This document shows positions 1 through 64,000 of a stretch of DNA of 64,000 bases, in pieces. The notes under the pieces are model-generated. The model saw only the letters and a program-made list of their open reading frames with translations. It did not search any database and was not told where the DNA came from. This DNA comes from Spirosoma sp. KCTC 42546 (GTDB taxonomy: Bacteria; Bacteroidota; Bacteroidia; Cytophagales; Spirosomataceae), in the NCBI RefSeq assembly GCF_006965485.1, contig NZ_CP041360.1, forward strand, positions 2,542,001 to 2,606,000, read 5' to 3'. How positions within the stretch are numbered: position 1 is the stretch's first letter; every line of letters starts with the position of its first letter. Both the position numbers and the translations under genes were made by a program.

Positions 1-2
1 AA

Positions 3-56
3 CAGGTTCGACGAGTGTACCTGGGGCAGCATTTTGAGTTGAAGCGGAAGGTATAG
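3..56 (+). CDS. lptB: C-terminal end of LptB, LPS export ABC ATPase (partial)
   Basis: Only the last 17 codons and a TAG stop lie in the window. The reading frame starting at base 3 gives a tail containing VRRVYLGQHFEL, which matches the conserved C-terminus of LptB-type ATPases (VRxVYLGxxF). LptB powers extraction of lipopolysaccharide from the inner membrane with LptFG; this is family knowledge, and the catalytic part is outside the window. It converges on recO, with 11 bases between the two stops. The call rests on a short but characteristic tail. Confidence 0.6.
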   Translation, partial: QVRRVYLGQHFELKRKV

Positions 57-67
57 GTGCGGATAAA

Positions 68-760
68 TTATCCCAGCACTTCCCTCAACACCGGTAACGA
101 CTTCACTTCTCCCACCGAATCAATGTGGATTTGGTAGTAGGCTACCAGCGCATCGAGCAATTCATTGCGGGCTGATCGATGCAGTTTAATGGGCGTTCCG
201 AGCGGTTGACGCAGCATGATGTTTAAAGCCGTTTCCATTTCGTTATCGGGCAGGAATGGATAGGAGTTTTCGCGAAGTTGATCCTCGAACTCGCGGGCCG
301 ATTCGGGGCCGAAACCCAGGAAGAACGATAGCTTGAGCAGAAAGGCTAGGTGGAAATTTTCGTAATTTGTGTGGGCTTCCTCCAGAAATAATACAGAATC
401 AACCAGAAACCGGAAGAGAACCGGGCTGCTTGCTTCTTCTTTCAACACTTTGTTCAGCATCTCCGTCACAAACATGGCGATCGTTGACTTTGCTACTTCG
501 AACGGCAGGCTCTGAAACGGGTAGCTGGTTTTAACCTCCGACAGCCGGTGCAGATCGCGGTCGTGTTTGTTATAAACAACCATGTCCAGCAACGTCAGTG
601 GCTGAAACAAGGCTATTCTGTTGTTCTTACTTCGGGCCGTTCGGACGCTGTTGACAATGTAACTTTGCAAACCGAACTCTTCGGTGTAGATGCGGGCGAT
701 AATAGACGTTTCGCGGTAACGAAGGTAACTGAGGGCAAGGCCCCGGGTTTTTTGCAGCAT
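68..760 (-). CDS. recO: DNA repair protein RecO
   Basis: A 230-residue protein of the usual RecO length. The N-terminal OB-fold region (about 1-80) has the typical opening LQKTRGLALSYLRYRETSII and the later block ALFQPLTLLDMVVYNK; the C-terminal half is the helical RecO domain (ExLxxxLxEE, LRFLLxxSVxFLE-like). RecO anneals ssDNA and, with RecR, loads RecA in the RecF pathway (family knowledge). It is cytoplasmic. The start at 760 is the only ATG placing the OB fold at the N-terminus. It is divergent from the FAH-family gene with about 90 bp between, and convergent with lptB. Confidence 0.93.
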   Translation of the reverse strand: MLQKTRGLALSYLRYRETSIIARIYTEEFGLQSYIVNSVRTARSKNNRIALFQPLTLLDMVVYNKHDRDLHRLSEVKTSYPFQSLPFEVAKSTIAMFVTEMLNKVLKEEASSPVLFRFLVDSVLFLEEAHTNYENFHLAFLLKLSFFLGFGPESAREFEDQLRENSYPFLPDNEMETALNIMLRQPLGTPIKLHRSARNELLDALVAYYQIHIDSVGEVKSLPVLREVLG

Positions 761-850
761 TTCCTGGAAAGCAGTAAACTATCTAAGATAACGCTTTTTA
801 GTGTAAAAAGTCGCCTTCGTGCACTATAATTGCTGACAAATTCGCCTTCC

Positions 851-1687
851 ATGAAACTTTACAAAACCCGCTTCGGCATTGTTGCTGACTATCAAAATCA
901 ATTTTATTCCATTCCTGCCGCTGATTGGGACGAATTGGTCAATCGAGATGATTTGCATGATTTTTTAGTAACTACAACGGCAATTACCCCGCCATCGGAT
1001 GAGGCCGAAGCCTGGACTAAATCCAGCGTACTGGCTCCCATTGGTCGTCAGGAAGTGTGGGCATCGGGGGTTACCTACCTGCGTAGCCGAAACGCGCGTA
1101 TGGAAGAGTCAAAAAAATCAGGGGGCGATAACTTTTATGACCGCGTTTACGATGCCGAACGGCCCGAGTTGTTCTTCAAAGCCACGCCTGAGCGCGTTGT
1201 TGGGCCAGGCGCTAACGTTCGTATTCGGGCAGACTCAACCTGGAATGTACCCGAGCCAGAATTGACCCTGTTTATTACATCGACGGGTAAAATAGTTGGC
1301 TATACCTGCGGTAACGACATGAGTTCGCGGAGTATTGAGGGTGAGAATCCGTTGTATTTGCCACAAGCCAAAAGCTACGATGGTAGTGCAGCCCTTGGCC
1401 CCTGCCTCTATGTTCCTAAAACACCTATTGCGCCCGAAACACAGATTCGACTGGAAATCATTCGGGATGATCAGGCCGTTTTTACGAATAACATCGCTAT
1501 TGATCAAATGAAACGACAGCATACGGAACTGGTCTCGTTTCTGTTTCGTGAGTGTTCCTTCGCCAACGGATGTTATCTGATGACGGGTACAGGTATTGTG
1601 CCTCCCGATAGTTTTACGCTTCGCTCCGGCGACGAAATCAGTATTAGCATCGAAGGAATCGGAACGCTAACGAATGTAGTAGGGTAG
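851..1687 (+). CDS. Fumarylacetoacetate hydrolase family protein, 2-dehydro-3-deoxy-pentonate dehydratase-like
   Basis: A 278-residue FAH-fold enzyme. I chose the ATG at 851 rather than a TTG seven codons upstream because the conserved beta-strand MKLYKTRFG begins there. Metal ligands expected in the family are present: E135 and E137 in VPEPEL and D156 in [11 protein letters not shown]. The blocks [24 protein letters not shown] and [11 protein letters not shown] resemble the 2-dehydro-3-deoxy-D-arabinonate dehydratase (KdaD) branch more than true fumarylacetoacetases. That would place it in non-phosphorylative sugar-acid breakdown; the substrate is inferred. No sugar-acid pathway genes adjoin it. 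It ends at the foot of a large inverted repeat. Confidence 0.8.
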
Positions 1688-1688
1688 G

Positions 1689-1798
1689 TTAACCAGTTTT
1701 TAAACGCAAAGGGCGCAAAGGTTATCGCAAAGAACGCAAAGTTTTTCCTTACGTGCCTTGCGTTTTCTTTGCGCCCTTTGCGGTTAAAAACTGGTTAA
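1689..1798. repeat. Long inverted repeat between convergent FAH-family gene and purK
   Basis: Arms 1689-1720 and 1767-1798 are complementary over 32 nt with one mismatch, around a 46-nt loop. The arms are built from the word CGCAAAGG/GCGCAAAG repeated. The right arm covers the purK stop codon. It can fold in both transcripts, so it may serve as a bidirectional terminator or RNA stabiliser, but lacks a clean U-tract. It belongs to the set of intergenic palindromes seen throughout the window. Confidence 0.85.
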
Positions 1799-2931
1799 GA
1801 AACCACCCGAATTTTCGTTTTCACCTCCGCCACCTTCTCTCGCAATGCATCCAGCGAATCGTCCATGACTGTTACGTGGCCCATTTTGCGGAAGGGTTTG
1901 GTGATGGCTTTGCCGTAGAAAAATGGGAATACCCCTGGCATGGCCAGCAGGTTTTCTAAGCCTTCATAAACAGCTGGCCCGGTATGACCATCCTCACCGA
2001 GGAGGTTTACCATAGCAGCAGGTTGATAGGCTGACGTATCGCCAAGCGGATAGTTGAGGATGGCCCGCCAGTGCTGTTCAAACTGCGAAGTTACATTGGC
2101 ACGTATGGTCTGGTGACCACTATTATGCGGGCGCGGAGCTACTTCGTTAATCAACACATTTCCAGACTTATCCAGGAATAATTCTACTGCCAGTAAACCC
2201 ACAATACCAAAGGCATCAGCGGTTTTACGAGCAATATCCTGCGCTTGCTGATTGATATTATCCGAAATTTCAGCAGGGGCAAAGAGGTATTCAACCAGAT
2301 TTAGTTCTGGGTGAAAAACCATCTCGACGGTTGGAAAGGTCTGTACCTCACCTTGCTCATTTCGGGCAACAATGACGGCTAATTCTTTCTCGAAATCAAC
2401 GGCTTTTTCCAGGACACCGGGAGCGTCGAAGGCTTTTCCAACATCGGCAACTGTTGCAATACGCTGAACACCACGACCATCGTATCCATCGCGACCGAGT
2501 TTATGGAAAGCAGGAAAAAAGTCGGGCTGATGAATTTCTAGTAAGGCGACATCCGCCCGATTTTCGGTCAGAATAAAATCGGCAGTGGGTAGGTTATGGT
2601 CGTGGTAAAATTGTTTCTGTAGTCGTTTGTCCTGGATAATCCGAATGACCGATGGTTGTGGAAAAACACGTTTTCCTTCGCGTTCAAGCGCTTCGAGTGC
2701 TTCTACATTAACGCGCTCAATTTCAATTGTCAGCACATCGACCGACTGCCCAAATTGATACACCGTATCGTAATCAATTAATGAGCCTTGAGTAAATTGA
2801 GTGCAGAGATGCCGACAAGGTGCTTCGGCATCGGGGTCAAGAATATGAACGCGGAGATTCCAGTCAATTGCGGCTTGCAAGAGCATCAGGCCAAGCTGGC
2901 CCCCGCCGAGAATACCAATAGTAGGTGTCAC
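1795..2931 (-). CDS. purK: 5-(carboxyamino)imidazole ribonucleotide synthase PurK
   Basis: A 378-residue ATP-grasp enzyme that carboxylates AIR with ATP and bicarbonate in de novo purine synthesis. The N-terminal dinucleotide-like loop GILGGGQLGLM (6-16), the block TIEIERVNVEALE, QDKRLQKQF, KLGRDGYDGRGVQ and the C-terminal EVAPRPHNSGHQTI are diagnostic for PurK; the last holds metal/ATP ligands of the ATP-grasp fold. Length matches the family. purE is not next to it. It is followed downstream by the large inverted repeat shared with the convergent FAH-family gene, and upstream lies another inverted repeat separating it from a DUF2807 gene on the same strand. Confidence 0.95.
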   Translation of the reverse strand: MTPTIGILGGGQLGLMLLQAAIDWNLRVHILDPDAEAPCRHLCTQFTQGSLIDYDTVYQFGQSVDVLTIEIERVNVEALEALEREGKRVFPQPSVIRIIQDKRLQKQFYHDHNLPTADFILTENRADVALLEIHQPDFFPAFHKLGRDGYDGRGVQRIATVADVGKAFDAPGVLEKAVDFEKELAVIVARNEQGEVQTFPTVEMVFHPELNLVEYLFAPAEISDNINQQAQDIARKTADAFGIVGLLAVELFLDKSGNVLINEVAPRPHNSGHQTIRANVTSQFEQHWRAILNYPLGDTSAYQPAAMVNLLGEDGHTGPAVYEGLENLLAMPGVFPFFYGKAITKPFRKMGHVTVMDDSLDALREKVAEVKTKIRVVS

Positions 2932-2950
2932 GTGTTGGTGGAGTGAGTTG

Positions 2951-3025
2951 TAGTATGTGCAGTGAGTGCAGATAGTGCGGCTGCAAAATTACTGCTTTTA
3001 CCCACTACACCCACTGCACATACTA
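2951..3025. repeat. Intergenic inverted repeat between purK and DUF2807 gene
   Basis: Left arm 2951-2977 and right arm 3003-3025 pair over about 23 bp with a few mismatches; the outer 14 bp (TAGTATGTGCAGTG) are perfect. The arms reiterate the word GTGCAGTGAGTG. It sits downstream of the DUF2807 gene and upstream of purK, both transcribed leftward. Confidence 0.75.
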
Positions 3026-3040
3026 TACTAATTCCAGTAT

Positions 3041-3745
3041 CTAATCTCTCCGCTTAATATCCGAGCCGCCCGACTCACTCTTGGCTAATACTTTAGCGGA
3101 GCCGGAATAATAAATGTCTGAACCTCCCGATGCCTTCATGCTCAACTCTTTACTGGCGTTGACATACACATCAGAACCACCCGATGAGTTGGCATTGCAG
3201 ATGTCGGCAGTTAGTTTGCGGGCATCTAGGTCGGCACCACCCGAACCATTGGCGTTAAGTGTACGAACAGAGCCTTGAAGGATAGCATCTGCTCCGCCCG
3301 ATGCGGATACGTTCAATTGATCGGCTTTAAGCTCCAGTTTTACATCCGACCCACCCGATGCATCCAGATTCAGATCGTTGAAGGAGAGCCTACCCTGACC
3401 AAACACATCCGCACCGCCCGACGCCTGTAAGTTATTCAACTGTTTAAATGTCAGATAGGCTTTCACGTAAGTATTACGACCAAAATTCCAGCCACTGAAC
3501 CCTTTTCGTTCAATATAGAGTTTCAACGTACCATTTTTGACTTCCGAGATAACCCGATCTTCGTCGACGCCTTTTGCTTCGAGCGTTAGTTTTTCCGAGT
3601 TTCCCTGCGTTAAATAAACGTCAATGCCGCTGCTGACACTCAAGCCCGTAAATCCTGAAACAGTGCGATCTTTTTTCCAATCGTCGGTGCTCGCCGAGTT
3701 TATACTGGTCGTTAGGATGAAAATTCCTGCAATAATTGCTTTCAT
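3041..3745 (-). CDS. Secreted DUF2807 (head GIN domain) protein
   Basis: A 234-residue protein with an N-terminal signal peptide (MKAIIAGIFILTTSINSAS) and no membrane segments afterwards. The mature part is a run of short beta-helix-like turns with a recurring Ser-Gly-Gly-(Ser/Ala)-Asp word (ASGGAD, SGGSDV, GSGGAD), typical of DUF2807 proteins of Bacteroidota. Family function is not known; it is probably periplasmic or surface exposed. It ends LAKSESGGSDIKRRD. It appears to be a single-gene unit divergent from the ABC ATPase gene, with a 337-bp gap between them. Confidence 0.85.
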   Translation of the reverse strand: MKAIIAGIFILTTSINSASTDDWKKDRTVSGFTGLSVSSGIDVYLTQGNSEKLTLEAKGVDEDRVISEVKNGTLKLYIERKGFSGWNFGRNTYVKAYLTFKQLNNLQASGGADVFGQGRLSFNDLNLDASGGSDVKLELKADQLNVSASGGADAILQGSVRTLNANGSGGADLDARKLTADICNANSSGGSDVYVNASKELSMKASGGSDIYYSGSAKVLAKSESGGSDIKRRD

Positions 3746-4082
3746 TGGTGAAGGTGTTTGTATGATTTAGTAGAAGATGCGAAAAAGAGACTCTATGTTG
3801 CATTGTAACCCGAAAAAAGATGTCCGGTTTTAAGGATATCTTTGTCCGGTAACGGACGCCCTATAGCGGGATGCCTACTGTAAAATTCTATTAATCAATG
3901 AACTATGAGTTTGGCATGACGCTTGATCTTCGTATATCGAATCGAAAGTAATAGTATAAACGGAAAAGTGAACGAAGGCTTTAATTGCTTTACAATATTT
4001 GTTGATACGGATTGCTTTTTGAGCAGTAAACACCCCTAACGATCAATCGGCTTAACTTAACTCCTTACTAAAGTAATTAAAT
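3746..4082. other. 337-bp divergent intergenic region
   Basis: No plausible gene. It must hold promoters for the DUF2807 gene (leftward) and the ABC ATPase gene (rightward), but I see no good TAnnTTTG element. TGTCCGGT occurs twice near 3818-3850 (once followed by AACGGAC, making a small hairpin), possibly an operator for the DUF2807 gene. Confidence 0.5.
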
Positions 4083-4781
4083 ATGATTCAACTCCGCAAC
4101 GTCTCGAAATTCTACCCCGCTGGTTTCGGCCGGGTATATGTGTTGCGTAACATCAACCTCGAAATAGCTCAGGGCGAGTTCGTATCCATCATGGGGCCGT
4201 CTGGATCGGGCAAGTCTACGTTGCTGCATATTCTGGGTTTACTCGAAGAACCCTCCGAAGGGGAATATTTCTTTGATGATCAACCTGTTCAGAAATTATC
4301 GGAAAAAAGACGGACTGAGCTACATCGTACCCGGATTGGTTTTGTCTTTCAGGCCTATCATCTTATTGATGAACTGACAGTCTATGAAAACATCGAAACC
4401 CCTCTGCTCTACAAAGGCCTGAACGGTTCAGAGCGCAAAAGCCGGGTTGCTGAACTGCTCGACCGATTCAATATGGTGGCCAAAAAGGATTTGTTTCCGG
4501 CACAATTATCTGGCGGGCAGCAACAATTGGTTGGTATTGCGCGGGCGCTGGCGGCAGAGCCAAGCGTTATTTTCGCTGATGAACCAACGGGTAATCTGCA
4601 CTCCGATCAGGCCCGTGATATTATGGAACTGTTCCGCGAACTGAACCAGAAAGATGGTGTAACGATCGTTCAGGTAACGCACTCAGAAGTCAATGCTGAA
4701 TATGGCTCGCGGGTAATCAGGCTCAAAGACGGCTGGCTGGAAGATTCAGCGCTGAAGCTGAGTGAACAGGGCGTTAAGTAG
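4083..4781 (+). CDS. ABC transporter ATP-binding protein, LolD/MacB type
   Basis: A 232-residue nucleotide-binding protein. Walker A is GPSGSGKST (about 39-47), Q-loop VFQAYHL, signature LSGGQQQLVGIARALA, Walker B VIFADEPTGNLHSD and H-loop VTHS. The signature has Leu where most family members have Arg (QQQRV), a mild oddity. LolD/MacB-type ATPases drive permeases of the FtsX/MacB class that release lipoproteins or export substrates. No permease follows: the next gene is convergent and overlaps it by 36 bp. The TolC and MacA-type genes 900 bp downstream are likely partners in a tripartite pump, so the permease must be encoded elsewhere or be lost. Confidence 0.9.
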   Translation: MIQLRNVSKFYPAGFGRVYVLRNINLEIAQGEFVSIMGPSGSGKSTLLHILGLLEEPSEGEYFFDDQPVQKLSEKRRTELHRTRIGFVFQAYHLIDELTVYENIETPLLYKGLNGSERKSRVAELLDRFNMVAKKDLFPAQLSGGQQQLVGIARALAAEPSVIFADEPTGNLHSDQARDIMELFRELNQKDGVTIVQVTHSEVNAEYGSRVIRLKDGWLEDSALKLSEQGVK

Positions 4782-5588
4782 CGGATCGGTCGTGAAGTCT
4801 GCTTTCCTACCTTTGAGTGATAGGCCGCTTATCTGACGCATCGATTGAATCCCCATAACATTCACGCAAAATACAGCTTCAGCATGCACCAGTTCGGCTG
4901 GCTTGTAAGCCCCTTCGGCAACGGCAATGCCTATTGAAGGGGCTAACCGAAGTAGTTGCTGCCGCACAATGCCGTTGATGCAGCCGGTTTGCAGCGAGGG
5001 AGTAAGCAGGGTTTGGTTACTATACCAGAATAAGTTTGAGGCAAGGCATTCGGCTAGGTTGCCGTTCGTATCGAGCAGAATAACGTCGTCAATAGCATGC
5101 TGTTGTTTGTAAAGGCCAGCCAGCACGTAGGGGAGAGCGTTCAGGGTTTTAAAGGCCGAAACTGGCGACTGGGTTAAGCGAAACGCGTCATAAATGCCAA
5201 CTAACGATTTTTCCGTTATTGAAAACGCATGCCCAGCCCGGGCTGTAATCAAAGTGTAAGCATGGTTGCTGGATGGCGTGTACAGGCCACCGGATTGTCG
5301 CCATACTTGAATTTTGATGCGGGCGGGTTGATTTATTAGCTTGTTTGCCGAAAGTAATTGCTGAATGCCCTCAAAAACTGTTTCGGTGTTGAACCCTTCC
5401 GGTTGATTGAATTGCAAGGCAGCCATCCCGGCAGTAAGCCGGGCGAAATGGTCGGGCCAGTACCAAACCCGGCCATTTTCGTACCGAATGGTTTCGAACA
5501 GACCGTCGCCATATTGGAACGCCCGGTCGTTTTCCGACAGACGGAATTCATTTTCAGAAAGTACATCCGAATTATAAACCAGAAACAT
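4746..5588 (-). CDS. Class IV aminotransferase fold enzyme, 4-amino-4-deoxychorismate lyase-like
   Basis: A 280-residue PLP enzyme of fold type IV. The opening FRLSENDRAFQYGDGLFETIRYENG is characteristic of PabC and branched-chain aminotransferase relatives; the PLP lysine is expected in SAFKTLNALPYVLAG, and the phosphate-binding part is CLASNLFWY and TGCINGIVRQQLL. Short length and lack of BCAT-specific extensions favour PabC (aminodeoxychorismate to p-aminobenzoate and pyruvate, folate synthesis), but D-amino-acid or branched-chain transaminase activity cannot be excluded. It overlaps the 3' end of the convergent ABC ATPase gene by 36 bp and is divergent from the TolC-type gene. Confidence 0.8.
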   Translation of the reverse strand: MFLVYNSDVLSENEFRLSENDRAFQYGDGLFETIRYENGRVWYWPDHFARLTAGMAALQFNQPEGFNTETVFEGIQQLLSANKLINQPARIKIQVWRQSGGLYTPSSNHAYTLITARAGHAFSITEKSLVGIYDAFRLTQSPVSAFKTLNALPYVLAGLYKQQHAIDDVILLDTNGNLAECLASNLFWYSNQTLLTPSLQTGCINGIVRQQLLRLAPSIGIAVAEGAYKPAELVHAEAVFCVNVMGIQSMRQISGLSLKGRKADFTTDPLLNALFTQLQR

Positions 5589-5633
5589 GCTTAGTTTGCG
5601 CCGTTTATCCTAAAACGATAGCTGCGCCGAAGG

Positions 5634-5641
5634 TAAGTTTG
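5634..5641 (+). promoter_or_regulatory. Possible -7 element for the TolC-type gene
   Basis: TAAGTTTG fits the Bacteroidota primary-sigma -7 consensus TAnnTTTG and lies 21 bp upstream of the start codon. No good -33 TTTG lies at the right distance, so support is limited. Confidence 0.4.
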
Positions 5642-5662
5642 TAACATTGAACCATCAAAATT

Positions 5663-7177
5663 ATGTGTATGCAGCGTAAGCTTTTTTTAGGAATCGGAAT
5701 CGTGGGATGTTTGCTGTCCGTAAGCCCGTCAGGCTTGCGCGCACAAAACGCACCGGGAACCGTGTCGCCAGGGGTGGGGACAGCCAAAACGGACACCCTC
5801 CCCGTGCTGAGTTTACCGCAATGTATTGATATTGCCCTGAAGAATAACATTACCGTTCGGCAGGGGCAATTGCAGGTACAGAATAGTGCATTGCTATTAA
5901 AGCAGTCAAAGCTTAATCAGTTACCAACCGTTAACGGATTTGCTTCGCAAGGTTTCAGTTCCGGTCGAAATATCAACCCGAGTACCAACCAGTTCGTTGA
6001 TGTAGGGGTACGATCTAATAATTTTCAGCTTTCTGGCTCAGTACCCATTTTTCAGGGCTATCAATTGAAGAATCTGATTCGTCAGAACCAGGTTATTGTT
6101 AAGGCCACGGAAAAAGAACTGGATGCGACTGAAAATAACGTAATTCTTAATGTCATACAGCAATATCTGGGCGTATTAACCGGTGCTGAGCAGTTAGCCG
6201 TTGCTAAACGGCAGGCCGAGACCTCGCAACTTCAGGTAGAGCGTACGCAGAAATTAGTGAATGCGGGTTCTGCTCCAGAAGCAAACCTGTTTGAAATTAA
6301 AGCGACGCTGGCGAACGATGAATTAGCCATTGTGAATGCTCAGAATACGGTCGATCTGGCAAAACTTGCTTTATTGCAGGCTATGAACCTACCGGGCGGC
6401 CAGTCTTTTGAGATTGAATATATTAAGCTGCCAGACCCTCGTATTGAAGGGTATTCGGCAACCGCATTGCAGGTGTATGAAACAGCCTTAAGTTCACAGC
6501 CGCAAATTCAGGCCGCTGATCTTCGTACTGAAAGTGCGCGTATAGCGGTTGATGTAGCCAAGGCGGGCTTATATCCACGCCTTAGTTTAAGTGGTAATTT
6601 ATCGTCGCTTTATTCGAGTGTTGGGCTCTCGCGGTTTATTGCTGATGGGTCAACAACGGAGAATAGAACAGACGCTAACGTTCTCATCGGCGGTACTATA
6701 CAACCAGTTACCATCATCACTACGCAGCCAGGCGGTTCATTTCAAACGTATGGTTTTTTTGAGCAATTAAGCAATACCCTCAACCGTGGGGTGTCGCTTA
6801 ACCTCAATATTCCTATTTTTACAAACCGGCAGTTCCGTACCAACGTAACAAGTGCTATTATTCAACAGCAGAATACACAACTTACGGCTGATAATACTCG
6901 GTTGCTGCTACGCCAACAGATCGAAACGGCATACACAAATCTGCTGGCGGCTTCCAACCGCTATCGAGCCACTGAAGCATCGGTTTCATCTTTAGATCGG
7001 GCATTTAAGGCAGCTGAAAGCCGTTTCAATGCAGGGGCGATCAACGCTGTTGATTACAGCCTTGCTAAACTCCGGCTCGACAATGCTCGTGCTCAATTGG
7101 TACAAGCGAAATACGATTATGTGTTCAGAACCAAGATTTTAGACTTTTACCAAAATAAACCGCTTAGTTTTAATTAA
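5663..7177 (+). CDS. TolC-family outer-membrane efflux protein
   Basis: A 504-residue protein with a signal peptide (about 1-26, cleavage after LRAQ). It has two OEP repeats, each starting with the long-helix pattern LSLPQCIDIALKNNITVRQG and later LNIPIFTNRQFRTNV, RYRATEASVSSLDRAFKAAESRFNAGAINAVDYSLAK. These form a trimeric beta-barrel plus periplasmic alpha-tunnel that is the exit duct of tripartite pumps or type I secretion. Start ATG 5663; an in-frame ATG two codons on is equally possible. It lies upstream of a MacA/HlyD-type adaptor with 85 bp between them, holding an inverted repeat. The substrate is unknown. Confidence 0.9.
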   Translation: MCMQRKLFLGIGIVGCLLSVSPSGLRAQNAPGTVSPGVGTAKTDTLPVLSLPQCIDIALKNNITVRQGQLQVQNSALLLKQSKLNQLPTVNGFASQGFSSGRNINPSTNQFVDVGVRSNNFQLSGSVPIFQGYQLKNLIRQNQVIVKATEKELDATENNVILNVIQQYLGVLTGAEQLAVAKRQAETSQLQVERTQKLVNAGSAPEANLFEIKATLANDELAIVNAQNTVDLAKLALLQAMNLPGGQSFEIEYIKLPDPRIEGYSATALQVYETALSSQPQIQAADLRTESARIAVDVAKAGLYPRLSLSGNLSSLYSSVGLSRFIADGSTTENRTDANVLIGGTIQPVTIITTQPGGSFQTYGFFEQLSNTLNRGVSLNLNIPIFTNRQFRTNVTSAIIQQQNTQLTADNTRLLLRQQIETAYTNLLAASNRYRATEASVSSLDRAFKAAESRFNAGAINAVDYSLAKLRLDNARAQLVQAKYDYVFRTKILDFYQNKPLSFN

Positions 7178-7182
7178 TGGTT

Positions 7183-7255
7183 GAATGAGAGATTGAGAGA
7201 ATGGGTTAATAATCTAGCTACTCATTCATTCGCTCATTCATTCAATCGCTCATTC
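7183..7255. repeat. Inverted repeat of CATT/GAATGA words between tolC-like and adaptor genes
   Basis: Arms 7183-7203 and 7235-7255 match at 18 of 21 positions. The right side is a run of near-tandem words (ATTCATTCGCTC). It lies inside the probable operon, ending 7 bp before the adaptor ATG, so folding would affect translation of the adaptor or mRNA stability rather than simply end transcription. Confidence 0.7.
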
Positions 7256-7262
7256 ACTCATT

Positions 7263-8675
7263 ATGAAGAAGAAGTCAAATCGCATTTGGTGGATATTAGG
7301 AGGGCTCGTTGTTTTGATTGTAGGTGGCTTGGTAGCTGCCAAACAAACGGGTATGATTGGAAAGCCAAAGGCAACAGAAGTTGACTTTGCGTCGGTTAAA
7401 CGGCTTGATATTACAGAGCGGGTCAGTGCCTCAGGCCGTGTTCAGCCTCAGGTTGAAGTAAAAATAAGTCCGGATGTATCGGGCGAAATTATTGGTTTGT
7501 ACGTTAATGAAGGTGACCCTGTTAAGGCAGGTCAACTGCTGTGCCGTATTCGGCCTGATAACTACGAGTCGTTGCTGGCGCGGGCGCGGGCAACGGTTAA
7601 CCAAAGCCGTGCACAGTTAGAGCAGGCAAAAGCTTCTGTAGCGCAGTCGGGTGCACGCCTAATTCGGGCCAAAGCTGACTATGAGCGGAACCGTAAACTC
7701 TTTGCCGATAAAGTAATTTCATCATCTGATCTGGAAACCAGTGAGGCTAACTTTAACGTAGCCAAGCAGGAAGTAGAAGCGGCTAATGCCAATGTTCGGG
7801 CATCGCAGTTTAACATTCAAAGCGCCGAAGCCAGCCTTCGTGATGCAAACGAAAACCTGCGTAAAACAACGATTTATTGCCCAGTAAACGGAACCGTTTC
7901 GAAACTGAATATTGAACTGGGTGAACGCGTGGTGGGTACCTCGCAAATGGCCGGTACCGAAATCATGCGGATTGCCAATCTGCAAAATATGGAGGTTCGC
8001 GTCAATGTAAACGAAAACGACATTGTACGTGTGAACCTCGGTGATACGGCCGATATTGAAGTGGATTCGTATACAACCGCTGGCCGAAAATTTAAGGGTG
8101 TTGTCTATGAGATTGGTAATACAGCCAATGGATTGACGAGTTCATCTGGAGCAGCCGCTTCGCTCTCCGCTGATGCCGTAACCGAGTTTGAGGTGAAGGT
8201 GAAAATCCTGAATAATTCCTACTCTGATCTGCTAGCCGAAAAAGATAAAAAAGGCTACCCGTTTAAGCCAGGTATGACCGCTTCTGTTGAGATCTTAACG
8301 GACCGGAAAACCGGTGTGTTATCGGTGCCGATTGCTGCCGTAACCACGCGTGGAGCGGACTCTACGGCCATTGACACCGCGAAGATGAAAGACAATAGCA
8401 ATGGTACTGTAGAAGAAAAACCAGCCGCACAGGCAGATAAGAAAGAGAAGCCTAAAGAAATTGTTTTTGTGAATGTAGGCGGTAAAGCCGTACAACGCGA
8501 AGTGAAAACTGGTATCAGTGATTTTGAAAATATAGAAATACTCTCAGGCCTAAAAGTGGGCGAACAGATTATCTCGGGGCCATTCATTGCCGTTTCGAAG
8601 AAACTTAAAAACGGTGAGCTTGTAACCAAACGAGACCCGAACAAGAATAAGAAGAAAGAAGAAGAGAAGGAGTAA
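7263..8675 (+). CDS. Periplasmic adaptor (membrane fusion protein), MacA/HlyD family
   Basis: A 470-residue protein anchored by one N-terminal membrane segment (IWWILGGLVVLIVGGLVAA, about 8-27). Then come a lipoyl half-motif (VEVKISPDVSGEIIGLYVNEGDPVKAGQ cut by the hairpin), a long alpha-helical hairpin rich in Ala/Gln/Arg (about 100-195), the second lipoyl half (IYCPVNGTVSKLNIELGERV) and a beta-barrel/MPD region. A Lys-rich insertion and a Lys/Glu-rich tail (ending KNKKKEEEKE) are unusual embellishments. With TolC it should bridge an ABC permease such as MacB to the outer membrane. A strong terminator follows directly, so no permease gene is co-transcribed. Confidence 0.9.
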   Translation: MKKKSNRIWWILGGLVVLIVGGLVAAKQTGMIGKPKATEVDFASVKRLDITERVSASGRVQPQVEVKISPDVSGEIIGLYVNEGDPVKAGQLLCRIRPDNYESLLARARATVNQSRAQLEQAKASVAQSGARLIRAKADYERNRKLFADKVISSSDLETSEANFNVAKQEVEAANANVRASQFNIQSAEASLRDANENLRKTTIYCPVNGTVSKLNIELGERVVGTSQMAGTEIMRIANLQNMEVRVNVNENDIVRVNLGDTADIEVDSYTTAGRKFKGVVYEIGNTANGLTSSSGAAASLSADAVTEFEVKVKILNNSYSDLLAEKDKKGYPFKPGMTASVEILTDRKTGVLSVPIAAVTTRGADSTAIDTAKMKDNSNGTVEEKPAAQADKKEKPKEIVFVNVGGKAVQREVKTGISDFENIEILSGLKVGEQIISGPFIAVSKKLKNGELVTKRDPNKNKKKEEEKE

Positions 8676-8677
8676 AT

Positions 8678-8718
8678 AAATAAACCGATAAGGTCTTGAA
8701 GACCTTATCGGTTTATTT
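8678..8718 (+). terminator. Strong hairpin terminator after the adaptor gene
   Basis: Perfect 20-bp inverted repeat (8678-8697 and 8699-8718) with a single-base loop. The right arm ends in TTTATTT, giving a U-rich tail. It begins 2 bases after the adaptor stop codon. Confidence 0.85.
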
Positions 8719-8955
8719 AGGATAGCAACAGAAAATGAGGGTGTCCTGAACCATCACTATCCGAATCCAATAATGCATCAGCCAGCTTAACAGGAGTCGC
8801 CTAACGTTCGACACATTTCCCAACTGGTGTTGACAACCTATAACAACCGTACGAAAAGCCGGACTAATTATATCCTTACCGAAGGATATGGCAGCGCTAG
8901 CGCATAAGTGGCTGAGGGCGAATGTTGTGAGTAGTTTCAAGGAAGCATCAGTCAA
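8713..8955 (-). pseudogene. Possible remnant of an FtsX-type ABC permease (weak)
   Basis: This 240-bp gap can be read leftward as 80 codons. The internal pattern FRTVVIG...QLGNVSNVRRLLL loosely resembles the RTxEIGxRKxLGAxxxxVxxLL segment near the C-terminus of FtsX/MacB-type permeases, followed by SWLMHYWI like the AWxxMxxWL end. The resemblance is by eye only and the acidic/basic residues of the motif are not kept. It is not a normal gene: no neighbouring start signal and poor composition. It is mentioned because the adjacent pump genes lack a permease. It may equally be meaningless. Confidence 0.15.
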
Positions 8956-8958
8956 TTA

Positions 8959-10131
8959 TCAGGCCGTATAAATGGCTGGCAACCGTGCCATTAAAAACTC
9001 AGTCAGGTTGCAGACCCAAAGCCCATCGGCCTTTGGATAACTCTCACCTTCGGGAATAACGATGAATGCATAATCCGGATTGATGTCGGCAATACTTTGA
9101 TAAAAGCCTTTCGATACCGTAGGCGCATTTGATAATTTGATTTCGATGGCTGCTTTTTTGCCATTGGGAGCCACTAGCAACAAGTCGATTTCGGCACCGG
9201 CAGCGGTTCGGTAATAGTAGAACGACCAGGCATCTCCCACAACCCGGTGTGTTTGCTCAATGACATAACCTTCCCAGGATGAACCAACAATCGGATGACC
9301 TAACAGCGCATCATAGCTAATAACCTGAGCGAGTTGGTGTAGAAGACCAGAATCACGGAGATATAACTTTGGGGCTTTAACTAAACGCTTGCTCACATTA
9401 GCAAAATAGGGAGATAACCGATGTATAACAAAGCTTCCTTCCAGCAGGTCAAGATAGCGATTGATGGTTGGTTGAGATACGCCGAGAGAACGGGCCAGAT
9501 CACTCACATTGAGAATACTACTGTTGATATGGGCAATCATTGACAGTAGTTTGTTGAGTGTGTGGCCAGAAATTTCATAGCCTAATGCCCTAATATCACG
9601 TTCGATATAAGTTTGAACAAAGCTTGATAGCCACCGAAACGTGAGCGTTAGACGAGGGGCAAGAAAGGCTTCTGGAAAACCTCCTTTAAGCCAATGCATA
9701 GCCATTGAGTCGATTGTCATAACTTCAGGCCAGGAGAAAGGCATTAATTCTATGTAACTAATACGCCCTGCCAGACTTTCTGAACTCTCGCGGATTAGAT
9801 CTGGAGATGATGAGCCAAGCAGGATGAAGCGAGCTGGCTCTCGTTGCTGGTCCACTAAGGCACGAAGCAGTGGAAAGAGATGCGGCATTCGTTGAATCTC
9901 GTCTAAAATCACGCATTTGCTGACGTTTCGTTGCAGATACGTTTGAGCATCTATCAGTTTTTGGGCGTCTGTTGCGAGTTCAAGATCAAGGTAAAGCGTC
10001 TCCTTACTCAGTTGTTTGCTTAATTGTTTTGCCAGTGTTGTTTTCCCAACCTGTCGTGGCCCAATGATACTTACAATAGGAAAGAAATCTAAATCTTCCT
10101 TAATCCTGGCCGTTATTGCTCGATCTACCAT
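8959..10131 (-). CDS. AAA ATPase with C-terminal DUF4143 domain
   Basis: A 390-residue protein. The N-terminal AAA_14-type ATPase has Walker A GPRQVGKTTLAKQL (about 24-37), Walker B CVILDEIQRMP and sensor region FILLGSSSPDLI. The middle has a winged-helix-like segment (SVSDLARSLGVSQPTINRYLDLLEG, broken here for length as LARSLGVSQPTINRYL). The C-terminus (DUF4143) contains the nuclease-like pattern GAEIDLLL...AAIEIKLS reminiscent of PD-(D/E)xK enzymes. Such genes are common, patchily distributed and usually stand alone; function is unknown. A perfect palindrome abuts its start codon, suggesting autoregulation through the winged helix (inference). Confidence 0.9.
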   Translation of the reverse strand: MVDRAITARIKEDLDFFPIVSIIGPRQVGKTTLAKQLSKQLSKETLYLDLELATDAQKLIDAQTYLQRNVSKCVILDEIQRMPHLFPLLRALVDQQREPARFILLGSSSPDLIRESSESLAGRISYIELMPFSWPEVMTIDSMAMHWLKGGFPEAFLAPRLTLTFRWLSSFVQTYIERDIRALGYEISGHTLNKLLSMIAHINSSILNVSDLARSLGVSQPTINRYLDLLEGSFVIHRLSPYFANVSKRLVKAPKLYLRDSGLLHQLAQVISYDALLGHPIVGSSWEGYVIEQTHRVVGDAWSFYYYRTAAGAEIDLLLVAPNGKKAAIEIKLSNAPTVSKGFYQSIADINPDYAFIVIPEGESYPKADGLWVCNLTEFLMARLPAIYTA

Positions 10132-10168
10132 CCTTGCAAATTACTAAGTCAGCTTATAATTTGCAAGG
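10132..10168. promoter_or_regulatory. Perfect 12-bp palindrome touching the AAA/DUF4143 start codon
   Basis: CCTTGCAAATTA at 10132-10143 is exactly complementary to TAATTTGCAAGG at 10157-10168, 13-base spacer. The left arm touches the start codon of the leftward gene and TAATTTG within it is close to a -7 element, so a protein bound here would cover promoter and ribosome site. Operator is the favoured reading. Confidence 0.6.
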
Positions 10169-10189
10169 ATAAATGAACGCCTTAGAGGT

Positions 10190-11422
10190 TTATACAGTTT
10201 CCTTCTCCATAGCCCGCAACATCCGATATGACAATAGCCCTAATACTACTAACACCAGCCCTAACGCTGGCCAGATAATACGGCTGTCGGTGAAAAACAA
10301 AGTGGTCTGTTCGCTACGGATACTATTGGGTCTTACAGGGCCAATGCCAATGATGGGTTGATTCCCAGTCGATATGGGTTTGAAGGGCGTCAGATCATAA
10401 GAAGGCGCAACTACATCGTCTGTCGAAAAATGAAGCTGGTAGGGCTGACCAGCTAGTAGGTCAGCTAGTAGATAAGTGGTTAATTGATACCCATGAACAT
10501 CCTGAATCACAAGCGGTGGACTATCGTCGTTGGCGATAACTACGTATACGTCTTTCGTTTTTAAACCCGGCAAATACACCTCATGGCTATCCGCTGAACT
10601 TAGCTCAATGGTCCGAATAACCTCGAACCAGCGGTCAATACGTCCACGTTTCAATTTTCGGGAGTGAAACTGACCTATTTCGGCTCGCCGACTGAAGGGA
10701 GCAGATGCCTGAATTGTAATAATGAGTTTATCAAACCGGGCATTACCTGAGCCGACGAGATGTATATAGGTATGTTTGTCACTACTATCACGTTGTGAAA
10801 AGGATAGGTTTGGAATCGTAGAGTAAGCACCGGCTGCGGCCTGTTGTGTAGAATGGCCAACGCGCAAAATATTCAACGGAGTACTTAGGGAGTCATTGAT
10901 CACTAACCGATAATATTCATAATCACTAAGTGGAAAGTTGATTTGTTTTGTTTCCGTTGTGTTGATGGGATTCTGGGTCGGGCCAAGCCAAATTGCATCG
11001 TCGATGGCGTACCAGTTATGCGCATCCGAACTCCCACTGAGCTGAGCTGTTTTACCCACGTTTGTATTTTTCAGCACAAGGGACAGGGACGTAATACGGC
11101 TTTTTGCCTGGTTGCGTAGGACTAGTGTGGTGGCTACATTTGGGCGCGATTGCTTACTAACGATGTCATAATCCGCAAAAGAAGACACCTGTTCAGGCTG
11201 TTGCCGAATTAGCACATAAGGCACCTCTTTTTGTTGTCCGTCATAAAGCCGAATGTCGGTCAGACTTCCGTTCAACTGACCTACTACATTGGGCGGAAGC
11301 ATAATCCGGTGAAAACCTGATTGCTGAACCGTATTAACAGGGGCCTGAAAACGAAACGATTGCGCCTTGCTTATGAACGTAATCAGGAAGCCTGCCAGAA
11401 GCAGGACTAGTAACTTATTCAT
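10190..11422 (-). CDS. DUF3999 family protein
   Basis: A 410-residue protein with a signal peptide (MNKLLVLLLAGFLITFISKAQS), a long beta-rich extracytoplasmic region (about 22-365) and one C-terminal membrane segment (IIWPALGLVLVVLGLLSYRML), leaving a short cytoplasmic tail. The blocks GFHRIMLPPNVVGQL, DIRLYDGQQKEVPYVL and YYRLVINDSL fit DUF3999. Function is unknown. Its start overlaps the stop of the upstream DUF2339 gene by 4 bases (ATGA type), so the two are translationally coupled; this pairing is known from other bacteria and suggests a joint envelope complex. Confidence 0.8.
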   Translation of the reverse strand: MNKLLVLLLAGFLITFISKAQSFRFQAPVNTVQQSGFHRIMLPPNVVGQLNGSLTDIRLYDGQQKEVPYVLIRQQPEQVSSFADYDIVSKQSRPNVATTLVLRNQAKSRITSLSLVLKNTNVGKTAQLSGSSDAHNWYAIDDAIWLGPTQNPINTTETKQINFPLSDYEYYRLVINDSLSTPLNILRVGHSTQQAAAGAYSTIPNLSFSQRDSSDKHTYIHLVGSGNARFDKLIITIQASAPFSRRAEIGQFHSRKLKRGRIDRWFEVIRTIELSSADSHEVYLPGLKTKDVYVVIANDDSPPLVIQDVHGYQLTTYLLADLLAGQPYQLHFSTDDVVAPSYDLTPFKPISTGNQPIIGIGPVRPNSIRSEQTTLFFTDSRIIWPALGLVLVVLGLLSYRMLRAMEKETV

Positions 11423-13887
11423 AGTTCCTCTGGAGCAGATTGTGGTGTGTCAGTGTCGAGAATAAGCCGCTTAATGCGCTGGTACATGAATGAAATGATA
11501 AGTAACAGCGCCCCCAGCGAAATAAAGGCTGCAATTCGTCCGCCTTCCGAAATTCCCTGAAGGTCATAAAAGAACAGTTTCAAGAGTGTGAGTGCAAATA
11601 AACTGAGCGATATGATCCGAAACTGGCGGTTCCGCCGATTCAGCCCCACGTACATAAACGCGAAGGCACAAACGCCCCATAAGATTGGTAAACCTACTTT
11701 GTTGATTTGTTCGAGTAAGGCGTAATAGCGGGTAGCAACGTCAAGTTTTTGGTTAGTTGAGGTCGGAAGATCAGCGCCGGAAAACGTAAAATACACCACA
11801 TGCGAATACAATTCTGAGCTAGCGGTATAGACCAGTATGAACCCAAGAAACCATGGCCAGATCTTGCCAAATACTGCCGGAAGCGGGTCCAACTGTGGTC
11901 GGATGGTATGCAGTAAAACCAACAGGCCTAGCACGCAAGCTAAACTGAGATAATGAATCGGGAACCCAATAAGACTAGTGTCCTGTCCTTGAAAATAAGC
12001 TCCTAACAAATCATGCACCGCCGGGTCGAAAAACGTTACGTATAAAAGAAGGAGAATAACACCAAGCACTGAAGTCTGTAGTAACCTGCTGCGGAGGGCA
12101 GACCGCCGAGCGATCAGCAGCAGCCCGGCGGCAAAAAGCAAGTTGTACGTACCTAGAAAAATGGTGCGATTAGCGCCAAATCCAAACGCGTGACTAGCCT
12201 GATAATCGAGTTCGCAGACACCCGCGAAATAGGTAACGATAACCATCAGGTAGCCGATAATGCGTTGATAGGTCGATACATTCAACTGACCAAGCCAGAA
12301 CTGAAACGGAGACGCTTGATTTCGTAGTAACCGCTGAGTTAAGGCTAAGCTAGCAATGGCAATTAAGCTGGTAACGAACGCTTTGTTAAACACGATGTGC
12401 AGGAAGGGAGGTGTGTAGGCATCCCGGTAAAGTGCCGACCAGTCCATGGTCAGGCTAATCAGCATTAACCCCATCACAATCACGGCTCCTGTTGCCAGCA
12501 ACGTTAAGCCCGAACGTTGCGACAGCCAAAGAAGTAACACGGCTTCCAGAGCCCAGAACATCGTAATAAAATTACCATCCAGTTGAATAGGAACCGTCAG
12601 GCTGGCAAAGGTGACGACCAAGCCAATCAGCAGGTAAATGAGCGTTCGGTCTACCGTCCCTTGGCGGTATAATAACGTAGCAATGCCAAAATTTACGACA
12701 GCTAATCCTGCTGTAAACAGTCCCTGATAAGCCCCGTGATTTACATTAGCCAGAATTATCATCCCTGCTGCATAATAAAATGCTGTAGTACTCAGGAGCA
12801 AGCTGATTTCAATGGCCAAGAATTTTGCCTGATGTTTCAGATTGTAGATTAGGTTCATAGCCATAAAGACGACATAAAACAGCGAAGCAAAGAGTAAGGC
12901 ACCGCTATAAGGCCCTTGCTTAACCCCCAGAACTTCGGTACTGAGCCATAGACTGTATAGCAGGACCGTGAATCCATAGGCCACAAAATGAACGATGTTC
13001 CATTTCTTGAAATAAGCTAATACCAGCATTCCACAGTCTAGAACAAGCAGATAGCTAAACAGTACAACATAATTACTATGCCCCGTACTCACCATGAATG
13101 GAGTAGCAAATCCGCCAATGAGCGACATCACCGCCAGGGCAGATCGGTTGTAGGCAATGGCCAGCAGGACGGCGAAGCCCGTAATAACCACCATTAGCAG
13201 AAAAGCCGCTGTTTGGCTGAAAATCTTATAGTCGGAGAAGGCAATGGCAATGGTGAAATAAAGGACAGATAGTCCCCCCGCTACCAATACTGAACTAAAG
13301 GCTGTAAACGTGTTCCGAAGGCGGTGAGCGACGCCCAACAATAAGCCACCCGCTAGAATGCCAATTAGTACACGGCCAATTTCGTTTATCCAGTTTTGAT
13401 CAATGGCAAACTTCACAAAGTAGCCAATGCCCGCAACCAGAATGGCAATCCCGATTTTGTTGATGAGATTTTCACCGATAAATTTTTCGAGATCCGGGTT
13501 TTCTGCCAGAAATCGCTGTAAGAAGGAAGGCTTTGGTTCTGACCGAATAAGCGGCTGTGGAGAAAGCGGTTGAACTGGAGCAGCCGCTGGTTCGATTACT
13601 GGTTCCGGCACAACCGATTCCACCAAAATAGGCTCCGGCTCTAGGATGGGTGGTGCTGGTGGAACAACCGTGATAACCGGAGTCGGCTCACTGATGGGTT
13701 CAATGGGTTGTTGGGCAGGTGGTGGTTCTGTTACCGGACTCCGAAACTCTTTCTGAAACGCGAGCAATTCCGCCCGTAGTTGATTAATAATTGTATTCTG
13801 AAGATTAACAGCTTCTTTAACCGCGCTAAATCGGTTATTCCCGACAATGACAAGAATCAGCAGGACAACAAGTAGAAACAGCTCCAT
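11419..13887 (-). CDS. DUF2339 polytopic membrane protein
   Basis: An 822-residue integral membrane protein. It opens with a signal-anchor (MELFLLVVLLILVIVGNN), a short predicted coiled region (about 20-50) and a Pro/Glu-rich linker (about 50-110). After LAENPDLEKFIGENLINKIGIAILVAGIG begin more than twenty hydrophobic segments to the C-terminus. FIGENLINKIGIxILVxGxxYFVKFAID is the hallmark of DUF2339. Function is unknown. It is the first gene of a two-gene unit with the DUF3999 protein. The 234 bp upstream separate it from divergent gpsA. Confidence 0.88.
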   Translation of the reverse strand: MELFLLVVLLILVIVGNNRFSAVKEAVNLQNTIINQLRAELLAFQKEFRSPVTEPPPAQQPIEPISEPTPVITVVPPAPPILEPEPILVESVVPEPVIEPAAAPVQPLSPQPLIRSEPKPSFLQRFLAENPDLEKFIGENLINKIGIAILVAGIGYFVKFAIDQNWINEIGRVLIGILAGGLLLGVAHRLRNTFTAFSSVLVAGGLSVLYFTIAIAFSDYKIFSQTAAFLLMVVITGFAVLLAIAYNRSALAVMSLIGGFATPFMVSTGHSNYVVLFSYLLVLDCGMLVLAYFKKWNIVHFVAYGFTVLLYSLWLSTEVLGVKQGPYSGALLFASLFYVVFMAMNLIYNLKHQAKFLAIEISLLLSTTAFYYAAGMIILANVNHGAYQGLFTAGLAVVNFGIATLLYRQGTVDRTLIYLLIGLVVTFASLTVPIQLDGNFITMFWALEAVLLLWLSQRSGLTLLATGAVIVMGLMLISLTMDWSALYRDAYTPPFLHIVFNKAFVTSLIAIASLALTQRLLRNQASPFQFWLGQLNVSTYQRIIGYLMVIVTYFAGVCELDYQASHAFGFGANRTIFLGTYNLLFAAGLLLIARRSALRSRLLQTSVLGVILLLLYVTFFDPAVHDLLGAYFQGQDTSLIGFPIHYLSLACVLGLLVLLHTIRPQLDPLPAVFGKIWPWFLGFILVYTASSELYSHVVYFTFSGADLPTSTNQKLDVATRYYALLEQINKVGLPILWGVCAFAFMYVGLNRRNRQFRIISLSLFALTLLKLFFYDLQGISEGGRIAAFISLGALLLIISFMYQRIKRLILDTDTPQSAPEEL

Positions 13888-14082
13888 AGTAGTGTAAGTG
13901 GCAGGTTTAGAGCACTATCCGTGATAGTACTTGGGCAAATATGCAAAAAATAGACGCCTGCTTGATGAAGTAGTTGTCTGTAGGTCACCCAACTTAGCTT
14001 TCGGTAAGTAAAGACCATTGACTAGGATTCGATGAGCTATCTATTTTAGGCACAGCCCTAACCGAATCGACTGTATTGGTGG

Positions 14083-14117
14083 TTTGTATCGAGTCTCCTC
14101 CTTTCTTCCTTACTTTG
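14083..14117 (+). promoter_or_regulatory. Probable promoter of gpsA giving a near-leaderless mRNA
   Basis: TTTG at 14083-14086 and TTACTTTG at 14110-14117 (one mismatch to TAnnTTTG), 23-bp spacing. The -7 element ends 4 bases before the ATG, so the transcript would have almost no leader. Confidence 0.4.
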
Positions 14118-14121
14118 CTTC

Positions 14122-15126
14122 ATGAAAGTAACTCAACCCGTTCGGCTGACAATGGTAGGGGGGGGGAGCTGGGCAACCGCGCTCGTTAAAATCCTCTCCG
14201 AAAATAACGTCAGTGTTAAATGGTGGCTTCGCAAATCGTCCGATGCGGACCATATTAAGAAATTCGGACATAATCCTAGTTACCTGAGTGACGTGCAGAT
14301 TAACACGCGTAAAGTGAAGGTATGCACGAAGATTCGGGAGGCTTTTCGGGATAGTGATTATATAATACTGGCCGTTCCTGCGGCATTTATTGGCGATGCG
14401 TTAACGGGTTTAAAACCGGAGAATTTCGCTGGAAAGTCAGTAGTGTCGGCCATTAAAGGAATGATTCCAGGCGCCAATCAGTTGGTTACTGATTGGGTCA
14501 GTGAGCAATATAAGGTGCCTACGGAACGGATGGCAGTTATTGCTGGTCCATGCCATGCCGAGGAAGTAGCGCTTGAAAAACAGTCGTATCTGACGATTGC
14601 TTCGCAGGACCCGGATTGTGCTGAGCGAGTAGCCGATTTATTACGCTGCCGCTTTGTCCAGACAACACCCGTTGATGATATTTATGGGATAGAGTACAGC
14701 GCCGTAATGAAAAACATCATTGCGCTGGCCTGCGGTATTACCCGTGGCCTGGGTTATGGCGATAATTTCCAGGCAGTGCTGGTGTCCAATGCCATGCAGG
14801 AAATCAAGCGGTTTGTGGATGCCATTTACCCCAAACACCGTGATCTGAGCGGATCAGCCTATCTTGGCGACTTACTCGTAACCGCCTATTCACCCTTTAG
14901 CCGAAATCGCACATTCGGCACCCTCATCGGTCGGGGTTACACCATACAATCAGCTCAGGCCGAGATGAATATGATAGCCGAAGGATACTATGCTGTTAAA
15001 AGTATTTATGAAATCAACCGAAAATTCAAGGTCGCCATGCCTATTACGAATGCCGTTTACAACATTCTGTACGAACGGGCTGCACCAACCGGCGAAATGA
15101 ATGAGTTGAAAGGGTTGTTGATGTAA
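14122..15126 (+). CDS. gpsA: NAD(P)-dependent glycerol-3-phosphate dehydrogenase
   Basis: A 334-residue cytoplasmic enzyme reducing dihydroxyacetone phosphate to sn-glycerol-3-phosphate for phospholipid synthesis. The Rossmann loop VGGGSWATA (12-20) is at the N-terminus; AVPAAFIGDAL, VSAIKGM and AGPCHAEEVA follow. The C-terminal catalytic part shows SAVMKNIIALACGITRGLGYGDN (catalytic Lys) and GDLLVTAYSPFSRNRTFG. Length matches the family. It appears monocistronic: a hairpin lies directly downstream and the next gene is on the other strand. Confidence 0.95.
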   Translation: MKVTQPVRLTMVGGGSWATALVKILSENNVSVKWWLRKSSDADHIKKFGHNPSYLSDVQINTRKVKVCTKIREAFRDSDYIILAVPAAFIGDALTGLKPENFAGKSVVSAIKGMIPGANQLVTDWVSEQYKVPTERMAVIAGPCHAEEVALEKQSYLTIASQDPDCAERVADLLRCRFVQTTPVDDIYGIEYSAVMKNIIALACGITRGLGYGDNFQAVLVSNAMQEIKRFVDAIYPKHRDLSGSAYLGDLLVTAYSPFSRNRTFGTLIGRGYTIQSAQAEMNMIAEGYYAVKSIYEINRKFKVAMPITNAVYNILYERAAPTGEMNELKGLLM

Positions 15127-15142
15127 TTGGTGACAAAACAAA

Positions 15143-15167
15143 AGCCCCCTGATTGTGTCAGGAGGCT
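15143..15167. terminator. Hairpin terminator after gpsA
   Basis: AGCCCCCTGA (15143-15152) pairs with TCAGGAGGCT (15158-15167), one mismatch, 5-base loop. A short A-tract precedes and CTTAT follows, so it may work in both directions for gpsA and the convergent lipoprotein gene. Confidence 0.6.
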
Positions 15168-15224
15168 CTTATATCGGTATAGCGTTGTCGGCAATTGTTA
15201 CCGGCAGTTGTGCCTTAGCAAAAA

Positions 15225-15413
15225 TTACTTCGCGCTATCAGCAGACATCGTCGAAGCAGAATCCGTAGCCATCGTCGAATCCGTAGCCATCGTCGAAGAA
15301 GAATCCGTCGTGGTGGTGGTCGTTTCGGTGGTTTCGGTCTTTTTCGAGCTGCAAGACGTAGCCAGGGCGATCATAGCCATGAAAAAGAAGGCGGATTTCG
15401 TGATTGCTTTCAT
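15225..15413 (-). CDS. Small Ser/Thr/Asp-rich lipoprotein
   Basis: A 62-residue protein starting at the ATG at 15413, where a clear lipoprotein signal begins (AFFFMAMIALATSC, lipobox Cys at about 20). The mature tail is low complexity: KKTETTETTTTTTDSSSTM followed by two copies of TMATDS. The DNA behind the tail holds an 18-bp tandem duplication (15259-15276, 15277-15294), so length may vary among strains. Comparable tiny lipoproteins are common in Spirosoma-like genomes; function is unknown. Divergent from the ECF sigma gene at 15558. Confidence 0.7.
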   Translation of the reverse strand: MKAITKSAFFFMAMIALATSCSSKKTETTETTTTTTDSSSTMATDSTMATDSASTMSADSAK

Positions 15414-15482
15414 AGTTTTGGGGATGTTTTCGTTTAAGTGATTACTAACTAATGTCAACGTTAATACTCCATAGGGAAAAAG

Positions 15483-15519
15483 GTAACCCAAGTTTTTTTA
15501 ATTATTTTTTTTGGGTTAC
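15483..15519. promoter_or_regulatory. GTAACCCAA inverted repeat between lipoprotein and ECF sigma genes
   Basis: GTAACCCAA (15483-15491) is exactly repeated inverted as TTGGGTTAC (15511-15519) around a T-rich 19-base spacer; CGTCTC follows immediately. GTAACC-type and CGTC words recall ECF-type promoter parts, but the 30-bp distance is too long for a standard promoter. It is centred between divergent genes, so a shared operator is the simpler reading. Confidence 0.45.
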
Positions 15520-15557
15520 GTCTCAGGCATTTTTGTATTAAGTAATGACTCGACTCA

Positions 15558-16145
15558 ATGAAGGAAAGTAGGCAGCCCATATTGTCGGATGAGGAGTTGC
15601 TGATGGGTTTGGCCGATGGCTCCGACAATGCACTGACGCAGTTATATCGTCGGTACTTTCCGATGGTGCTTCACTTTGTGACCACGAACAGTGGCAGCGA
15701 AGACGATGCCAAGGATATTTACCAGGAAGCGTTGATTGTGTTGTATGAGAAAGTAAGAAGTGATTCGCTTGAGTTGCACTGCCAGTTGAAAACGTATCTT
15801 TATTCAATTGGCAGACGTCTATGGCTTAAGCAATTAGCTCAACGAAATCGGTTTGTGGTACGTGATGCGGAAACGCCTGTTTCGGATGAAGTAGCGCTGG
15901 ACCACTTGAATGACGATCTGATCGATCATGAAGAACGTGACCGCCAGTTTGACCTGATGGCAGATTCGCTCGACCGGCTTGGCGAACCCTGCCGGACGCT
16001 GTTAGATGATTTTTACATCCAGCATTTAAGTATGCAGGACATTACCGAAAAGTTTGGCTATACCAATGCCGATAATGCCAAAACGCAGAAGTATAAATGC
16101 CTGATGCGGCTAAAACGGCTCTTCTTTTCGGAATATAAACAGTGA
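15558..16145 (+). CDS. ECF-type RNA polymerase sigma factor
   Basis: A 195-residue sigma-70 family protein with region 2 (LYRRYFPMVLHFVTTNSGSED, then AKDIYQEALIVLYEKV) and region 4 (LGEPCRTLLDDFYIQHLSM, QDITEKFGYTNADNAKTQKYKCLMRLKRL). The region 4 helix-turn-helix (NADNAKTQKYKCL) is of the type found in Bacteroidota sigma factors whose neighbour is a small membrane protein. The next gene, 101 bp on, encodes a membrane-anchored trypsin-like protease in the position where an anti-sigma factor usually sits. A GTAACCC palindrome upstream may be its control site. Confidence 0.9.
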   Translation: MKESRQPILSDEELLMGLADGSDNALTQLYRRYFPMVLHFVTTNSGSEDDAKDIYQEALIVLYEKVRSDSLELHCQLKTYLYSIGRRLWLKQLAQRNRFVVRDAETPVSDEVALDHLNDDLIDHEERDRQFDLMADSLDRLGEPCRTLLDDFYIQHLSMQDITEKFGYTNADNAKTQKYKCLMRLKRLFFSEYKQ

Positions 16146-16246
16146 GATGTTACTGAGTTTGTAGTGACTGGATTATGTGATCGAAAAATATCCATTCTCG
16201 TTAGTACTAGCTATTTAGCTCAATAACCTTATAACTCTTTACCGTA

Positions 16247-17260
16247 ATGGACGACGAAAAAGACATTGAAAGCGCCCTGCATGCCTACGGCGACCGAATT
16301 CGGTTCAAGCAGCGGCTGGCAAAAATTCAGACTGGTGTCGATATGAACGCGATGCGTCTGGAGGCTGATTCATATCAGTCTGCAACGGAGCAGTCGGGGC
16401 AAATTCGTTCGTTATGGCAAACGTACCGTACTACGCTGGCCGTAGCTGCATCGGCGGCCATTATTACTACGTTCGGTTCTATTTTTCTATATCGGTCTTA
16501 TCAGCAAAGCCATCAGCAAGAGCAGCAATATAGCCAGTTAAGTAAAGAAATTCAGGCGGTTAAGTCATATCAGCGTAAAATGCAGAATGATCTTAATGGC
16601 CGCGGCCGTGGCCTAAGTGTTAACCCGGCACAGGTTTCTGGTTCTGGCTTTTTACTAACGGGTGATGGCTATTTTGTAACGAACAATCACATTGTTCGCG
16701 ATGCCGATTCCGTATACGTGCAAAGCACAAAAGGGGAAGTCTATAAAGCGCGGGTCGTTTATACAGACCAGACGCATGATCTGGCTTTCCTGCAACTCTG
16801 CGATGACAGCGCCTTCCGTACACTGCCTCCCGTTCCGTATAGCTTTGAGTCCCGGCCATCTGATCTTGGCGAGCGTGTTTACACACTCGGGTACCCTCGC
16901 GAAGAGATTGTGTATGGAGAGGGGTATCTAAGTTCCGGCACAGGTTACCGGGGTGATTCAACTGCCTATCAGGTAGCTATCGGTGTGAATCCTGGTAACT
17001 CAGGCGGTCCACTCCTGGACGAAAAAGGAAATGTGATCGGGATTATTAGCGGTAAGCAAACTACGTCAGAAGGGGTAAGTTTTGCTGTGAAAACCAACTA
17101 TTTACTCGAAGCTCTCAATAACATTCCTGTTGATTCGCTGAAAGGCCAACCGCTGCGCCTGAATAAGAAGAACACACTGGCGAATTTACCACGCAAAAAG
17201 CAAATTAAGCGGATGCAGGACTACGTTTATCAGGTAAAAGTATTCAAGCATAAAGAGTAA
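16247..17260 (+). CDS. Membrane-anchored trypsin-like (HtrA/S1C type) serine protease
   Basis: A 337-residue protein. Residues 1-60 are a charged cytoplasmic part, 63-83 a membrane segment (TLAVAASAAIITTFGSIFLY), 84-115 a Gln-rich coiled stretch, and 128-295 a chymotrypsin-fold domain with complete triad: H148 in TNNHIV, D178 in THDLAFL, S252 in NPGNSGGPL. No PDZ domain follows; instead a 40-residue basic tail. So the protease faces the periplasm and has a cytoplasmic head long enough to touch the sigma factor encoded just upstream. I infer a sigma/stress-sensing pair in which envelope proteolysis and sigma activity are linked; a simple protease co-expressed with its sigma is the alternative. 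Confidence 0.85.
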   Translation: MDDEKDIESALHAYGDRIRFKQRLAKIQTGVDMNAMRLEADSYQSATEQSGQIRSLWQTYRTTLAVAASAAIITTFGSIFLYRSYQQSHQQEQQYSQLSKEIQAVKSYQRKMQNDLNGRGRGLSVNPAQVSGSGFLLTGDGYFVTNNHIVRDADSVYVQSTKGEVYKARVVYTDQTHDLAFLQLCDDSAFRTLPPVPYSFESRPSDLGERVYTLGYPREEIVYGEGYLSSGTGYRGDSTAYQVAIGVNPGNSGGPLLDEKGNVIGIISGKQTTSEGVSFAVKTNYLLEALNNIPVDSLKGQPLRLNKKNTLANLPRKKQIKRMQDYVYQVKVFKHKE

Positions 17261-17371
17261 AAAAGACCATAACCTAATAGGAATGCAGCTAGGTTAAAAG
17301 TTTTTTCCACTGGCTAAACATTTGAGTAGGCAGGGGTGTTGTTGAGGACGATAATCACCAACTCAACAACC

Positions 17372-17653
17372 ATGAAAAAGATCATTATGCTGGCCGTCGC
17401 GATGGCCTTCTCAACAGCACTCGTATCGGCACAGGATACAAAAGAAAAAGCAAAGGAAACGGCACAACAGGCGAAAGAAACGACAAAAGCTGCTGGTAAG
17501 AAAATAGGCCGTGAAGCTGATAAGGCAGGCGATAAAGTATCCAAGGCAGCTAAAAATACGAAGGAAGATGTGAAAGATGGAACGGATAAAGCCCTCAATA
17601 AGGCCGACCGAAAAATGAAGAAGGCCGAACGTAAGATGAATAATTCAAAGTAA
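17372..17653 (+). CDS. Small secreted Lys/Ala-rich helical protein
   Basis: A 93-residue protein starting at ATG 17372, where a signal peptide begins (MKKIIMLAVAMAFSTALVSA). The mature part is almost all Lys, Ala, Glu, Asp, Thr in an 11-residue-like rhythm (KEKAKETAQQAKETTKAAGK), ending in KADRKMKKAERKMNN. It should form a long amphipathic helix like LEA or apolipoprotein-type proteins and might protect envelope or bind DNA/acidic polymer; none of this is shown. It follows the sigma-protease pair by 111 bp and is closed by a perfect terminator, so it may be a target of that sigma. Confidence 0.75.
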   Translation: MKKIIMLAVAMAFSTALVSAQDTKEKAKETAQQAKETTKAAGKKIGREADKAGDKVSKAAKNTKEDVKDGTDKALNKADRKMKKAERKMNNSK

Positions 17654-17670
17654 ATTTTGAGGGTTTAAGT

Positions 17671-17710
17671 AAAAAGGGTGTCACTTCGTAAAACCAGTGA
17701 CACCCTTTTT
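17671..17710 (+). terminator. Perfect intrinsic terminator
   Basis: 15-bp perfect stem (17671-17685 and 17696-17710), loop of 10, GC-rich core GGGTGTCACT and a run of five T at the 3' side. Confidence 0.9.
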
Positions 17711-17786
17711 ATTGGCAGTTCGCGAACTTCGATCAACCTTTGTTACGTTCTTTGTATAGGTTCCGTTTCCGGATTATAATTAACAC

Positions 17787-18035
17787 ATGGATTTACCTGT
17801 TTCAGTACTTTTGTTTGGGATCACTCGCGATTTGACAGGCCAATCAACTGTTTCAATTACGTTAGATGATGATTCGCGGGTTAGTGATATGCTCAGTAAG
17901 CTGCATCAGCAATTTCCTGCCCTCGCCGGTATCCGGTCGTTACTGGTGGCCGTCAATGGGGAATATGCTGAGGCCGATCAACTCCTTAACCGGAATGATG
18001 AAATTGCCCTTATTCCGCCTGTCAGCGGAGGGTAG
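17787..18035 (+). CDS. moaD: Molybdopterin synthase small subunit MoaD (ubiquitin-like)
   Basis: An 82-residue beta-grasp protein ending in SGG; the terminal Gly-Gly is the site of thiocarboxylation. The opening VSVLLFGITRDLTGQS and the later LLVAVNGEYAEADQLLNRNDEIALIPPVSGG are standard MoaD. It carries sulfur to MoaE for converting cyclic pyranopterin monophosphate to molybdopterin. moaE follows 39 bp downstream. No other molybdenum-cofactor gene is in the window. Confidence 0.93.
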   Translation: MDLPVSVLLFGITRDLTGQSTVSITLDDDSRVSDMLSKLHQQFPALAGIRSLLVAVNGEYAEADQLLNRNDEIALIPPVSGG

Positions 18036-18074
18036 GTAGTCTGTAATATTAATTATTCATTATCCATTATTTTG

Positions 18075-18485
18075 ATGATCACGCTTACTGTTGACCCAAT
18101 TGACGTTGCCACCGCTTTGGCCTATCTGCAATCTGATCAGGCAGGAGCTATTGATTTATTTTTAGGGGTTGTACGTGATAATACGCAGGAACGTCCGGTT
18201 GACCGGCTCGAATACGAAGCCTACGACCGTATGGCGATCACTGAAATGCAAAAAATTGCGGACGAAGCCCAACAGCAATGGCCCATTCTTCGCTATGCAA
18301 TTATTCACCGCAAAGGCACTTTAACAATCGGGGAAATGGCTGTTTTTATCGGCGTAGCAACCGCTCATCGTGCCGATGCCTTCGATGCCTGCCGCTACAT
18401 TATTGACACCATCAAACAGACCGTTCCTATCTGGAAGAAAGAAGTTTTTACCGACGGTGAGGAATGGGTGAATGCACACCCGTGA
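18075..18485 (+). CDS. moaE: Molybdopterin synthase catalytic subunit MoaE
   Basis: A 136-residue protein from ATG 18075 (a TTG one codon upstream is in frame). Family blocks: GAIDLFLGVVRDNTQ, LEYEAYDRMA, IIHRKGTLTIGEMAVFIGVATAHRADAF and the catalytic region IKQTVPIWKKEVFTDGEEW with two lysines. With MoaD it forms the heterotetrameric molybdopterin synthase. It is the second gene of a two-gene unit and converges on a membrane EEP-family gene, with an inverted repeat between. Confidence 0.94.
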   Translation: MITLTVDPIDVATALAYLQSDQAGAIDLFLGVVRDNTQERPVDRLEYEAYDRMAITEMQKIADEAQQQWPILRYAIIHRKGTLTIGEMAVFIGVATAHRADAFDACRYIIDTIKQTVPIWKKEVFTDGEEWVNAHP

Positions 18486-18495
18486 TTTTGTGAAG

Positions 18496-18555
18496 TAGGT
18501 GTAGTAAGTAAATTAAGTGGAGTGGATACATCCTTGAATAGACCTACTACACCTA
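18496..18555. repeat. Inverted repeat between convergent moaE and EEP-family gene
   Basis: TAGGTGTAGTAAGT (18496-18509) pairs with ACCTACTACACCTA (18542-18555) at 13 of 14 positions. The words GTAGTAAGT/CTACTAC are reiterated around it. It probably acts as a bidirectional terminator. Confidence 0.65.
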
Positions 18556-18576
18556 ATCGACTAGTATACCAATCTA

Positions 18577-19713
18577 CTACTTTACCAAATACGTTCCCAC
18601 AATGGGGTAGTGGTCGGAGTAACGGATATAGTTAATTGTCTCGAAGTTTAACACGGGCAACTTGGGATCATGAAACTGATGGTCTATACGAATGAATCCA
18701 GGTAGACGGTTGTAACTAAAGCCAAAGCCGCGCCCTGCCTCTTCATATGTATTGGGTAACAGTCGATGCAGTCGTTCATACACCACACTATAGGGCGTGT
18801 CGTTATGGTCGCCGGTGACAATTACTGGGTAAGGACTCGTACGAATATATTCTTCAACGATACGGACTTCCGCATTGCGGTCGATAAATCCGGTTCGTAA
18901 CGCACTCAATACCCCCCGGGTCTCATGCTGGACACCCTTCATTTGCTTCTGTTTCAATACTTTACCAACTCGAATACCCATCGAATGTAAATGTACATTG
19001 ATGATCCGGATGGTATCGTTCCCTATTTTTATATTGGCCCAGACAAGGCCATTATGGGTTCCAAACGATTCACGTCCCGAATCGACAATGGGGTAAATAG
19101 AAAAGATAGCTATTCCAATGTCACCGTTGGCTGTCTGAGCCATTTCGGGATGCAGAAATGCAGAATACGGATAGCCCCCTCGCTGAAACCGCCCGACGAG
19201 ATCATAATCCGGGACTTTTGTTGAGTTATAAAATTCCTGAAAACATTTGATCGGCGCATCATAGTGGAATACGTAACTAAGTATTCGCCGAACACGGGGT
19301 GAGCTCTTATTTCGCTCCCAGGCTTCTTCTTCGCCAAATGCCTGCACATTGTAGCTAAATACCTTAACAGAAGTGCCTTGTGTAGGTTTTTCTGCTGGCT
19401 GATGCCAGACGAACGTGCGATAGCCGAATAAAAGAATGCCAATTAATAAAGTCACGCCCGACAGCCAGCTACGCCAGGGACGGGTGGTTAACCACAAAAA
19501 AACGATGATCAAATTCAATACCCACACAACTGGTATTGTAATCATGATCATACCGGCTACCCAATGTTCAATTTGCAGGCTGTGAAGCAGCCAATAAGCC
19601 AGACACGTATAGGCTGCCAGCACTAAATTGATTGACCACAACAAGGACCGGAAAAAAAAGGCAATGAGCTGCCCAACGCGCATTCTTATCGTCATACTGT
19701 CGTCTTGGAGCAA
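18577..19713 (-). CDS. Membrane-anchored endonuclease/exonuclease/phosphatase family protein
   Basis: A 378-residue protein with three N-terminal membrane segments (about 15-40, 45-72, 80-103) followed by an EEP-fold domain on the outer side. Catalytic blocks: VFSYNVQAF (118-126), CFQEF, INVHLHSM, VTGDHNDTP (GDxN site) and C-terminal YSDHYPIVG (SDH site). The fold covers DNases, phospholipases and sphingomyelinases; a secreted or envelope phosphodiesterase is likely, substrate unknown. Start choice: ATG 19713, with in-frame ATGs at 19695 and 19683 also possible. Divergent from rimP. Confidence 0.85.
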   Translation of the reverse strand: MLQDDSMTIRMRVGQLIAFFFRSLLWSINLVLAAYTCLAYWLLHSLQIEHWVAGMIMITIPVVWVLNLIIVFLWLTTRPWRSWLSGVTLLIGILLFGYRTFVWHQPAEKPTQGTSVKVFSYNVQAFGEEEAWERNKSSPRVRRILSYVFHYDAPIKCFQEFYNSTKVPDYDLVGRFQRGGYPYSAFLHPEMAQTANGDIGIAIFSIYPIVDSGRESFGTHNGLVWANIKIGNDTIRIINVHLHSMGIRVGKVLKQKQMKGVQHETRGVLSALRTGFIDRNAEVRIVEEYIRTSPYPVIVTGDHNDTPYSVVYERLHRLLPNTYEEAGRGFGFSYNRLPGFIRIDHQFHDPKLPVLNFETINYIRYSDHYPIVGTYLVK

Positions 19714-19785
19714 GACAGATACCTTGAAGATGCCAAAAATAACGTATAATGACTGGAATGCCCACTGTTAGCTCAAATCCAGGGC

Positions 19786-19816
19786 TTGCTATGCACACAG
19801 AAATGCATTATCTTTG
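19786..19816 (+). promoter_or_regulatory. Promoter of the rimP-nusA-infB operon
   Basis: -33 TTG at 19786-19788 and a perfect -7 TATCTTTG at 19809-19816 (TAnnTTTG), 20-bp spacing. Transcription should start near 19822, giving a leader of about 60 nt before rimP. Confidence 0.65.
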
Positions 19817-19831
19817 TGGCACAAAAACCAT

Positions 19832-19906
19832 ATGGCATTGATCAAAAAAGGGAGTCGCACTCCCTTTTTTGTTAGCCTTACCTTATGGACGACAAAGCAA
19901 AAATAA
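19832..19906 (+). other. Possible 24-codon leader ORF across the rimP attenuator hairpin
   Basis: ATG at 19832 opens 24 codons that run through the terminator-like hairpin and stop at 19906, inside rimP in another frame. Ribosomes on it would melt the hairpin and could deliver translation to rimP. It is a short ORF seen only by position, so it could be chance. Confidence 0.25.
19844..19870 (+). terminator. Terminator-like hairpin in the rimP-nusA-infB leader
   Basis: AAAAAAGGGAGT (19844-19855) pairs perfectly with ACTCCCTTTTTT (19859-19870), 3-base loop, followed by a T-run. It sits between the operon promoter and the rimP ATG (19885), with no upstream gene on this strand to terminate, so it looks like an attenuator. 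Confidence 0.75.
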
Positions 19907-20397
19907 CCGAACTCCTCCAGCCCTACCTAAACAACGATCAACTTTATGTTGTTGATGTTCAGGTAGTTGGTCGTCAGGGTGGCCGCATTAAAGTGACCAT
20001 TCTGCTCGATAGTGATGCTGGAATTACCATCGAAGAGTGTGCCAATGTTAGCCGTAGGCTGGGTGCACAAATGGATGAACTTAATTTTTTTGGTGAAGCG
20101 CCGTTTACCCTCGAAGTTTCATCACCAGGTGTTGATTTCCCGCTGATGTTTCCCCGTCAGTTCGTCCGTAATGTAGGGCGTCAGTTAATTGTAACCCTAG
20201 TTGATGGAACTACCCGAAAAGGTAAACTGGAGTCTGTTGCCGATGATCATATCGTGCTGGACATTGAAGCCGAAAAGAAGTCGAAGAGTAAAAAGAAAAA
20301 GGAAGCTGATTTAACTACTGAAGCATCACCTGTCGGCCCAACACCGATTGCCTTCGGAGAAGTAAAAAAGGCGCATGTAGAAGTATCATTTAAATAG
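19885..20397 (+). CDS. rimP: Ribosome maturation factor RimP
   Basis: A 170-residue protein needed for 30S subunit maturation. The N-terminal domain shows VVDVQVVGRQGGRIKVTILLD and ITIEECANVSRRLGAQMDE; FTLEVSSPGVDFPL marks the domain junction; the C-terminal SH3-like part includes QLIVTLVDGTTRKGKLE. A Lys-rich insertion (EKKSKSKKKKEAD) near residue 135 is typical of Bacteroidota. First gene of rimP-nusA-infB, with a terminator-like hairpin in its leader. Confidence 0.95.
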   Translation: MDDKAKITELLQPYLNNDQLYVVDVQVVGRQGGRIKVTILLDSDAGITIEECANVSRRLGAQMDELNFFGEAPFTLEVSSPGVDFPLMFPRQFVRNVGRQLIVTLVDGTTRKGKLESVADDHIVLDIEAEKKSKSKKKKEADLTTEASPVGPTPIAFGEVKKAHVEVSFK

Positions 20398-20468
20398 TTT
20401 TCGGTTTATGGTTTACTGTTCCTGGCAATACGTATGCGTTAGCCAACAGTAAACCATAAACCGAAAAC
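20397..20468. repeat. Perfect 24-bp inverted repeat between rimP and nusA
   Basis: Arms 20397-20420 and 20445-20468 are perfectly complementary, 24-nt loop. Words GGTTTATGGTTTA/TAAACCATAAACC are reiterated. It begins at the rimP stop and ends 18 bp before nusA, inside a conserved housekeeping operon. Confidence 0.9.
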
Positions 20469-20486
20469 CGAAAACTTTCAACAAGA

Positions 20487-21731
20487 ATGACCAGTGGACT
20501 ATTAATCGAATCGTTTGCTGATTTCGCCCGGTCGAAAAATATTGACCGGCCCACCATGATCGCCATTCTGGAAGAAGTCTTCCGGACAATGATTCGTAAA
20601 AAGTATGGTACCGACGAGAATTTCGACGTCATTATCAATGCCGAAAGTGGCGATCTGGAAATGTGGCGTACACGCGAAATCGTAGACGATAACTCCGAAG
20701 ATATTTGGGATTACGATAAAATCCCCCTTGCCGAAGCCCGCAAAATTCAGGACGACTTTGAAGTAGGCGAACAGGTTGCCGAAGAAGTAAAACTGGAGGA
20801 TTTTGGACGGCGTGTTGTGCAGACAGCCCGTCAGACATTGATCCAGAAGATAAAGGATATGGAGAAAGAACTCCTTTATCAGAAGTATAAAGATCAGGTC
20901 GGCGATTTGGTTGGTGCCGAAGTATATCAACTGCTGAAGCACGAAATCATTCTGGTCGATTCAGAAAATAACGAACTGAGTCTGCCCCGTACGGAGCAAA
21001 TTCCGAAAGATCGTTACCGGAAGGGTGAAGCCGTAAAGGCGGTTATTAGCCGGGTAGAAATGATAAACGGAACGCCTAAAATCGTTTTGTCGCGGACATC
21101 GCCGGTGTTTTTGGAGCGCTTGTTTGAAATTGAAGTGCCGGAAATTTATGATGGCCTTATTTCAATCCGCAAAATTGTTCGGGAGCCGGGCGAACGGGCT
21201 AAGGTGGCCGTTGAATCCTATGATGATCGTATTGATCCAGTGGGCGCTTGTGTTGGTATGAAAGGTTCCCGGATTCATGGTATTGTACGTGAACTGGGCA
21301 ACGAAAATATCGACGTCATTAACTATACCGAAAACCTCGAACTGCTAATTAGCCGGGCGCTTAGTCCTGCTAAAATCAGTACGATGCAGATCGACCGGGA
21401 GACCAAACGTGTATCAGTTTTCCTGAAACCTGACCAGGTTTCACTGGCAATTGGTAAAGGAGGTCAGAATATCAAACTGGCCGGTCGATTGGTTGACATG
21501 GAGATTGACGTATTCCGCGATAACGAAGGCCAGGAGGACGATGAAGACGTTGACCTAATGGAATTTTCCGACGAAATTGACGAATGGATGATCAACGAAC
21601 TCCGTAAAGTAGGTCTCGACACCGCAAAAAGTGTACTGGCCCTGAGCAAAGAGGAACTCGTTCGCCGAACCGACCTGGAAGAAGATACTGTTGAAGAAAT
21701 TGTGAATATTCTGAAACAGGAGTTTGAATAA
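20487..21731 (+). CDS. nusA: Transcription termination/antitermination factor NusA
   Basis: A 414-residue protein. NTD (1-125) includes ARSKNIDRPTMIAILEEVF and DIWDYDKIPLAEARKI; S1 domain about 130-200 (VGDLVGAEVYQ, SLPRTEQIPKDRYRKGE); KH1 and KH2 about 205-345 with VGACVGMKGSRIHGIVRELG and QVSLAIGKGGQNIKLAGRL; then a C-terminal helical module (ELRKVGLDTAKSVLALSKEEL). It binds RNA polymerase and nascent RNA and modulates pausing and hairpin termination. The operon leader carries a terminator hairpin, so feedback by NusA is a natural hypothesis. Separated from infB by a 25-bp inverted repeat. Confidence 0.96.
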   Translation: MTSGLLIESFADFARSKNIDRPTMIAILEEVFRTMIRKKYGTDENFDVIINAESGDLEMWRTREIVDDNSEDIWDYDKIPLAEARKIQDDFEVGEQVAEEVKLEDFGRRVVQTARQTLIQKIKDMEKELLYQKYKDQVGDLVGAEVYQLLKHEIILVDSENNELSLPRTEQIPKDRYRKGEAVKAVISRVEMINGTPKIVLSRTSPVFLERLFEIEVPEIYDGLISIRKIVREPGERAKVAVESYDDRIDPVGACVGMKGSRIHGIVRELGNENIDVINYTENLELLISRALSPAKISTMQIDRETKRVSVFLKPDQVSLAIGKGGQNIKLAGRLVDMEIDVFRDNEGQEDDEDVDLMEFSDEIDEWMINELRKVGLDTAKSVLALSKEELVRRTDLEEDTVEEIVNILKQEFE

Positions 21732-21736
21732 AGAAA

Positions 21737-21805
21737 AATGTACAATGAATAATGTAGAATGACGGCGGAGAAACACTGCCCATTTTACATTATTCATTGT
21801 ACATT
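21737..21805. repeat. 25-bp inverted repeat between nusA and infB
   Basis: Arms 21737-21761 and 21781-21805 match at 24 of 25 positions, 19-nt loop. Words are of the AATGTACAATGAATAATG type. It lies between two essential cotranscribed genes. Confidence 0.88.
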
Positions 21806-21888
21806 ATGAAAATGCGGGATTTTTATTGTTGTAAGTGGTGTTCATAAGATACCAACAACCATTAAATTTGCGGAATATAGACCGAAGT

Positions 21889-24800
21889 ATGGCAGAAGAA
21901 AAGTCAATGCGCCTAAGCCAAGTGGCAAAAATTCTCAACAAAGGACTCTCCTCTGTTGCGGGTAGTCTGTCTGCCAAAGGGTTTAAGGTCGAAGTTAATC
22001 CTAACACCAAAATCAACATGGAACAGTTGGAGGTGTTAGCGAAGGAGTATAAATCAACGGAACTCCTGAACGGAGCTCGTCGAGCCGAACCGCCGGTTGC
22101 GGTCGCCGAGCCACCGCGTCGTCAGGAGGAGGATGTCGTTTTGTACCGTCGTGATGACGCGAGACGTCCAATTGTCGAAAACAAACCAGAATCAGCTCCG
22201 GCTGAATTACCCAAGGAGGCTCCAATTGAGTCGAAACCAATTCTACAAACTGCTCAGACAGGTTTGCCAGGATTGAAAGTAGTGGGTAAAATTGATTTGA
22301 ATGCAAAGCCAGTTATACCTGCTCCCCCTGTGCCGCAAGCGAAAGTGACGCCACCACAGGAGGTAAAACCGGTAGATGCTCCCAAACCTTCAGAAAGTTT
22401 GGCTCAGCCGGTTAGTGCACCTGCGCCCACACCAGTGGTAGCAGAAGTGCCCAAGCCAGTAACGGTTCAACCACCAGTTGCTAAGCCAGAAGTAGAGGCT
22501 GTAAAGCCTGTAGTACCAGCTCAACCTGCTGAGGTGAAACCTGTTCCGGTAGCTCCCGTTCAAGTTACACCTGTTCAGACAAGTACACCAACTGTAAGTG
22601 CTCCTCCTAAGGAAGTGCCCCCGGTAGTAACCAATACAAATCCACCAGCGCCAGTACAGGCACCTGTGGCAAAAGTTGAGGCTTCCCAACCTGTGGTTAC
22701 CCCTGAGGTTCAGAAACCTGTGGCTCGTGCTGAAGCACCGAAGCCAACAGTTCCTGTTAAGCCTAAATCAGAAACCCCACAAGCTAAACCGCCTGTAACT
22801 TCTGAGGAAGAGGCACCAACCGAAACTATTCGTGCGGCTGGTAGTCATCAATTAGGCGGGCTGAAAATTCTTGGTAAAATTGAATTGCCTGTTAATAACC
22901 CTCGTCAGGGGGGCGGTAACAGCAATGCTGATAAGAAAAAACGCAAACGGATTCGTGGTGGACGTGAAGGTGCTGTTGGTAGCACTGCACAACCGAATCA
23001 GGGTGGCGGTGGCCAACAACAAGGTCAGGGTGGTAATAACCGCAATGATCGGGCTCCACGTGAAGGTGATCGTGGTCCCGCAAACCGCACTCCGGGTGAT
23101 CGTCCGCAAGGTGATCGTAACCAGGCAGGTGGCAACACGGCTCCGCGCGATGGAAATAATCGTCCGCAAGGCCAAGGTCAGGGTGCGCCACGTGAGGGCG
23201 ACCGGAATCAGGCACCAGCTAATCGCGCTGGTGGTGGTACAGGTCAGAATCAGGGCACCAATACCGCCAATCGTGGAGGACAAGCTGGTGCCGCTTCTGG
23301 CAATAACGCCAACAACAATCGTACGGGCGGTGGTAATCGCGCCGGTGGTGGCGGAACTGGACAAGGCCAAAATCGCGGTGGCGGAGGTAACAATGCCAAC
23401 CGGGGTGGTGGCGGTCGTCGCGAAGCGCCAACCCAAGCCGATGTTCGGAAGGCAATCCAGCAAACCAACGCCCGGATGCAGGGCAATACGCCCAACCGGG
23501 GTGCTGATCGCCGACGAGATCGCCGGAGCCAGCGCGAAGAAGATCGCCGTTTGTTGAATGAACAGGAGGAACTGGAAGCAAAAATCCTGAAAGTAACTGA
23601 GTTTGTTTCGGCAAACGATCTGGCCTCCTTGATGGATGTGTCCATTAACGAAGTTATTTCGGTTTGTTTAAACCTTGGAATGTTCGTCTCGATCAACCAA
23701 CGTTTAGATGCTGAAGCGATTACCGTTATTGCCGATGAATTTGGGTATGATGTACAATTTATATCGGCAGAAGATGAAACCGAAGCCGGTATTGATGTTG
23801 AAGCCGATGAACCAGACGATTTACAGCCTCGTGCGCCAATCGTTACGATCATGGGTCACGTTGACCATGGTAAAACATCCTTACTTGACTATATCCGCCG
23901 GGCGAAAGTAGCAGCTGGTGAAGCAGGGGGTATTACGCAGCACATTGGTGCCTACAGCGTTAAAACCACTGATGACCGTATGATTACGTTCCTGGATACA
24001 CCGGGTCACGAAGCCTTTACGGCCATGCGTGCTCGGGGTGCTAAAGTAACGGACGTAGTTATTATCGTAATTGCGGCTGATGACAGCATTATGCCACAAA
24101 CACGCGAAGCCATCAACCACGCACAAGTGGCCGGTGTACCCATCGTGTTTGCTTTCTCGAAAGTAGATAAACCAGGTGCTGATGCCGAGAAAATTCGGGC
24201 TGAGTTAGCGTCTATGAATATGCTTGTTGAAGAATGGGGCGGTAAATATCAGGCACAGGAAATTTCGTCGAAGTCCGGTATGGGTGTCGATGATCTGCTC
24301 GAAAAAGTTCTGCTTGAAGCTGAACTGCTCGAACTGAAAGCCAATCCAAACCGGCGTGCATTAGGTACAGTTATTGAAGCCTCACTCGACAAGGGGCGGG
24401 GTTACGTGTCGACTGTACTAGTCGAAAATGGCACACTCCACCAAGGCGATATTATGCTCGTAGGCGCCCACTATGGTCGCATTCGGGCTATGACCAACGA
24501 CCGGGGTGAGCGTATCAAAGAAGCTGGTCCGGCAACACCAGTTCAGATTCTGGGTCTGCCAGGCGCACCGCAGGCAGGTGATAAGTTCAATGTAATGGAA
24601 ACGGACCGTGAGGCCCGCGAAATTGCGAACAAACGCGAACAGCTTCTGCGTGAGCAAACGCTACGCACCCGTAAGCACATTACACTGGAAGAAATCGGTC
24701 GCCGGAAAGCGATTGGTACCTTCAAAGAATTGAACGTGATTGTGAAAGGTGACGTGGACGGTTCAGTAGAAGCGCTCTCTGATTCGCTGTTGCAACTCTC

Positions 24801-25335
24801 TACGGAAGAGGTTCAGGTGAACATCATCCACAAAGCAGTTGGACAGATTTCCGAGTCGGACGTTCTGTTGGCTTCGGCTTCAGATGCGGTAATTGTCGGC
24901 TTCCAGGTACGGCCTTCATCAAGTGCCCGCCGGTTAGCAGAGCAGGAGCAGATCGAAATTCGTCTCTACTCAATTATCTACGACGCTATCAACGAGGTAC
25001 GAGATGCCATGGAAGGCTTATTGGCACCGACGGTTGAAGAAGTTATTGTAGGTAATATTGAAGTCCGTGACGTATTCAAGATTAGCAAAATCGGTACCGT
25101 GGCAGGTTGCTACGTAACGGAAGGTAATATCAAGCGGAACAACAAGATTCGTATCATTCGCGACTTTATCGTAATTCATACAGGCGAAATCAGTGCGCTG
25201 AAACGCTTTAAGGAAGATGTGAGCGAAGTGAAGTTTGGTTACGAATGTGGTCTGAGCATCAAGAACTTCAACGATATCGAAGTCGGCGATGTGATCGAAA
25301 GCTTCGAATTGAAAGAAGTGAAACGGACGCTATAG
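21889..25335 (+). CDS. infB: Translation initiation factor IF-2
   Basis: A 1148-residue GTPase delivering initiator tRNA to the 30S subunit. I start at ATG 21889 ([17 protein letters not shown]), where the conserved N-terminal IF2 helix begins; an upstream in-frame start would add 18 unlikely residues. Residues about 70-330 are a Pro/Val/Lys/Ala linker and 335-557 a Gly/Asn/Arg/Gln low-complexity stretch, far longer than in E. coli. The G domain starts near 650: G1 GHVDHGKT (656-663), G3 DTPGHEAF, G4 SKVDKP. Domains II-IV follow. Last gene of rimP-nusA-infB; an inverted repeat and an intrinsic terminator follow. Confidence 0.97.
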
Positions 25336-25344
25336 TCTTAACCG

Positions 25345-25436
25345 GGATTTATTTGATTTAACTGACTGACTTTGATTTTGTGATAAGGCTTTCGCTGAAA
25401 GAAAAATCATAATAATCAGTTAAATCACAAAAATCC
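25345..25436. repeat. Inverted repeat after infB
   Basis: Arms 25345-25365 and 25416-25436 match at 19 of 21 positions (inner 11 perfect: GATTTAACTGA), 50-nt loop. It precedes the true terminator by 15 bp. Confidence 0.75.
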
Positions 25437-25450
25437 AGGTTCTGAATTCT

Positions 25451-25482
25451 GCCCCAACTGGAAACCAGTTGGGGCTTTTTTA
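25451..25482 (+). terminator. Intrinsic terminator of rimP-nusA-infB
   Basis: GCCCCAACTGG (25451-25461) and CCAGTTGGGGC (25465-25475), perfect, AAA loop, then TTTTTTAT. Confidence 0.93.
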
Positions 25483-25519
25483 TGCCTGTTATCCAGTACA
25501 GGAACCGGTGTTCTATTTT

Positions 25520-25551
25520 TTGAGCGAGGAAATTAACTACGAATAACTTTG
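25520..25551 (+). promoter_or_regulatory. Promoter of the speD-DUF4178 operon
   Basis: TTG (25520-25522, inside a T-run) and a perfect -7 TAACTTTG (25544-25551), 21-bp spacing; start codon of the SpeD-like gene 38 bp further. It lies just beyond the infB terminator, so the eight following genes start as their own unit. Confidence 0.65.
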
Positions 25552-25589
25552 TGGCTTATATTTCACAATCGTTCCTGTAGCCTAAACGC

Positions 25590-25943
25590 ATGACTGCCTA
25601 CCGACCGGGCTTGCATCTGTTGTCAACATTTGCCTCGACACCTGATTGCCTCACAAACGTGGGGGGCTGTCAGGCTACATTCAACCGGCTAATTGACGCG
25701 CTAACCTTAACGAAGGTGGGTGAAGTTTATCACGTTTTTCCAAACGGAGGGTTCACCGCTGTAGTCTGCCTAACCGAATCGCACGTATCGATTCATACCT
25801 GGCCAGAATTAGGAATCGCTACCTTCGACGTTTTTCTATCAAACTACCTAAAGGACAATACGGCCAAAACCCAGCAGTTTTATAGGGATGTGCTGACCTA
25901 TTTTGAGGCAACCGAACTCTCTAAACAGGAACTCAACCGATGA
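25590..25943 (+). CDS. speD: S-adenosylmethionine decarboxylase (SpeD) homologue lacking the catalytic cysteine
   Basis: A 117-residue protein of prokaryotic AdoMetDC type. GLHLLSTF aligns with GRHLVAEF; the self-cleavage site Glu63-Ser64 and His69 are kept in LTESHVSIHTWPE. The following strand is ATFDVFLSN where active enzymes have AxxDLFTCG, so the conserved Cys (general acid, Cys83 in the Thermotoga enzyme) is Ser84 here. Pyruvoyl formation may still occur, but normal decarboxylation is doubtful. It could use another substrate or be a partner protein. First gene of an eight-gene unit; its stop overlaps the DUF4178 start by 4 bases. A later gene encodes an aminopropyltransferase, the usual consumer of decarboxylated AdoMet. 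Confidence 0.85.
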   Translation: MTAYRPGLHLLSTFASTPDCLTNVGGCQATFNRLIDALTLTKVGEVYHVFPNGGFTAVVCLTESHVSIHTWPELGIATFDVFLSNYLKDNTAKTQQFYRDVLTYFEATELSKQELNR

Positions 25944-27250
25944 CAAACATGGCTCTCTCTGGCCATACGTTCCCGTCGGCCACGCTTACTTGCCCCAACT
26001 GTCAAACCACGATTACCTATTATGATGTATCGGGTAGTTCATACTATGGCTGTCCAAACTGCCATGCGTTTTTTAAGTACGAAAACGAAGGTCCGCCCGA
26101 AATTCTGACTACGTTTCAACCCTCTACGGCAACACCCGTTTTGCCAATTGGCTCAGAAGGCTACCTGAATGGTCAGTTCGTTCGGGTGGTGGGTCTACTG
26201 CATAAAAAAGAGGCTGGTTCATTTTACAGGTGGCTAGAATACATGCTGTTGCGACAGGATGGACGCTACAGCCAACTGGCTGAATACAACGGGCACTGGA
26301 TGGTTATTGAGCCAACGGATCACACGTATTCGCACTACCATGTTGGCGGCAAAACGTATACGATCAACACCGATGAAGGTCAATACTGGCTCTATAACCA
26401 ATATAAACCTGAACTACTTAACGCCGTAGGGGAGTTCGACTGGAATTGTCTGGAGGACGAAAAGCTGACGATCTCTGAATACATTCGGCCCCCTTCCATG
26501 CTCATTAGTGAACAGGGAGCAACTGATTCCAAGTGGTACAAAGCCCGCTATATTTCCCGTTCAGAATTGGCAACAGCTTTTGGCATTGCAAAGGACGTGT
26601 TGCCAGCTCCATCCGGTGTTGGGGCTATTGAACCTGCCGACCCTGATGATCGTTCGGGTACGTTACTGGCATTTACAGGTATGCTCCTGGTTGCCGTTTT
26701 TGTACTTCAGGTTATTCTCAGTATTGTAAAACCGTCAACACAACTGCTTAAAGAGTCCTATCAAACTGAATCAGATTCGTCGGGTACGATCAAACCAATT
26801 ATTACGTCTTCATTTGATGTAGATGGCCCTACCGTACTGGCGTTTAATCTGTCGGCCTCGCTTGATAATCAGTGGATTGAATTACCGGTTACGTTAATCA
26901 ACGAGCAATCGGGCAGAGTTTATGAATTTAGTAAGACGCTGGAATATTATTATGGCGTAGAAGGTGGCGAAAGCTGGTCGGAGGGTAGTCGTGATGATGA
27001 TGCTGTTTTATCACGGATTCCGTCAGGGCGTTATCATGTAAATATATATCCTGCCAGAGATCTGGGTAAACCAGTATCGTTCAGTATTGGTATCACGCAA
27101 AACACCATGCTGGGCTCCAATATTGCTTTGCTCCTTTTATTATTTTCTATTTACCCAATTAGTCTCTTTGTGAATAAGCAATGGCATGAGAGCCAGCGCT
27201 GGAGCAATAGTGATTATTCTAAGGTTTATACAGAGGAGGATAAATCATAA
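25940..27250 (+). CDS. Zn-ribbon, DUF4178 membrane protein
   Basis: A 436-residue protein. A zinc ribbon opens it (CPNC at about 13-16 and CPNC at 33-36). A DUF4178-type beta domain follows (about 70-200; EYMLLRQDGRYSQLAEYNGHW, FDWNCLEDEKL). A first membrane segment lies near 237-258 (GTLLAFTGMLLVAVFVLQVIL), then an outside beta-sandwich-like part (about 265-385; FDVDGPTVLAFNLSASLDNQW) and a second membrane segment near 390-412. So the ribbon and DUF4178 are cytoplasmic with a receptor-like loop outside. Function unknown; DUF4178 genes repeatedly sit with DUF350 and polyamine genes. Start ATG 25940 overlaps speD (ATGA); a start at 25949 is possible. Confidence 0.8.
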   Translation: MTNMALSGHTFPSATLTCPNCQTTITYYDVSGSSYYGCPNCHAFFKYENEGPPEILTTFQPSTATPVLPIGSEGYLNGQFVRVVGLLHKKEAGSFYRWLEYMLLRQDGRYSQLAEYNGHWMVIEPTDHTYSHYHVGGKTYTINTDEGQYWLYNQYKPELLNAVGEFDWNCLEDEKLTISEYIRPPSMLISEQGATDSKWYKARYISRSELATAFGIAKDVLPAPSGVGAIEPADPDDRSGTLLAFTGMLLVAVFVLQVILSIVKPSTQLLKESYQTESDSSGTIKPIITSSFDVDGPTVLAFNLSASLDNQWIELPVTLINEQSGRVYEFSKTLEYYYGVEGGESWSEGSRDDDAVLSRIPSGRYHVNIYPARDLGKPVSFSIGITQNTMLGSNIALLLLLFSIYPISLFVNKQWHESQRWSNSDYSKVYTEEDKS

Positions 27251-27252
27251 CT

Positions 27253-27450
27253 ATGAGTAAAGAACTGGCCAAAATAAAATACTATGTAGTAGTTGCGCTC
27301 CTTGCGCTTGGCGGATTTGTGTGGGCTGGTCTTACCGGAACACGTTTACTGGGCGACGACAATGAGAGTATTGAAAACAAACAGGGCTACTATGGTGGTT
27401 CAGGCCATTCTGGCGGCAGTCGCGGCTATTCCCGATTTTATCATAAATAA
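27253..27450 (+). CDS. Small single-span Gly-rich membrane protein
   Basis: 65 residues: basic N-terminus, one membrane segment (YYVVVALLALGGFVWAGL), then an outside tail rich in Gly, Ser, Tyr and His (QGYYGGSGHSGGSRGY). It starts 2 bases after the DUF4178 stop and is followed 13 bp later by DUF350. I do not recognise a family; position and spacing argue it is real and part of the membrane complex. Confidence 0.65.
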   Translation: MSKELAKIKYYVVVALLALGGFVWAGLTGTRLLGDDNESIENKQGYYGGSGHSGGSRGYSRFYHK

Positions 27451-27463
27451 CCTTACCTCCAAC

Positions 27464-27670
27464 ATGGAATACAAGTACATTACGGCCTCCATTGTTTACT
27501 CACTGCTGGGTATTGCGATACTGATCATCAGTTTTGTCATTATTGAGAAAATTGCGCCCGAAAATCTCTGGAAGAAAATTGTTGACGAGCAAAATGTTGC
27601 CCTGGCCATTCTGGCGGCTGCGTTCATGATTGCCGTTTCCATTATTATCAGTTCTGCCATTCATGGTTAG
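27464..27670 (+). CDS. DUF350 family two-span membrane protein
   Basis: 68 residues from ATG 27464, chosen because the hydrophobic family core starts right after it (ITASIVYSLLGIAILIISFV) and the longer frame upstream overlaps the preceding gene. Second span: NVALAILAAAFMIAVSIIIS with the family ENxAxAI...AAF pattern, ending AIHG. Most DUF350 proteins carry two such repeats (four spans); this is a single-unit version that would need to dimerise. In E. coli a DUF350 gene (yjfL) sits beside a glutathionylspermidine-synthase-like ATP-grasp gene, linking the family to polyamine chemistry. It overlaps the next gene by 8 bases. Confidence 0.8.
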   Translation: MEYKYITASIVYSLLGIAILIISFVIIEKIAPENLWKKIVDEQNVALAILAAAFMIAVSIIISSAIHG

Positions 27671-29210
27671 TGACGAAGAGCGGGTGGCGGTCAGGCCGGG
27701 ATTAACTTCCCTGCATTGGCTGTTGCTGGTGTCGGTATTTGTTATTTCGACCTGCGGGCTGATTTACGAACTCGTAGCCGGTACGCTCGCAAGCTATCTG
27801 CTGGGCGATTCGGTCATGCAGTTTTCAACCATCATCGGGGTCTATCTATTCTCGATGGGCATCGGCTCATGGCTCTCTAAATACCTCGATGGTAACCTGC
27901 TTAAGTGGTTTATTCGAATTGAACTTCTGGTGGGTATTGTTGGCGGATGCAGTGCGCCGTTGCTGTTTGTCCTGTTTGATTATGTGGCCTCATTTCGGTT
28001 GGTGTTGTACACGTTGGTCGGGTTAACGGGTATTTTGGTCGGGCTGGAAATTCCACTGCTCATGCGCATTCTGGAGAACCAACTGTCGTTCAAAGACCTG
28101 GTTTCCCGTGTGTTTACATTCGATTACATTGGGGCACTGCTGGCATCGTTAATCTTTCCCCTGATTCTGATTCCGCAACTCGGCCTGATTCGCACCTCCC
28201 TGTTTTTTGGCTTACTGAATATCGGTGTGGCGGGGTTCCTGCTGTATCGATTTGCTGAAACCCGCGCATTCCGGCCTGGATTCACGATCGTACTAGTGGC
28301 CTCCGTTATTCTATTAACCGCTGGTTTTATTTATGCCGAACGCATCATGTCGTATGCCGAAGGCGTATCGTTTCAGGATACGGTTATTTACAGCAAAAGT
28401 ACGCCCTATCAACGGATTGTGCTGACCCGGAACAACCGCGAACTCCGGCTTTATCTGAACGGCAATCTGCAATTCAGTTCGGCCGATGAGTATCGTTACC
28501 ACGAGGCTCTTGTACATCCGGCCATGCAGGCGCGCCCCAACGCACAACGCGTACTGGTGCTGGGTGGGGGCGATGGAATGGCCGTGCGGGAACTGCTCAA
28601 ATATCCGGCTATTCAGCACATTCGTCTGGTCGATCTGGACCCAGGAATGACGAGTTTGTTTCAGCAGAATGAAACACTACTGAAGCTTAATCAGCGGTCG
28701 TTGTTATCCCCTAAGGTGCAGGTTATCAATAACGACGCGTTTACCTGGATACGCCAGGACACCATCCACTATGACGTTATTATTGTGGACTTCCCCGACC
28801 CGTCGAATTATTCAATTGGCAAGCTTTACAGTACCACTTTTTATGCCGAGCTGGAAAAGCGGCTGGCACCCGATGGGCTAGTGGTAGTACAGTCGACGTC
28901 GCCTTATGTAGCTCGGAAATCGTTCTGGTGTATCCGGAACACGCTGGCAGCGGTTGGTTTTCAGACCATTCCTTACCATGCTTATGTGCCGTCGTTTGGT
29001 GAGTGGGGGTATGTGTTGGCGCTCCGCAATCGGCACTGGCGCGTAGATGGCCCACTGCCGAAGGGGCTTCGCTATACTAATACGGCTACCCTCCGGGATA
29101 TGCTTTATTTTCCACCCGATATGTCGGAAGTGCCAGCAGCGGTCAATAAATTGAATAATCAGGTTCTGGTACAGTCGTTTGAAGAAGAGTGGGCACCTTA
29201 TGGACAATAA
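27663..29210 (+). CDS. Membrane-fused spermidine synthase-like aminopropyltransferase
   Basis: 515 residues from ATG 27663. Seven hydrophobic segments (about 15-225) precede a spermidine-synthase domain (about 245-480): YQRIVLTRN, LYLNGNLQFSSADEYRYHEALVHPA, the AdoMet-binding VLVLGGGDGMAVREL, acidic VDLDPGM, and DFPDPSNYSIGKLYS with the catalytic Asp. These are the aminopropyltransferase residues, so transfer of an aminopropyl group from decarboxylated AdoMet to an amine at the membrane is likely; acceptor unknown. The usual LDPE acidic motif is DLDPG, so methyltransferase-like use of AdoMet cannot be ruled out. Overlaps DUF350 upstream and the FAD enzyme downstream (11 bases). Confidence 0.88.
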   Translation: MVSDEERVAVRPGLTSLHWLLLVSVFVISTCGLIYELVAGTLASYLLGDSVMQFSTIIGVYLFSMGIGSWLSKYLDGNLLKWFIRIELLVGIVGGCSAPLLFVLFDYVASFRLVLYTLVGLTGILVGLEIPLLMRILENQLSFKDLVSRVFTFDYIGALLASLIFPLILIPQLGLIRTSLFFGLLNIGVAGFLLYRFAETRAFRPGFTIVLVASVILLTAGFIYAERIMSYAEGVSFQDTVIYSKSTPYQRIVLTRNNRELRLYLNGNLQFSSADEYRYHEALVHPAMQARPNAQRVLVLGGGDGMAVRELLKYPAIQHIRLVDLDPGMTSLFQQNETLLKLNQRSLLSPKVQVINNDAFTWIRQDTIHYDVIIVDFPDPSNYSIGKLYSTTFYAELEKRLAPDGLVVVQSTSPYVARKSFWCIRNTLAAVGFQTIPYHAYVPSFGEWGYVLALRNRHWRVDGPLPKGLRYTNTATLRDMLYFPPDMSEVPAAVNKLNNQVLVQSFEEEWAPYGQ

Positions 29211-30858
29211 CGCTGACCAATACGAAGGGCCAACGGCCAGCCGACGCGAATTTTTGGTACAGGCAGGCCTTGGCGTGGGGGCCTTGATGATCGGCGCTAC
29301 TGGATTACCTGCCTGCTCCCCATCACGTTCGAGTAGCCATATTAAAGGTGGGATGGTGGGTGCCAATCATCAGACTGGCCACAAACTCAGAGCAATTCCA
29401 GCATTACACAAGTTGCCGATTGCCGGGCAGCTAACGACCGATGTCCTCATTATTGGTGGCGGTGTTTCGGGCTTATCGGCACGGCGGTGGTTGCATCAGC
29501 AGGGCGTTCGGGAGGTGATGTTGGTGGAAATGGATACGCAAACGGGCGGCAACGCGGCCTATGGACAAAACGCCGTTTCTGCCTATCCATTTGGCGCGCA
29601 TTACCTGCCAGTTCCGGATCTTCGGCATAAAGAACTGCTTGATTTCTTACAGGAGAGCGAGGTCTGTACAGGTTTCGATGCGGAGAAACGGCCGATATAT
29701 AACGATTACTTCCTTTGTCACGATCCTGAAGAACGCCTGTTTATTAATGGTTTCTGGCAGGAGGGGCTTGTGCCGGAAACAGGTGTGCCGGAGATCGAAA
29801 AAGAGCAGATTCGGCGTTTTTTTGAAGTGATTGAACACTTCAGGCAGGCGAAAGGTACCGATGGGCTCGATGCGTTTACGATTCCACTCGACCGATCCTC
29901 TACCGATGCGCAGTTTCGCGCTTTAGACGCTATTTCATTTGCCGGTTATCTTGATAAAGAAGGATTTACGTCGCCGTACCTACGCTGGTATCTGACCTAT
30001 TGCTGTCGTGATGATTACGGTGCCACATTAGAAACGACCTCGGCCTGGGCGGGGATCCACTATTTTGCTTCTCGGAAAGGACAAGCCGCTAACGCAACTG
30101 CGGCCTCAGTGCTGACTTGGCCACAAGGGAACGGATTTCTGGTCGATCAACTTCGGGCGCAGGCGGATTCGCCGATCCGACATAACCTATTGGGCTACGA
30201 TCTGCAACTCAGTAGTTCTGGCGTGACGGTTCGAGCCTGCGATGTTGAGACTAATCATACCATCCTAATTCACGCGCGTAAGGTGATTATGGCAACCCCA
30301 CAATTCATTACAAAACACCTGACTGGCTCTATTGATCCAGAGCGAACCAATCTGGCGGGTTTTCGATATGCCCCCTGGATGGTGGCTAATCTGACTATTT
30401 CAGGACTACCGCAGGGGAGAGGTATGCCGCTTTGCTGGGATAACGTGCTCTATAATACTCCATCGGTTGGCTACATTACCGCTAACCATCAGGACCTGCA
30501 CGATACTCCTCAAAAAGTAATTACGTATTATAAACCACTCACTGATCAGGAACCGGACGCTGCCCGACGAACGGCATATACGACGACTTATGAACAATGG
30601 CTGGACCAGATTCTGAATGAATTAGAGATGGCACATGCGGGCATAACCCCTTATGTTTCGCAAGTGGATGTCTGGTTGTGGGGGCATGGTATGATTGCGC
30701 CATCACCCGGTTTTATTTGGGGAGCAGAACGCCAGCGGGCTCGTCAACCCATTGACAATCGGGTATTTTTCGCTCACTCCGACTTAAGTGGGATCTCCAT
30801 TTTTGAGGAAGCATTTTATCAGGGTATCCGGGCCGCTCAGGAAGTTACGAAGGCGTGA
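29200..30858 (+). CDS. Tat-exported, lipobox-bearing FAD-dependent amine-oxidase-like enzyme
   Basis: 552 residues from ATG 29200. Twin-arginine signal SRREFLVQAG (R15-R16), hydrophobic core, then LPAC with Cys39 fitting a lipobox, so a folded flavoprotein is probably exported and lipid-anchored. The dinucleotide loop LIIGGGVSGLSARRWL (83-98) and VEMDTQTGGNAAYGQN fit FAD-binding NAD(P)-binding-like/amine oxidase folds; C-terminal FFAHSDLSGISIFEEAFYQG is the second FAD-contacting motif. It may oxidise an amine or the product of the neighbouring aminopropyltransferase; substrate inferred only from context. Start overlaps the synthase gene by 11 bases and its stop overlaps the next start. Confidence 0.8.
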   Translation: MDNNADQYEGPTASRREFLVQAGLGVGALMIGATGLPACSPSRSSSHIKGGMVGANHQTGHKLRAIPALHKLPIAGQLTTDVLIIGGGVSGLSARRWLHQQGVREVMLVEMDTQTGGNAAYGQNAVSAYPFGAHYLPVPDLRHKELLDFLQESEVCTGFDAEKRPIYNDYFLCHDPEERLFINGFWQEGLVPETGVPEIEKEQIRRFFEVIEHFRQAKGTDGLDAFTIPLDRSSTDAQFRALDAISFAGYLDKEGFTSPYLRWYLTYCCRDDYGATLETTSAWAGIHYFASRKGQAANATAASVLTWPQGNGFLVDQLRAQADSPIRHNLLGYDLQLSSSGVTVRACDVETNHTILIHARKVIMATPQFITKHLTGSIDPERTNLAGFRYAPWMVANLTISGLPQGRGMPLCWDNVLYNTPSVGYITANHQDLHDTPQKVITYYKPLTDQEPDAARRTAYTTTYEQWLDQILNELEMAHAGITPYVSQVDVWLWGHGMIAPSPGFIWGAERQRARQPIDNRVFFAHSDLSGISIFEEAFYQGIRAAQEVTKA

Positions 30859-31901
30859 TGAAACAGCCCTGGATAAAAAATGCCCGCTTCGACGGCCTGT
30901 ATGTACTGGCTCCGCCATTTCTGGCCTTGCTGGTCGTATGGCTGTTGCCGGAGCGGTTCAAAACCACCAGCGAGATGCCACTTGTTGGCTGGGTGATACT
31001 GGTGTTGCTGGTTGATGTGGCGCATGTGTACAGCACTTTGTTTCGTACCTATTTTAACGGCGCGCGTTTCCGGCAGCAGCGGCTATTATTTCTGATGATC
31101 CCATTGGGTTGCTATCTGGGAGGGGTCTTGCTGCACAGTGTCAATAGCTTATGGTTCTGGCGGGCACTGGCGTATTTGGCCGTCTTTCATTTTGTGCGCC
31201 AACAGTATGGCTTTATGCGCATCTACAGCCGTTTCGACAATGTACCTGGTTGGTCAAGGGGACTGGATACACTGGTCATTTATGCGGCTACAGTATATCC
31301 TGTCATTTGGTGGCACCTGACTCCCGGGCGGCATTTTAACTGGTTCATTGACGGTGATTTTGTTCAGCCGCAGCTAAAATGGCTGAAAATTACGGCAACA
31401 ATTCTGTACTGGCTCTTGCTTGCCTTATACGTTGGAAAAGAAAGTTGGCTATATGCCCGCTCCCGTGAGCTTAACTGGCCTCGTAATTTGTTGGTTGCGG
31501 GTACGGTTAGTTCGTGGTATTTCGGGATCATTCAATTTAATGGGGATCTGGCGTTTACGATGCTCAACGTAGTGTCGCACGGTATTCCGTATATGGCGTT
31601 GATCTGGGTCAGCGACCGACCGAAACTGACTTTGAAACAGGAAAATTCTACTGGATTATCAATAAACAGGTTTAGTTGGCTTGTTTTTTTTAGTTTACTC
31701 GGTATTCTGGCTTATCTTGAAGAGGGTTTGTGGGATGGGCTCGTCTGGCGCGAACACGCTACGGTTTTTGGCTGGTTTCAGGCACTTCCACTTGTAACGG
31801 AACAACATCTGCTGGCTTTGTTAGTCCCTTTACTCGCACTCCCACAAATGACCCATTATGTGCTGGATGGTTTTATCTGGCGGAGAAAAGATCGTTCATG
31901 A
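30858..31901 (+). CDS. Polytopic membrane protein with conserved-looking intramembrane histidines
   Basis: 347 residues from ATG 30858 (TGATG overlap with the FAD gene; a GTG one codon earlier is possible). About eight membrane segments. His residues fall at segment ends in motif-like settings: DVAHVYSTLFRTY (D53, H56), VFHFVRQQYGFMRIY, VVSHGIPYMALIW, QMTHYVLDGFIWR. Such a pattern of D/H near R is what a membrane metal- or quinone-binding oxidoreductase shows, but I do not recognise the family. It lies between the exported flavoenzyme and the phosphoesterase; I suggest it passes electrons or binds a cofactor for the flavoenzyme. Stop overlaps next start by 4 bases. Confidence 0.65.
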   Translation: MKQPWIKNARFDGLYVLAPPFLALLVVWLLPERFKTTSEMPLVGWVILVLLVDVAHVYSTLFRTYFNGARFRQQRLLFLMIPLGCYLGGVLLHSVNSLWFWRALAYLAVFHFVRQQYGFMRIYSRFDNVPGWSRGLDTLVIYAATVYPVIWWHLTPGRHFNWFIDGDFVQPQLKWLKITATILYWLLLALYVGKESWLYARSRELNWPRNLLVAGTVSSWYFGIIQFNGDLAFTMLNVVSHGIPYMALIWVSDRPKLTLKQENSTGLSINRFSWLVFFSLLGILAYLEEGLWDGLVWREHATVFGWFQALPLVTEQHLLALLVPLLALPQMTHYVLDGFIWRRKDRS

Positions 31902-32602
31902 AATTCCTTACCATCAGTGACCTTCACGGAAGAACCGTCTGGAAGGAAGCTAATTTTGACAAGTACGACCAGATTATTTTCCTTGGCGATTATACAGATA
32001 GTTATATTGTTGATGATGAAACGATTTATACGAATCTGCTTGAAATCAGTCAGTTAAAGCAGGCTAATCCAGATAAGTTTGTGTTGCTGATTGGCAATCA
32101 CGATGCCCAATACCTGCATTTTCCGCACTATCGCTGTTCTGGATTTCGGGCTTGGGCGCAACCTACGTTGAGCGACTTTTTTGCCAAACACCAAAATCTG
32201 TTTCAAATAGCGCATCAGGAGGGGCCTTATCTGTTTACGCATGCGGGCATTACCAATAAATGGCTTAAACGATTACTGACGGAAACCAACAATGAATCCT
32301 TAGCCATAACTCCCGATTATCATTTGGCCGAATTAGTAAATGAGATCCACCAGCGAGAGCCGTGGTTCCGTAATCTACTATTTGAGGTTAGTCCCAAACG
32401 GGGTGGCTCTAGTCCGTTTAGCGGACCAATTTGGGCCGACCGTTCCGAAACGAAAACCGATTACGTAGCGGGATTCCATCAGGTTGTTGGGCATACACCC
32501 ATCCATGAATTTACAACAGTGGGCGATGAGTCTGGGTCAATTACGTATACAGATGTACTGCAAACCAAAACAGCATTTTACGAAATCACAATCCCTGACT
32601 AA
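31898..32602 (+). CDS. Calcineurin-like metallophosphoesterase
   Basis: 234 residues from ATG 31898, where the first metal motif begins (FLTISDLHG, D8 and H10); the frame is open further upstream but that overlaps the previous gene. Further motifs: FLGDYTD, LIGNHDAQYL, FTHAG and VGHTPIH, completing the dinuclear metal site of the PP1/Ser-Thr phosphatase-like branch. Cytoplasmic, no signal. Substrate may be a protein, nucleotide or diphosphate. Last gene of the eight-gene unit (ATGA overlap), which argues for a role in the same process, though it could be an independent housekeeping enzyme. Confidence 0.85.
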   Translation: MKFLTISDLHGRTVWKEANFDKYDQIIFLGDYTDSYIVDDETIYTNLLEISQLKQANPDKFVLLIGNHDAQYLHFPHYRCSGFRAWAQPTLSDFFAKHQNLFQIAHQEGPYLFTHAGITNKWLKRLLTETNNESLAITPDYHLAELVNEIHQREPWFRNLLFEVSPKRGGSSPFSGPIWADRSETKTDYVAGFHQVVGHTPIHEFTTVGDESGSITYTDVLQTKTAFYEITIPD

Positions 32603-32675
32603 CTTAGGCACTAAAGAAACGAAAGGCCTGTATCAGGTCGTTACTTATAAAATGGACACGTAATTGTTAGTCGTT

Positions 32676-32748
32676 GTCATACGATTGTCATTGCTAGTCA
32701 TTGATTGCCTTATACCTATCAAATGACCAGTAATGACAATCGTATGAC
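32676..32748. repeat. Inverted repeat between phosphoesterase and BatA-domain genes
   Basis: Arms 32676-32702 and 32722-32748 match at about 25 of 27 positions around a 19-nt loop; words GTCATTG/TAGTCATTG are reiterated. Similar words recur in the repeat at 45321. Confidence 0.8.
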
Positions 32749-32777
32749 GATTGACAGACTCTTCTTACTTTGCCTGA

Positions 32778-34877
32778 ATGAACTTCCTTTATCCTACTTT
32801 TCTGTTTGGCCTGATGGCCGTGTCGGTTCCAATTGCTATTCACCTGTTTAATTTCCGGCGGACACGGCGGGTATTTTTCACGAATGTTGCCTTACTGCGG
32901 AGCGTTCAAACGGAAACCAAATCGTTTCGGCGGCTGAAACACTGGCTCATTCTGGCATGCCGTTGTTTATTTCTGGCCTGTCTGGTGCTGGCGTTCGCAC
33001 AACCGTTTATCCCCAGTAAAAATAAACTGGGTTTGTCGCGGCAGGGCGTTACCAGTCTGTATGTCGATAATTCGTTCAGCATGCAGAATGAGCGGAATAC
33101 CAAGCGCTACCTGGATATTGCTACGGGCAAATTAGATGAACTGTTGACACTGTTTCGCAATGCCTCTTCTCTTCAACTACTGACCAACGATTTTTCGGCG
33201 GCCGAGCAACAGGCCGGAACCGCCGAATCGGTTCGTGACCGCGTGACCTCCATCCGCTTTGCCCATACGCCCCGAACGCTCGAAACCGTTTACCGCCGAC
33301 AGCGTAACCTGCTGAGTTCGCTCAATCCGGGTGGTCGAAACCAGTTGTTCTGGTTCTCCGATTTTCAGAAAAGTACCGCGGGTGATTTATCGCGGCTTAA
33401 AATCGACACCACCGATCGTTTGTTTATTGTGCCATTGGATGCCCAGGCAACTAAAAACGTGTATGTCGATTCCGTGTGGCTGAGCACGCCCTTTATTCGG
33501 GAAATGCAGAACAACAGCATTAACGTTAAGCTCAATAACGCGGGCCGGGAGAATGTCAAGAACCTGCCAATACGCCTGTATTTAGATGATACACAAACGT
33601 CAACTGCTTCGGCCGTGCTGCCGCCGGGTGGATCGGCAACGGTGTCACTCAATTTCAATGTGACCTCGAAAGGGTACCACCGGGGACGGATTGTGTTTGA
33701 AGATTACCCAATCACCTTCGATAACCAGTATTTCTTTGTCATTGAAGCGTCTCCGGCTGTTCGGGTATTGCATTTGTATGAACAGCAGGCCGGTTCACCA
33801 ACGCGAACAACTCCTTATGTAGATGCTGTGTATTCAAACGACAGCCTGTTTGTGCATCGGAGTTTCAATGCCCAGAATTTCGATGTGGGCCAGTTGAAAG
33901 AAACTGATTTAGTTGTTCTGGAGGGAGTTGCTGATGTAAATGGCACCCTGCGTTCTGAACTGGAACGCTTTGTTCGTCAGGGTGGTAGCTTAACTATTAT
34001 TCCGCCTGCTGTGCCAAATGCAACCTCGTACGAGCCATTTCTACGAAGTTTAGGGGTTGGGAATCTGCAGGTTTTGGCTTCGCCGGGCGCAGCCCCCACC
34101 TCGGTTCCCGTGGCCGATCCTGACCGACGGACTCCATTTTTCCGGGATGTCTTTCAGCAGAGCTATCAATCCGAGCCGCTGAACATGCCAACGGCAGCGC
34201 CCGTCTGGCGCTGGAGTGCGGGAGAACGACTCCTAACCCTGCGTGATGGAAATCCATTACTAACTCAGTCCAGGGTGGGTAGTGGCACCGCCTTTGGCAA
34301 TGTTTATGTGCTTGCCAGCCCACTATCGTCGGCCTACGGGAATCTGGCTGAACACGCCTTATTTGTGCCGGTTATGTATAAAATGGCTGCCCTGAGCGTT
34401 CGGGCGCAGCGGACGGCCTACTCATTCGATGATAACCTGTTGACGATTCCAGTGAGCAATCCGTCCGAACGGTCAGTATATAAATTGAAGCGCGATAAAC
34501 TGGAAATTATTCCGGTTCAGCGTGTAGTTGGCAATCAACTCCTGCTCGAAATGCCCAAGAGTAACGAACTGGCTGCTGGACAGGAGGTGGAAGCGGGCTA
34601 CTATGCGTTGCAGAACAGCGACGGGAAAACGGAGCGATTGCTCGCCTTTAATCACGGTAACGAAGAGTCGTCAATGGATTTTTATTCAGCCGACGAGCTT
34701 CGCCGGGCATTTGCCAATCAGCCTAATGTTGAGGTATTCGACAGCATTCAGGATGGCGATTTTGTACAAGTGCTGGAGCAGGAAAATTTGGGCAAAAGTC
34801 TCTGGAAGTACTTCCTGCTGGCGGCATTAGCGTTTTTGCTGGTGGAAGTGGGCTTAGTGCGGTTTATGAAAGGATAA
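32778..34877 (+). CDS. BatA-domain (aerotolerance N-terminal) membrane protein with VWA-like region
   Basis: 699 residues. BatA N-terminal domain: MNFLYPTFLFGLMAVSVPIAI, HLFNFRRTRRVFFTNVALL, second span WLILACRCLFLACLVLAFA. Next an outside VWA-like domain with intact MIDAS start D97-x-S99-x-S101 (YVDNSFSM). Then beta-rich domains (about 240-340), a GATase-like region (LKETDLVVLEGVADVNG), and a C-terminal span (WKYFLLAALAFLLVEVGLV). This domain order is typical of Bacteroidota BatA-domain proteins near MoxR systems, although no MoxR or DUF58 gene is adjacent here. A -7-like TTACTTTG lies 5 bp before the ATG. Role: envelope protein folding or stress, inferred. Confidence 0.85.
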   Translation: MNFLYPTFLFGLMAVSVPIAIHLFNFRRTRRVFFTNVALLRSVQTETKSFRRLKHWLILACRCLFLACLVLAFAQPFIPSKNKLGLSRQGVTSLYVDNSFSMQNERNTKRYLDIATGKLDELLTLFRNASSLQLLTNDFSAAEQQAGTAESVRDRVTSIRFAHTPRTLETVYRRQRNLLSSLNPGGRNQLFWFSDFQKSTAGDLSRLKIDTTDRLFIVPLDAQATKNVYVDSVWLSTPFIREMQNNSINVKLNNAGRENVKNLPIRLYLDDTQTSTASAVLPPGGSATVSLNFNVTSKGYHRGRIVFEDYPITFDNQYFFVIEASPAVRVLHLYEQQAGSPTRTTPYVDAVYSNDSLFVHRSFNAQNFDVGQLKETDLVVLEGVADVNGTLRSELERFVRQGGSLTIIPPAVPNATSYEPFLRSLGVGNLQVLASPGAAPTSVPVADPDRRTPFFRDVFQQSYQSEPLNMPTAAPVWRWSAGERLLTLRDGNPLLTQSRVGSGTAFGNVYVLASPLSSAYGNLAEHALFVPVMYKMAALSVRAQRTAYSFDDNLLTIPVSNPSERSVYKLKRDKLEIIPVQRVVGNQLLLEMPKSNELAAGQEVEAGYYALQNSDGKTERLLAFNHGNEESSMDFYSADELRRAFANQPNVEVFDSIQDGDFVQVLEQENLGKSLWKYFLLAALAFLLVEVGLVRFMKG

Positions 34878-35028
34878 GGCCGTTAGAATAAGACCTACCT
34901 AATTAAATCAACTTCCCAAAAACTTTAGAACATTTCTAAAGTTGCTAAGTTGGGCAGGTACATGAATCCTCAGGAAACAGCGCTTAGGGTACGCTGCTAA
35001 TCGAGAAGACCACTAAACCAGAACAGGT

Positions 35029-35550
35029 ATGACACTCTCGTTTACAGCTTCAACTACAGAGGACCAGTTACGACACTTCAGTTGCCAACTTCCTGAACTG
35101 GAGATTGCATTGGATGTGCTAAGTTCAATCACTTTGAAGGGCGATAAAATTCTTAAAGCCTATATTAGTGATGAAGATGGAAGTATGGAGCTTCCTGCAG
35201 AAGCTTTTGATGGGGAACCATTCACCGATTCGTTGCATCAACTGGCAGAACAATGGCAGATTGCCCTTGGTGAATCCATCGTCTTGGTCTCGCCCGATAA
35301 TAGATGGTATATCGAATTAACCCGTCGGCGAATTAAGCTATATGATGACAGAATTGGTCAGCTTCTGTTGACAATAACCAAGTTAGAGCAGTTTCGTGAA
35401 CGGGTTCATGGGTCTATTACGCAAGGGCCCAGGGAAATAAAAATAATTAATCACTACGACTCGTTACTTATTACTTATCTCCATCAGGTCGATCAGGTCA
35501 AAAATGGTCGGCAATTAGCTCAGGAAAGACTTAGTTATTTACTGGGCTAA
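35029..35550 (+). CDS. Hypothetical cytoplasmic protein
   Basis: 173 residues, no signal or membrane segment. The N-terminal half is mixed alpha/beta (LPELEIALDVLSSITLKGDKIL), the middle a WYIEL...RIKLYDDRIGQ strand-helix, and the C-terminal third helical (DSLLITYLHQVDQVKNGRQLAQERLSYLLG). I recognise no family. It ends 11 bp from the convergent cheB-like gene and lies amid signalling genes. Upstream (34921-34943) AACTTTAGA/TCTAAAGTT forms a 9-bp hairpin after the BatA gene. Confidence 0.6.
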   Translation: MTLSFTASTTEDQLRHFSCQLPELEIALDVLSSITLKGDKILKAYISDEDGSMELPAEAFDGEPFTDSLHQLAEQWQIALGESIVLVSPDNRWYIELTRRRIKLYDDRIGQLLLTITKLEQFRERVHGSITQGPREIKIINHYDSLLITYLHQVDQVKNGRQLAQERLSYLLG

Positions 35551-35561
35551 TTTCTTCGGCT

Positions 35562-36599
35562 CTATACTGACCCTGATTGCATTGGAGTAAACGAGCTTTC
35601 ACTCAATTGCTCCTGCTGGAAAACAAAGGTATGCGCCTGACGTGCCCGCTCACGGGCTTCTCGGGCTTTCTGAAAAAATTGCTCGGCAGCATTCTTGTTG
35701 CCCCCTTCGGCAAACTGTCTGCTGGATTGTTCAAGTAAAATAACCGTTTCTTCCAAGGCGCGAATAGCCTTCCAGAACGATTCTTCCACCACTTTACTCG
35801 TATCAGCCAATAACGAACTGGCCGTAAAGGCGTGACCAGTATGGCAGCGATACCGAATGAGCTTCCCTTCTTTGATACTGACCAGGGCTCCCTGACACTC
35901 GGGGCAGGTCAATGGCGTTAACTCGCCCATGTCTAAAATTCCCATATCGAATGCATTGTCCTGAGCCGCAATATTTACCTCTATTTCCAGCCGTTTCTGC
36001 TCCTCGGGTGAGAGGTTTGGTTTATCTGGAACCGTTTCTCCAATTAAATCACAGAGCAATAAGGCCATCTTGGAGATTGGGAGTGTGTAATCGACATCTA
36101 CATATTCCAGAACGTGGGTTGGCATACTGGCATACAGAGCCTCCTCGGGTTGCTGGATGATGCATATGCCCCCCAGTCGCTTTACCGACCACATACCCGA
36201 TGTACCATCATCGAGCATACCTGTCAGAATCAGGCCAATTACCCGGGGCCCGTACGTATAGGCGGCCGACCGGAACAAGGCATCGATAGACGGACGGAAT
36301 CGGTTTTCTTTTGGTCCTTTTTTTACGATCAGCTGGTCATATTCTACCAGCAAGTGATGATCTGGTGGGGCTACATAAATATGACCCGGCTGGATGAGTT
36401 CCCCATCTTTCGGATGGGATGCCGGTATAGGCCCAGAATGGCTCAGAATATCAGGCAAATAGCTCGGAGAGTGGGGAGATATATGCACCACCACAAAAAC
36501 AGTTGCGTTAAAGTCGGGGGGGAGAGACGCCATTAATTCCTTCAGGGCAAAAACCCCACCAGCCGAAGCTCCAATAACAATAATGTCTCGTTTTGCCAT
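35562..36599 (-). CDS. CheB-type protein-glutamate methylesterase with zinc-binding tail
   Basis: 345 residues. CheB catalytic domain about 1-185 without an N-terminal receiver: S12 in GASAGG, H39 in VVVHISPHSPSYLP, D131 in GMLDDGTSGM. After a linker, a Cys/His module (CPECQG ... RCHTGHAF, about 232-260) and a helical tail with heptad-like pattern (SFWKAIRALEETVILLEQSS). This tail occurs in CheB-like proteins of bacteria with no flagella. Target Glu methyl esters unknown; no MCP or CheA gene is near, so it is likely part of a non-chemotaxis circuit with the divergent CheB-CheR-PAS protein. Confidence 0.88.
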   Translation of the reverse strand: MAKRDIIVIGASAGGVFALKELMASLPPDFNATVFVVVHISPHSPSYLPDILSHSGPIPASHPKDGELIQPGHIYVAPPDHHLLVEYDQLIVKKGPKENRFRPSIDALFRSAAYTYGPRVIGLILTGMLDDGTSGMWSVKRLGGICIIQQPEEALYASMPTHVLEYVDVDYTLPISKMALLLCDLIGETVPDKPNLSPEEQKRLEIEVNIAAQDNAFDMGILDMGELTPLTCPECQGALVSIKEGKLIRYRCHTGHAFTASSLLADTSKVVEESFWKAIRALEETVILLEQSSRQFAEGGNKNAAEQFFQKAREARERARQAHTFVFQQEQLSESSFTPMQSGSV

Positions 36600-36808
36600 A
36601 CATTTATCTAACCTAGAACCACTTTCACTAAGCCACGAATAGTGGAAGTTTCTTGCAACAATATGTAAAATTAGGCAACAATAATAGGCTGATTTTCAGG
36701 GCAGAATCTAACAGATAATACGCCCGTTTAGCTGGCTTTCCACGCCTGATTACTTAACTAAAGTTGTACTATTTAGTTAGTTAATTAGCGGCAAGCCATA
36801 TCTTTATA

Positions 36809-36830
36809 GGACGTTCGAATCCTGCCGACT
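36809..36830 (+). other. tRNA T-arm-like fragment (weak)
   Basis: ACGTTCGAATCCTGCCGACT resembles the T-loop and 3' acceptor part of a tRNA, and GCGGCA at 36789 can pair with the TGCCG within it. D and anticodon arms are absent and the T-stem does not pair properly, so it is not a tRNA; it may be a relic or attachment-site trace, or chance. Confidence 0.15.
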
Positions 36831-36884
36831 GTGGTTATAAAGTAAACCGGTACCCTGCCCGTTGGTTTAGTAAAGCCGTAAAAA

Positions 36885-39800
36885 ATGCCTAAGAAAAAAT
36901 CATCTTCTGACCAGTCGGAATCAACGTCTTCCGCCATTGTTCCTATTGTTGCCATTGGGGCATCGGCAGGGGGAATGGAAGCCATGACAGAGTTATTGGA
37001 ACATCTGTCGCCAATGACTGGACTGGCGTATGTTTATATTCAACACCTTGATTCGAATTTCGATAGTCAGCTTGCCAGCATTCTGGGACGTGCAACCACC
37101 ATGCCTGTCAGGCAGGCCAAACATCTCATGCGAATTGAGCCTGATCATGTGTACGTTATACCGCCTAACCAGGATATAGAGGTTGTAGACGGTTTATTGA
37201 CACTCCAGCCACGCCAGTCGAATGGGTCGCCACATATGCCCATCGATCGGTTCTTTATTGCCCTGGCCGACCGGCAGAAGGAAGGATCTATTGGCGTTTT
37301 ATTATCCGGAATGGCTAACGATGGAACGCTGGGGCTAAGGGCTATTAAAGTGGCAGGAGGGATTACGTTTGCGCAGGACGAAACGGCACGGTTTCAGAGT
37401 ATGCCCAAATCGGCAATTTCCGAAAATGTGGTAGACCGGGTGCTTTCTCCCATTGAAATTGCTCATGAACTGGAATTGCTGAGTGGCAAGCCTGAGCTGT
37501 TTCGGCAGACGGAACAGGCTGATGTATCGGAAGATGACGAAACCGACGAAGATATAAAGGCGGTCATTTTATTGCTTCGTAGGGCAGTTGGGGTTGATTT
37601 TGGGAATTATAAAATTACAACCATTCGTCGGCGTATTATCCGGCGAATGCTGCTTTTTAAGCTTGAAACACTAAAAGCGTACGCTAACTATATAAAACAG
37701 CATCCGGATGAAATGGAACTGCTGTACAATGATCTGCTAATCAATGTAACTACGTTTTTTCGCGATCCGGAAACGATGGACTACCTCCTAAAAGTCCTGT
37801 TTCCCCGGATTATCAAAGAAAAGGGGGCTCGCGAGCCAATCCGAATTTGGGTGCCTGCCTGTTCAACAGGGCAGGAAGCCTATTCACTAGCTATCCTGTT
37901 GATCGAAGCCCTGGGCGATATGGCGTCGAGCATGACGATTCAGGTATTCGCAACTGACTTGAGCGAAGCTGCGGTAGCCAAGGCCCGGATGGGTAGCTAT
38001 ACAAAAAGTGAGGTCATGGATGTATCGGCCCGGCGGCTACAGCGGTTCTTTACCAAAACGGATGATCACTATCGTATAAACCGAGCCGTTCGTGATTTGT
38101 GCGTATTTGCGCCCCACAATCTGCTAAAAGACCCGCCATTTTCGCGCCTTGATTTTGTTAGTTGCCGTAATCTGCTGATTTATCTGGGAAGCACCTATCA
38201 GCGAAAGGCGATCTCCCTGTTCCATTATGGACTAAATCCAAACGGCTATCTGCTGCTCGGTAAATCCGAAACGGTGGGTAGTTTGACTACGCTGTTCGCT
38301 CAGGTAGAAAAAAACTATAAAATCTACATCCGAAAAAACGACGTAGTCAGCCGGGCATCCTTTGAGATGAGTCCCCGACTCGGATTTGATCGGTTGAATC
38401 CAGATAATCCGGAGCCCGATCACAAAGGAGAACGGTTCAGTGGGTCCGATGCACCAAAGCGGTCTGAACCGGCTTCTGAGGCAGGTTTCCCGGTTAATGA
38501 TCTGGAAAAAACAATCGATGATTTACTCCTTCGCCATTATGTGCCTGCCAGTGTAGTGGTCAACGACGATCTGGATATCCTGCGATTTAGAGGGTCAACC
38601 AGTACATTTCTTGAACCTTCAACAGGGAAAGCCAGTCTGAACCTGTTGAAAATGGCCCGTCCCTCGCTGGTATTCGAACTACGTAACACAGTTCATAAAG
38701 CCCGAAAAGCTGGCCAGCCTGTACGCAAAACGGGACTAGAGGTGAAAATTAAAGACAAAGTGCATCAGGTGGCCATTGAAGTGGTTCCGCTTCGGACGGA
38801 TACTGAGGAGCGGCTGTATCTGGTTCTTTTTGAAGAGGTGGAAGCAGCCGGGAGCGTAGGGACAGACCTGGCTGAGAAACGCAATCGCCGGATTAAGCAA
38901 CTGGAAGAAGAACTGGCTACGCTGCGCGAAGATATGCGCTCGATTGTGGAGGAACAGGAAGCTAGCAACGAGGAACTCCAATCGGCCAATGAGGAAATCA
39001 TTAGCAGCAATGAGGAGTTGCAGAGCATCAATGAAGAACTCGAAACCAGCAAAGAGGAAATTGAATCGACAAACGAAGAATTACTGACCATTAACCAGGA
39101 GTTGCAGGTTCGAAATGACCAGTTGTCGGAGGCCAATGAGTTTTCGGAGGTCATCTTTGCGACCATCCGGGAAGCTACCCTGGTGCTTGATGAAGACCTT
39201 CGGGTAAAGAGTGCCAACAAGACATTTTATAAATTATTCCGGGTAGATGAAGACCAAACCCAGGGGCGGCTTATTTACGAACTGGGCAACCGCCAGTGGG
39301 ACATTCCTGCCCTGCGATTGTTGCTGTCTGATGTGATCCGACATAATGTTCAGGTCGATTCGTTTGAAGTGACCCATACCTTCACCGATATAGGGGAGAA
39401 AGTATTGCTGGTAAATGCCCGCCGGATTGTTCGGAACCAGGAAGCTATTTTGTTGGCTATTGAAGATATAACCGAACATCGCCGGGCCCAACGCCTGCTG
39501 GCCGAGCGCGAAGCCTGGCTCCATAATCTGGTTGAAAATGCGCCTGTACTAATCTGGGTGTCGGATGCCAATGGCCAGTACACATTCTTCAACAAAGCCT
39601 GGATCAACTTTACGGGCCATTCGTTAGCTGACTCTATAAAACAGGGTTGGGAAAAAGAAATACATCCCGACGACCAGCAATCGTATTTAGCTATTTACAA
39701 AAGTGCATTTGAAAAACGGTTGCCCTTTCAGCTTGAATTTCGGCTGAAACAGTACAATACTGAGTATAAATGGGTATTACTGAACGCCAGTCCCATGTTT

Positions 39801-39932
39801 TTACCAACTACGCTGGAGAACCATGCGTCCATTGAGGTGGGAGATTCTACAGGTATGGATTCATCCAGTGGTATATTCAATGGCTATATTGTTACCTGTG
39901 CTGAAATTGACAATCATAAAACACTACTTTAG
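36885..39932 (+). CDS. CheB-CheR fusion with coiled coil and two PAS domains
   Basis: 1015 residues. CheB domain about 18-205 (S27 in GASAGGME; YIQHLDSN for the His; GMANDGTLGL for the Asp). CheR methyltransferase about 225-480 (NVTTFFRDPE, IWVPACSTGQEAYSLAILL for AdoMet, FSRLDFVSCRNLLIYL). Then a region resembling a degenerate PAS, a long coiled coil rich in SNEEL/ESTNEEL repeats (about 665-745), and two PAS domains (about 750-865, 880-1000). No histidine-kinase domain follows, unlike many relatives that end in HisKA-HATPase. So it both adds and removes methyl groups and senses ligand, with output unknown. Divergent cheB and a nearby receiver protein are likely partners. Confidence 0.92.
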   Translation: MPKKKSSSDQSESTSSAIVPIVAIGASAGGMEAMTELLEHLSPMTGLAYVYIQHLDSNFDSQLASILGRATTMPVRQAKHLMRIEPDHVYVIPPNQDIEVVDGLLTLQPRQSNGSPHMPIDRFFIALADRQKEGSIGVLLSGMANDGTLGLRAIKVAGGITFAQDETARFQSMPKSAISENVVDRVLSPIEIAHELELLSGKPELFRQTEQADVSEDDETDEDIKAVILLLRRAVGVDFGNYKITTIRRRIIRRMLLFKLETLKAYANYIKQHPDEMELLYNDLLINVTTFFRDPETMDYLLKVLFPRIIKEKGAREPIRIWVPACSTGQEAYSLAILLIEALGDMASSMTIQVFATDLSEAAVAKARMGSYTKSEVMDVSARRLQRFFTKTDDHYRINRAVRDLCVFAPHNLLKDPPFSRLDFVSCRNLLIYLGSTYQRKAISLFHYGLNPNGYLLLGKSETVGSLTTLFAQVEKNYKIYIRKNDVVSRASFEMSPRLGFDRLNPDNPEPDHKGERFSGSDAPKRSEPASEAGFPVNDLEKTIDDLLLRHYVPASVVVNDDLDILRFRGSTSTFLEPSTGKASLNLLKMARPSLVFELRNTVHKARKAGQPVRKTGLEVKIKDKVHQVAIEVVPLRTDTEERLYLVLFEEVEAAGSVGTDLAEKRNRRIKQLEEELATLREDMRSIVEEQEASNEELQSANEEIISSNEELQSINEELETSKEEIESTNEELLTINQELQVRNDQLSEANEFSEVIFATIREATLVLDEDLRVKSANKTFYKLFRVDEDQTQGRLIYELGNRQWDIPALRLLLSDVIRHNVQVDSFEVTHTFTDIGEKVLLVNARRIVRNQEAILLAIEDITEHRRAQRLLAEREAWLHNLVENAPVLIWVSDANGQYTFFNKAWINFTGHSLADSIKQGWEKEIHPDDQQSYLAIYKSAFEKRLPFQLEFRLKQYNTEYKWVLLNASPMFLPTTLENHASIEVGDSTGMDSSSGIFNGYIVTCAEIDNHKTLL

Positions 39933-40047
39933 GTATTAGACTTCCAGGCTCAGTAGGGGATTAAAAGGTGTTTGAAACTAGCGCATTGGTATTGCATGCC
40001 CAGCGGGAGTTAACCAACAAGAAGGTTGATGCTTCCAATGGAGGTTG

Positions 40048-40095
40048 GTTACTGGTTATTCGTTATTAGCCATCTAATAACGAATAACCAGTAAC
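40048..40095. repeat. Perfect 21-bp inverted repeat
   Basis: Arms 40048-40068 and 40075-40095 are perfectly complementary with a 6-nt loop; words GTTACTGGTTATTCG. It lies between the convergent CheB-CheR gene and receiver gene and can terminate both. Confidence 0.9.
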
Positions 40096-40108
40096 TAATA
40101 ACTAACAA

Positions 40109-40573
40109 TCAGGCATACTTGGGCAAGGTAACAGCCTCCCACCAATAGTGGCGGAATGAAGCAATACAATCGAGCCATTTTTCGTACCCCATAGGCTTAA
40201 CAATGTACGAGTTACTTCGGAGGGAGTAGGATTCACTAATATCTTCAGGATCGCTGGATTGGCTTAGGATAACAACGGGTATTTCCCGGAACAGGTAATG
40301 CGCCTTAATCATTTCTAACAGTTGCCAGCCCATTTGCCGCTGGGGTAAGTATAAATCCAGTAAAATGAGTTTTGGCAATTCGCGTACATCGGCTTTACAG
40401 GCTTCCAGATACATGATTGCCTGAGCAGGTTCCTGCATCCAGATAGCCTCCACTTCAGGAAAACGCTGTAGTAATGCCCAATGAATAATGAACCATTGAT
40501 CGGCATTATCTTCAACTACTAAGATGGTTGCCTTTCGAAATTTACGCGATGATGAAGTAGTCAAATTGGTCAT
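40109..40573 (-). CDS. Single-domain response regulator
   Basis: 154 residues, one CheY-like receiver and no output domain. Acidic pair E21-D22 in VVEDNADQW, phosphoacceptor D73 in LLDLYLP, Thr/Ser VVILSQSSDPED, Lys in YIVKPMGYEKW. This resembles Rcp1-type receivers paired with phytochrome-like or PAS kinases. Next to a CheB-CheR-PAS protein without kinase domain, it must receive phosphate from a kinase elsewhere. The 287 bp upstream to the next gene hold no other gene I can support. Confidence 0.9.
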   Translation of the reverse strand: MTNLTTSSSRKFRKATILVVEDNADQWFIIHWALLQRFPEVEAIWMQEPAQAIMYLEACKADVRELPKLILLDLYLPQRQMGWQLLEMIKAHYLFREIPVVILSQSSDPEDISESYSLRSNSYIVKPMGYEKWLDCIASFRHYWWEAVTLPKYA

Positions 40574-40860
40574 AAACGAGTGGGATAAAGAGTACTGTAA
40601 AAATACAAAATGCTCTCGTTTTTAATCAAATGTATGTTGTTTTTTTGTTATATGAAGAGGCCGGATAGTAGGCTGGCTTTCCCTGTTCTGAACGCCAATA
40701 GCTGATACTGTTCCGGAGTTAACCGGCTATTGATTTGCTGCTGTCAGCTTAAGTGTGAACGAAAAATAGGGGTGATTATAAACCAATTTCGTACTCACAG
40801 GTTTAACTAACTGATTGATCCCCTGATTTTTGTTGACAATCGGGATGCGCTGAGATACCT

Positions 40861-41223
40861 ATGGGAAAACGATCATTTTATATAGATAAAGGAGCTTATG
40901 CCAATCTCCTTGCTGGTATAGGCAGCCTACACACTACAGAACGAAAGGGGAATCTATCCGATTTTCAGGTATATGCTGACAATACATGGCTAGCCGATAC
41001 CGTGATTATTGAGCAACTGACCCGCTCGCAGGGAGAGTGGCAGGTTGAGTTGTTGTTTGCTTCGATTCATAATCCGCTTAAATTTTTAAAGCAACGCATG
41101 ATCGCTAATTCCTGCCCTGAATGGGCAGCTCAACTGGCGCACGTTAGGCGTAAACTGGCAGCCAATGATCGGCGGAGGGACATAACCATGTCAATCGGGC
41201 AGATGAATATCTGTTCGAATTGA
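40861..41223 (+). CDS. Hypothetical small cytoplasmic protein
   Basis: 120 residues with no signal or membrane segment. Mixed composition; middle WLADTVIIEQLTRSQGEWQVELLFASIHNP suggests two beta-strands and helix, C-terminus basic (HVRRKLAANDRRRD). No family recognised. Short, but its codon use matches neighbours and it fills the space before the bifunctional nuclease gene, 110 bp away. Confidence 0.45.
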   Translation: MGKRSFYIDKGAYANLLAGIGSLHTTERKGNLSDFQVYADNTWLADTVIIEQLTRSQGEWQVELLFASIHNPLKFLKQRMIANSCPEWAAQLAHVRRKLAANDRRRDITMSIGQMNICSN

Positions 41224-41333
41224 GACTTGGAAATGGCTAAAATACTACTAGGTCAGTATATTAACAAGAGTAACGGCTTTGACCCTGGAGTTAATGCTGG
41301 ATGTGTGTTCGTTTAGTCAATGAAACCAATCAG

Positions 41334-41882
41334 ATGGAAGCGATTGAACTTACTATTGTGGCCCTGTCAGAAAGCCTGTCACAACCGGGTAACTACGCGC
41401 TTATTCTGGAAGATATGGTCAGTCAACGTCGTGTTCCGCTGATTATTGGTCCTGCTGAAGCTCGGGCTATTGCTATGGCAATAGAGAAAATGACTCCCTA
41501 TCGACCGCAAACCCACGATCTGTTTTTTCAGACACTCGAACGCCTGAACACGCATCCAACGAGCGTTGAGATTCATCGGGTTGGCGAAAACAGTGTATTC
41601 TTTGCCTATCTACACCTCAATACCCCATCTGGGCCAGTAAGTATTGATGCCCGACCTTCCGACGCCATTGCATTAGCGGTCCGGGCGGGCTGTTCGATCT
41701 TTATGAACAAAACGGTTCTGGATATAAGTGGCTACTATCCCGACGATACTGCCCGCGCCCTGGATGGCTTTTACGCAGCTTGTACCCTCACCGAACTCGA
41801 CGATTTGCTCGATAATACCCTGAAAAAAGAAGATTACGAGAGCGCAGCCCTTGTGCGTGACGCCATTGAGCGTCGAAAATAA
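41334..41882 (+). CDS. Bifunctional nuclease family protein (DUF151) with UvrB/C motif
   Basis: 182 residues from ATG 41334, since the family opening is MEAIELTIVALSES; an ATG at 41301 would add 11 residues. DUF151/BFN domain: YALILEDMVSQRRVPLIIGPAEARAIAMAIE, RPQTHDLF, VDARPSDAIALAVRAGCSIFM. The C-terminal KKEDYESAALVRDAIERRK is a UVR (UvrB/UvrC-interaction) motif, standard for Bacteroidota members. Proposed DNase/RNase activity comes from plant and mycobacterial relatives. Monocistronic as far as can be seen. Confidence 0.88.
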   Translation: MEAIELTIVALSESLSQPGNYALILEDMVSQRRVPLIIGPAEARAIAMAIEKMTPYRPQTHDLFFQTLERLNTHPTSVEIHRVGENSVFFAYLHLNTPSGPVSIDARPSDAIALAVRAGCSIFMNKTVLDISGYYPDDTARALDGFYAACTLTELDDLLDNTLKKEDYESAALVRDAIERRK

Positions 41883-42430
41883 GCCATAGACTAGACTACC
41901 CTTCACATTCGTTTGCCATCGTGGCCCCATATTCTTAGCGTAGGAATATTGGATTTACCCAATTTTACGTATTTTGGTAACAAGATTTGTTATCGAATGC
42001 TTTTCTTTGCCCAATTATTGCCTTGCCGTTTACATGTCGCCTGATCAAAAGGCTACTAGTAAAAAGCCCTTTAGGAGGCATAAAGGCACGTTATAGCACA
42101 ATGAACCTATAGAAAGCTGCTGATAACGAGGTAAGTATCGCTGGATTTATGCGACTATCAGCCTTATCAGTTCTATATTTTATAGTGACCAATAGTTTAT
42201 ATTTGGTGATGTATTGCTACTGTAGTGACTAGCGTATTTGGGTGGACGTGTATTGACGGTAGGTCAATGAAACCAGAATAGGATAGTTTTTAACTAGTCT
42301 GAGTTCGATTTTTTGGCGAGGGGAAGAGCGGTATTTGTGAATAGAGGAGCTATTAAAACGAAATCAGGCGGTATTCGTAATTCAACTTAGAACCCATAAA
42401 TGATGTTTTATAAATTTGATCCTCTTACGT
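41883..42430. other. 547-bp gene-free region upstream of an orphan ECF sigma gene
   Basis: AT-rich, no supported gene. A perfect -7 word TATATTTG lies at 42198-42205 without a good -33; TAGTGAC occurs twice around it (42183, 42223). The sigma gene may have a long leader or several promoters. Confidence 0.4.
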
Positions 42431-43003
42431 ATGCTAACTTTATTCACCGATGAAGAAGTAATTCTCCAATTCTCAGACAGCCACCCCAGGCAATGCTTCG
42501 AAACCCTGTATAAGCGGTATTTCGGCAAAGTGTATCGTCGCTGTTTGTCCATGACCCGAGATCATGAACTCGCTCAGGACTTTGCCCACGACATCTTTCT
42601 GAAGGTGTTTGCTAAACTGGACGCTTTTCAGCAACGATCTAGTTTTTCGACCTGGCTTTATGCCATTTCGTACAACTACTGTTCAGACCAGCTTCGACTC
42701 GCGAAGCGGCTTAAGTTTGATTCACTGGACAATCTGTTGAAACAGGATATACCTGATTCGGATTTTGCTCAGTTACACGAAGAGAAGCTCCAACTGGTGA
42801 GGGATGCACTGGCACAACTGACAATGAATGAGCAGGCATTACTTCACTTGAAGTATGAAGATGGCTTAACGGTTAATGAAATTGCAGGGTTGTATAGTCT
42901 TAAGGATTGTACTGTGAAAATGCGGCTCAAACGAAGTCGGGATAGAATGCATAAATGGTGTACTCAGCAGTATGCCTATCCTTCCATACCCACGTATTCA
43001 TAA
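42431..43003 (+). CDS. Orphan ECF-type sigma factor
   Basis: 190 residues from ATG 42431 (a TTG five codons upstream is in frame). Region 2: FETLYKRYFGKVYRRCLSMTRD, AQDFAHDIFLKVFAKLDAF, SSFSTWLYAISYNYCSDQLR; region 4: LTMNEQALLHLKYEDGLTVNEIAGLYSLKDCTVKMRLKRSRDR. No FecR or other anti-sigma follows; a terminator closes the gene 29 bp downstream, so control must come from elsewhere or from its long upstream region. Confidence 0.9.
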   Translation: MLTLFTDEEVILQFSDSHPRQCFETLYKRYFGKVYRRCLSMTRDHELAQDFAHDIFLKVFAKLDAFQQRSSFSTWLYAISYNYCSDQLRLAKRLKFDSLDNLLKQDIPDSDFAQLHEEKLQLVRDALAQLTMNEQALLHLKYEDGLTVNEIAGLYSLKDCTVKMRLKRSRDRMHKWCTQQYAYPSIPTYS

Positions 43004-43031
43004 TAGCCAAGACGTTGGCATTTTCAATCAC

Positions 43032-43066
43032 AAAGCCCGCTATGACACTTCATGGCGGGCTTTTGT
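43032..43066 (+). terminator. Intrinsic terminator after the orphan sigma gene
   Basis: AAAGCCCGC (43032-43040) and GCGGGCTTT (43055-43063), perfect 9-bp stem extended by ATG/CAT inside, 14-nt loop, ending TTTTG. Confidence 0.85.
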
Positions 43067-43132
43067 CGGTTCATCGCCCGAATGGTTGATGTTAACTGCT
43101 CCGTCAACTACTTTTGACCCACTAGAGAATGA

Positions 43133-44260
43133 ATGTTGATGCGGTGTGCCAGCCCAAAGGACGGCCGCAACCTGCTATATTTACAAAGACGAAATCAACC
43201 TCAACGGGCTTTGAAGACCTTTAATGACCGGCCGTTACGAATTTTTGGTCCACTCACCCTGTTTGTAGTTGGAACCGTATTTTTTCGCCTGAACTGGTAC
43301 TTTGAGCAACCCTTCAGCAGCGTACTCCGAACCGATCTGATTGCCCTTAGTGCGGGATACTTTTGTTGGAATCTGGCCCGCTGGGTGGTGCTTTCCTTAC
43401 AAAAATACTATCCAGGTCTGGCCAATACCCGCCGTCGTCTGCAGTGGATGGTGCTGGCCCTTCCCGTGTTGGTCAATATTGGCTGGCTTGTCCGGCAGGT
43501 AGCTCACATCGCTTTCAACGGGTTAACTACATTCGATACGACACTGCCTGCCTATACCTACTCACTAGGTATTCAGCTATTTTACCATGCTATCTATTTT
43601 GTTATTTACGAAGGCAGTTATGTGCTACTAGCCTGGCAGCAGGCTTATGAGCGAAACGAACGACTCAAAAAACGAAAGCTTCAACTTCAGCTCGATACCC
43701 TGAAAAGCCAGATCAACCCGCACTTTCTGTTCAATAGCCTCAACTCGCTCTCCTCGCTGATTTACGACAATCCCGGTCAGGCCGAAAATGTTGTGGATGA
43801 AATCAGTAGTGTGTACCGGTATTTGCTACGTGCCAATGATGGGGAATTAACAACTCTTGGCCGGGAGTTGCAGTTTATTCAGTCCTATTTTCACCTGTTG
43901 AAAACCCGTTACGGGGCATGCCTTGATTTGCGGATTTCTGTTCAGGAAGCACAGCTGGAAATGAAGCTTCCGGCACTAACCCTCCAGCTGCTGCTGGAAA
44001 ATGCTGTTAAACACAACATTATGTTGCCCGAACGACCGCTCCGGGTGGTTATAGAGACCCAGGAACAGTGGTTAATTGTGCGCAATAACTTGCAGCGGAA
44101 GAGTACCCCTGTACTGTCCAATCGGATTGGGTTGACCAACATCGCGACCAAATACCGATTACTGGGTGAAGGCGATCTATCTATTCTGGAAGCGGATGGA
44201 CAGTTTGTGGTGACTTTACCCTTACTGGCTCATCAATATGAAATGCCGGTTCGTTCATGA
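43133..44260 (+). CDS. LytS/YpdA-type sensor histidine kinase, first of a tandem pair
   Basis: Up to 375 residues. Four hydrophobic segments (about 40-55, 66-90, 105-130, 145-168), then a His_kinase (PF06580-type) domain with H197 in NPHFLFNSLNSLSSL, an N-box ENAVKHN and a G-box-like RIGLTNIATKYRLL. The paralogue next door starts at a point equal to residue 27 here, where a TTG (43211) offers an alternative start; the first 26 residues may therefore be untranslated. Such kinases signal to LytTR-type response regulators; none is adjacent. Overlaps the second kinase gene by 4 bases. Confidence 0.88.
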   Translation: MLMRCASPKDGRNLLYLQRRNQPQRALKTFNDRPLRIFGPLTLFVVGTVFFRLNWYFEQPFSSVLRTDLIALSAGYFCWNLARWVVLSLQKYYPGLANTRRRLQWMVLALPVLVNIGWLVRQVAHIAFNGLTTFDTTLPAYTYSLGIQLFYHAIYFVIYEGSYVLLAWQQAYERNERLKKRKLQLQLDTLKSQINPHFLFNSLNSLSSLIYDNPGQAENVVDEISSVYRYLLRANDGELTTLGRELQFIQSYFHLLKTRYGACLDLRISVQEAQLEMKLPALTLQLLLENAVKHNIMLPERPLRVVIETQEQWLIVRNNLQRKSTPVLSNRIGLTNIATKYRLLGEGDLSILEADGQFVVTLPLLAHQYEMPVRS

Positions 44261-45324
44261 AACCACTCAATGACACCCGCCTGCGTTTACTTGGCCCGGT
44301 TGGGTTGTTTTTGTTTGTTGGCCTTTTTTTTCGGCTGGACTGGTATCTCAAACTGCCTTTTAAAACGACACTGTTCAATGACGCCATTGCGCTGACGGCA
44401 GGACTAGTCTGCTGGCAAATTGCCCGCTACGTAGTTTTACAGATTCAATACCGGTATCCGGGCCTTGTCAATACCCGCCGGCGGTTACTGTACTTATTGG
44501 CAGCGCTGCCTGTGCTGGTTTTCTTTGCCTGGCTGATGCGTCATTGGGTGCGTTACCTGATTGATGGTAAATTCTTATACTTTACCAGTGCGGTCGAGCT
44601 TAGCCGGACGCTTGGTATACAGGTTTTCTATCATATCATTTATTTTTCGGTGTACGAAGGCTGGTACATTCTGCGCCAGTGGCAGCGTGAAACGGTAGAA
44701 AGCAGCGACCTGGAGAAGATGTCGCTACAAAGCCAGCTCACGTCCTTACAGAGCCAGGTTAATCCTCATTTTTTGTTTAACAGTCTCAACTCGCTTTCCG
44801 CACTGATCCGGGAGAATCCCGATTCTGCCGATCAGTTTTTAGACGAGCTTACCAGTGTGTTTCGATACTTGCTTCAGGCTGGGGACCAGCACTTGATTCC
44901 CTTACGCGATGAACTGAGTTTTATTCGGTCGTACTTTCATTTATTACAAACCCGATACCAAACCGGGCTACTCCTCAAATTAGCCATCGATGAACCGTTG
45001 CAAACGATGTTCATCCCTCCGCTTACCCTTCAAATGCTGGTTGAAAATGCTGTGCGCTACAATGTCATCCTGCCGGAGCAGCCCCTGCACATATGCATCA
45101 GCACAACGCCAGATGGCTGGCTACGCGTTGAAAATACCCTACAACGAAAGCCGCTTCGGGTGGATACAACGGGAGCCCGACTAACGAATCTGGCAACTAA
45201 GTATGAGTTATTAGGCCAGGAAACTGTGCTTATTGAAGAGAGAAGAGGTTGGTTTGTTGTAACTGTCCCCTTACTGAACGAAGAGTCGTCGATTAACTCG
45301 CCCAAGTTGCTGTTCAATAAGTAG
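44257..45324 (+). CDS. LytS/YpdA-type sensor histidine kinase, second of a tandem pair
   Basis: 355 residues, clearly a duplicate of the preceding kinase over its length (FFRLDWYLKLPF, YPGLVNTRRRL, HFLFNSLNSLSAL). H171 in VNPHFLFNSLN is kept. The ATP-binding part is more diverged: the N-box reads ENAVRYN instead of ENAVKHN and the GIGL-type motif is GARLTNLATKYELL, so ATP turnover may be weak and it could act in a heterodimer with the first kinase. ATGA coupling ensures equal expression. No response regulator follows; downstream is a glycosyltransferase gene with a direct-repeat operator-like site. Confidence 0.88.
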   Translation: MKPLNDTRLRLLGPVGLFLFVGLFFRLDWYLKLPFKTTLFNDAIALTAGLVCWQIARYVVLQIQYRYPGLVNTRRRLLYLLAALPVLVFFAWLMRHWVRYLIDGKFLYFTSAVELSRTLGIQVFYHIIYFSVYEGWYILRQWQRETVESSDLEKMSLQSQLTSLQSQVNPHFLFNSLNSLSALIRENPDSADQFLDELTSVFRYLLQAGDQHLIPLRDELSFIRSYFHLLQTRYQTGLLLKLAIDEPLQTMFIPPLTLQMLVENAVRYNVILPEQPLHICISTTPDGWLRVENTLQRKPLRVDTTGARLTNLATKYELLGQETVLIEERRGWFVVTVPLLNEESSINSPKLLFNK

Positions 45325-45384
45325 TCATTGATGGTCATTGATAGTCACTCATGGTTTTTACGAATAATGACCATCAATGACTAC
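45321..45384. repeat. Perfect 19-bp inverted repeat after the kinase pair
   Basis: Arms 45321-45339 and 45366-45384 perfectly complementary, 26-nt loop; the words TGATGGTCATTGATAGTCA are near-tandem on both sides. The left arm starts on the kinase stop codon. Confidence 0.85.
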
Positions 45385-45441
45385 TAATGACTATCAATGA
45401 CCACGTAGTTAAGCCTGAACGATTGATGCCCCATCCTGGCG

Positions 45442-45472
45442 GTTTCACCGATAAAACCTATCGTTTCACCGA
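45442..45472 (+). promoter_or_regulatory. Two direct repeats, 21 bp apart, upstream of the glycosyltransferase gene
   Basis: GTTTCACCGA occurs at 45442-45451 and 45463-45472, exactly two helical turns apart, about 100 bp before the glycosyltransferase ATG. LytTR-type regulators bind direct repeats with this period, and LytS-type kinases are encoded immediately upstream. No regulator gene is visible. Confidence 0.5.
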
Positions 45473-45569
45473 ATACCAGCTTGAGGTATAGCTACTCTTT
45501 CCTGCATCTTCGACTCACGAACGGGCGGTGCACCCTTCTATACCTTTCTCTTTTTTACCGAACAACATA

Positions 45570-46901
45570 ATGAACACTAAACGTATTCTATTCGCCAGTA
45601 TGCCCTTAGAAGGGCACTTTAATCCACTAACAGGGCTGGCCGTTCATCTGCAACGGCTTGGCTACGATGTTCGCTGGTATACGGGGCCTTCGTATGCCGA
45701 CAAAGTTCGTCGGCTTGGTTTACCGTTTTATCCGTATCAGCAGGCCATCGAGCTGAATCAGGATAATTTCGACGAGATAATACCGGAACGGAAGCAAATA
45801 AAGGGGGCTATTGCCAAGCTGCGATTCGATATTAACCATGCTTTTCTGTTGCGGGTACCGGAGTTTGTTGCCGATCTGACCAGTATTCATCAGGAGTGGC
45901 CGTTCGAGTTGCTCGTTTGCGATGTTGCCTTCACCGGTGCGCCCTTTATCCGACAATTGCTCAATGTGCCGGTGGCAGCAGTGGGTGTAGTGCCGCTCAT
46001 CGAAACCTCCCGGGATTTGCCCCCGTCGGGGATGGGGCTAACACCAATGCGTGGGGTGCTGGGTAGACCCATACAGGCTTTACTGCGTTACCTGATCACG
46101 CATCACCTGCTAAAAACATGCACGGATCAATATAATCAACTGCTCCAGGCGTATGGCTTACCCAAAACATCCAAATTTCTCTTCGATGCCATGATTCAGC
46201 ACTGCGACGTGTTACTGCAAAGCGGTGCGCCTGGGTTTGAGTACCCCCGTTCCGATATGAGCGAGACTATTCGGTTTGTTGGTCCCATGCTGCCTTATAC
46301 TAATGGCGTAAAGCGCCCATTCGCGGACGTAACTAAAGCCCGGATGTATGAGCGTGTAGTTCTGGTAACGCAGGGAACCGTTGAGCGCGACGCAACGAAA
46401 CTGATTGTTCCAACACTCGATGCCTTCAAAAACGATAGCCGAACGCTCGTCATTGTAACAACCGGGGGCTCACAAACCGCTGAATTAAGAGAGCGCTACC
46501 CCCAGGAAAACGTCATTATCGAAGACTTCATTGACTTCAACTCCGTTATGCCGTATACGGATGTATACGTGACCAACGCAGGCTACGGTGGTGTAATGCT
46601 GAGCCTTCAGCATGGTTTGCCAATGGTGGCGGCCGGGGTTCACGAAGGTAAAAATGAGATTGCTGCCCGTGTTGGGTATGTTAATGTGGGGGTAAACTTA
46701 AAAACTGAGCGTCCTACGGCCCGCCAGATTCAGACAGCCGTAGAAGAGGTGCTGACCAACCGGGACTACAAGCGGAATGCGCAACGCCTTCGGGCTGAAT
46801 TTAAGCAGTATAATCCCAATGCACTTTGTACAAAGTACATTACAGACTTGCTGGGAAAGCAGCCAGTCGTGTGCGAGCCTGTCCTGAACCCTGTGGAGTA
46901 A
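45570..46901 (+). CDS. MGT-type (GT1) glycosyltransferase
   Basis: 443 residues from ATG 45570, chosen because the GT-B N-terminal strand KRILFASMPLEGHFNPLTGLA starts there. The C-terminal donor domain has VLVTQGTVERD, DFIDFNSVMPYTDVYVTNAGYGGVMLSLQHGLPMV and GKNEIAARV, the macrolide/UDP-glucosyl transferase signature with the acceptor/donor His-like HGLP. It should glycosylate a small lipophilic acceptor (carotenoid, lipid, flavonoid or antibiotic); acceptor unknown. Cytoplasmic, no signal. Preceded by the two-repeat site and followed by a terminator at 47041. Confidence 0.88.
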   Translation: MNTKRILFASMPLEGHFNPLTGLAVHLQRLGYDVRWYTGPSYADKVRRLGLPFYPYQQAIELNQDNFDEIIPERKQIKGAIAKLRFDINHAFLLRVPEFVADLTSIHQEWPFELLVCDVAFTGAPFIRQLLNVPVAAVGVVPLIETSRDLPPSGMGLTPMRGVLGRPIQALLRYLITHHLLKTCTDQYNQLLQAYGLPKTSKFLFDAMIQHCDVLLQSGAPGFEYPRSDMSETIRFVGPMLPYTNGVKRPFADVTKARMYERVVLVTQGTVERDATKLIVPTLDAFKNDSRTLVIVTTGGSQTAELRERYPQENVIIEDFIDFNSVMPYTDVYVTNAGYGGVMLSLQHGLPMVAAGVHEGKNEIAARVGYVNVGVNLKTERPTARQIQTAVEEVLTNRDYKRNAQRLRAEFKQYNPNALCTKYITDLLGKQPVVCEPVLNPVE

Positions 46902-47232
46902 TTCATCAACCAAACTAATCCTGTTTCAGCGGATCATCATGAAAATTATTCGTTGACCCTAATAATAGTACGACGAATTCGATTCGGGTTGTTTTTCGGG
47001 TGAAGAAAGTCTGAAGATAAGTTTACGTAAAGTACTCATCGAACCTGTTTAAAGTAAATCCTTGGACAGGTTCATTCTTTTTAAGTTGATTCGTTCCGAT
47101 CAAAATACCTGCTTAACGTTTGAACGGTAGATGCTACTTAGGAAGATGCTTTTAGGGTTAATGATACGGTCATTACCTGATGGCGCAGGGCTCCTGCCTT
47201 GCGCCATCGTTTAAGCCTGAATTAATCTATTC
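46902..47232. other. 331-bp region: terminator and hairpin, no gene
   Basis: GAACCTGT (47041-47048) and ACAGGTTC (47066-47073) plus a T-rich tail form a likely terminator for the glycosyltransferase. A second hairpin, 47179-47190 with 47197-47208 (11 of 12 paired, words GATGGCGCA/GCGCCATC), lies 25 bp before the GH43 gene and may hide its ribosome site. Nothing else seen. Confidence 0.6.
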
Positions 47233-48798
47233 ATGAAGAGTCTCATTTTCCTTAGCGTTTTTACGTGTAGTCTACTTACTCAACTGTGTTTGGCACAGCA
47301 ACCGACCAAGCCGGTTGTTACGTACCGAAATCCAGTCATCTCGGGCGATTTTGCCGATCCATCCATTATCCGGGTTGGTACCACATACTATGCAGTAGGG
47401 ACTTCCTCGGAGTGGGGGCCACCGTACCCCATGTATACATCCACCGATCTGGTTAACTGGGCGTACCTTGGGCCAGTTTTTAAGGAGATGCCCGCCTGGA
47501 CGATGGGCAGCTACTGGGCACCGGAGCTTTTTTATCGGAATGGGACGTATTTCGTGTATTATACCGCCCGCCGGAAGTCGGACAAGCGCTCGTACATCGG
47601 CGTTGCCTCTACCCGCGACCTGCGGAAGGGCTTTACTGACCACGGTTTATTGATTGAATGGACGACCGAAGCTATCGACGCGTTTGTGCTGGAAGACCAG
47701 GGGAGGTTATACATTACCTGGAAAGCTTACGGACTAGACAAAGGAAAGGCTATTGAGATATTGGGTGCCGAACTCGCTGCCGATGGTCTTAAGGTGACTG
47801 GTAAAGCGTTTACGCTCCTGACCGCTGACAAAAACAACTGGGAAAGTGGAGGTGCAGAAGGGCAGGCTATTTTCAAACGGGGGCGCTATTACTACATGAC
47901 TTATTCCGGCAATGCCTGTTGTGGGGCCCGCTGTAATTATCAGGTAGGTCTGGCCAGGGCCGAAAAGCTCCAGGGACCCTGGGAAAAGTACGCCGGAAAT
48001 CCGGTGCTGGTCAGCGATAGCATCTGGAAATGCCCTGGCCACGGAACAGTAGTCACTACCCCCGATAACCGCTATTTTTACCTGCACCATGCGTATAACG
48101 GAGTCGATTTTACGTCTGTGGGCCGCCAGGGTGTACTCAGTGAATTAACCTGGGATGACAAAACCCAATGGCCTGCCTTTCGATACGGTACTGAAATGCC
48201 CGCTGTGGCTGAATCCCCAATGGGCGTCAGCCAAACGATGCAGCCTGGCCTGAAGCTGGACTTTGGAACCAACAAAACTGAAATGCCCTGGGTATGGGAT
48301 GTAAGTTTGCCTAAACCTACGTTTACTGTTCAGGAAGGCCAGCTTCAGTTAGTAAATACGGCCTCTGGTTCAATAGGTAGTTTTCTGGGATTCGTTATCA
48401 AGCGAGGAACGTATACCTTCTCGGCAGCCATTCGCCCGCAAGTGGATGTCCTTCAAAGTATATGCCTGTACGGTGACGCATCGAATGGGCTTGGCTTGGG
48501 TGTCCGGAAAAGCCAACTGGAACTTTGGCAGGTGAAAGATGCCGTTCGAACGGTACTGGAAACACAGTCGATACCTGAATCGCTATCATCCATTAGCTTG
48601 CAAGTCCATACTGCTGCCGGACAATTTTACACATTTAGCTGGTATACGGGTGGCACAAACCCACAACTCCTAACAGCCGGACCACTCAATGGATCTTCCG
48701 TGCCCCGGTGGGATCGCGCCCCACGTATTGGGGTTAGCGTATCTGGGACGGGTAAAGAGAAGAGTCATATCCAATCCATTCAACTGAACTACAACTAA
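47233..48798 (+). CDS. Secreted glycoside hydrolase family 43 protein
   Basis: 521 residues with signal peptide MKSLIFLSVFTCSLLTQLCLA. Five-bladed propeller about 30-330 with the three acids of GH43: D42 in SGDFADPS (base), D149 in TEAIDAFV (pKa modulator), E209 in AEGQAIFKRGRYY (acid). CPGHGTV and FYLHHAYN are propeller His motifs. C-terminal beta-sandwich about 345-521. Likely an arabinofuranosidase or xylosidase acting in the periplasm. It lies upstream of the PUL sigma factor with its own terminator, so it may be a separate unit of the same sugar-harvest region. Confidence 0.88.
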   Translation: MKSLIFLSVFTCSLLTQLCLAQQPTKPVVTYRNPVISGDFADPSIIRVGTTYYAVGTSSEWGPPYPMYTSTDLVNWAYLGPVFKEMPAWTMGSYWAPELFYRNGTYFVYYTARRKSDKRSYIGVASTRDLRKGFTDHGLLIEWTTEAIDAFVLEDQGRLYITWKAYGLDKGKAIEILGAELAADGLKVTGKAFTLLTADKNNWESGGAEGQAIFKRGRYYYMTYSGNACCGARCNYQVGLARAEKLQGPWEKYAGNPVLVSDSIWKCPGHGTVVTTPDNRYFYLHHAYNGVDFTSVGRQGVLSELTWDDKTQWPAFRYGTEMPAVAESPMGVSQTMQPGLKLDFGTNKTEMPWVWDVSLPKPTFTVQEGQLQLVNTASGSIGSFLGFVIKRGTYTFSAAIRPQVDVLQSICLYGDASNGLGLGVRKSQLELWQVKDAVRTVLETQSIPESLSSISLQVHTAAGQFYTFSWYTGGTNPQLLTAGPLNGSSVPRWDRAPRIGVSVSGTGKEKSHIQSIQLNYN

Positions 48799-48896
48799 GC
48801 AGGCTGATTTTTGCCTTGATATTTAGTAGTAAACCGAGCCATTTTTCGCTTCTTATGGGGCAGAAATAGGATCAGTTATCTTATTCGTTCTAAACG

Positions 48897-48940
48897 GCCT
48901 TTTCAACTGCCTATAAACAGACAGCTGAAAAGGCTTTTTC
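48897..48940 (+). terminator. Terminator after GH43
   Basis: 48897-48909 and 48922-48934 pair at 12 of 13 positions (GCCTTTTCA...), followed by TTTTTC. Confidence 0.8.
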
Positions 48941-49024
48941 GTATTCAGCACTATACACCTTGGCTCCACGTTTAGTAATAAATGTAATTACGCGAAGTTT
49001 TATTTTTACTTTTTTTTGCTGACG

Positions 49025-49060
49025 ACTAAGGGTAAATAGGGTTGAATTCGTCACCCTATT
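49025..49060 (+). promoter_or_regulatory. ACTAAGGGTAAA motif and small palindrome upstream of the PUL sigma gene
   Basis: ACTAAGGGTAAA at 49025-49036 recurs exactly at 49727-49738, 27 bp upstream of the FecR-family gene. Overlapping it, AATAGGGT (49035-49042) and ACCCTATT (49053-49060) form an 8-bp inverted repeat 19 bp before the sigma ATG. Likely control element of the sigma/anti-sigma unit. Confidence 0.4.
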
Positions 49061-49079
49061 AAATACTCATCCTTAGCCA

Positions 49080-49727
49080 ATGCGCCCAGTCGAAAACTTT
49101 TCAGTTTCAGAAACTCCCTTTCACAAAGGGGGGATTCACCGGCATGATGAAATGCAGTCAGTAGTGGTAGATAATGAACATCTGATTCGGGTAGCTTTTG
49201 CAGAGTCGACAAACAAGGGCTTTGAAGCACTCTTTCGAGTCTATTATCAGGCCTTATTCAGCCATGCAGTTCGCTTTGTCTATACCAAAGAGAAAGCGGA
49301 AGATATCGTGTGCGAAGTCTTTCACGATTTTTGGAAGAGCAATAGTTTCAATTCCATTAAGATCACTTATCGGGCTTACCTGTATGCGGCTGTTCGAAAC
49401 CGGGCCTATAGCTACATCCGCCACGAACTCCGGGAAGAGCGCAGCATGACCTCCCCAGAGCTGTCGGAGCAAATGCCCAGTACCGAAAGCCCGCAATTAC
49501 TGATCGAATATGATGAGCTCTATCAACGGATCGAATCGGTTATTCACAACATGCCCCCCCAGTGCCAGCGTATCTTTCTGCTGAGCCGGTTCGAAGGAAA
49601 AAAGAACCACGAAATCGCTACCGAATTGGGCGTAGCCTTGAAGACCGTTGAGGCCCATATGGCCCGCGCATTAAGCCTCCTCCGTAAGGTCGTCCTCGCC
49701 CTGGGCCTGCTTTTTCTGGTTAGTTAA
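49080..49727 (+). CDS. ECF sigma factor of the SusCD locus
   Basis: 215 residues from ATG 49080; an ATG at 49152 would give a more usual length starting just before LIRVAFAESTNKGFEALF. Region 2: LFRVYYQALFSHAVRFVYTKEKAEDIVCEVF, region 4: MPPQCQRIFLLSRFEGKKNHEIATELGVALKTVEAHMARALSLLRK. A hydrophobic C-terminal tail (VVLALGLLFLVS) is present. It is the kind that pairs with FecR and a TonB-dependent transducer, both encoded next. Its stop codon is overlapped by the second ACTAAGGGTAAA motif. Confidence 0.92.
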   Translation: MRPVENFSVSETPFHKGGIHRHDEMQSVVVDNEHLIRVAFAESTNKGFEALFRVYYQALFSHAVRFVYTKEKAEDIVCEVFHDFWKSNSFNSIKITYRAYLYAAVRNRAYSYIRHELREERSMTSPELSEQMPSTESPQLLIEYDELYQRIESVIHNMPPQCQRIFLLSRFEGKKNHEIATELGVALKTVEAHMARALSLLRKVVLALGLLFLVS

Positions 49728-49738
49728 CTAAGGGTAAA
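49727..49738 (+). promoter_or_regulatory. Second copy of ACTAAGGGTAAA, before the FecR gene
   Basis: Identical 12-mer to that at 49025-49036. It sits between sigma stop and FecR start, so it may be a site for an internal promoter or mRNA-level control. Confidence 0.3.
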
Positions 49739-49765
49739 ACACACCACCATTGTCAACCTTACTAA

Positions 49766-50779
49766 ATGATGGATTATCATATGGAAGATATACTAGATAA
49801 AAAAGTAGTATTCGATTATTTCTCGGGTCATACAACCCCGCTTCAAAAAAAAGCAGTTGAGGCCTGGTTACAGGATACCGCTAATCATGAGCAATACTAT
49901 CAGTGGTTGCATGAGTGGGAGTTATCCCATTTGCAGGCCACGGCATCCTGGCAGGATGCGTTTAATCGGACGCAGGAGCGAGTGAACCAGGAAATCCCCG
50001 CGAGCAGTCCCTTTTTGTCCGTATCCTATAATCGGAGCTGGTGGGCATTTTCTAATCGAAACATGGTGGCAGCCATTGTTCTGGTTACGCTGATTGGTGC
50101 TTCTTTATTCGGACTAAAGGATCGTATTTTTTATAAGACCATTCAGGTTGGCTATGGACAGACAGAGCAGGTTAAACTGACTGATGGATCGCTGGTCGTA
50201 TTGAATGCCAACTCGTCGATCCGATTCCCGAGGTTTGGTTTTGGCGATGGTACCCGTACCGTTGAACTAACTGGCGAAGCCGATTTTCAGGTGCAGCATT
50301 CCCCAAAAAATCAGCGCTTTGTGGTGGTTACGCCCAAAGGATTGCAGGTAACCGTGTTAGGTACGCAGTTTACGGTTTTTGCCCGCCAGCGACGATCTCA
50401 GATAACACTACGCACGGGTAAAGTTGCGTTGCAAATGAGTCAGACGCCTAAAGCGCCTTCTATCATTATGAAGCCCGGCGACCTGGTAACCCTGGATAAT
50501 TCGGGCAAACTAACCCGAGCGCATACGACTAATCCGGAAGTCCAGTCGGCCTGGAAGCATCAGCGGATTACGTTAGAGCGGACCTCGTTGAAAGAGATTG
50601 CCGCCATACTACAGGAAACGTACGGTTTTCAGGTCGAGATAAAAGAGCCTGAACTAGCTGATCGTACGGCAACGGGTTCCTTCCCCGCCCATAATGCCGA
50701 TGAAGTTCTGGAAATGATCACTGAGCTGTTCGATATCAACTTTACCCGCCAGAATAATAAAATCGTTTTTAAAGACTAA
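49766..50779 (+). CDS. FecR-family anti-sigma factor
   Basis: 337 residues. Cytoplasmic N-terminal helical part 1-90 binds the sigma factor (VVFDYFSGHTTPLQKKAVEAWL); membrane segment about 101-119 (MVAAIVLVTLIGASLFGL); periplasmic FecR beta domain about 125-235 (GYGQTEQVKLTDGSLVVLNANSSIRFP, VTVLGTQFTVFA) and C-terminal DUF4974/STN-like domain 255-337 (ITLERTSLKEIAAILQETYGF). It relays a signal from the STN-bearing SusC to the sigma factor. Three-gene cascade sigma-FecR-SusC is intact. Confidence 0.93.
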   Translation: MMDYHMEDILDKKVVFDYFSGHTTPLQKKAVEAWLQDTANHEQYYQWLHEWELSHLQATASWQDAFNRTQERVNQEIPASSPFLSVSYNRSWWAFSNRNMVAAIVLVTLIGASLFGLKDRIFYKTIQVGYGQTEQVKLTDGSLVVLNANSSIRFPRFGFGDGTRTVELTGEADFQVQHSPKNQRFVVVTPKGLQVTVLGTQFTVFARQRRSQITLRTGKVALQMSQTPKAPSIIMKPGDLVTLDNSGKLTRAHTTNPEVQSAWKHQRITLERTSLKEIAAILQETYGFQVEIKEPELADRTATGSFPAHNADEVLEMITELFDINFTRQNNKIVFKD

Positions 50780-50806
50780 TTCCTACCCTCTAAATCCCGT
50801 TAAACC

Positions 50807-53800
50807 ATGAGATACTTTTTACGGGTAACTCGTAAAGCATTACTACACAGTGGTTTGTTGTTTGTGTGCTATCAGGCACCGGCTCAATTGCTAGCCAGCA
50901 CAAAAATTAACGCAGTGAGTACGCATGCTGTGCAGGCAACCACCATTTCGTTACGAGAGGTCCTGATTCAATTTAAAGCCCGCTATCATGTTGATATTCT
51001 GTTTGAAGATCGACTGGTCAATCAATCCGTGAATTCGTCCGTCATTGAAACAACGGCAACGCTGGAAGAGAATCTGACGAAGGTGCTTCAGCCGTATGAT
51101 CTTCGCTTTAAAAAAATAAAGGACGGTGTTTACGTGATCGTGAAAAGCCGGAAGGCACAGAGCACGGCTAGTCAGGGCTTACCAACGGGCTCTGAGACGA
51201 CAGACATCCTACCCACCACTCCGCTGAACCGGACTAGTCTGCAACCCTACAATTCGCTGGAAATGCACCTTCCGGCTCCGGCAGATATTCCGGTTCAGGG
51301 TAAAGTGATCGATGATAAAGGGGAGGGTTTACCCGGTGTCAGCATTGTTATAAAGGGTACACAAAAAGGAACAACCACCGATGCTGACGGAAATTATAAA
51401 CTGGATGTTCCCACAGCGGCTGCCATCCTGATATTTAGTTTTGTAGGTTACCTGCCGCAGGAAGTCAACGTGGGCAATCGTACGGTTGTGGATGTTACAC
51501 TCAAAACGGATGATAAAACGCTCGACGAGATTGTGGTGGTCGGGTACGGAACCGTCAAGAAAAAGGATTTGACGGGATCGGTTGGGGTAATCAGCAGCAA
51601 AGAAGTAAAAGATTTAGGCGTAACCCGGATTGAACAGGGGTTGGCTGGACGGGTAGCGGGTGTGCAGGTGAAAGCCGTTTCCGGCGAACCGGGTGCCGCA
51701 CCGCAGATTCGGGTGAGAGGTATCGGTAGTATTTCGGCAGGAGCCGGTCCCCTGTATGTGGTCGATGGGTTTCCGACGGATAACATTCAGACCTTGAACC
51801 CAAACGATATTGAAACCCTGGACATTTTGAAAGACGCTTCGGCTACAGCTATTTATGGATCGCGAGGATCGAACGGTGTGGTTATAATTAATACCAAACG
51901 CGGCAAATCTGGCAAGGCGAACATTACGCTGGATACTTACTACGGCTGGCAGAAAGTATCGAAAGTGCCTATCATGAAGAATTCGCTCCAACAGGCTCAG
52001 TTCTTCTATGATGGCATGCGGAATAAAAATCTGGATGCTGGTAAAGACGTAACAGGACCACCTACTGCCTGGTTTACGCCAGTTCCCGCCATTATCATGG
52101 ACGTAATTGAAGGCCGGAACACTACCGATGAAAACTCCCTGGATAAAGTATTGATTACAGCACCCCAGCGCCAGATTCAATTAGCTGCAACAGGAGGCTC
52201 CGAAAATATTCGCTATGCGGTAAGCGGTGAGTATTTCAATCAGGATGGGATTATCATCAACAGCGGGTTCAAGCGGTATTCGTTACGAACGAATATTGAC
52301 GCCCAACTCACAAAACGGTTATCGCTGAAGCTAAATTTCAACCCATCGTATACAGATCAGCGTTCGCTGCCGTCGACCGGAGTTAGTGGAGGTACGGCCA
52401 GTACGCTGGGGATTGTAGCCTCTACCTTACAGATTCATAATTTTCGGCCGTTGTTAGATGCCAATGGCAACTATTTCAACTACGCTGGTCTGGCCGATAT
52501 GGCCGACATTTATAACCCACTAGCCGTGGCGAAGGAAACGATTACCTCGCAAAAAGGCCTTCGTTTGCTGGGGAATATCAACCTCGATTACCAGATCATG
52601 GATGGACTAAAATTCAACGTGCTGATAGGGGGGAGTCTTATAAGCGGCAAGGGCATGTATTTTCGGCCGCAACGCGTTTACTTCGCCAATGAGCTGGCGC
52701 TAGGTACCGATAACTCATCCCTGATTACGAACTGGCTCACCGAGTACACCTTAAATTACACGAAGAGTTTCAACAAGCACTCCATTTCGGCTTTGGCAGG
52801 TTATACGGTTCAGAAAGAACATGGTGAGTCTAATTTGTTGAGCAGTAATAAGTTTCCGAATAATTTAGTGCCTACCTTAAGTGCCGTTGGTGGGCTGATC
52901 ACCAACGGAACGTCAAGCATTTATGAGTGGTCGTTGCTGTCTTATCTGGCACGGGTCAATTACAATTACAACAGTAAATACTACGTAACTACCTCCATTC
53001 GTACGGATGGATCGTCCCGCTTTGGAACTGAAAATAAATATGGGATATTCCCATCTGTTGCCCTGGCCTGGCGTATTTCGGATGAAAGTTTCCTGAAAAA
53101 CATCCGCGCCCTCAACGAACTTAAACTCCGGACCAGCTACGGTGAAACCGGGAACAATAATATTGGTAACTACGACCAGTATGGAACCATCGCCTACGAA
53201 AATTATGGTCTGGGCAACTCAGTAGCAACGGCCATTGCACCCGGTCGTATTGGCAACCCATCCTTAACCTGGGAGAAACAAACCTCCATCAATTTTGGGG
53301 TCGATGCCAGTTTCTTTAACAACCGGATCAGCGGCTCTATTGACCATTTTCAATCTAAAAACACGGACCTGCTGCTGAACGTAAACATCCCGAATAATAC
53401 CGGTTTCAGTACGGCCCTGCAAAATATCGGCGAAGTCAGAAACACCGGCTGGGAGTTTGTGCTCAGCACCGTAAACGTTGACAGAAAAATTAAATGGTCA
53501 ACGGACTTTAACCTGTCGACGTACCGAAACAAAGTGGTGAAATTAGGTCCCCAGGGTGATCCAATTTACTCGGGAAACAACGTTACCCAGATTGGCCAGC
53601 CTATCGGGATGTTCTATGGTTGGCTGACCGATGGGATCTTTAAAACCCAGGCTGAACTGGACAAGGGACCATTTTATAACCCAACTGGCAGTGACCGCTC
53701 GCACGTGGGGGATATCCGATTTGTGGACATCAACGGCGATGGCGTCATTACAAATGCGGATAAAACGATCATGGGCTCGCCCTATCCTGATTTCTATTAT

Positions 53801-54289
53801 GGCATGACGAACCGCGTCAGCTATAAAAATATCAGCCTGAGTTTCACGCTGCAGGGTTCGCAGGGGAGCCAGATCTATAATACCTCACGCGGTGGAGGCA
53901 ATAGTGGACGGGCTCGTGTGCGAGGCTATGCGTTCAGCAATAACTACTGGAAATCGGAACAGGACCCTGGTGATGGCAAGACACCCCGCCCCAACGATAC
54001 GCCAACGGGTGGCGTTCGGCTACCCAGCCAGCTCTTCCTGGATACCGGTACCTATCTGCGGGTCAATAACATCTCGTTAGCGTATGTACTGCCCGCCAAT
54101 ATTGTACAAAAACTAGGGCTCAATTCCCTTCGAGTTTATGTAAATGCATCGAACCCGTTCCTGATCACCAAGAACACGGCGTTTAATCCGGATGTCAGTA
54201 CAACAGATAATCCATTGACGCCAGGCGTAGAGGCTAATGACTATCCACTGCCCAAAAGCTTACTCATCGGTTTAAATGTGGGATTTTAA
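50807..54289 (+). CDS. SusC/RagA-type TonB-linked outer-membrane transporter with STN domain
   Basis: 1160 residues. Signal peptide (about 1-30), STN domain about 45-112 (ISLREVLIQFKARYHVDILFEDRLV), carboxypeptidase-like regulatory domain about 160-245 (VQGKVIDDKGEGLPGVSIVIKG), TonB box region LDEIVVVGYG, plug about 255-370 (VAGVQVKAVSGEPGAAPQIRVRG, SATAIYGSRGSNGVVIINT), then a 22-strand barrel. It imports glycans bound by SusD; the STN domain marks it as a signal transducer to FecR. SusD gene follows beyond a 35-bp-arm inverted repeat. Confidence 0.95.
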   Translation: MRYFLRVTRKALLHSGLLFVCYQAPAQLLASTKINAVSTHAVQATTISLREVLIQFKARYHVDILFEDRLVNQSVNSSVIETTATLEENLTKVLQPYDLRFKKIKDGVYVIVKSRKAQSTASQGLPTGSETTDILPTTPLNRTSLQPYNSLEMHLPAPADIPVQGKVIDDKGEGLPGVSIVIKGTQKGTTTDADGNYKLDVPTAAAILIFSFVGYLPQEVNVGNRTVVDVTLKTDDKTLDEIVVVGYGTVKKKDLTGSVGVISSKEVKDLGVTRIEQGLAGRVAGVQVKAVSGEPGAAPQIRVRGIGSISAGAGPLYVVDGFPTDNIQTLNPNDIETLDILKDASATAIYGSRGSNGVVIINTKRGKSGKANITLDTYYGWQKVSKVPIMKNSLQQAQFFYDGMRNKNLDAGKDVTGPPTAWFTPVPAIIMDVIEGRNTTDENSLDKVLITAPQRQIQLAATGGSENIRYAVSGEYFNQDGIIINSGFKRYSLRTNIDAQLTKRLSLKLNFNPSYTDQRSLPSTGVSGGTASTLGIVASTLQIHNFRPLLDANGNYFNYAGLADMADIYNPLAVAKETITSQKGLRLLGNINLDYQIMDGLKFNVLIGGSLISGKGMYFRPQRVYFANELALGTDNSSLITNWLTEYTLNYTKSFNKHSISALAGYTVQKEHGESNLLSSNKFPNNLVPTLSAVGGLITNGTSSIYEWSLLSYLARVNYNYNSKYYVTTSIRTDGSSRFGTENKYGIFPSVALAWRISDESFLKNIRALNELKLRTSYGETGNNNIGNYDQYGTIAYENYGLGNSVATAIAPGRIGNPSLTWEKQTSINFGVDASFFNNRISGSIDHFQSKNTDLLLNVNIPNNTGFSTALQNIGEVRNTGWEFVLSTVNVDRKIKWSTDFNLSTYRNKVVKLGPQGDPIYSGNNVTQIGQPIGMFYGWLTDGIFKTQAELDKGPFYNPTGSDRSHVGDIRFVDINGDGVITNADKTIMGSPYPDFYYGMTNRVSYKNISLSFTLQGSQGSQIYNTSRGGGNSGRARVRGYAFSNNYWKSEQDPGDGKTPRPNDTPTGGVRLPSQLFLDTGTYLRVNNISLAYVLPANIVQKLGLNSLRVYVNASNPFLITKNTAFNPDVSTTDNPLTPGVEANDYPLPKSLLIGLNVGF

Positions 54290-54295
54290 TTAATC

Positions 54296-54390
54296 GAAAA
54301 TGGATAGTGTAAAATGAATGATGGATAATGATTTAGCTTGATAATCAGGGGTATGCATTGTCCATTATCCATTTTACATTATCCATTTTC
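54296..54390. repeat. 35-bp inverted repeat between susC-like and susD-like genes
   Basis: Arms 54296-54330 and 54356-54390 match at about 31 of 35 positions, 25-nt loop, words GGATAATG/TCCATTATCC reiterated. It lies within an operon and could set the SusC:SusD ratio by partial termination. Confidence 0.85.
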
Positions 54391-54405
54391 TTGAAGACTA
54401 CGAAC

Positions 54406-55845
54406 ATGAAAAAAATAGCCTGCCTTGTCATTTTCGCATCCATGTTCACCGTGTCATGCCAGAAAGACTTTATTGAATTGAATCCAATATCTACTGTTAG
54501 TGTTGAGGCCGTCTATAAAACGGACAAAGATTTTCAGGATGCGGTGGTTGGCGTATATAGCATGCTTAAAAATCAGTATCAGGATTTCTGGATTTTTGGC
54601 GATCTGCGCGCCGATGATTCGTGGCACGCGCTGGGGAATGATGCTTTCTTGATTTCGGTGGATAAGTTCAACATGAATAGTGATGCCAACTTAATGATAT
54701 CCACCTGGCGAAATTATTACAGTGCCATCAGCCGGGCGAACCTTATTCTATCGAAAATTGAAGGAACCGACCCGGCCGTTGTGACGAACAAAGACCGGCA
54801 CATTGCAGAAGCCAAGTTTTTACGCGCCTTCGCCTATTTCGATCTGGTACGTATTTTTGGTGATGTTCCCTTGAATACCAAGCCGACCACCATTGAGGAG
54901 GGCTATACTAAAGTACGGGAGAAGGTCGATAAGATTTATGATGAGGTGATCATCAAAGATCTGCTGGAGGCCGAAGCCAAGCTTCCCGCCAAGTATACAG
55001 GGGTGGATGTGGGTAGAGCCACCAAAGGAGCAGCTAAAGCCATTTTAGGGCGGGTGTATATGACCCGGAAGGATTTCGTGAAAGCAGAGGCCAAATTTCA
55101 GGAAGTAACCACCCTGGGTTATGCACTGCTCCCCAATTACAAAGATCTGTTCGATTATACCAAAGATGAACACCATAGCGAGTACATCTTCGATATTGAG
55201 TATCAGGATGGCAACTTGGGGGCAGGCAGCGGTTTCTCGAATAAATTTTTGCCCAAATCCGCCAATTCATTAGCAGAAACCTTTTACGGCATTAAAGGTG
55301 GTGCTGGGGAACAGAATACGCCAACCCTTGCTCTGTTCGATTCCTTTGACCCCACCGACCCAAGACGGGACGTTACCGTGGCCAAAGGGTATACCGATAA
55401 CAACGGCGTTTTCCAGGGCTTTTTACAGATTGCAACCTTCACCAAAAAGTATCTGGCCATTACGAACTCGCTGAATGACAGCAAAGTAAACTGGAAGGTG
55501 ATCCGTTATGCCGATGTCTTATTGATGTATGCCGAAGCCCTGAACGAAAATGGCAAAACAGATGTCGCCCTTACCTACCTGAATCAGGTGCGCACACGGG
55601 CAAAAATGCCTACCTTCTCAGGCCTGACAAAAGATCAATTGCGTACCAAAATCTACGACGAACGAATCTATGAACTATCCATGGAAGGTGTACGCTGGTT
55701 CGATCTGGCACGGACAGATCGGTTAGCAACCGTTATGGGACCGCTTGGCTTTAAGCCCTATAATGCACTATTTCCGATTCCATTAGTCGAAATACAAATC
55801 ATTAATAACCCAGCTGTTCTGCCGCAGAATCCAGGGTATAATTAG
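54406..55845 (+). CDS. SusD/RagB family surface glycan-binding lipoprotein
   Basis: 479 residues from ATG 54406, where the lipoprotein signal begins (MKKIACLVIFASMFTVSC, Cys 18). Helical TPR-like core: KTDKDFQDAVVGVYSMLKNQY, YYSAISRANLILSKIEGT, RHIAEAKFLRAFAYFDLVRIFGDVPL; C-terminal RYADVLLMYAEALNENG and YELSMEGVRWFDLARTDRL are SusD hallmarks. It forms the lid on the preceding SusC barrel. Ligand unknown, but GH92 enzymes downstream suggest mannose-containing glycans. Confidence 0.95.
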   Translation: MKKIACLVIFASMFTVSCQKDFIELNPISTVSVEAVYKTDKDFQDAVVGVYSMLKNQYQDFWIFGDLRADDSWHALGNDAFLISVDKFNMNSDANLMISTWRNYYSAISRANLILSKIEGTDPAVVTNKDRHIAEAKFLRAFAYFDLVRIFGDVPLNTKPTTIEEGYTKVREKVDKIYDEVIIKDLLEAEAKLPAKYTGVDVGRATKGAAKAILGRVYMTRKDFVKAEAKFQEVTTLGYALLPNYKDLFDYTKDEHHSEYIFDIEYQDGNLGAGSGFSNKFLPKSANSLAETFYGIKGGAGEQNTPTLALFDSFDPTDPRRDVTVAKGYTDNNGVFQGFLQIATFTKKYLAITNSLNDSKVNWKVIRYADVLLMYAEALNENGKTDVALTYLNQVRTRAKMPTFSGLTKDQLRTKIYDERIYELSMEGVRWFDLARTDRLATVMGPLGFKPYNALFPIPLVEIQIINNPAVLPQNPGYN

Positions 55846-55866
55846 TGGGTAATTTGCCCTTACCTA

Positions 55867-55939
55867 AAATACCCCCACCCCCCTAAAGGGGATAGTTCCC
55901 ATGTCGAGCAAAGCCCTCTTTAGGGGGGTGGGGGTATTT
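55867..55939. repeat. Perfect 22-bp inverted repeat between susD-like and GH92 genes
   Basis: Arms 55867-55888 and 55918-55939 are perfectly complementary, very GC-rich core (CCCCCACCCCCC) with 29-nt loop, followed by TTTT. Could be a terminator uncoupling SusCD from the hydrolases. Confidence 0.9.
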
Positions 55940-56021
55940 TTAGATGAACTGATTCCTCACTGGTACGCCAGCCCGGTCGGCAAGCCAAGCGAGAACGGGA
56001 GGCTAAAATAGAACCTACAAG

Positions 56022-58328
56022 ATGATCCTAAAAAACAACGCCATATTTGCCGCCCTGTCAATCCTCCTTTCTCTAACAGGAATACAGGTTGGATTTGCTC
56101 AGCAAAAAAAGAACCCTACGCTAGCGGTTGGGCTGAACTACATCGACCCAACTATTGGGAATGTGGCACCTTTCTACAATACCAATCGGCCGATCGTTCA
56201 GTTGCCCAACCAGATGGTACGCATGTTTCCTAAGCGGCAGGATCACCTGGATATGCAGATCACCGACTTCCCGATGTCGTCGCTGAATATCATTACGCCC
56301 CAGGTCATTTTTGCAATTAAGCCCTATGCTGGTGCCCTGGCCGATACAGGTTGGTATAGACGTCTGACGTACGACCATGATCTGGAGGTTACCCAACCCT
56401 GGTACTACTCGGTAAAACTAACGGATGATGATGTCCTGACGGAATATACGGCGGGCGAAAAAACAGGAATCTACCGATTTACGTTTCCGGCAGGTGCCAA
56501 GAAAAACCTGCTTCTTTCACACTATTACGCAAAAGGAAAGTATGAACTAACCGATGGCAACACCCTAACCGGTGTAGAGTTCGTAGACGATGCGAATCAT
56601 CAGCAAAAGGGCATTGCCTATTTGTATGGAAAGGTGTCTGGCAAGCCGGAAAGTGGTAAGAAACAGGGTGAAAAAGACTGGGGACGGTACACGGTTTTGG
56701 GCCCTCCCCAAAAGCATAAAAAGGTAGATGGGGAACGGGCATACTTCAGTTATGGAGAATCCGATGCGCCCGTGCAGGAATTCCGCTACGCCATTTCATT
56801 TATCAGTCCCGAGCAGGCAAAGAAAAATTTCGAGAAAGAACTCACCAACATTACGTTCGATCAACTAAAAGAGAAAGGCAAAGCGGCCTGGGCAAAAACC
56901 ATTGGTCAGGTGAACGTTGAGGGCGGGACCGACGCCCAGAAACGCAGTTTTTATACCGCACTCTACCGCTGCTACGCCCGCATGGTGAATATGTCGGAAG
57001 AGGGGAAGTATTTCAGTGGGTATGATAAAAAGGTTCATCAGGACGCCCGGCCATTTTATACCGACGATTATACCTGGGGCAACTACCTGGCGCTCCACCC
57101 GCTACGCTCAATCCTTGATCCTAAAGCGGAAGCCGATATGCTCCAAACGTATGTACGGATGTATCAGGAAAGTGGTTGGATACCCGAATATCCTAAATTC
57201 TTTGGCGACCGGGCGGGTATGTTCGGCTTCAAATCAATGGTGGTCTTTCTGGATGCGTACCGGAAAGGTATCCGGGATTTCGATACGAAAACGGCGCTGG
57301 AAGGCATGGTAAAAAGTGCCGACAAACGTACCATGCTCCCGCACCGCAACGACCCCAAAGGCGCGCTGGACGATTTTTACTACGCTAAAGGCTACTATCC
57401 AGCACTCCGCCCCGGTGAAGTTGAAACCGACTCCGTTGCCAAACTCCACGGTACTGGTCAACGACGATCGTCTGTGGCTATTACATTGGGCAACAGCTAT
57501 GATAGCTGGGCACTGAGCGAATTTGGAAAAGAACTGGGCAATCAGGATGTGTATAAAAAATATGCACCCCGAGCCCAGAATTACAAGAATGTCTGGCATG
57601 CAAAAACCGGTTTTTTTATACCCAAAGACGCTCAGGGAAACTGGATCGAAATTGATCCCAAATTTGATGGCGGTCATGCCGGGAATGATTATTACAACGA
57701 GAACAACGGCTGGAGCTACCGCTGGAATGTACAGCAGGATATTAAAGGCTTTACCGACCTAATGGGCGGACCTGATAAGCTGGAACAAAACCTCGACCAG
57801 CTTTTCCGGGAAGGTCTCGACCGGAGCAAACCTGTATTCTGGGAGAAATTTCCCGACCAGACAGGGATGATTGGGCAGTTTGCGATGGGCAATCAGGTGA
57901 CCTTTTTTATTCCCTACCTGTTTAACTACACCAACGCCCCCTGGAAAACCCAGAAATACACCCGACTGCTGCTCGACACCTGGTTCCAGGATACCATCTT
58001 CGGGGTGCCGGGCGATGAGGATGGGGGCTCGATGTCCTCGTTTGTGGTTTTTTCGGCTATGGGTTTTTACCCCACAACGCCTGGAATCCCCCGCTACAGC
58101 ATCACCAGTCCGCTGTTCACCAAAGTGAGCATCGATCTGCCCAACGGCAAGAAGTTCACCCTGCTGGCCCCCAAGTCATCGCGTCGCAATAAGTACATCC
58201 AATCGGCCACGTTAAATGGCAAGCCGCTGAAATCGCTTTCGTTTAGCCATGATGAGTTGATGAACGGGGGCACGCTGGTACTGGATATGGGCGAGAAAAC
58301 CGATACCAAATGGGAGATAACGTATTAG
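56022..58328 (+). CDS. Secreted GH92-family protein with Gln at the catalytic-acid position (copy 1)
   Basis: 768 residues with signal peptide to about 26 (GIQVGFAQQ). Diverged GH92: N-terminal beta-sandwich from NYIDPTIGNVAPF; (alpha/alpha)6 part with GWIPEYPKFFGDRAGMFG, NNGWSYRWNVQQDIKGF, TGMIGQFAMGNQVTFFIPYLFNY and PGDEDGGSMSSFVVFSAMGFYPTTPG. The base aspartates D665 and D667 are kept. The acid Glu of the usual HGNEPxHH is Gln625 and the two His are Phe. Classical alpha-mannosidase activity is therefore doubtful; mannosyl-phosphate or another leaving group that needs no acid is possible. Followed after 52 bp by a paralogue. Confidence 0.88.
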   Translation: MILKNNAIFAALSILLSLTGIQVGFAQQKKNPTLAVGLNYIDPTIGNVAPFYNTNRPIVQLPNQMVRMFPKRQDHLDMQITDFPMSSLNIITPQVIFAIKPYAGALADTGWYRRLTYDHDLEVTQPWYYSVKLTDDDVLTEYTAGEKTGIYRFTFPAGAKKNLLLSHYYAKGKYELTDGNTLTGVEFVDDANHQQKGIAYLYGKVSGKPESGKKQGEKDWGRYTVLGPPQKHKKVDGERAYFSYGESDAPVQEFRYAISFISPEQAKKNFEKELTNITFDQLKEKGKAAWAKTIGQVNVEGGTDAQKRSFYTALYRCYARMVNMSEEGKYFSGYDKKVHQDARPFYTDDYTWGNYLALHPLRSILDPKAEADMLQTYVRMYQESGWIPEYPKFFGDRAGMFGFKSMVVFLDAYRKGIRDFDTKTALEGMVKSADKRTMLPHRNDPKGALDDFYYAKGYYPALRPGEVETDSVAKLHGTGQRRSSVAITLGNSYDSWALSEFGKELGNQDVYKKYAPRAQNYKNVWHAKTGFFIPKDAQGNWIEIDPKFDGGHAGNDYYNENNGWSYRWNVQQDIKGFTDLMGGPDKLEQNLDQLFREGLDRSKPVFWEKFPDQTGMIGQFAMGNQVTFFIPYLFNYTNAPWKTQKYTRLLLDTWFQDTIFGVPGDEDGGSMSSFVVFSAMGFYPTTPGIPRYSITSPLFTKVSIDLPNGKKFTLLAPKSSRRNKYIQSATLNGKPLKSLSFSHDELMNGGTLVLDMGEKTDTKWEITY
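57924..58315 (+). repeat. Near-identical 3' segment of GH92 copy 1
   Basis: Matches 60280-60671. Within it, 57924-58027 (104 nt) and 58155-58315 (161 nt) are identical to copy 2, while the 5' halves of the genes differ at many sites. Read as a gene-conversion tract. Confidence 0.85.
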
Positions 58329-58380
58329 CGTACCCATGGGTACATATATACAACTAAACACCTTTAACCTTCCCGGGAAT

Positions 58381-60684
58381 ATGTTCCTATTACACCATAG
58401 TCTACGTAAAACAGCTTTAACCGCCCTGATTAGTACCCTATGTCTGTGTCAACTCAGTCTGGCGCAAACGGGGAAAATAAGCCAATCGGGCATAAATTAC
58501 ATTGACCCCACCATTGGCAACGTAGCTCCCTTGCTGAATACGAATCGGCCTATTGTTCATTTGCCTAACCAGATGGTACGGGTGTTTCCCCATCGGCAGG
58601 ATCATCTGGATATGCAGATCACCGATTTTCCGATGCTGTGCCAGAATATCATTACACCTCAGATGATTTTTGCCATAAAGCCATCCGTTGGCAACGTAAC
58701 GGATACGGCCTGGTACAGCCGATTAACCTACGATCATGACCTGGAAGTGACCCAGCCCTGGTACTACTCGGTAAAACTGACGGATAGCAATATCCTGACG
58801 GAATATACGGCTGGCGAGAAAACGGGTATCTACCGATTTACCTTTCCGGCGGGTACGAAGAAGAACCTCCTGCTATCGCATTACTACGCCAACGGGAAGT
58901 ATGAGTTACAGAATGGTAATCAGCTAATGGGTACGGAGTTTGTTGTCGATGCGATCCATGAGCAGAAAGGAACTGCTTATATCTACGGCGTTTTCACTGG
59001 AAAGCCGCAAACGGGTAAAAAAGATGGCGAAAAAGACTGGGGAAAATATACCGTAAGTGCCGTGCCTGAAAAACCCAAAAAAATGCCCGGCGAACGCGCT
59101 TTTGCCAGCTATGGGGAATCCGATGCGGCCGTACAGGAATTTCGTTACGCCATTTCATTTGTCAGCCCCGAGCAGGCCAAGAAGAACTTCGAGAAAGAAC
59201 TGACCGGCGTTACATTCGATCAGCTTAAAGAAAAAGGTAAAGCGGCCTGGGAGAAAGTTATTGGACAGGTTAAGGTAGAAGGTGGGACCGAATCCCAGAA
59301 ACGGACTTTCTACACTGCCCTGTATCGCTGCTATGTGCGCATGATTGACTTTTCGGAGAACGGAAAGTACTTCAGTGGCGCTGATAAACAGGTACATGAT
59401 GTTACTCGCCCTTTCTACAACGACGATTACAGCTGGGGTAACTACCTGGCCCTTCACCCTTTACGAGCCATCCTCGATCCTAAACGGGAAGCCGACATGC
59501 TGCAATCCTACGTAACCATGTACCAGCAAAACGGCTGGATGCCCGAATACCCAAGACCCTTCGGCGATCGTCCGGGTATGTTTGGCTTCAAATCGTCAGT
59601 TATGTTTCTGGATGCGTACCGGAAAGGTATCCGGAATTTCGATGTGAAAACGGCGCTGGAAGGCATGCTCAAAAACGCCGAGCAGGCAACCATGCTCCCG
59701 TTCAGAAATGGCCCTAAGGGAGATCTCGAAGAATTCTATTTTACAAAAGGTTATTATCCCGCACTCCATCCCGGCGAGGCCGAAACGGATGCCTTTGCGT
59801 CACAGAAGTCGGGTCAGAAACGCTCGGCGGTGGCTATAACCCTTGGCGATTCCTACGACAGCTGGGCGTTGAGCGAATTGGGTAAAGAGTTAGGGAACCA
59901 GGAAGTCTATAAAAAGTATGCACCCCGAGCCCAGAATTATAAGAATGTCTGGCAGGAGAAAATAGGGTTCTTTATGCCTAAAGACGCCAAAGGCAACTGG
60001 ATCGACATAGACCCTAAGTTTGATGGGGGGCATAATGGATTTGATTACTACAACGAAAATAATGGCTGGAGCTATTTGTGGAATGTGCAGCAGGATATCA
60101 AAGGGCTGAGGGAGTTACTGGGTGGAGCCGATAAAATGGAGCAGAAACTCGACCAGCTTTTCCGGGAAGGTCTTGACCGCAGTAAACCCGTGTTCTGGGA
60201 GAAATGGCCAAACCAAACGGGGATGATCGGCCAGTTTGCGATGGGCAATCAGGTGACCTTCTTCATTCCCTACCTCTTCAACTACACCAACGCCCCCTGG
60301 AAAACCCAGAAATACACCCGACTGCTGCTCGACACCTGGTTCCAGGATACCATCTTCGGGGTGCCGGGCGATGAGGATGGGGGTTCCATGTCTTCGTTTG
60401 TGGTTTTTTCGGCCATGGGTTTTTACCCCACCACACCCGGTTTACCCCGCTACAGCATCACCAGCCCGTTATTCACGAAGGTGACCATCGATCTGCCGAA
60501 TGGCAAGAAATTCACCCTGCTGGCCCCCAAGTCATCGCGTCGCAATAAGTACATCCAATCGGCCACGTTAAATGGCAAGCCGCTGAAATCGCTTTCGTTT
60601 AGCCATGATGAGTTGATGAACGGGGGCACGCTGGTACTGGATATGGGCGAGAAAACCGATACCAAATGGGAAATGCAAAATTGA
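58381..60684 (+). CDS. Secreted GH92-family protein with Gln at the catalytic-acid position (copy 2)
   Basis: 767 residues from ATG 58381, where the signal peptide begins (MFLLHHSLRKTALTALISTL); an in-frame ATG at 58336 adds 15 residues. Colinear with copy 1 throughout; the same substitutions occur: GNQ with Gln624, Phe-Phe for His-His, while D664 and D666 of PGDEDGG are kept. Differences are in the N-terminal sandwich and middle, so substrate range may differ from copy 1. Its 3' end is nearly identical in DNA to copy 1. A perfect 38-bp inverted repeat begins at its stop codon. Confidence 0.88.
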   Translation: MFLLHHSLRKTALTALISTLCLCQLSLAQTGKISQSGINYIDPTIGNVAPLLNTNRPIVHLPNQMVRVFPHRQDHLDMQITDFPMLCQNIITPQMIFAIKPSVGNVTDTAWYSRLTYDHDLEVTQPWYYSVKLTDSNILTEYTAGEKTGIYRFTFPAGTKKNLLLSHYYANGKYELQNGNQLMGTEFVVDAIHEQKGTAYIYGVFTGKPQTGKKDGEKDWGKYTVSAVPEKPKKMPGERAFASYGESDAAVQEFRYAISFVSPEQAKKNFEKELTGVTFDQLKEKGKAAWEKVIGQVKVEGGTESQKRTFYTALYRCYVRMIDFSENGKYFSGADKQVHDVTRPFYNDDYSWGNYLALHPLRAILDPKREADMLQSYVTMYQQNGWMPEYPRPFGDRPGMFGFKSSVMFLDAYRKGIRNFDVKTALEGMLKNAEQATMLPFRNGPKGDLEEFYFTKGYYPALHPGEAETDAFASQKSGQKRSAVAITLGDSYDSWALSELGKELGNQEVYKKYAPRAQNYKNVWQEKIGFFMPKDAKGNWIDIDPKFDGGHNGFDYYNENNGWSYLWNVQQDIKGLRELLGGADKMEQKLDQLFREGLDRSKPVFWEKWPNQTGMIGQFAMGNQVTFFIPYLFNYTNAPWKTQKYTRLLLDTWFQDTIFGVPGDEDGGSMSSFVVFSAMGFYPTTPGLPRYSITSPLFTKVTIDLPNGKKFTLLAPKSSRRNKYIQSATLNGKPLKSLSFSHDELMNGGTLVLDMGEKTDTKWEMQN
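60280..60671 (+). repeat. Near-identical 3' segment of GH92 copy 2
   Basis: Partner of 57924-58315: identical blocks 60280-60383 and 60511-60671. Confidence 0.85.
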
Positions 60685-60783
60685 TTTTTTTAACACAGAG
60701 CCACAGGGAACACAGAGATTAAAAGTCTGATTTTTTAGTAAAATAAATCTCTGTGTTCCCTGTGGCTCTGTGTTAAAAAAATC
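60683..60783. repeat. Perfect 38-bp inverted repeat of CACAGAG words
   Basis: Arms 60683-60720 and 60746-60783 are perfectly complementary over 38 nt, 25-nt loop. Arms contain CACAGAGCCACAGGGAACAC, i.e. three near-repeats of CACAG. It separates GH92 copy 2 from the lactate-permease gene. A degraded relative lies at 62648. Confidence 0.95.
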
Positions 60784-60827
60784 TCAAGAGCCTAATTTTA
60801 AATACACCTATTAATGCAATCAACCCT

Positions 60828-62597
60828 ATGAAATGGACACAGGTTATTGATCCACTTAACAATATAGCTTTGTCCGTTCTGGTCGCGGCAGTGCCTATTA
60901 TCTTCATTTTCTGGGCATTGATCATCAAGAAAATGAAGGGCTATCAGGCTAGTTTGATTGCCATCGTGATTGCTGCATTCATTGCCATTCTGGTGTATGG
61001 AATGCCGGTGAAGCTGGCTGTTCTGTCCATCGGACATGGCGCTTTATATGGCCTGTTCCCTATCTGCTGGCTGGTGGTCATGTCCGTTTTTCTCTTTAAC
61101 CTCACCGTTAAGAGTGGTCAGTTCGAAATTATTAAGCATTTCATGGCGTCCATCACTGCCGATCGGCGGTTACAGGCACTGCTGATTGCGTTTTCCTTCG
61201 GCTCGTTTCTGGAAGGGACCGCTGGTTTTGGCGCACCCGTTGCTATCACAGCGGCCATGCTGGTAGGCTTAGGCTTCAACCCACTTTATGCATCGGGGAT
61301 CTGCCTGATCGCCAATACGGCCCCGGTTGCGTTTGGCTCCATTGGTATTCCCATTACGGTGGCCTCGCAGGTATCCGGTATTCCTGAGTTGCCCATTTCG
61401 CAGATGGTTGGACGGACCCTGCCGATCCTGTCGATCATGCTGCCTTTTTACCTGGTCATGATCATAGCGGGCTTTAAAAAGGCCAGAGAAATATGGCCCG
61501 CTGTGCTGGTAACGGGGATATCGTTTGCCTTCCTGCAATGGTTTTCGTCCAATTATTTAGGACCATCGCTTCCCGATGTCATTGCGGGTTTGGGCTCGAT
61601 TGTCTGCCTGATGGTTTTTCTGCGTTTCTGGAAACCTAAAAAAGTTTGGCGTTTTGCCAATGAACCAGCTCCTACGTTTGATGCCAGCATAACCTATACA
61701 GGCGGGCAAATGCTCCGGGCATGGTCGCCGTTTATTGTACTGACCATTATGGTGATTGCCTGGGGTATGCAATCGATCAAGGACGTACTCAACTCCATTG
61801 GTATGTTCCAGTTCGAGTTTCCGGGACTGCACAATGCCATTCAGGGGCAAGATGGTACTGTATTGTCTAAGATCTTTAAAGTCAATTACTTATCGGCCGC
61901 TGGTACGGCAATACTCATTGCCGATCTCGTAGCCATCCCGTTAATAGGTCTGACCTATAGCGAGGGTGCCAGGGTGTTCGGGGCTACGTTGAACCAGCTA
62001 AAATTCCCGATTCTGACAATTGCCGCCGTATTGGGATTTGCCTACATTTTGAATGATTCGGGTATTACGCTAACCCTGGCGGCCGTACTGGCTAATACAG
62101 GATTTATGTTCCCGTTTTTTGCGCCGGTGCTGGGCTGGTTGGGTGTGTTCATTACGGGTTCTGATACATCGGCCAATGCCCTGTTTAGTAAACTTCAGTA
62201 CGCTACGGCGACGTCCATTGGGGTTGATCCGGTCGTGACGGTAGCGGCCAACATATCAGGTGGTGTTGTGGGTAAAATGATTTCTCCGCAATCCATTGCC
62301 GTAGCCGCAGCAGCTGGTAATCTGGTAGGTCAGGAATCCGAACTGTTCCGCTTTACCGTAAAGCATAGCTTCTTCATGCTGCTCCTGATCTGTCTGATTG
62401 TGCTGGCACAGGCATACATAGCGAAATGGACAATTCCCGTATACGAAATGCTCAACACCGCAAAAACAACGACGAGTCTGGATGCATCGAGAGGCTATGT
62501 GTACCTGCTGGGGCTGGCTATTTTACTGGCCGTGCTGGCATCGACCATTGTTGTCCTGGTAAAGAAAAAACCACAAACGCCGAATCTGGTCAGCTGA
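60828..62597 (+). CDS. lctP: L-lactate permease (LctP/LldP) family transporter
   Basis: 589 residues, about 13-14 membrane segments. Family motifs: FSFGSFLEGTAGFGAPVAIT, NTAPVAFGSIGIPI, LGFAYILNDSGITLTLA, GVFITGSDTSANALF, ISGGVVGKMISPQSIAVAAA. These mark the LctP family, which imports L-lactate, D-lactate or glycolate with protons. Presence between GH92 genes and a TIM-barrel-like gene in a Sus locus is unusual; it may take up a carboxylic-acid part of the glycan (lactate or pyruvate-derived substituent), or be unrelated cargo. Flanked by inverted repeats on both sides. Confidence 0.9.
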   Translation: MKWTQVIDPLNNIALSVLVAAVPIIFIFWALIIKKMKGYQASLIAIVIAAFIAILVYGMPVKLAVLSIGHGALYGLFPICWLVVMSVFLFNLTVKSGQFEIIKHFMASITADRRLQALLIAFSFGSFLEGTAGFGAPVAITAAMLVGLGFNPLYASGICLIANTAPVAFGSIGIPITVASQVSGIPELPISQMVGRTLPILSIMLPFYLVMIIAGFKKAREIWPAVLVTGISFAFLQWFSSNYLGPSLPDVIAGLGSIVCLMVFLRFWKPKKVWRFANEPAPTFDASITYTGGQMLRAWSPFIVLTIMVIAWGMQSIKDVLNSIGMFQFEFPGLHNAIQGQDGTVLSKIFKVNYLSAAGTAILIADLVAIPLIGLTYSEGARVFGATLNQLKFPILTIAAVLGFAYILNDSGITLTLAAVLANTGFMFPFFAPVLGWLGVFITGSDTSANALFSKLQYATATSIGVDPVVTVAANISGGVVGKMISPQSIAVAAAAGNLVGQESELFRFTVKHSFFMLLLICLIVLAQAYIAKWTIPVYEMLNTAKTTTSLDASRGYVYLLGLAILLAVLASTIVVLVKKKPQTPNLVS

Positions 62598-62647
62598 TTT
62601 TATATGAACAAAAAGAAATTTGTCTACAGAGCGGCCCGTCGTTACGG

Positions 62648-62697
62648 CACAGAGAACATAGAGTTATTGGGAGCCTTCGAATCTCTGTGCCTCTGTG
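62648..62697. repeat. Degenerate CACAGAG inverted repeat
   Basis: CACAGAGAACATAGAG (62648-62663) faces CTCTGTGCCTCTGTG (62683-62697) with mismatches. It shares words with the perfect repeat at 60683, so both probably arose from the same element. Confidence 0.55.
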
Positions 62698-62742
62698 GTA
62701 AAAAATAATAGGTAAACTGAAACCCTATCCTTAATAAACGTG

Positions 62743-64000
62743 ATGAAACGATTCATTTTTCGAAGAGAACGTATGCTGGCATTCTTTGTGATGCTCTGCA
62801 TAGGTACCTTGAACGCCCAGGTAGTCAAGCGATCGAATGTACCCGCCCCAGCTTTTGAAGTTACCGGAAGTATTTATCCCTGGGAAGTACATGACGAAGG
62901 CATTGATCTGATACTCGACAATATGACCAGCATAGCCGGGATAAATTCGGTGTATATGCTGGCGGTTATGCACCAGGAGCATCGTCCGTTCAACAACGAT
63001 AAATTACCTGGAACCTTTACGTTCAATCATAACCCGATTCGTAGAGAGTGGGATGCCGAAGATTCCAGAGCGTATTTCCGCCCCGACATGAGCCTGTACG
63101 GGCGGATTAAACCCATGTTTTCAAAGTATACCTGGCTCAACGAGACCGACTGGCTGAAACTGGTTCTGGATAAAGCCCACGCACGCGGCCTGCGGGCGGG
63201 TGCGGAGGTTTCCCATACGTACATTCCGGTAGAATACCTGAATCAGCATGAAGAGTTTAAGCAGCGGGATATCAACAATAACCCCGTTGAGCGGCCTTGC
63301 ACAAATCACCCCGATGTGCGTGAATACTTAGTAGCCCTCTACGGCGATCTGGCCAAAAACTACGATGTCGATTATGTTCAGACCTGTATGCTGCTCTTTA
63401 GCCGGTCCGATGATCCCGTAAAAGGAGGTACGTGTTTCTGTGAATCCTGCAAACGCAAAGCCAAGGCGATGGGCTTTGATCTGGAAGCGGCTATCCCCGT
63501 TCTGAAAGACAATCCGTATGCACAACCGCAGTTGGATAACTGGCGTAATTTCCGGAAAGCATCCACGACCGAGATCTATAAGTTAGTGACGGATAAACTG
63601 CACGAGGTAAATCCAAAAATTGACTTTCGCTTGAATGACCTCAATGACCGCACATCTGGATTAGCCCTGGAAGAGCTAAAAAACAACATCAACTCCGTTC
63701 ACTTATCAACGCACACGGAGCAAAATGGCTATCAGAAATCAGATCGTAAATCCAGGATAGCCACTACTAAATACTTCATGGGAAATGATATTCCCATTAT
63801 CCCTGGCGTACCAACCCGCTTGCTCACTACACCTGAAATTGTGAAATCCAGCATCAAGATTTCGGTGGATGGGGGTGCCAAAGGAATCGGTGTCAAGCAC
63901 TACGACGGCTCACCGTATTCGTTGCTTCGGGCTGTACGGAATGGCCTGAGCGAAGCGGGTGTTACCGGATTTACGCCCATTATGGGTATGGAAGTTGAAA
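62743..64000 (+). CDS. Secreted TIM-barrel glycoside hydrolase-like protein (partial, runs off the window)
   Basis: The frame from ATG 62743 is open to the window end (419 codons), so the 3' end is missing. Signal peptide within residues 1-26 (MLAFFVMLCIGTLNAQ; an ATG at residue 11 may be the true start). Barrel-like strands follow: FEVTGSIYPWEVHDEGID, GINSVYMLAVMH, LDKAHARGLRAGAEVSHTY, HPDVREYLVALYGDLAKNY and YDVDYVQTCMLLF. CFCESCKRKAKAMGFD is the Cys-pair block seen in putative secreted glycosidases of Bacteroidota and Planctomycetota. Catalytic acids cannot be assigned. It extends the PUL. Confidence 0.75.
   Translation, partial: MKRFIFRRERMLAFFVMLCIGTLNAQVVKRSNVPAPAFEVTGSIYPWEVHDEGIDLILDNMTSIAGINSVYMLAVMHQEHRPFNNDKLPGTFTFNHNPIRREWDAEDSRAYFRPDMSLYGRIKPMFSKYTWLNETDWLKLVLDKAHARGLRAGAEVSHTYIPVEYLNQHEEFKQRDINNNPVERPCTNHPDVREYLVALYGDLAKNYDVDYVQTCMLLFSRSDDPVKGGTCFCESCKRKAKAMGFDLEAAIPVLKDNPYAQPQLDNWRNFRKASTTEIYKLVTDKLHEVNPKIDFRLNDLNDRTSGLALEELKNNINSVHLSTHTEQNGYQKSDRKSRIATTKYFMGNDIPIIPGVPTRLLTTPEIVKSSIKISVDGGAKGIGVKHYDGSPYSLLRAVRNGLSEAGVTGFTPIMGMEVE

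What the first reader, a model, noticed from the sequence alone, without database searches (positions are those of the whole stretch)
25590..32602. Eight-gene coupled membrane system: SpeD-like, DUF4178, DUF350, fused spermidine synthase, exported flavoenzyme, His-rich membrane protein, phosphoesterase
Seen: one promoter after the infB terminator, then eight genes with stop/start overlaps or gaps under 15 bp. Known: DUF350 and DUF4178 genes often sit near aminopropyltransferase or glutathionylspermidine-like genes (E. coli yjfL region). Inferred: a membrane machine that makes an aminopropylated product (SpeD/SpeE), displays it via DUF4178/DUF350 and processes it outside with a Tat flavoenzyme coupled to the His-rich protein. 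The last two components are not part of any system I know by name.
Basis: partly seen in the sequence, partly recalled or inferred. Interest (0 to 1): 0.85.

Follow-up and report, generated by a model that had tools for sequence, protein, structure and literature searches.

The report
Aminopropyl-transfer operon with His-Lys-tailed peptide
A conserved bacterial gene cluster pairs polyamine-making enzymes and an exported flavin enzyme with a tiny exported membrane peptide whose last two residues are nearly always His-Lys, which suggests that the cell chemically modifies the end of this peptide rather than just making free polyamines.

Summary
The eight coupled genes are real. Seven form a conserved operon; the phosphoesterase does not belong to it. 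Among 80 loci found through the His-rich membrane protein, gene order matches the window in 78, all seven genes stand in order in 54, and the phosphoesterase adjoins 3.

The core (DUF4178, DUF350, 7TM-aminopropyltransferase, exported protein; variants with AdoMet decarboxylase and polyamine oxidase) was described in 2024 (PMC11237479).

What I add concerns the small third gene, a single-TM exported peptide ending in His-Lys in 103 of 106 loci although the rest diverges. In 124 7TM-SpeE loci without a glutathionylspermidine-synthase-like ATP-grasp ligase, 119 have an exported partner ending in Lys and 5 none that I found. Beside that ligase, 0 of 21 partners end in Lys; most end in Gly or Ser. 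E. coli members of that ligase family are annotated peptide-spermidine ligases.

Best reading: SpeD and SpeE aminopropylate the peptide's C-terminal lysine at the envelope; the Tat-type exported flavoenzyme, with the 4-His membrane protein (no matching fold found), then oxidises the product. Modification is inferred, not shown. New variant of a known kind.

The parts
25590..25943 (+). g1: class 1b AdoMet decarboxylase (SpeD-like); processing Ser64, His69 and Trp71/Glu73 kept, Ser84 at the place of T. maritima Cys83
   Evidence: Pfam PF02675 1.7e-20; PDB AdoMetDC alignments; residue tally
25940..27250 (+). g2: N-terminal CxxC zinc-ribbon-like part, DUF4178, TM (about 245-263), predicted extracytoplasmic part, second TM (about 395-413)
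   Evidence: PF13785 4.2e-7; hydropathy over 79 homologues
27253..27450 (+). g3: 65-aa single-TM exported peptide, Gly/Ser-rich tail
   Evidence: no Pfam family; HK-ending peptide in 103 of 106 loci; 65 of 65 profile hits end in HK
27442..27447 (+). codons of the C-terminal His64-Lys65 of g3, proposed acceptor/recognition end
   Evidence: sequence; conservation
27464..27670 (+). g4: DUF350 (YjfL-like), 2 TM
   Evidence: PF03994 1.5e-12; hydropathy
27663..29210 (+). g5: seven hydrophobic segments plus aminopropyltransferase (SpeE) domain with intact Asp376/Asp379 and GGGDG
   Evidence: NF002956 8.9e-204; PDB aminopropyltransferases; conservation and topology
29200..30858 (+). g6: exported Tat-type flavoenzyme with lipobox-like Cys39, amine-oxidase/PPO fold
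   Evidence: PF01593 6.5e-9; AF2 pLDDT 90.2; Foldseek and VIA matches; R15 in 42 of 42, C39 in 37 of 42
30858..31901 (+). g7: membrane protein (8 hydropathy peaks, about 10 long helices in the model) with invariant His56, His111, His241, His333, plus Asp53, Glu288/289, Asp337
   Evidence: no Pfam family; A2 invariants in 44 sequences; AF2 pLDDT 85.8; hydropathy; no Foldseek PDB match at E<=0.001
31898..32602 (+). g8: calcineurin-like metallophosphoesterase; lineage-specific neighbour, not a core member
   Evidence: PF00149 2.1e-9; beside the operon in 3 of 80 loci and 3 of 33 family genomes that have it
25451..25475 (+). terminator-like hairpin after infB, upstream boundary

Best explanation
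g1-g7 are one envelope protein-modification operon. SpeD makes decarboxylated AdoMet in the cytosol. The membrane aminopropyltransferase SpeE passes aminopropyl groups to the side chain of the C-terminal lysine of the small exported peptide g3, a hypusine- or silaffin-like lysine modification, instead of making free spermidine. DUF4178 and DUF350 hold or regulate peptide and enzyme at the membrane. The Tat-exported flavoenzyme g6 then oxidises the modified end (maturing or removing it) and passes its electrons into the membrane through g7, whose four buried histidines probably bind a metal or haem. Shown here by sequence: operon conservation, intact SpeE catalytic residues, the conserved peptide end, and its co-variation with the ligase chemistry next door. 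Inferred: the modification itself, the electron route, and each protein's role.
For: (1) Operon unity: order as in the window in 78 of 80 loci found via g7 (g6 in 79, g2 and g5 in 78, HK peptide in 77, g1 in 70, g4 in 65). (2) The peptide is poorly conserved except for its end: 103 of 106 SpeE loci have a small ORF ending in His-Lys between g2 and g5; 99 distinct peptides, 61 clusters below 50% C-anchored identity; 65 of 65 hits picked by a g3 profile end in HK (the profile was built from such peptides). Background: 88 of 7583 small ORFs in the 80 loci end in HK, most of them these peptides. (3) End and chemistry co-vary: 119 of 124 7TM-SpeE loci without the GSP_synth ligase have an exported partner ending in Lys, 5 none found; with the ligase 0 of 21 end in Lys. 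E. coli YgiC/YjfC of that ligase family are annotated 'peptide--spermidine ligase', as is the title of Pederick 2023, seen only as a citation. (4) HK stays in L309/L310, which lack g6 and g7, so it follows SpeE. (5) Peptide fused to the DUF4178 C-terminus in L295, ending SGSHK. (6) SpeE catalytic residues invariant. (7) Own genome has one SpeD and a separate carboxynorspermidine decarboxylase homologue above cut-off, so housekeeping spermidine need not come from here. (8) Silaffin lysines carry aminopropyl units, and AdoMetDC plus an aminopropyltransferase are named as candidate makers of the polyamines (PMC3820600 passages).
Against: No mass-spectrometric or genetic evidence. The sides of the membrane are unsettled: the peptide tail is predicted outside; the 7-TM count with N-in charge bias would put the SpeE domain outside too, where dcAdoMet is not made, yet the segment after TM7 is not depleted in K/R as the other outer loops are; an inside SpeE would have to act before export. 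The C-terminal Lys could be a recognition tag. Five SpeE loci show no such peptide (L136, L258, the Gemmatirosa and two Burkholderia plasmid loci). Among the ligase loci, a second neighbouring lipoprotein-like ORF, not the one I took as partner, does end in Lys in L331, L332 and L335. The lineages are related, so independent changes behind the K versus G/S rule are few. Ten of 80 loci lack SpeD in place and 15 lack a DUF350 hit (two of each are the truncated or SpeE-less loci L201 and L204). SpeD lacks the catalytic Cys. g6 has no Lys conserved above 80%, so it is not a standard amine oxidase.
Confidence: 0.38

Rival explanations
1. The operon makes a free polyamine for the envelope. SpeD/SpeE synthesise spermidine- or thermospermine-like amines that stabilise the membrane; DUF4178, DUF350 and the peptide sense stress or anchor the enzyme; g6 is a periplasmic polyamine dehydrogenase. 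The His-Lys end is a docking tag. This is close to the proposal in PMC11237479.
For: Closest solved relatives of g5 are thermospermine synthase and other polyamine aminopropyltransferases; the g6 fold matches putrescine oxidase, MAO and spermidine dehydrogenase SpdH among others; PMC11237479 proposes polyamine-linked membrane dynamics (passages).
Against: It does not explain why the tail partner's end switches from Lys to mostly Gly/Ser where a peptide-spermidine-type ligase is present, nor why spermidine would be made twice in this genome.
Confidence: 0.34
2. g6 and g7 are a separate dehydrogenase and electron-transfer pair that happens to sit in a SpeE operon; the C-terminal His-Lys is a metal- or haem-binding or docking end for that pair.
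For: g7 occurs only with g6 in the family survey (13 of 13); g7 has four invariant His in membrane helices plus acidic residues; His is at position -2 of the peptide throughout (where HK was the selection).
Against: HK peptides persist without g6/g7 (L309, L310), and GK-ending partners accompany SpeE in operons without g6 (L311, L314-L318).
Confidence: 0.17
3. The peptide is a RiPP-like precursor: the modified C-terminal dipeptide is clipped off to give a small diffusible molecule or cofactor, as with the C-terminal residues of mycofactocin precursors (recalled), with g6/g7 as maturation enzymes.
For: Divergent leader with a conserved C-terminal dipeptide and redox tailoring enzymes in the operon; several peptides look like cleavable signal-peptide proteins (by eye).
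Against: No peptidase among g1-g7, no further gene family recurs at a fixed place by the operon, and most peptides keep a TM-like segment.
Confidence: 0.1

Closest known systems
CesT/Tir-PspA-linked operon with DUF4178, DUF350, 7TM-spermidine synthase and exported lipoprotein (PMC11237479, group 2 and variants)
   Same: Same DUF4178, DUF350 and 7TM-SpeE families plus an exported partner; [quoted passage not shown] Locus L316 here is of that type by Pfam (PspA, CesT_Tir, DUF4178); L314, L315 and L317 look alike in the ORF listing only.
   Different: No PspA or CesT/Tir in the window operon; adds g7 and the His-Lys peptide. The passages read do not mention a conserved C-terminus of the exported protein ('lysine' does not occur in the main text).
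E. coli yjfIJKLMC and ygiBC (peptide--spermidine ligases YjfC/YgiC with DUF1190 proteins)
   Same: DUF350 (YjfL) plus an exported protein with a Gly/Ser/Arg-rich tail and a polyamine enzyme.
   Different: Uses an ATP-grasp ligase instead of SpeE; tails end in Gly-Gly (YgiB ...SMGG; YjfM ...HWGG) instead of His-Lys.
Diatom silaffins and eIF5A hypusine
   Same: Lysine side chains extended with polyamine-derived groups; for silaffins AdoMetDC and an aminopropyltransferase are candidate enzymes (PMC3820600 passages; hypusine recalled).
   Different: Internal lysines and eukaryotic; here a C-terminal lysine of a membrane peptide, modification unproven.
Flavin amine oxidases (putrescine oxidase, MAO, SpdH) and PigB
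   Different: Far below the PigB cut-off (49.5 versus 850 bits); no Lys conserved above 80% in 42 homologues.

Membership tests
Class 1b AdoMet decarboxylase | PF02675 above gathering score | tested here: met
   73.8 bits against cut-off 25
Class 1b AdoMet decarboxylase | NCBIfam equivalog TIGR03330 above cut-off | tested here: not met
   62.4 bits against 75.65; the Bsu-type equivalog label is withheld, the broader family kept
Class 1b AdoMet decarboxylase | Catalytic Ser63/His68/Cys83 (PMC10407285 passage) | tested here: not met
   Ser and His kept, Cys replaced by Ser; 89 of 98 SpeDs with the motif have Ser, 9 Cys, including 6 of the same operon type in L140-L145. Activity therefore uncertain; I file it as a family relative, not as a proven decarboxylase
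Polyamine aminopropyltransferase (fused type) | NF002956 above cut-off | tested here: met
   677.7 bits against 472
Polyamine aminopropyltransferase (fused type) | GGGDG and D-x-x-D catalytic residues intact | tested here: met
   G301-G303, D376 and D379 at 1.00 and D304/G305 at 0.99 over 103 homologues
Polyamine aminopropyltransferase (fused type) | Transfers aminopropyl to a free di- or triamine | not testable with these tools
   needs enzyme assay
Flavin amine oxidase (MAO/PAO) | PF01593 above gathering score and fold | tested here: met
Flavin amine oxidase (MAO/PAO) | Conserved active-site Lys (recalled) | tested here: not met
   no Lys conserved above 80% among 42 homologues; no residue-level superposition was done
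DUF350 and DUF4178 | Pfam gathering scores | tested here: met
   48.2 against 26, and 30.6 against 25 bits
PSP-linked DUF4178/DUF350/7TM-SpeE operon (PMC11237479 group 2) | CesT/Tir-PspA dyad in the operon | tested here: not met
   none among g1-g8; present in L316
Peptide-spermidine ligase system (YgiC/YjfC) | GSP_synth ATP-grasp in the operon | tested here: not met
   absent from g1-g8; the only homologues among 129 related loci are in L312, L313 and L137. Own genome has one elsewhere
Any solved membrane-protein fold for g7 | Fold match | tested here: inconclusive

The most novel reading that the evidence does not exclude
A bacterial counterpart of hypusination at the cell envelope: a transporter-fused aminopropyltransferase whose catalytic domain faces the periplasm extends the C-terminal lysine of a tiny membrane peptide, and a Tat-exported flavoenzyme with a 4-His membrane partner of no recognised fold oxidises it. 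A C-terminal code (Lys for SpeE, mostly Gly/Ser for the spermidine ligase) would unify the DUF350/DUF4178, yjf and ygi systems as one superfamily of polyamine protein-end modification.
Probability: 0.24. Interest if true: 0.92.

Novelty: new variant of a known kind. Interest (0 to 1): 0.74.

Why it matters
DUF350/DUF4178/SpeE neighbourhoods occur in several phyla and their product is unknown. The peptide end offers a direct, cheap test: measure the mass of one 65-residue peptide. If the lysine carries an aminopropyl group, it would be a new bacterial protein modification, would help explain SpeD/SpeE genes in bacteria that can make spermidine another way, and would link E. coli's poorly understood yjf/ygi operons to the same logic.

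Tried and rejected
Phosphoesterase as a component: rejected. Defence system: PADLOC gave only a SpeE-domain hit to mad2 (1.2e-16, residues 292-436 only), taken as shared transferase fold. Known family for g7: none in Pfam for the window protein, and for 19 members only single-member weak hits; Foldseek and VIA listed no convincing relative; distant relatives L146-L151 show no operon and, in the three whose neighbours I listed (L147, L149, L150), no telling neighbours. Other conserved neighbours of the operon: 25 clusters were listed; the largest (21 of the loci, response-regulator-like) varies in strand and place, and none sits at a fixed place. SpeD Cys83-to-Ser as a novel-chemistry hallmark: weakened, because 6 operon SpeDs keep Cys. 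A first version of the rule, 'Gly-Gly beside the ligase', was too narrow: partners also end in SS, GS, HA and SL; only 'not Lys' holds, and only for the Gly/Ser/Arg-tailed protein that I took as partner; a second neighbour ends in Lys in L331, L332 and L335. Partner ends in L309, L311, L326, L327 and Novosphingobium L328 were read from listings filtered for HK/GK/GG or HK/GK endings or short ORFs, so those rows are selected; the 103 were also picked by ending, and one search is the control selected by profile. Dropped before counting: L201 and L204 (no SpeE in the locus). Some loci are the same genome twice (L118/L184, L125/L214, L129/L210, L139/L223). For the ligase, 8 of 26 loci above cut-off had no readable partner (L338, L339, L345, L348, L351, L354, L355, L356; in L348 and L356 the partner runs off the locus); in L350 the tail was read from an ORF in another frame than the rest of the partner. 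No residue-level structural superposition of g6 or g7 was possible.
Full report
What is there. Eight ORFs on the + strand run from 25590 to 32602 with junctions of -4, +2, +13, -8, -11, -1 and -4 nt (coordinates), behind infB and a strong terminator-like hairpin at 25451-25475. Pfam and NCBIfam give AdoMet decarboxylase (g1), DUF4178 (g2), nothing (g3), DUF350 (g4), fused polyamine aminopropyltransferase (g5), flavin amine oxidoreductase (g6), nothing (g7), and calcineurin-like phosphoesterase (g8). The window lies in an 8.66 Mb single-contig genome; the nearest named relatives of g7 are from Spirosoma and Fibrisoma.

Which genes belong together. In 121 genomes of the same family, strong SpeE (g5) hits occur in 25, strong g6 in 23, g7 in 13; by coordinates every strong g6 lies beside g5 and every g7 beside g6, with gaps under 300 nt between the matches. 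In 296 genomes of the phylum, long 7TM-SpeE (E<1e-90) occurs in 22; g6 (E<1e-100) in 12 of these; close g7 (E<1e-70) in 9 of those. The nesting is g7 within g6 within g5. In these 80, order matches the window in 78; g6 is present in 79, g2 and g5 in 78, the HK peptide in 77, g1 in 70, g4 in 65; all seven in order in 54. g7 is present in all 80 by construction. g8 adjoins only 3 of 80 and, in the family, the window plus 2 genomes out of 33 that carry it. No other gene family recurs at a fixed position. So the operon is g1-g7.

The third gene. Between g2 and g5, 103 of 106 loci have a small ORF (44-122 aa as first-start ORFs) ending in His-Lys. These are 99 distinct peptides in 61 clusters below 50% C-anchored identity; positions -3 and -4 favour Tyr and Phe, the rest varies, and the N-terminal side of the TM is more positive in 81 of 99 (equal in 13), which points to an N-in, tail-out orientation. 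The ending was used to pick these ORFs; as a control, 65 of 65 ORFs picked by a g3 profile end in HK, though that profile was built from such peptides. In L295 the peptide is fused to the end of DUF4178, which then ends SGSHK. In L194 the unit g2-g3-g4 is duplicated. HK is kept in L309 and L310, which have g1, g2, g4 and g5 but neither g6 nor g7.

A C-terminal code. Other 7TM-SpeE operons have an exported partner that also ends in Lys: L314-L318 (GK; L316 with PspA, L318 with an ion channel), L311 (GK), Ensifer (GK), Alteromonas (GK), Tritonibacter (VK), Novosphingobium (HK). A GSP_synth ATP-grasp homologue is present in only 3 of 129 loci searched, L312, L313 and L137 (Pfam), and exactly these partners end in RSYGG. 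Leaving out these 3 and two loci without SpeE, 119 of 124 loci have a Lys-ending partner; in 5 (L136, L258, L323, L324, L329) I found none. A survey for GSP_synth in the phylum (26 of 296 genomes) gave 18 loci with a readable Gly/Ser/Arg-tailed partner, none ending in Lys (GG or GGG 8, SS 6, GS 2, HA 1, SL 1); two of these are the genomes of L312 and L313. With L137 and E. coli YgiB and YjfM that is 0 of 21. Against this, a second lipoprotein-like neighbour ends in Lys in L331, L332 and L335. YgiC and YjfC carry the RefSeq name peptide--spermidine ligase; the paper behind it (Pederick 2023) I saw only as a citation. A ligase needs a free carboxyl end; an aminopropyltransferase needs an amine. 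The partner's last residue fits the enzyme next door. Related lineages mean few independent events, so this is strong correlation, not proof.

The enzymes. SpeE keeps all catalytic motifs and its best solved relative is thermospermine synthase. Its seven hydrophobic segments show an N-in charge pattern over 103 homologues and in 13 of 13 others, 12 of which have seven segments and one eight; seven crossings would put the catalytic domain outside, but the stretch after TM7 is not depleted in K/R, so this stays open. SpeD keeps the processing Ser and the His, but has Ser where the Cys that PMC10407285 counts among the essential residues should be (passages); 89 of 98 share Ser, 9 have Cys, 6 of those in the same operon. 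The own genome has one SpeD and a carboxynorspermidine decarboxylase homologue above cut-off, the alternative spermidine route. g6 is Tat-like (Arg15 42 of 42; position 16 Arg in 32, Lys in 5) with a lipobox-like Cys39 (37 of 42) and no conserved Lys; its model (pLDDT 90.2) matches putrescine oxidase, MAO, PPO and SpdH. g7 (pLDDT 85.8) has four invariant His in helices at 42-66, 97-123, 230-252 and 328-340 of the model, with Asp53, Glu288/289 and Asp337; no convincing fold match was found.

Reading. The most economical account is an envelope system that aminopropylates the C-terminal Lys of the peptide, followed by oxidation by g6/g7. A free-polyamine role, as PMC11237479 proposes for its relatives (passages), stays a serious rival. 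PMC11237479 was the only paper held that contains DUF4178 and its main text does not contain 'lysine'. Searches for DUF350 with spermidine synthase, peptide-spermidine ligase terms, YjfC/YgiC, and aminopropylation of small membrane proteins showed in their listings no account of the His-Lys peptide; the listing was 10 of 46 papers. Subscription papers, including Li 2019 on AdoMetDC gene linkages, could not be read.

Noticed in passing
window 25590-25943, residue 84 of g1: The catalytic Cys83 of T. maritima AdoMetDC is Ser in 89 of 98 SpeDs examined but Cys in the same operon of loci L140-L145.
   Followed up: partly
own genome G000:C1:8226683-8227813 (L338): The genome also encodes a GSP_synth ATP-grasp protein with no readable exported partner within the 1.5 kb on either side.
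   Followed up: no
L194 (Solitalea agri): The DUF4178-peptide-DUF350 unit is duplicated in tandem inside the operon.
   Followed up: no
L183 (Spirosoma telluris): g2 and g6 are each split into two ORFs, either decay or assembly error.
   Followed up: no
L228, L237, L241, L246-L249, L262: An extra protein of about 208-240 aa weakly like g2 precedes g2; most of these loci lack SpeD in the operon (L247 keeps it in front, L248 has one after g7, L246 has one on the other strand).
   Followed up: partly
L188, L218: Insertions of about 3.4 and 4.3 kb interrupt the operon (g5-g6 and g3-g5); in L218 no DUF350 hit remains.
   Followed up: no
L322 and L328 (Novosphingobium plasmids): The system sits on large plasmids, with an SPFH (band-7) gene in front in L322 and SpeD at the end in both, without g7.
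   Followed up: partly
window 32778-34877: The next gene downstream looks like ORFs that start within about 1.5 kb downstream of g6 in L122 and L124 (by eye), so the operon's genomic place is partly conserved.
   Followed up: no
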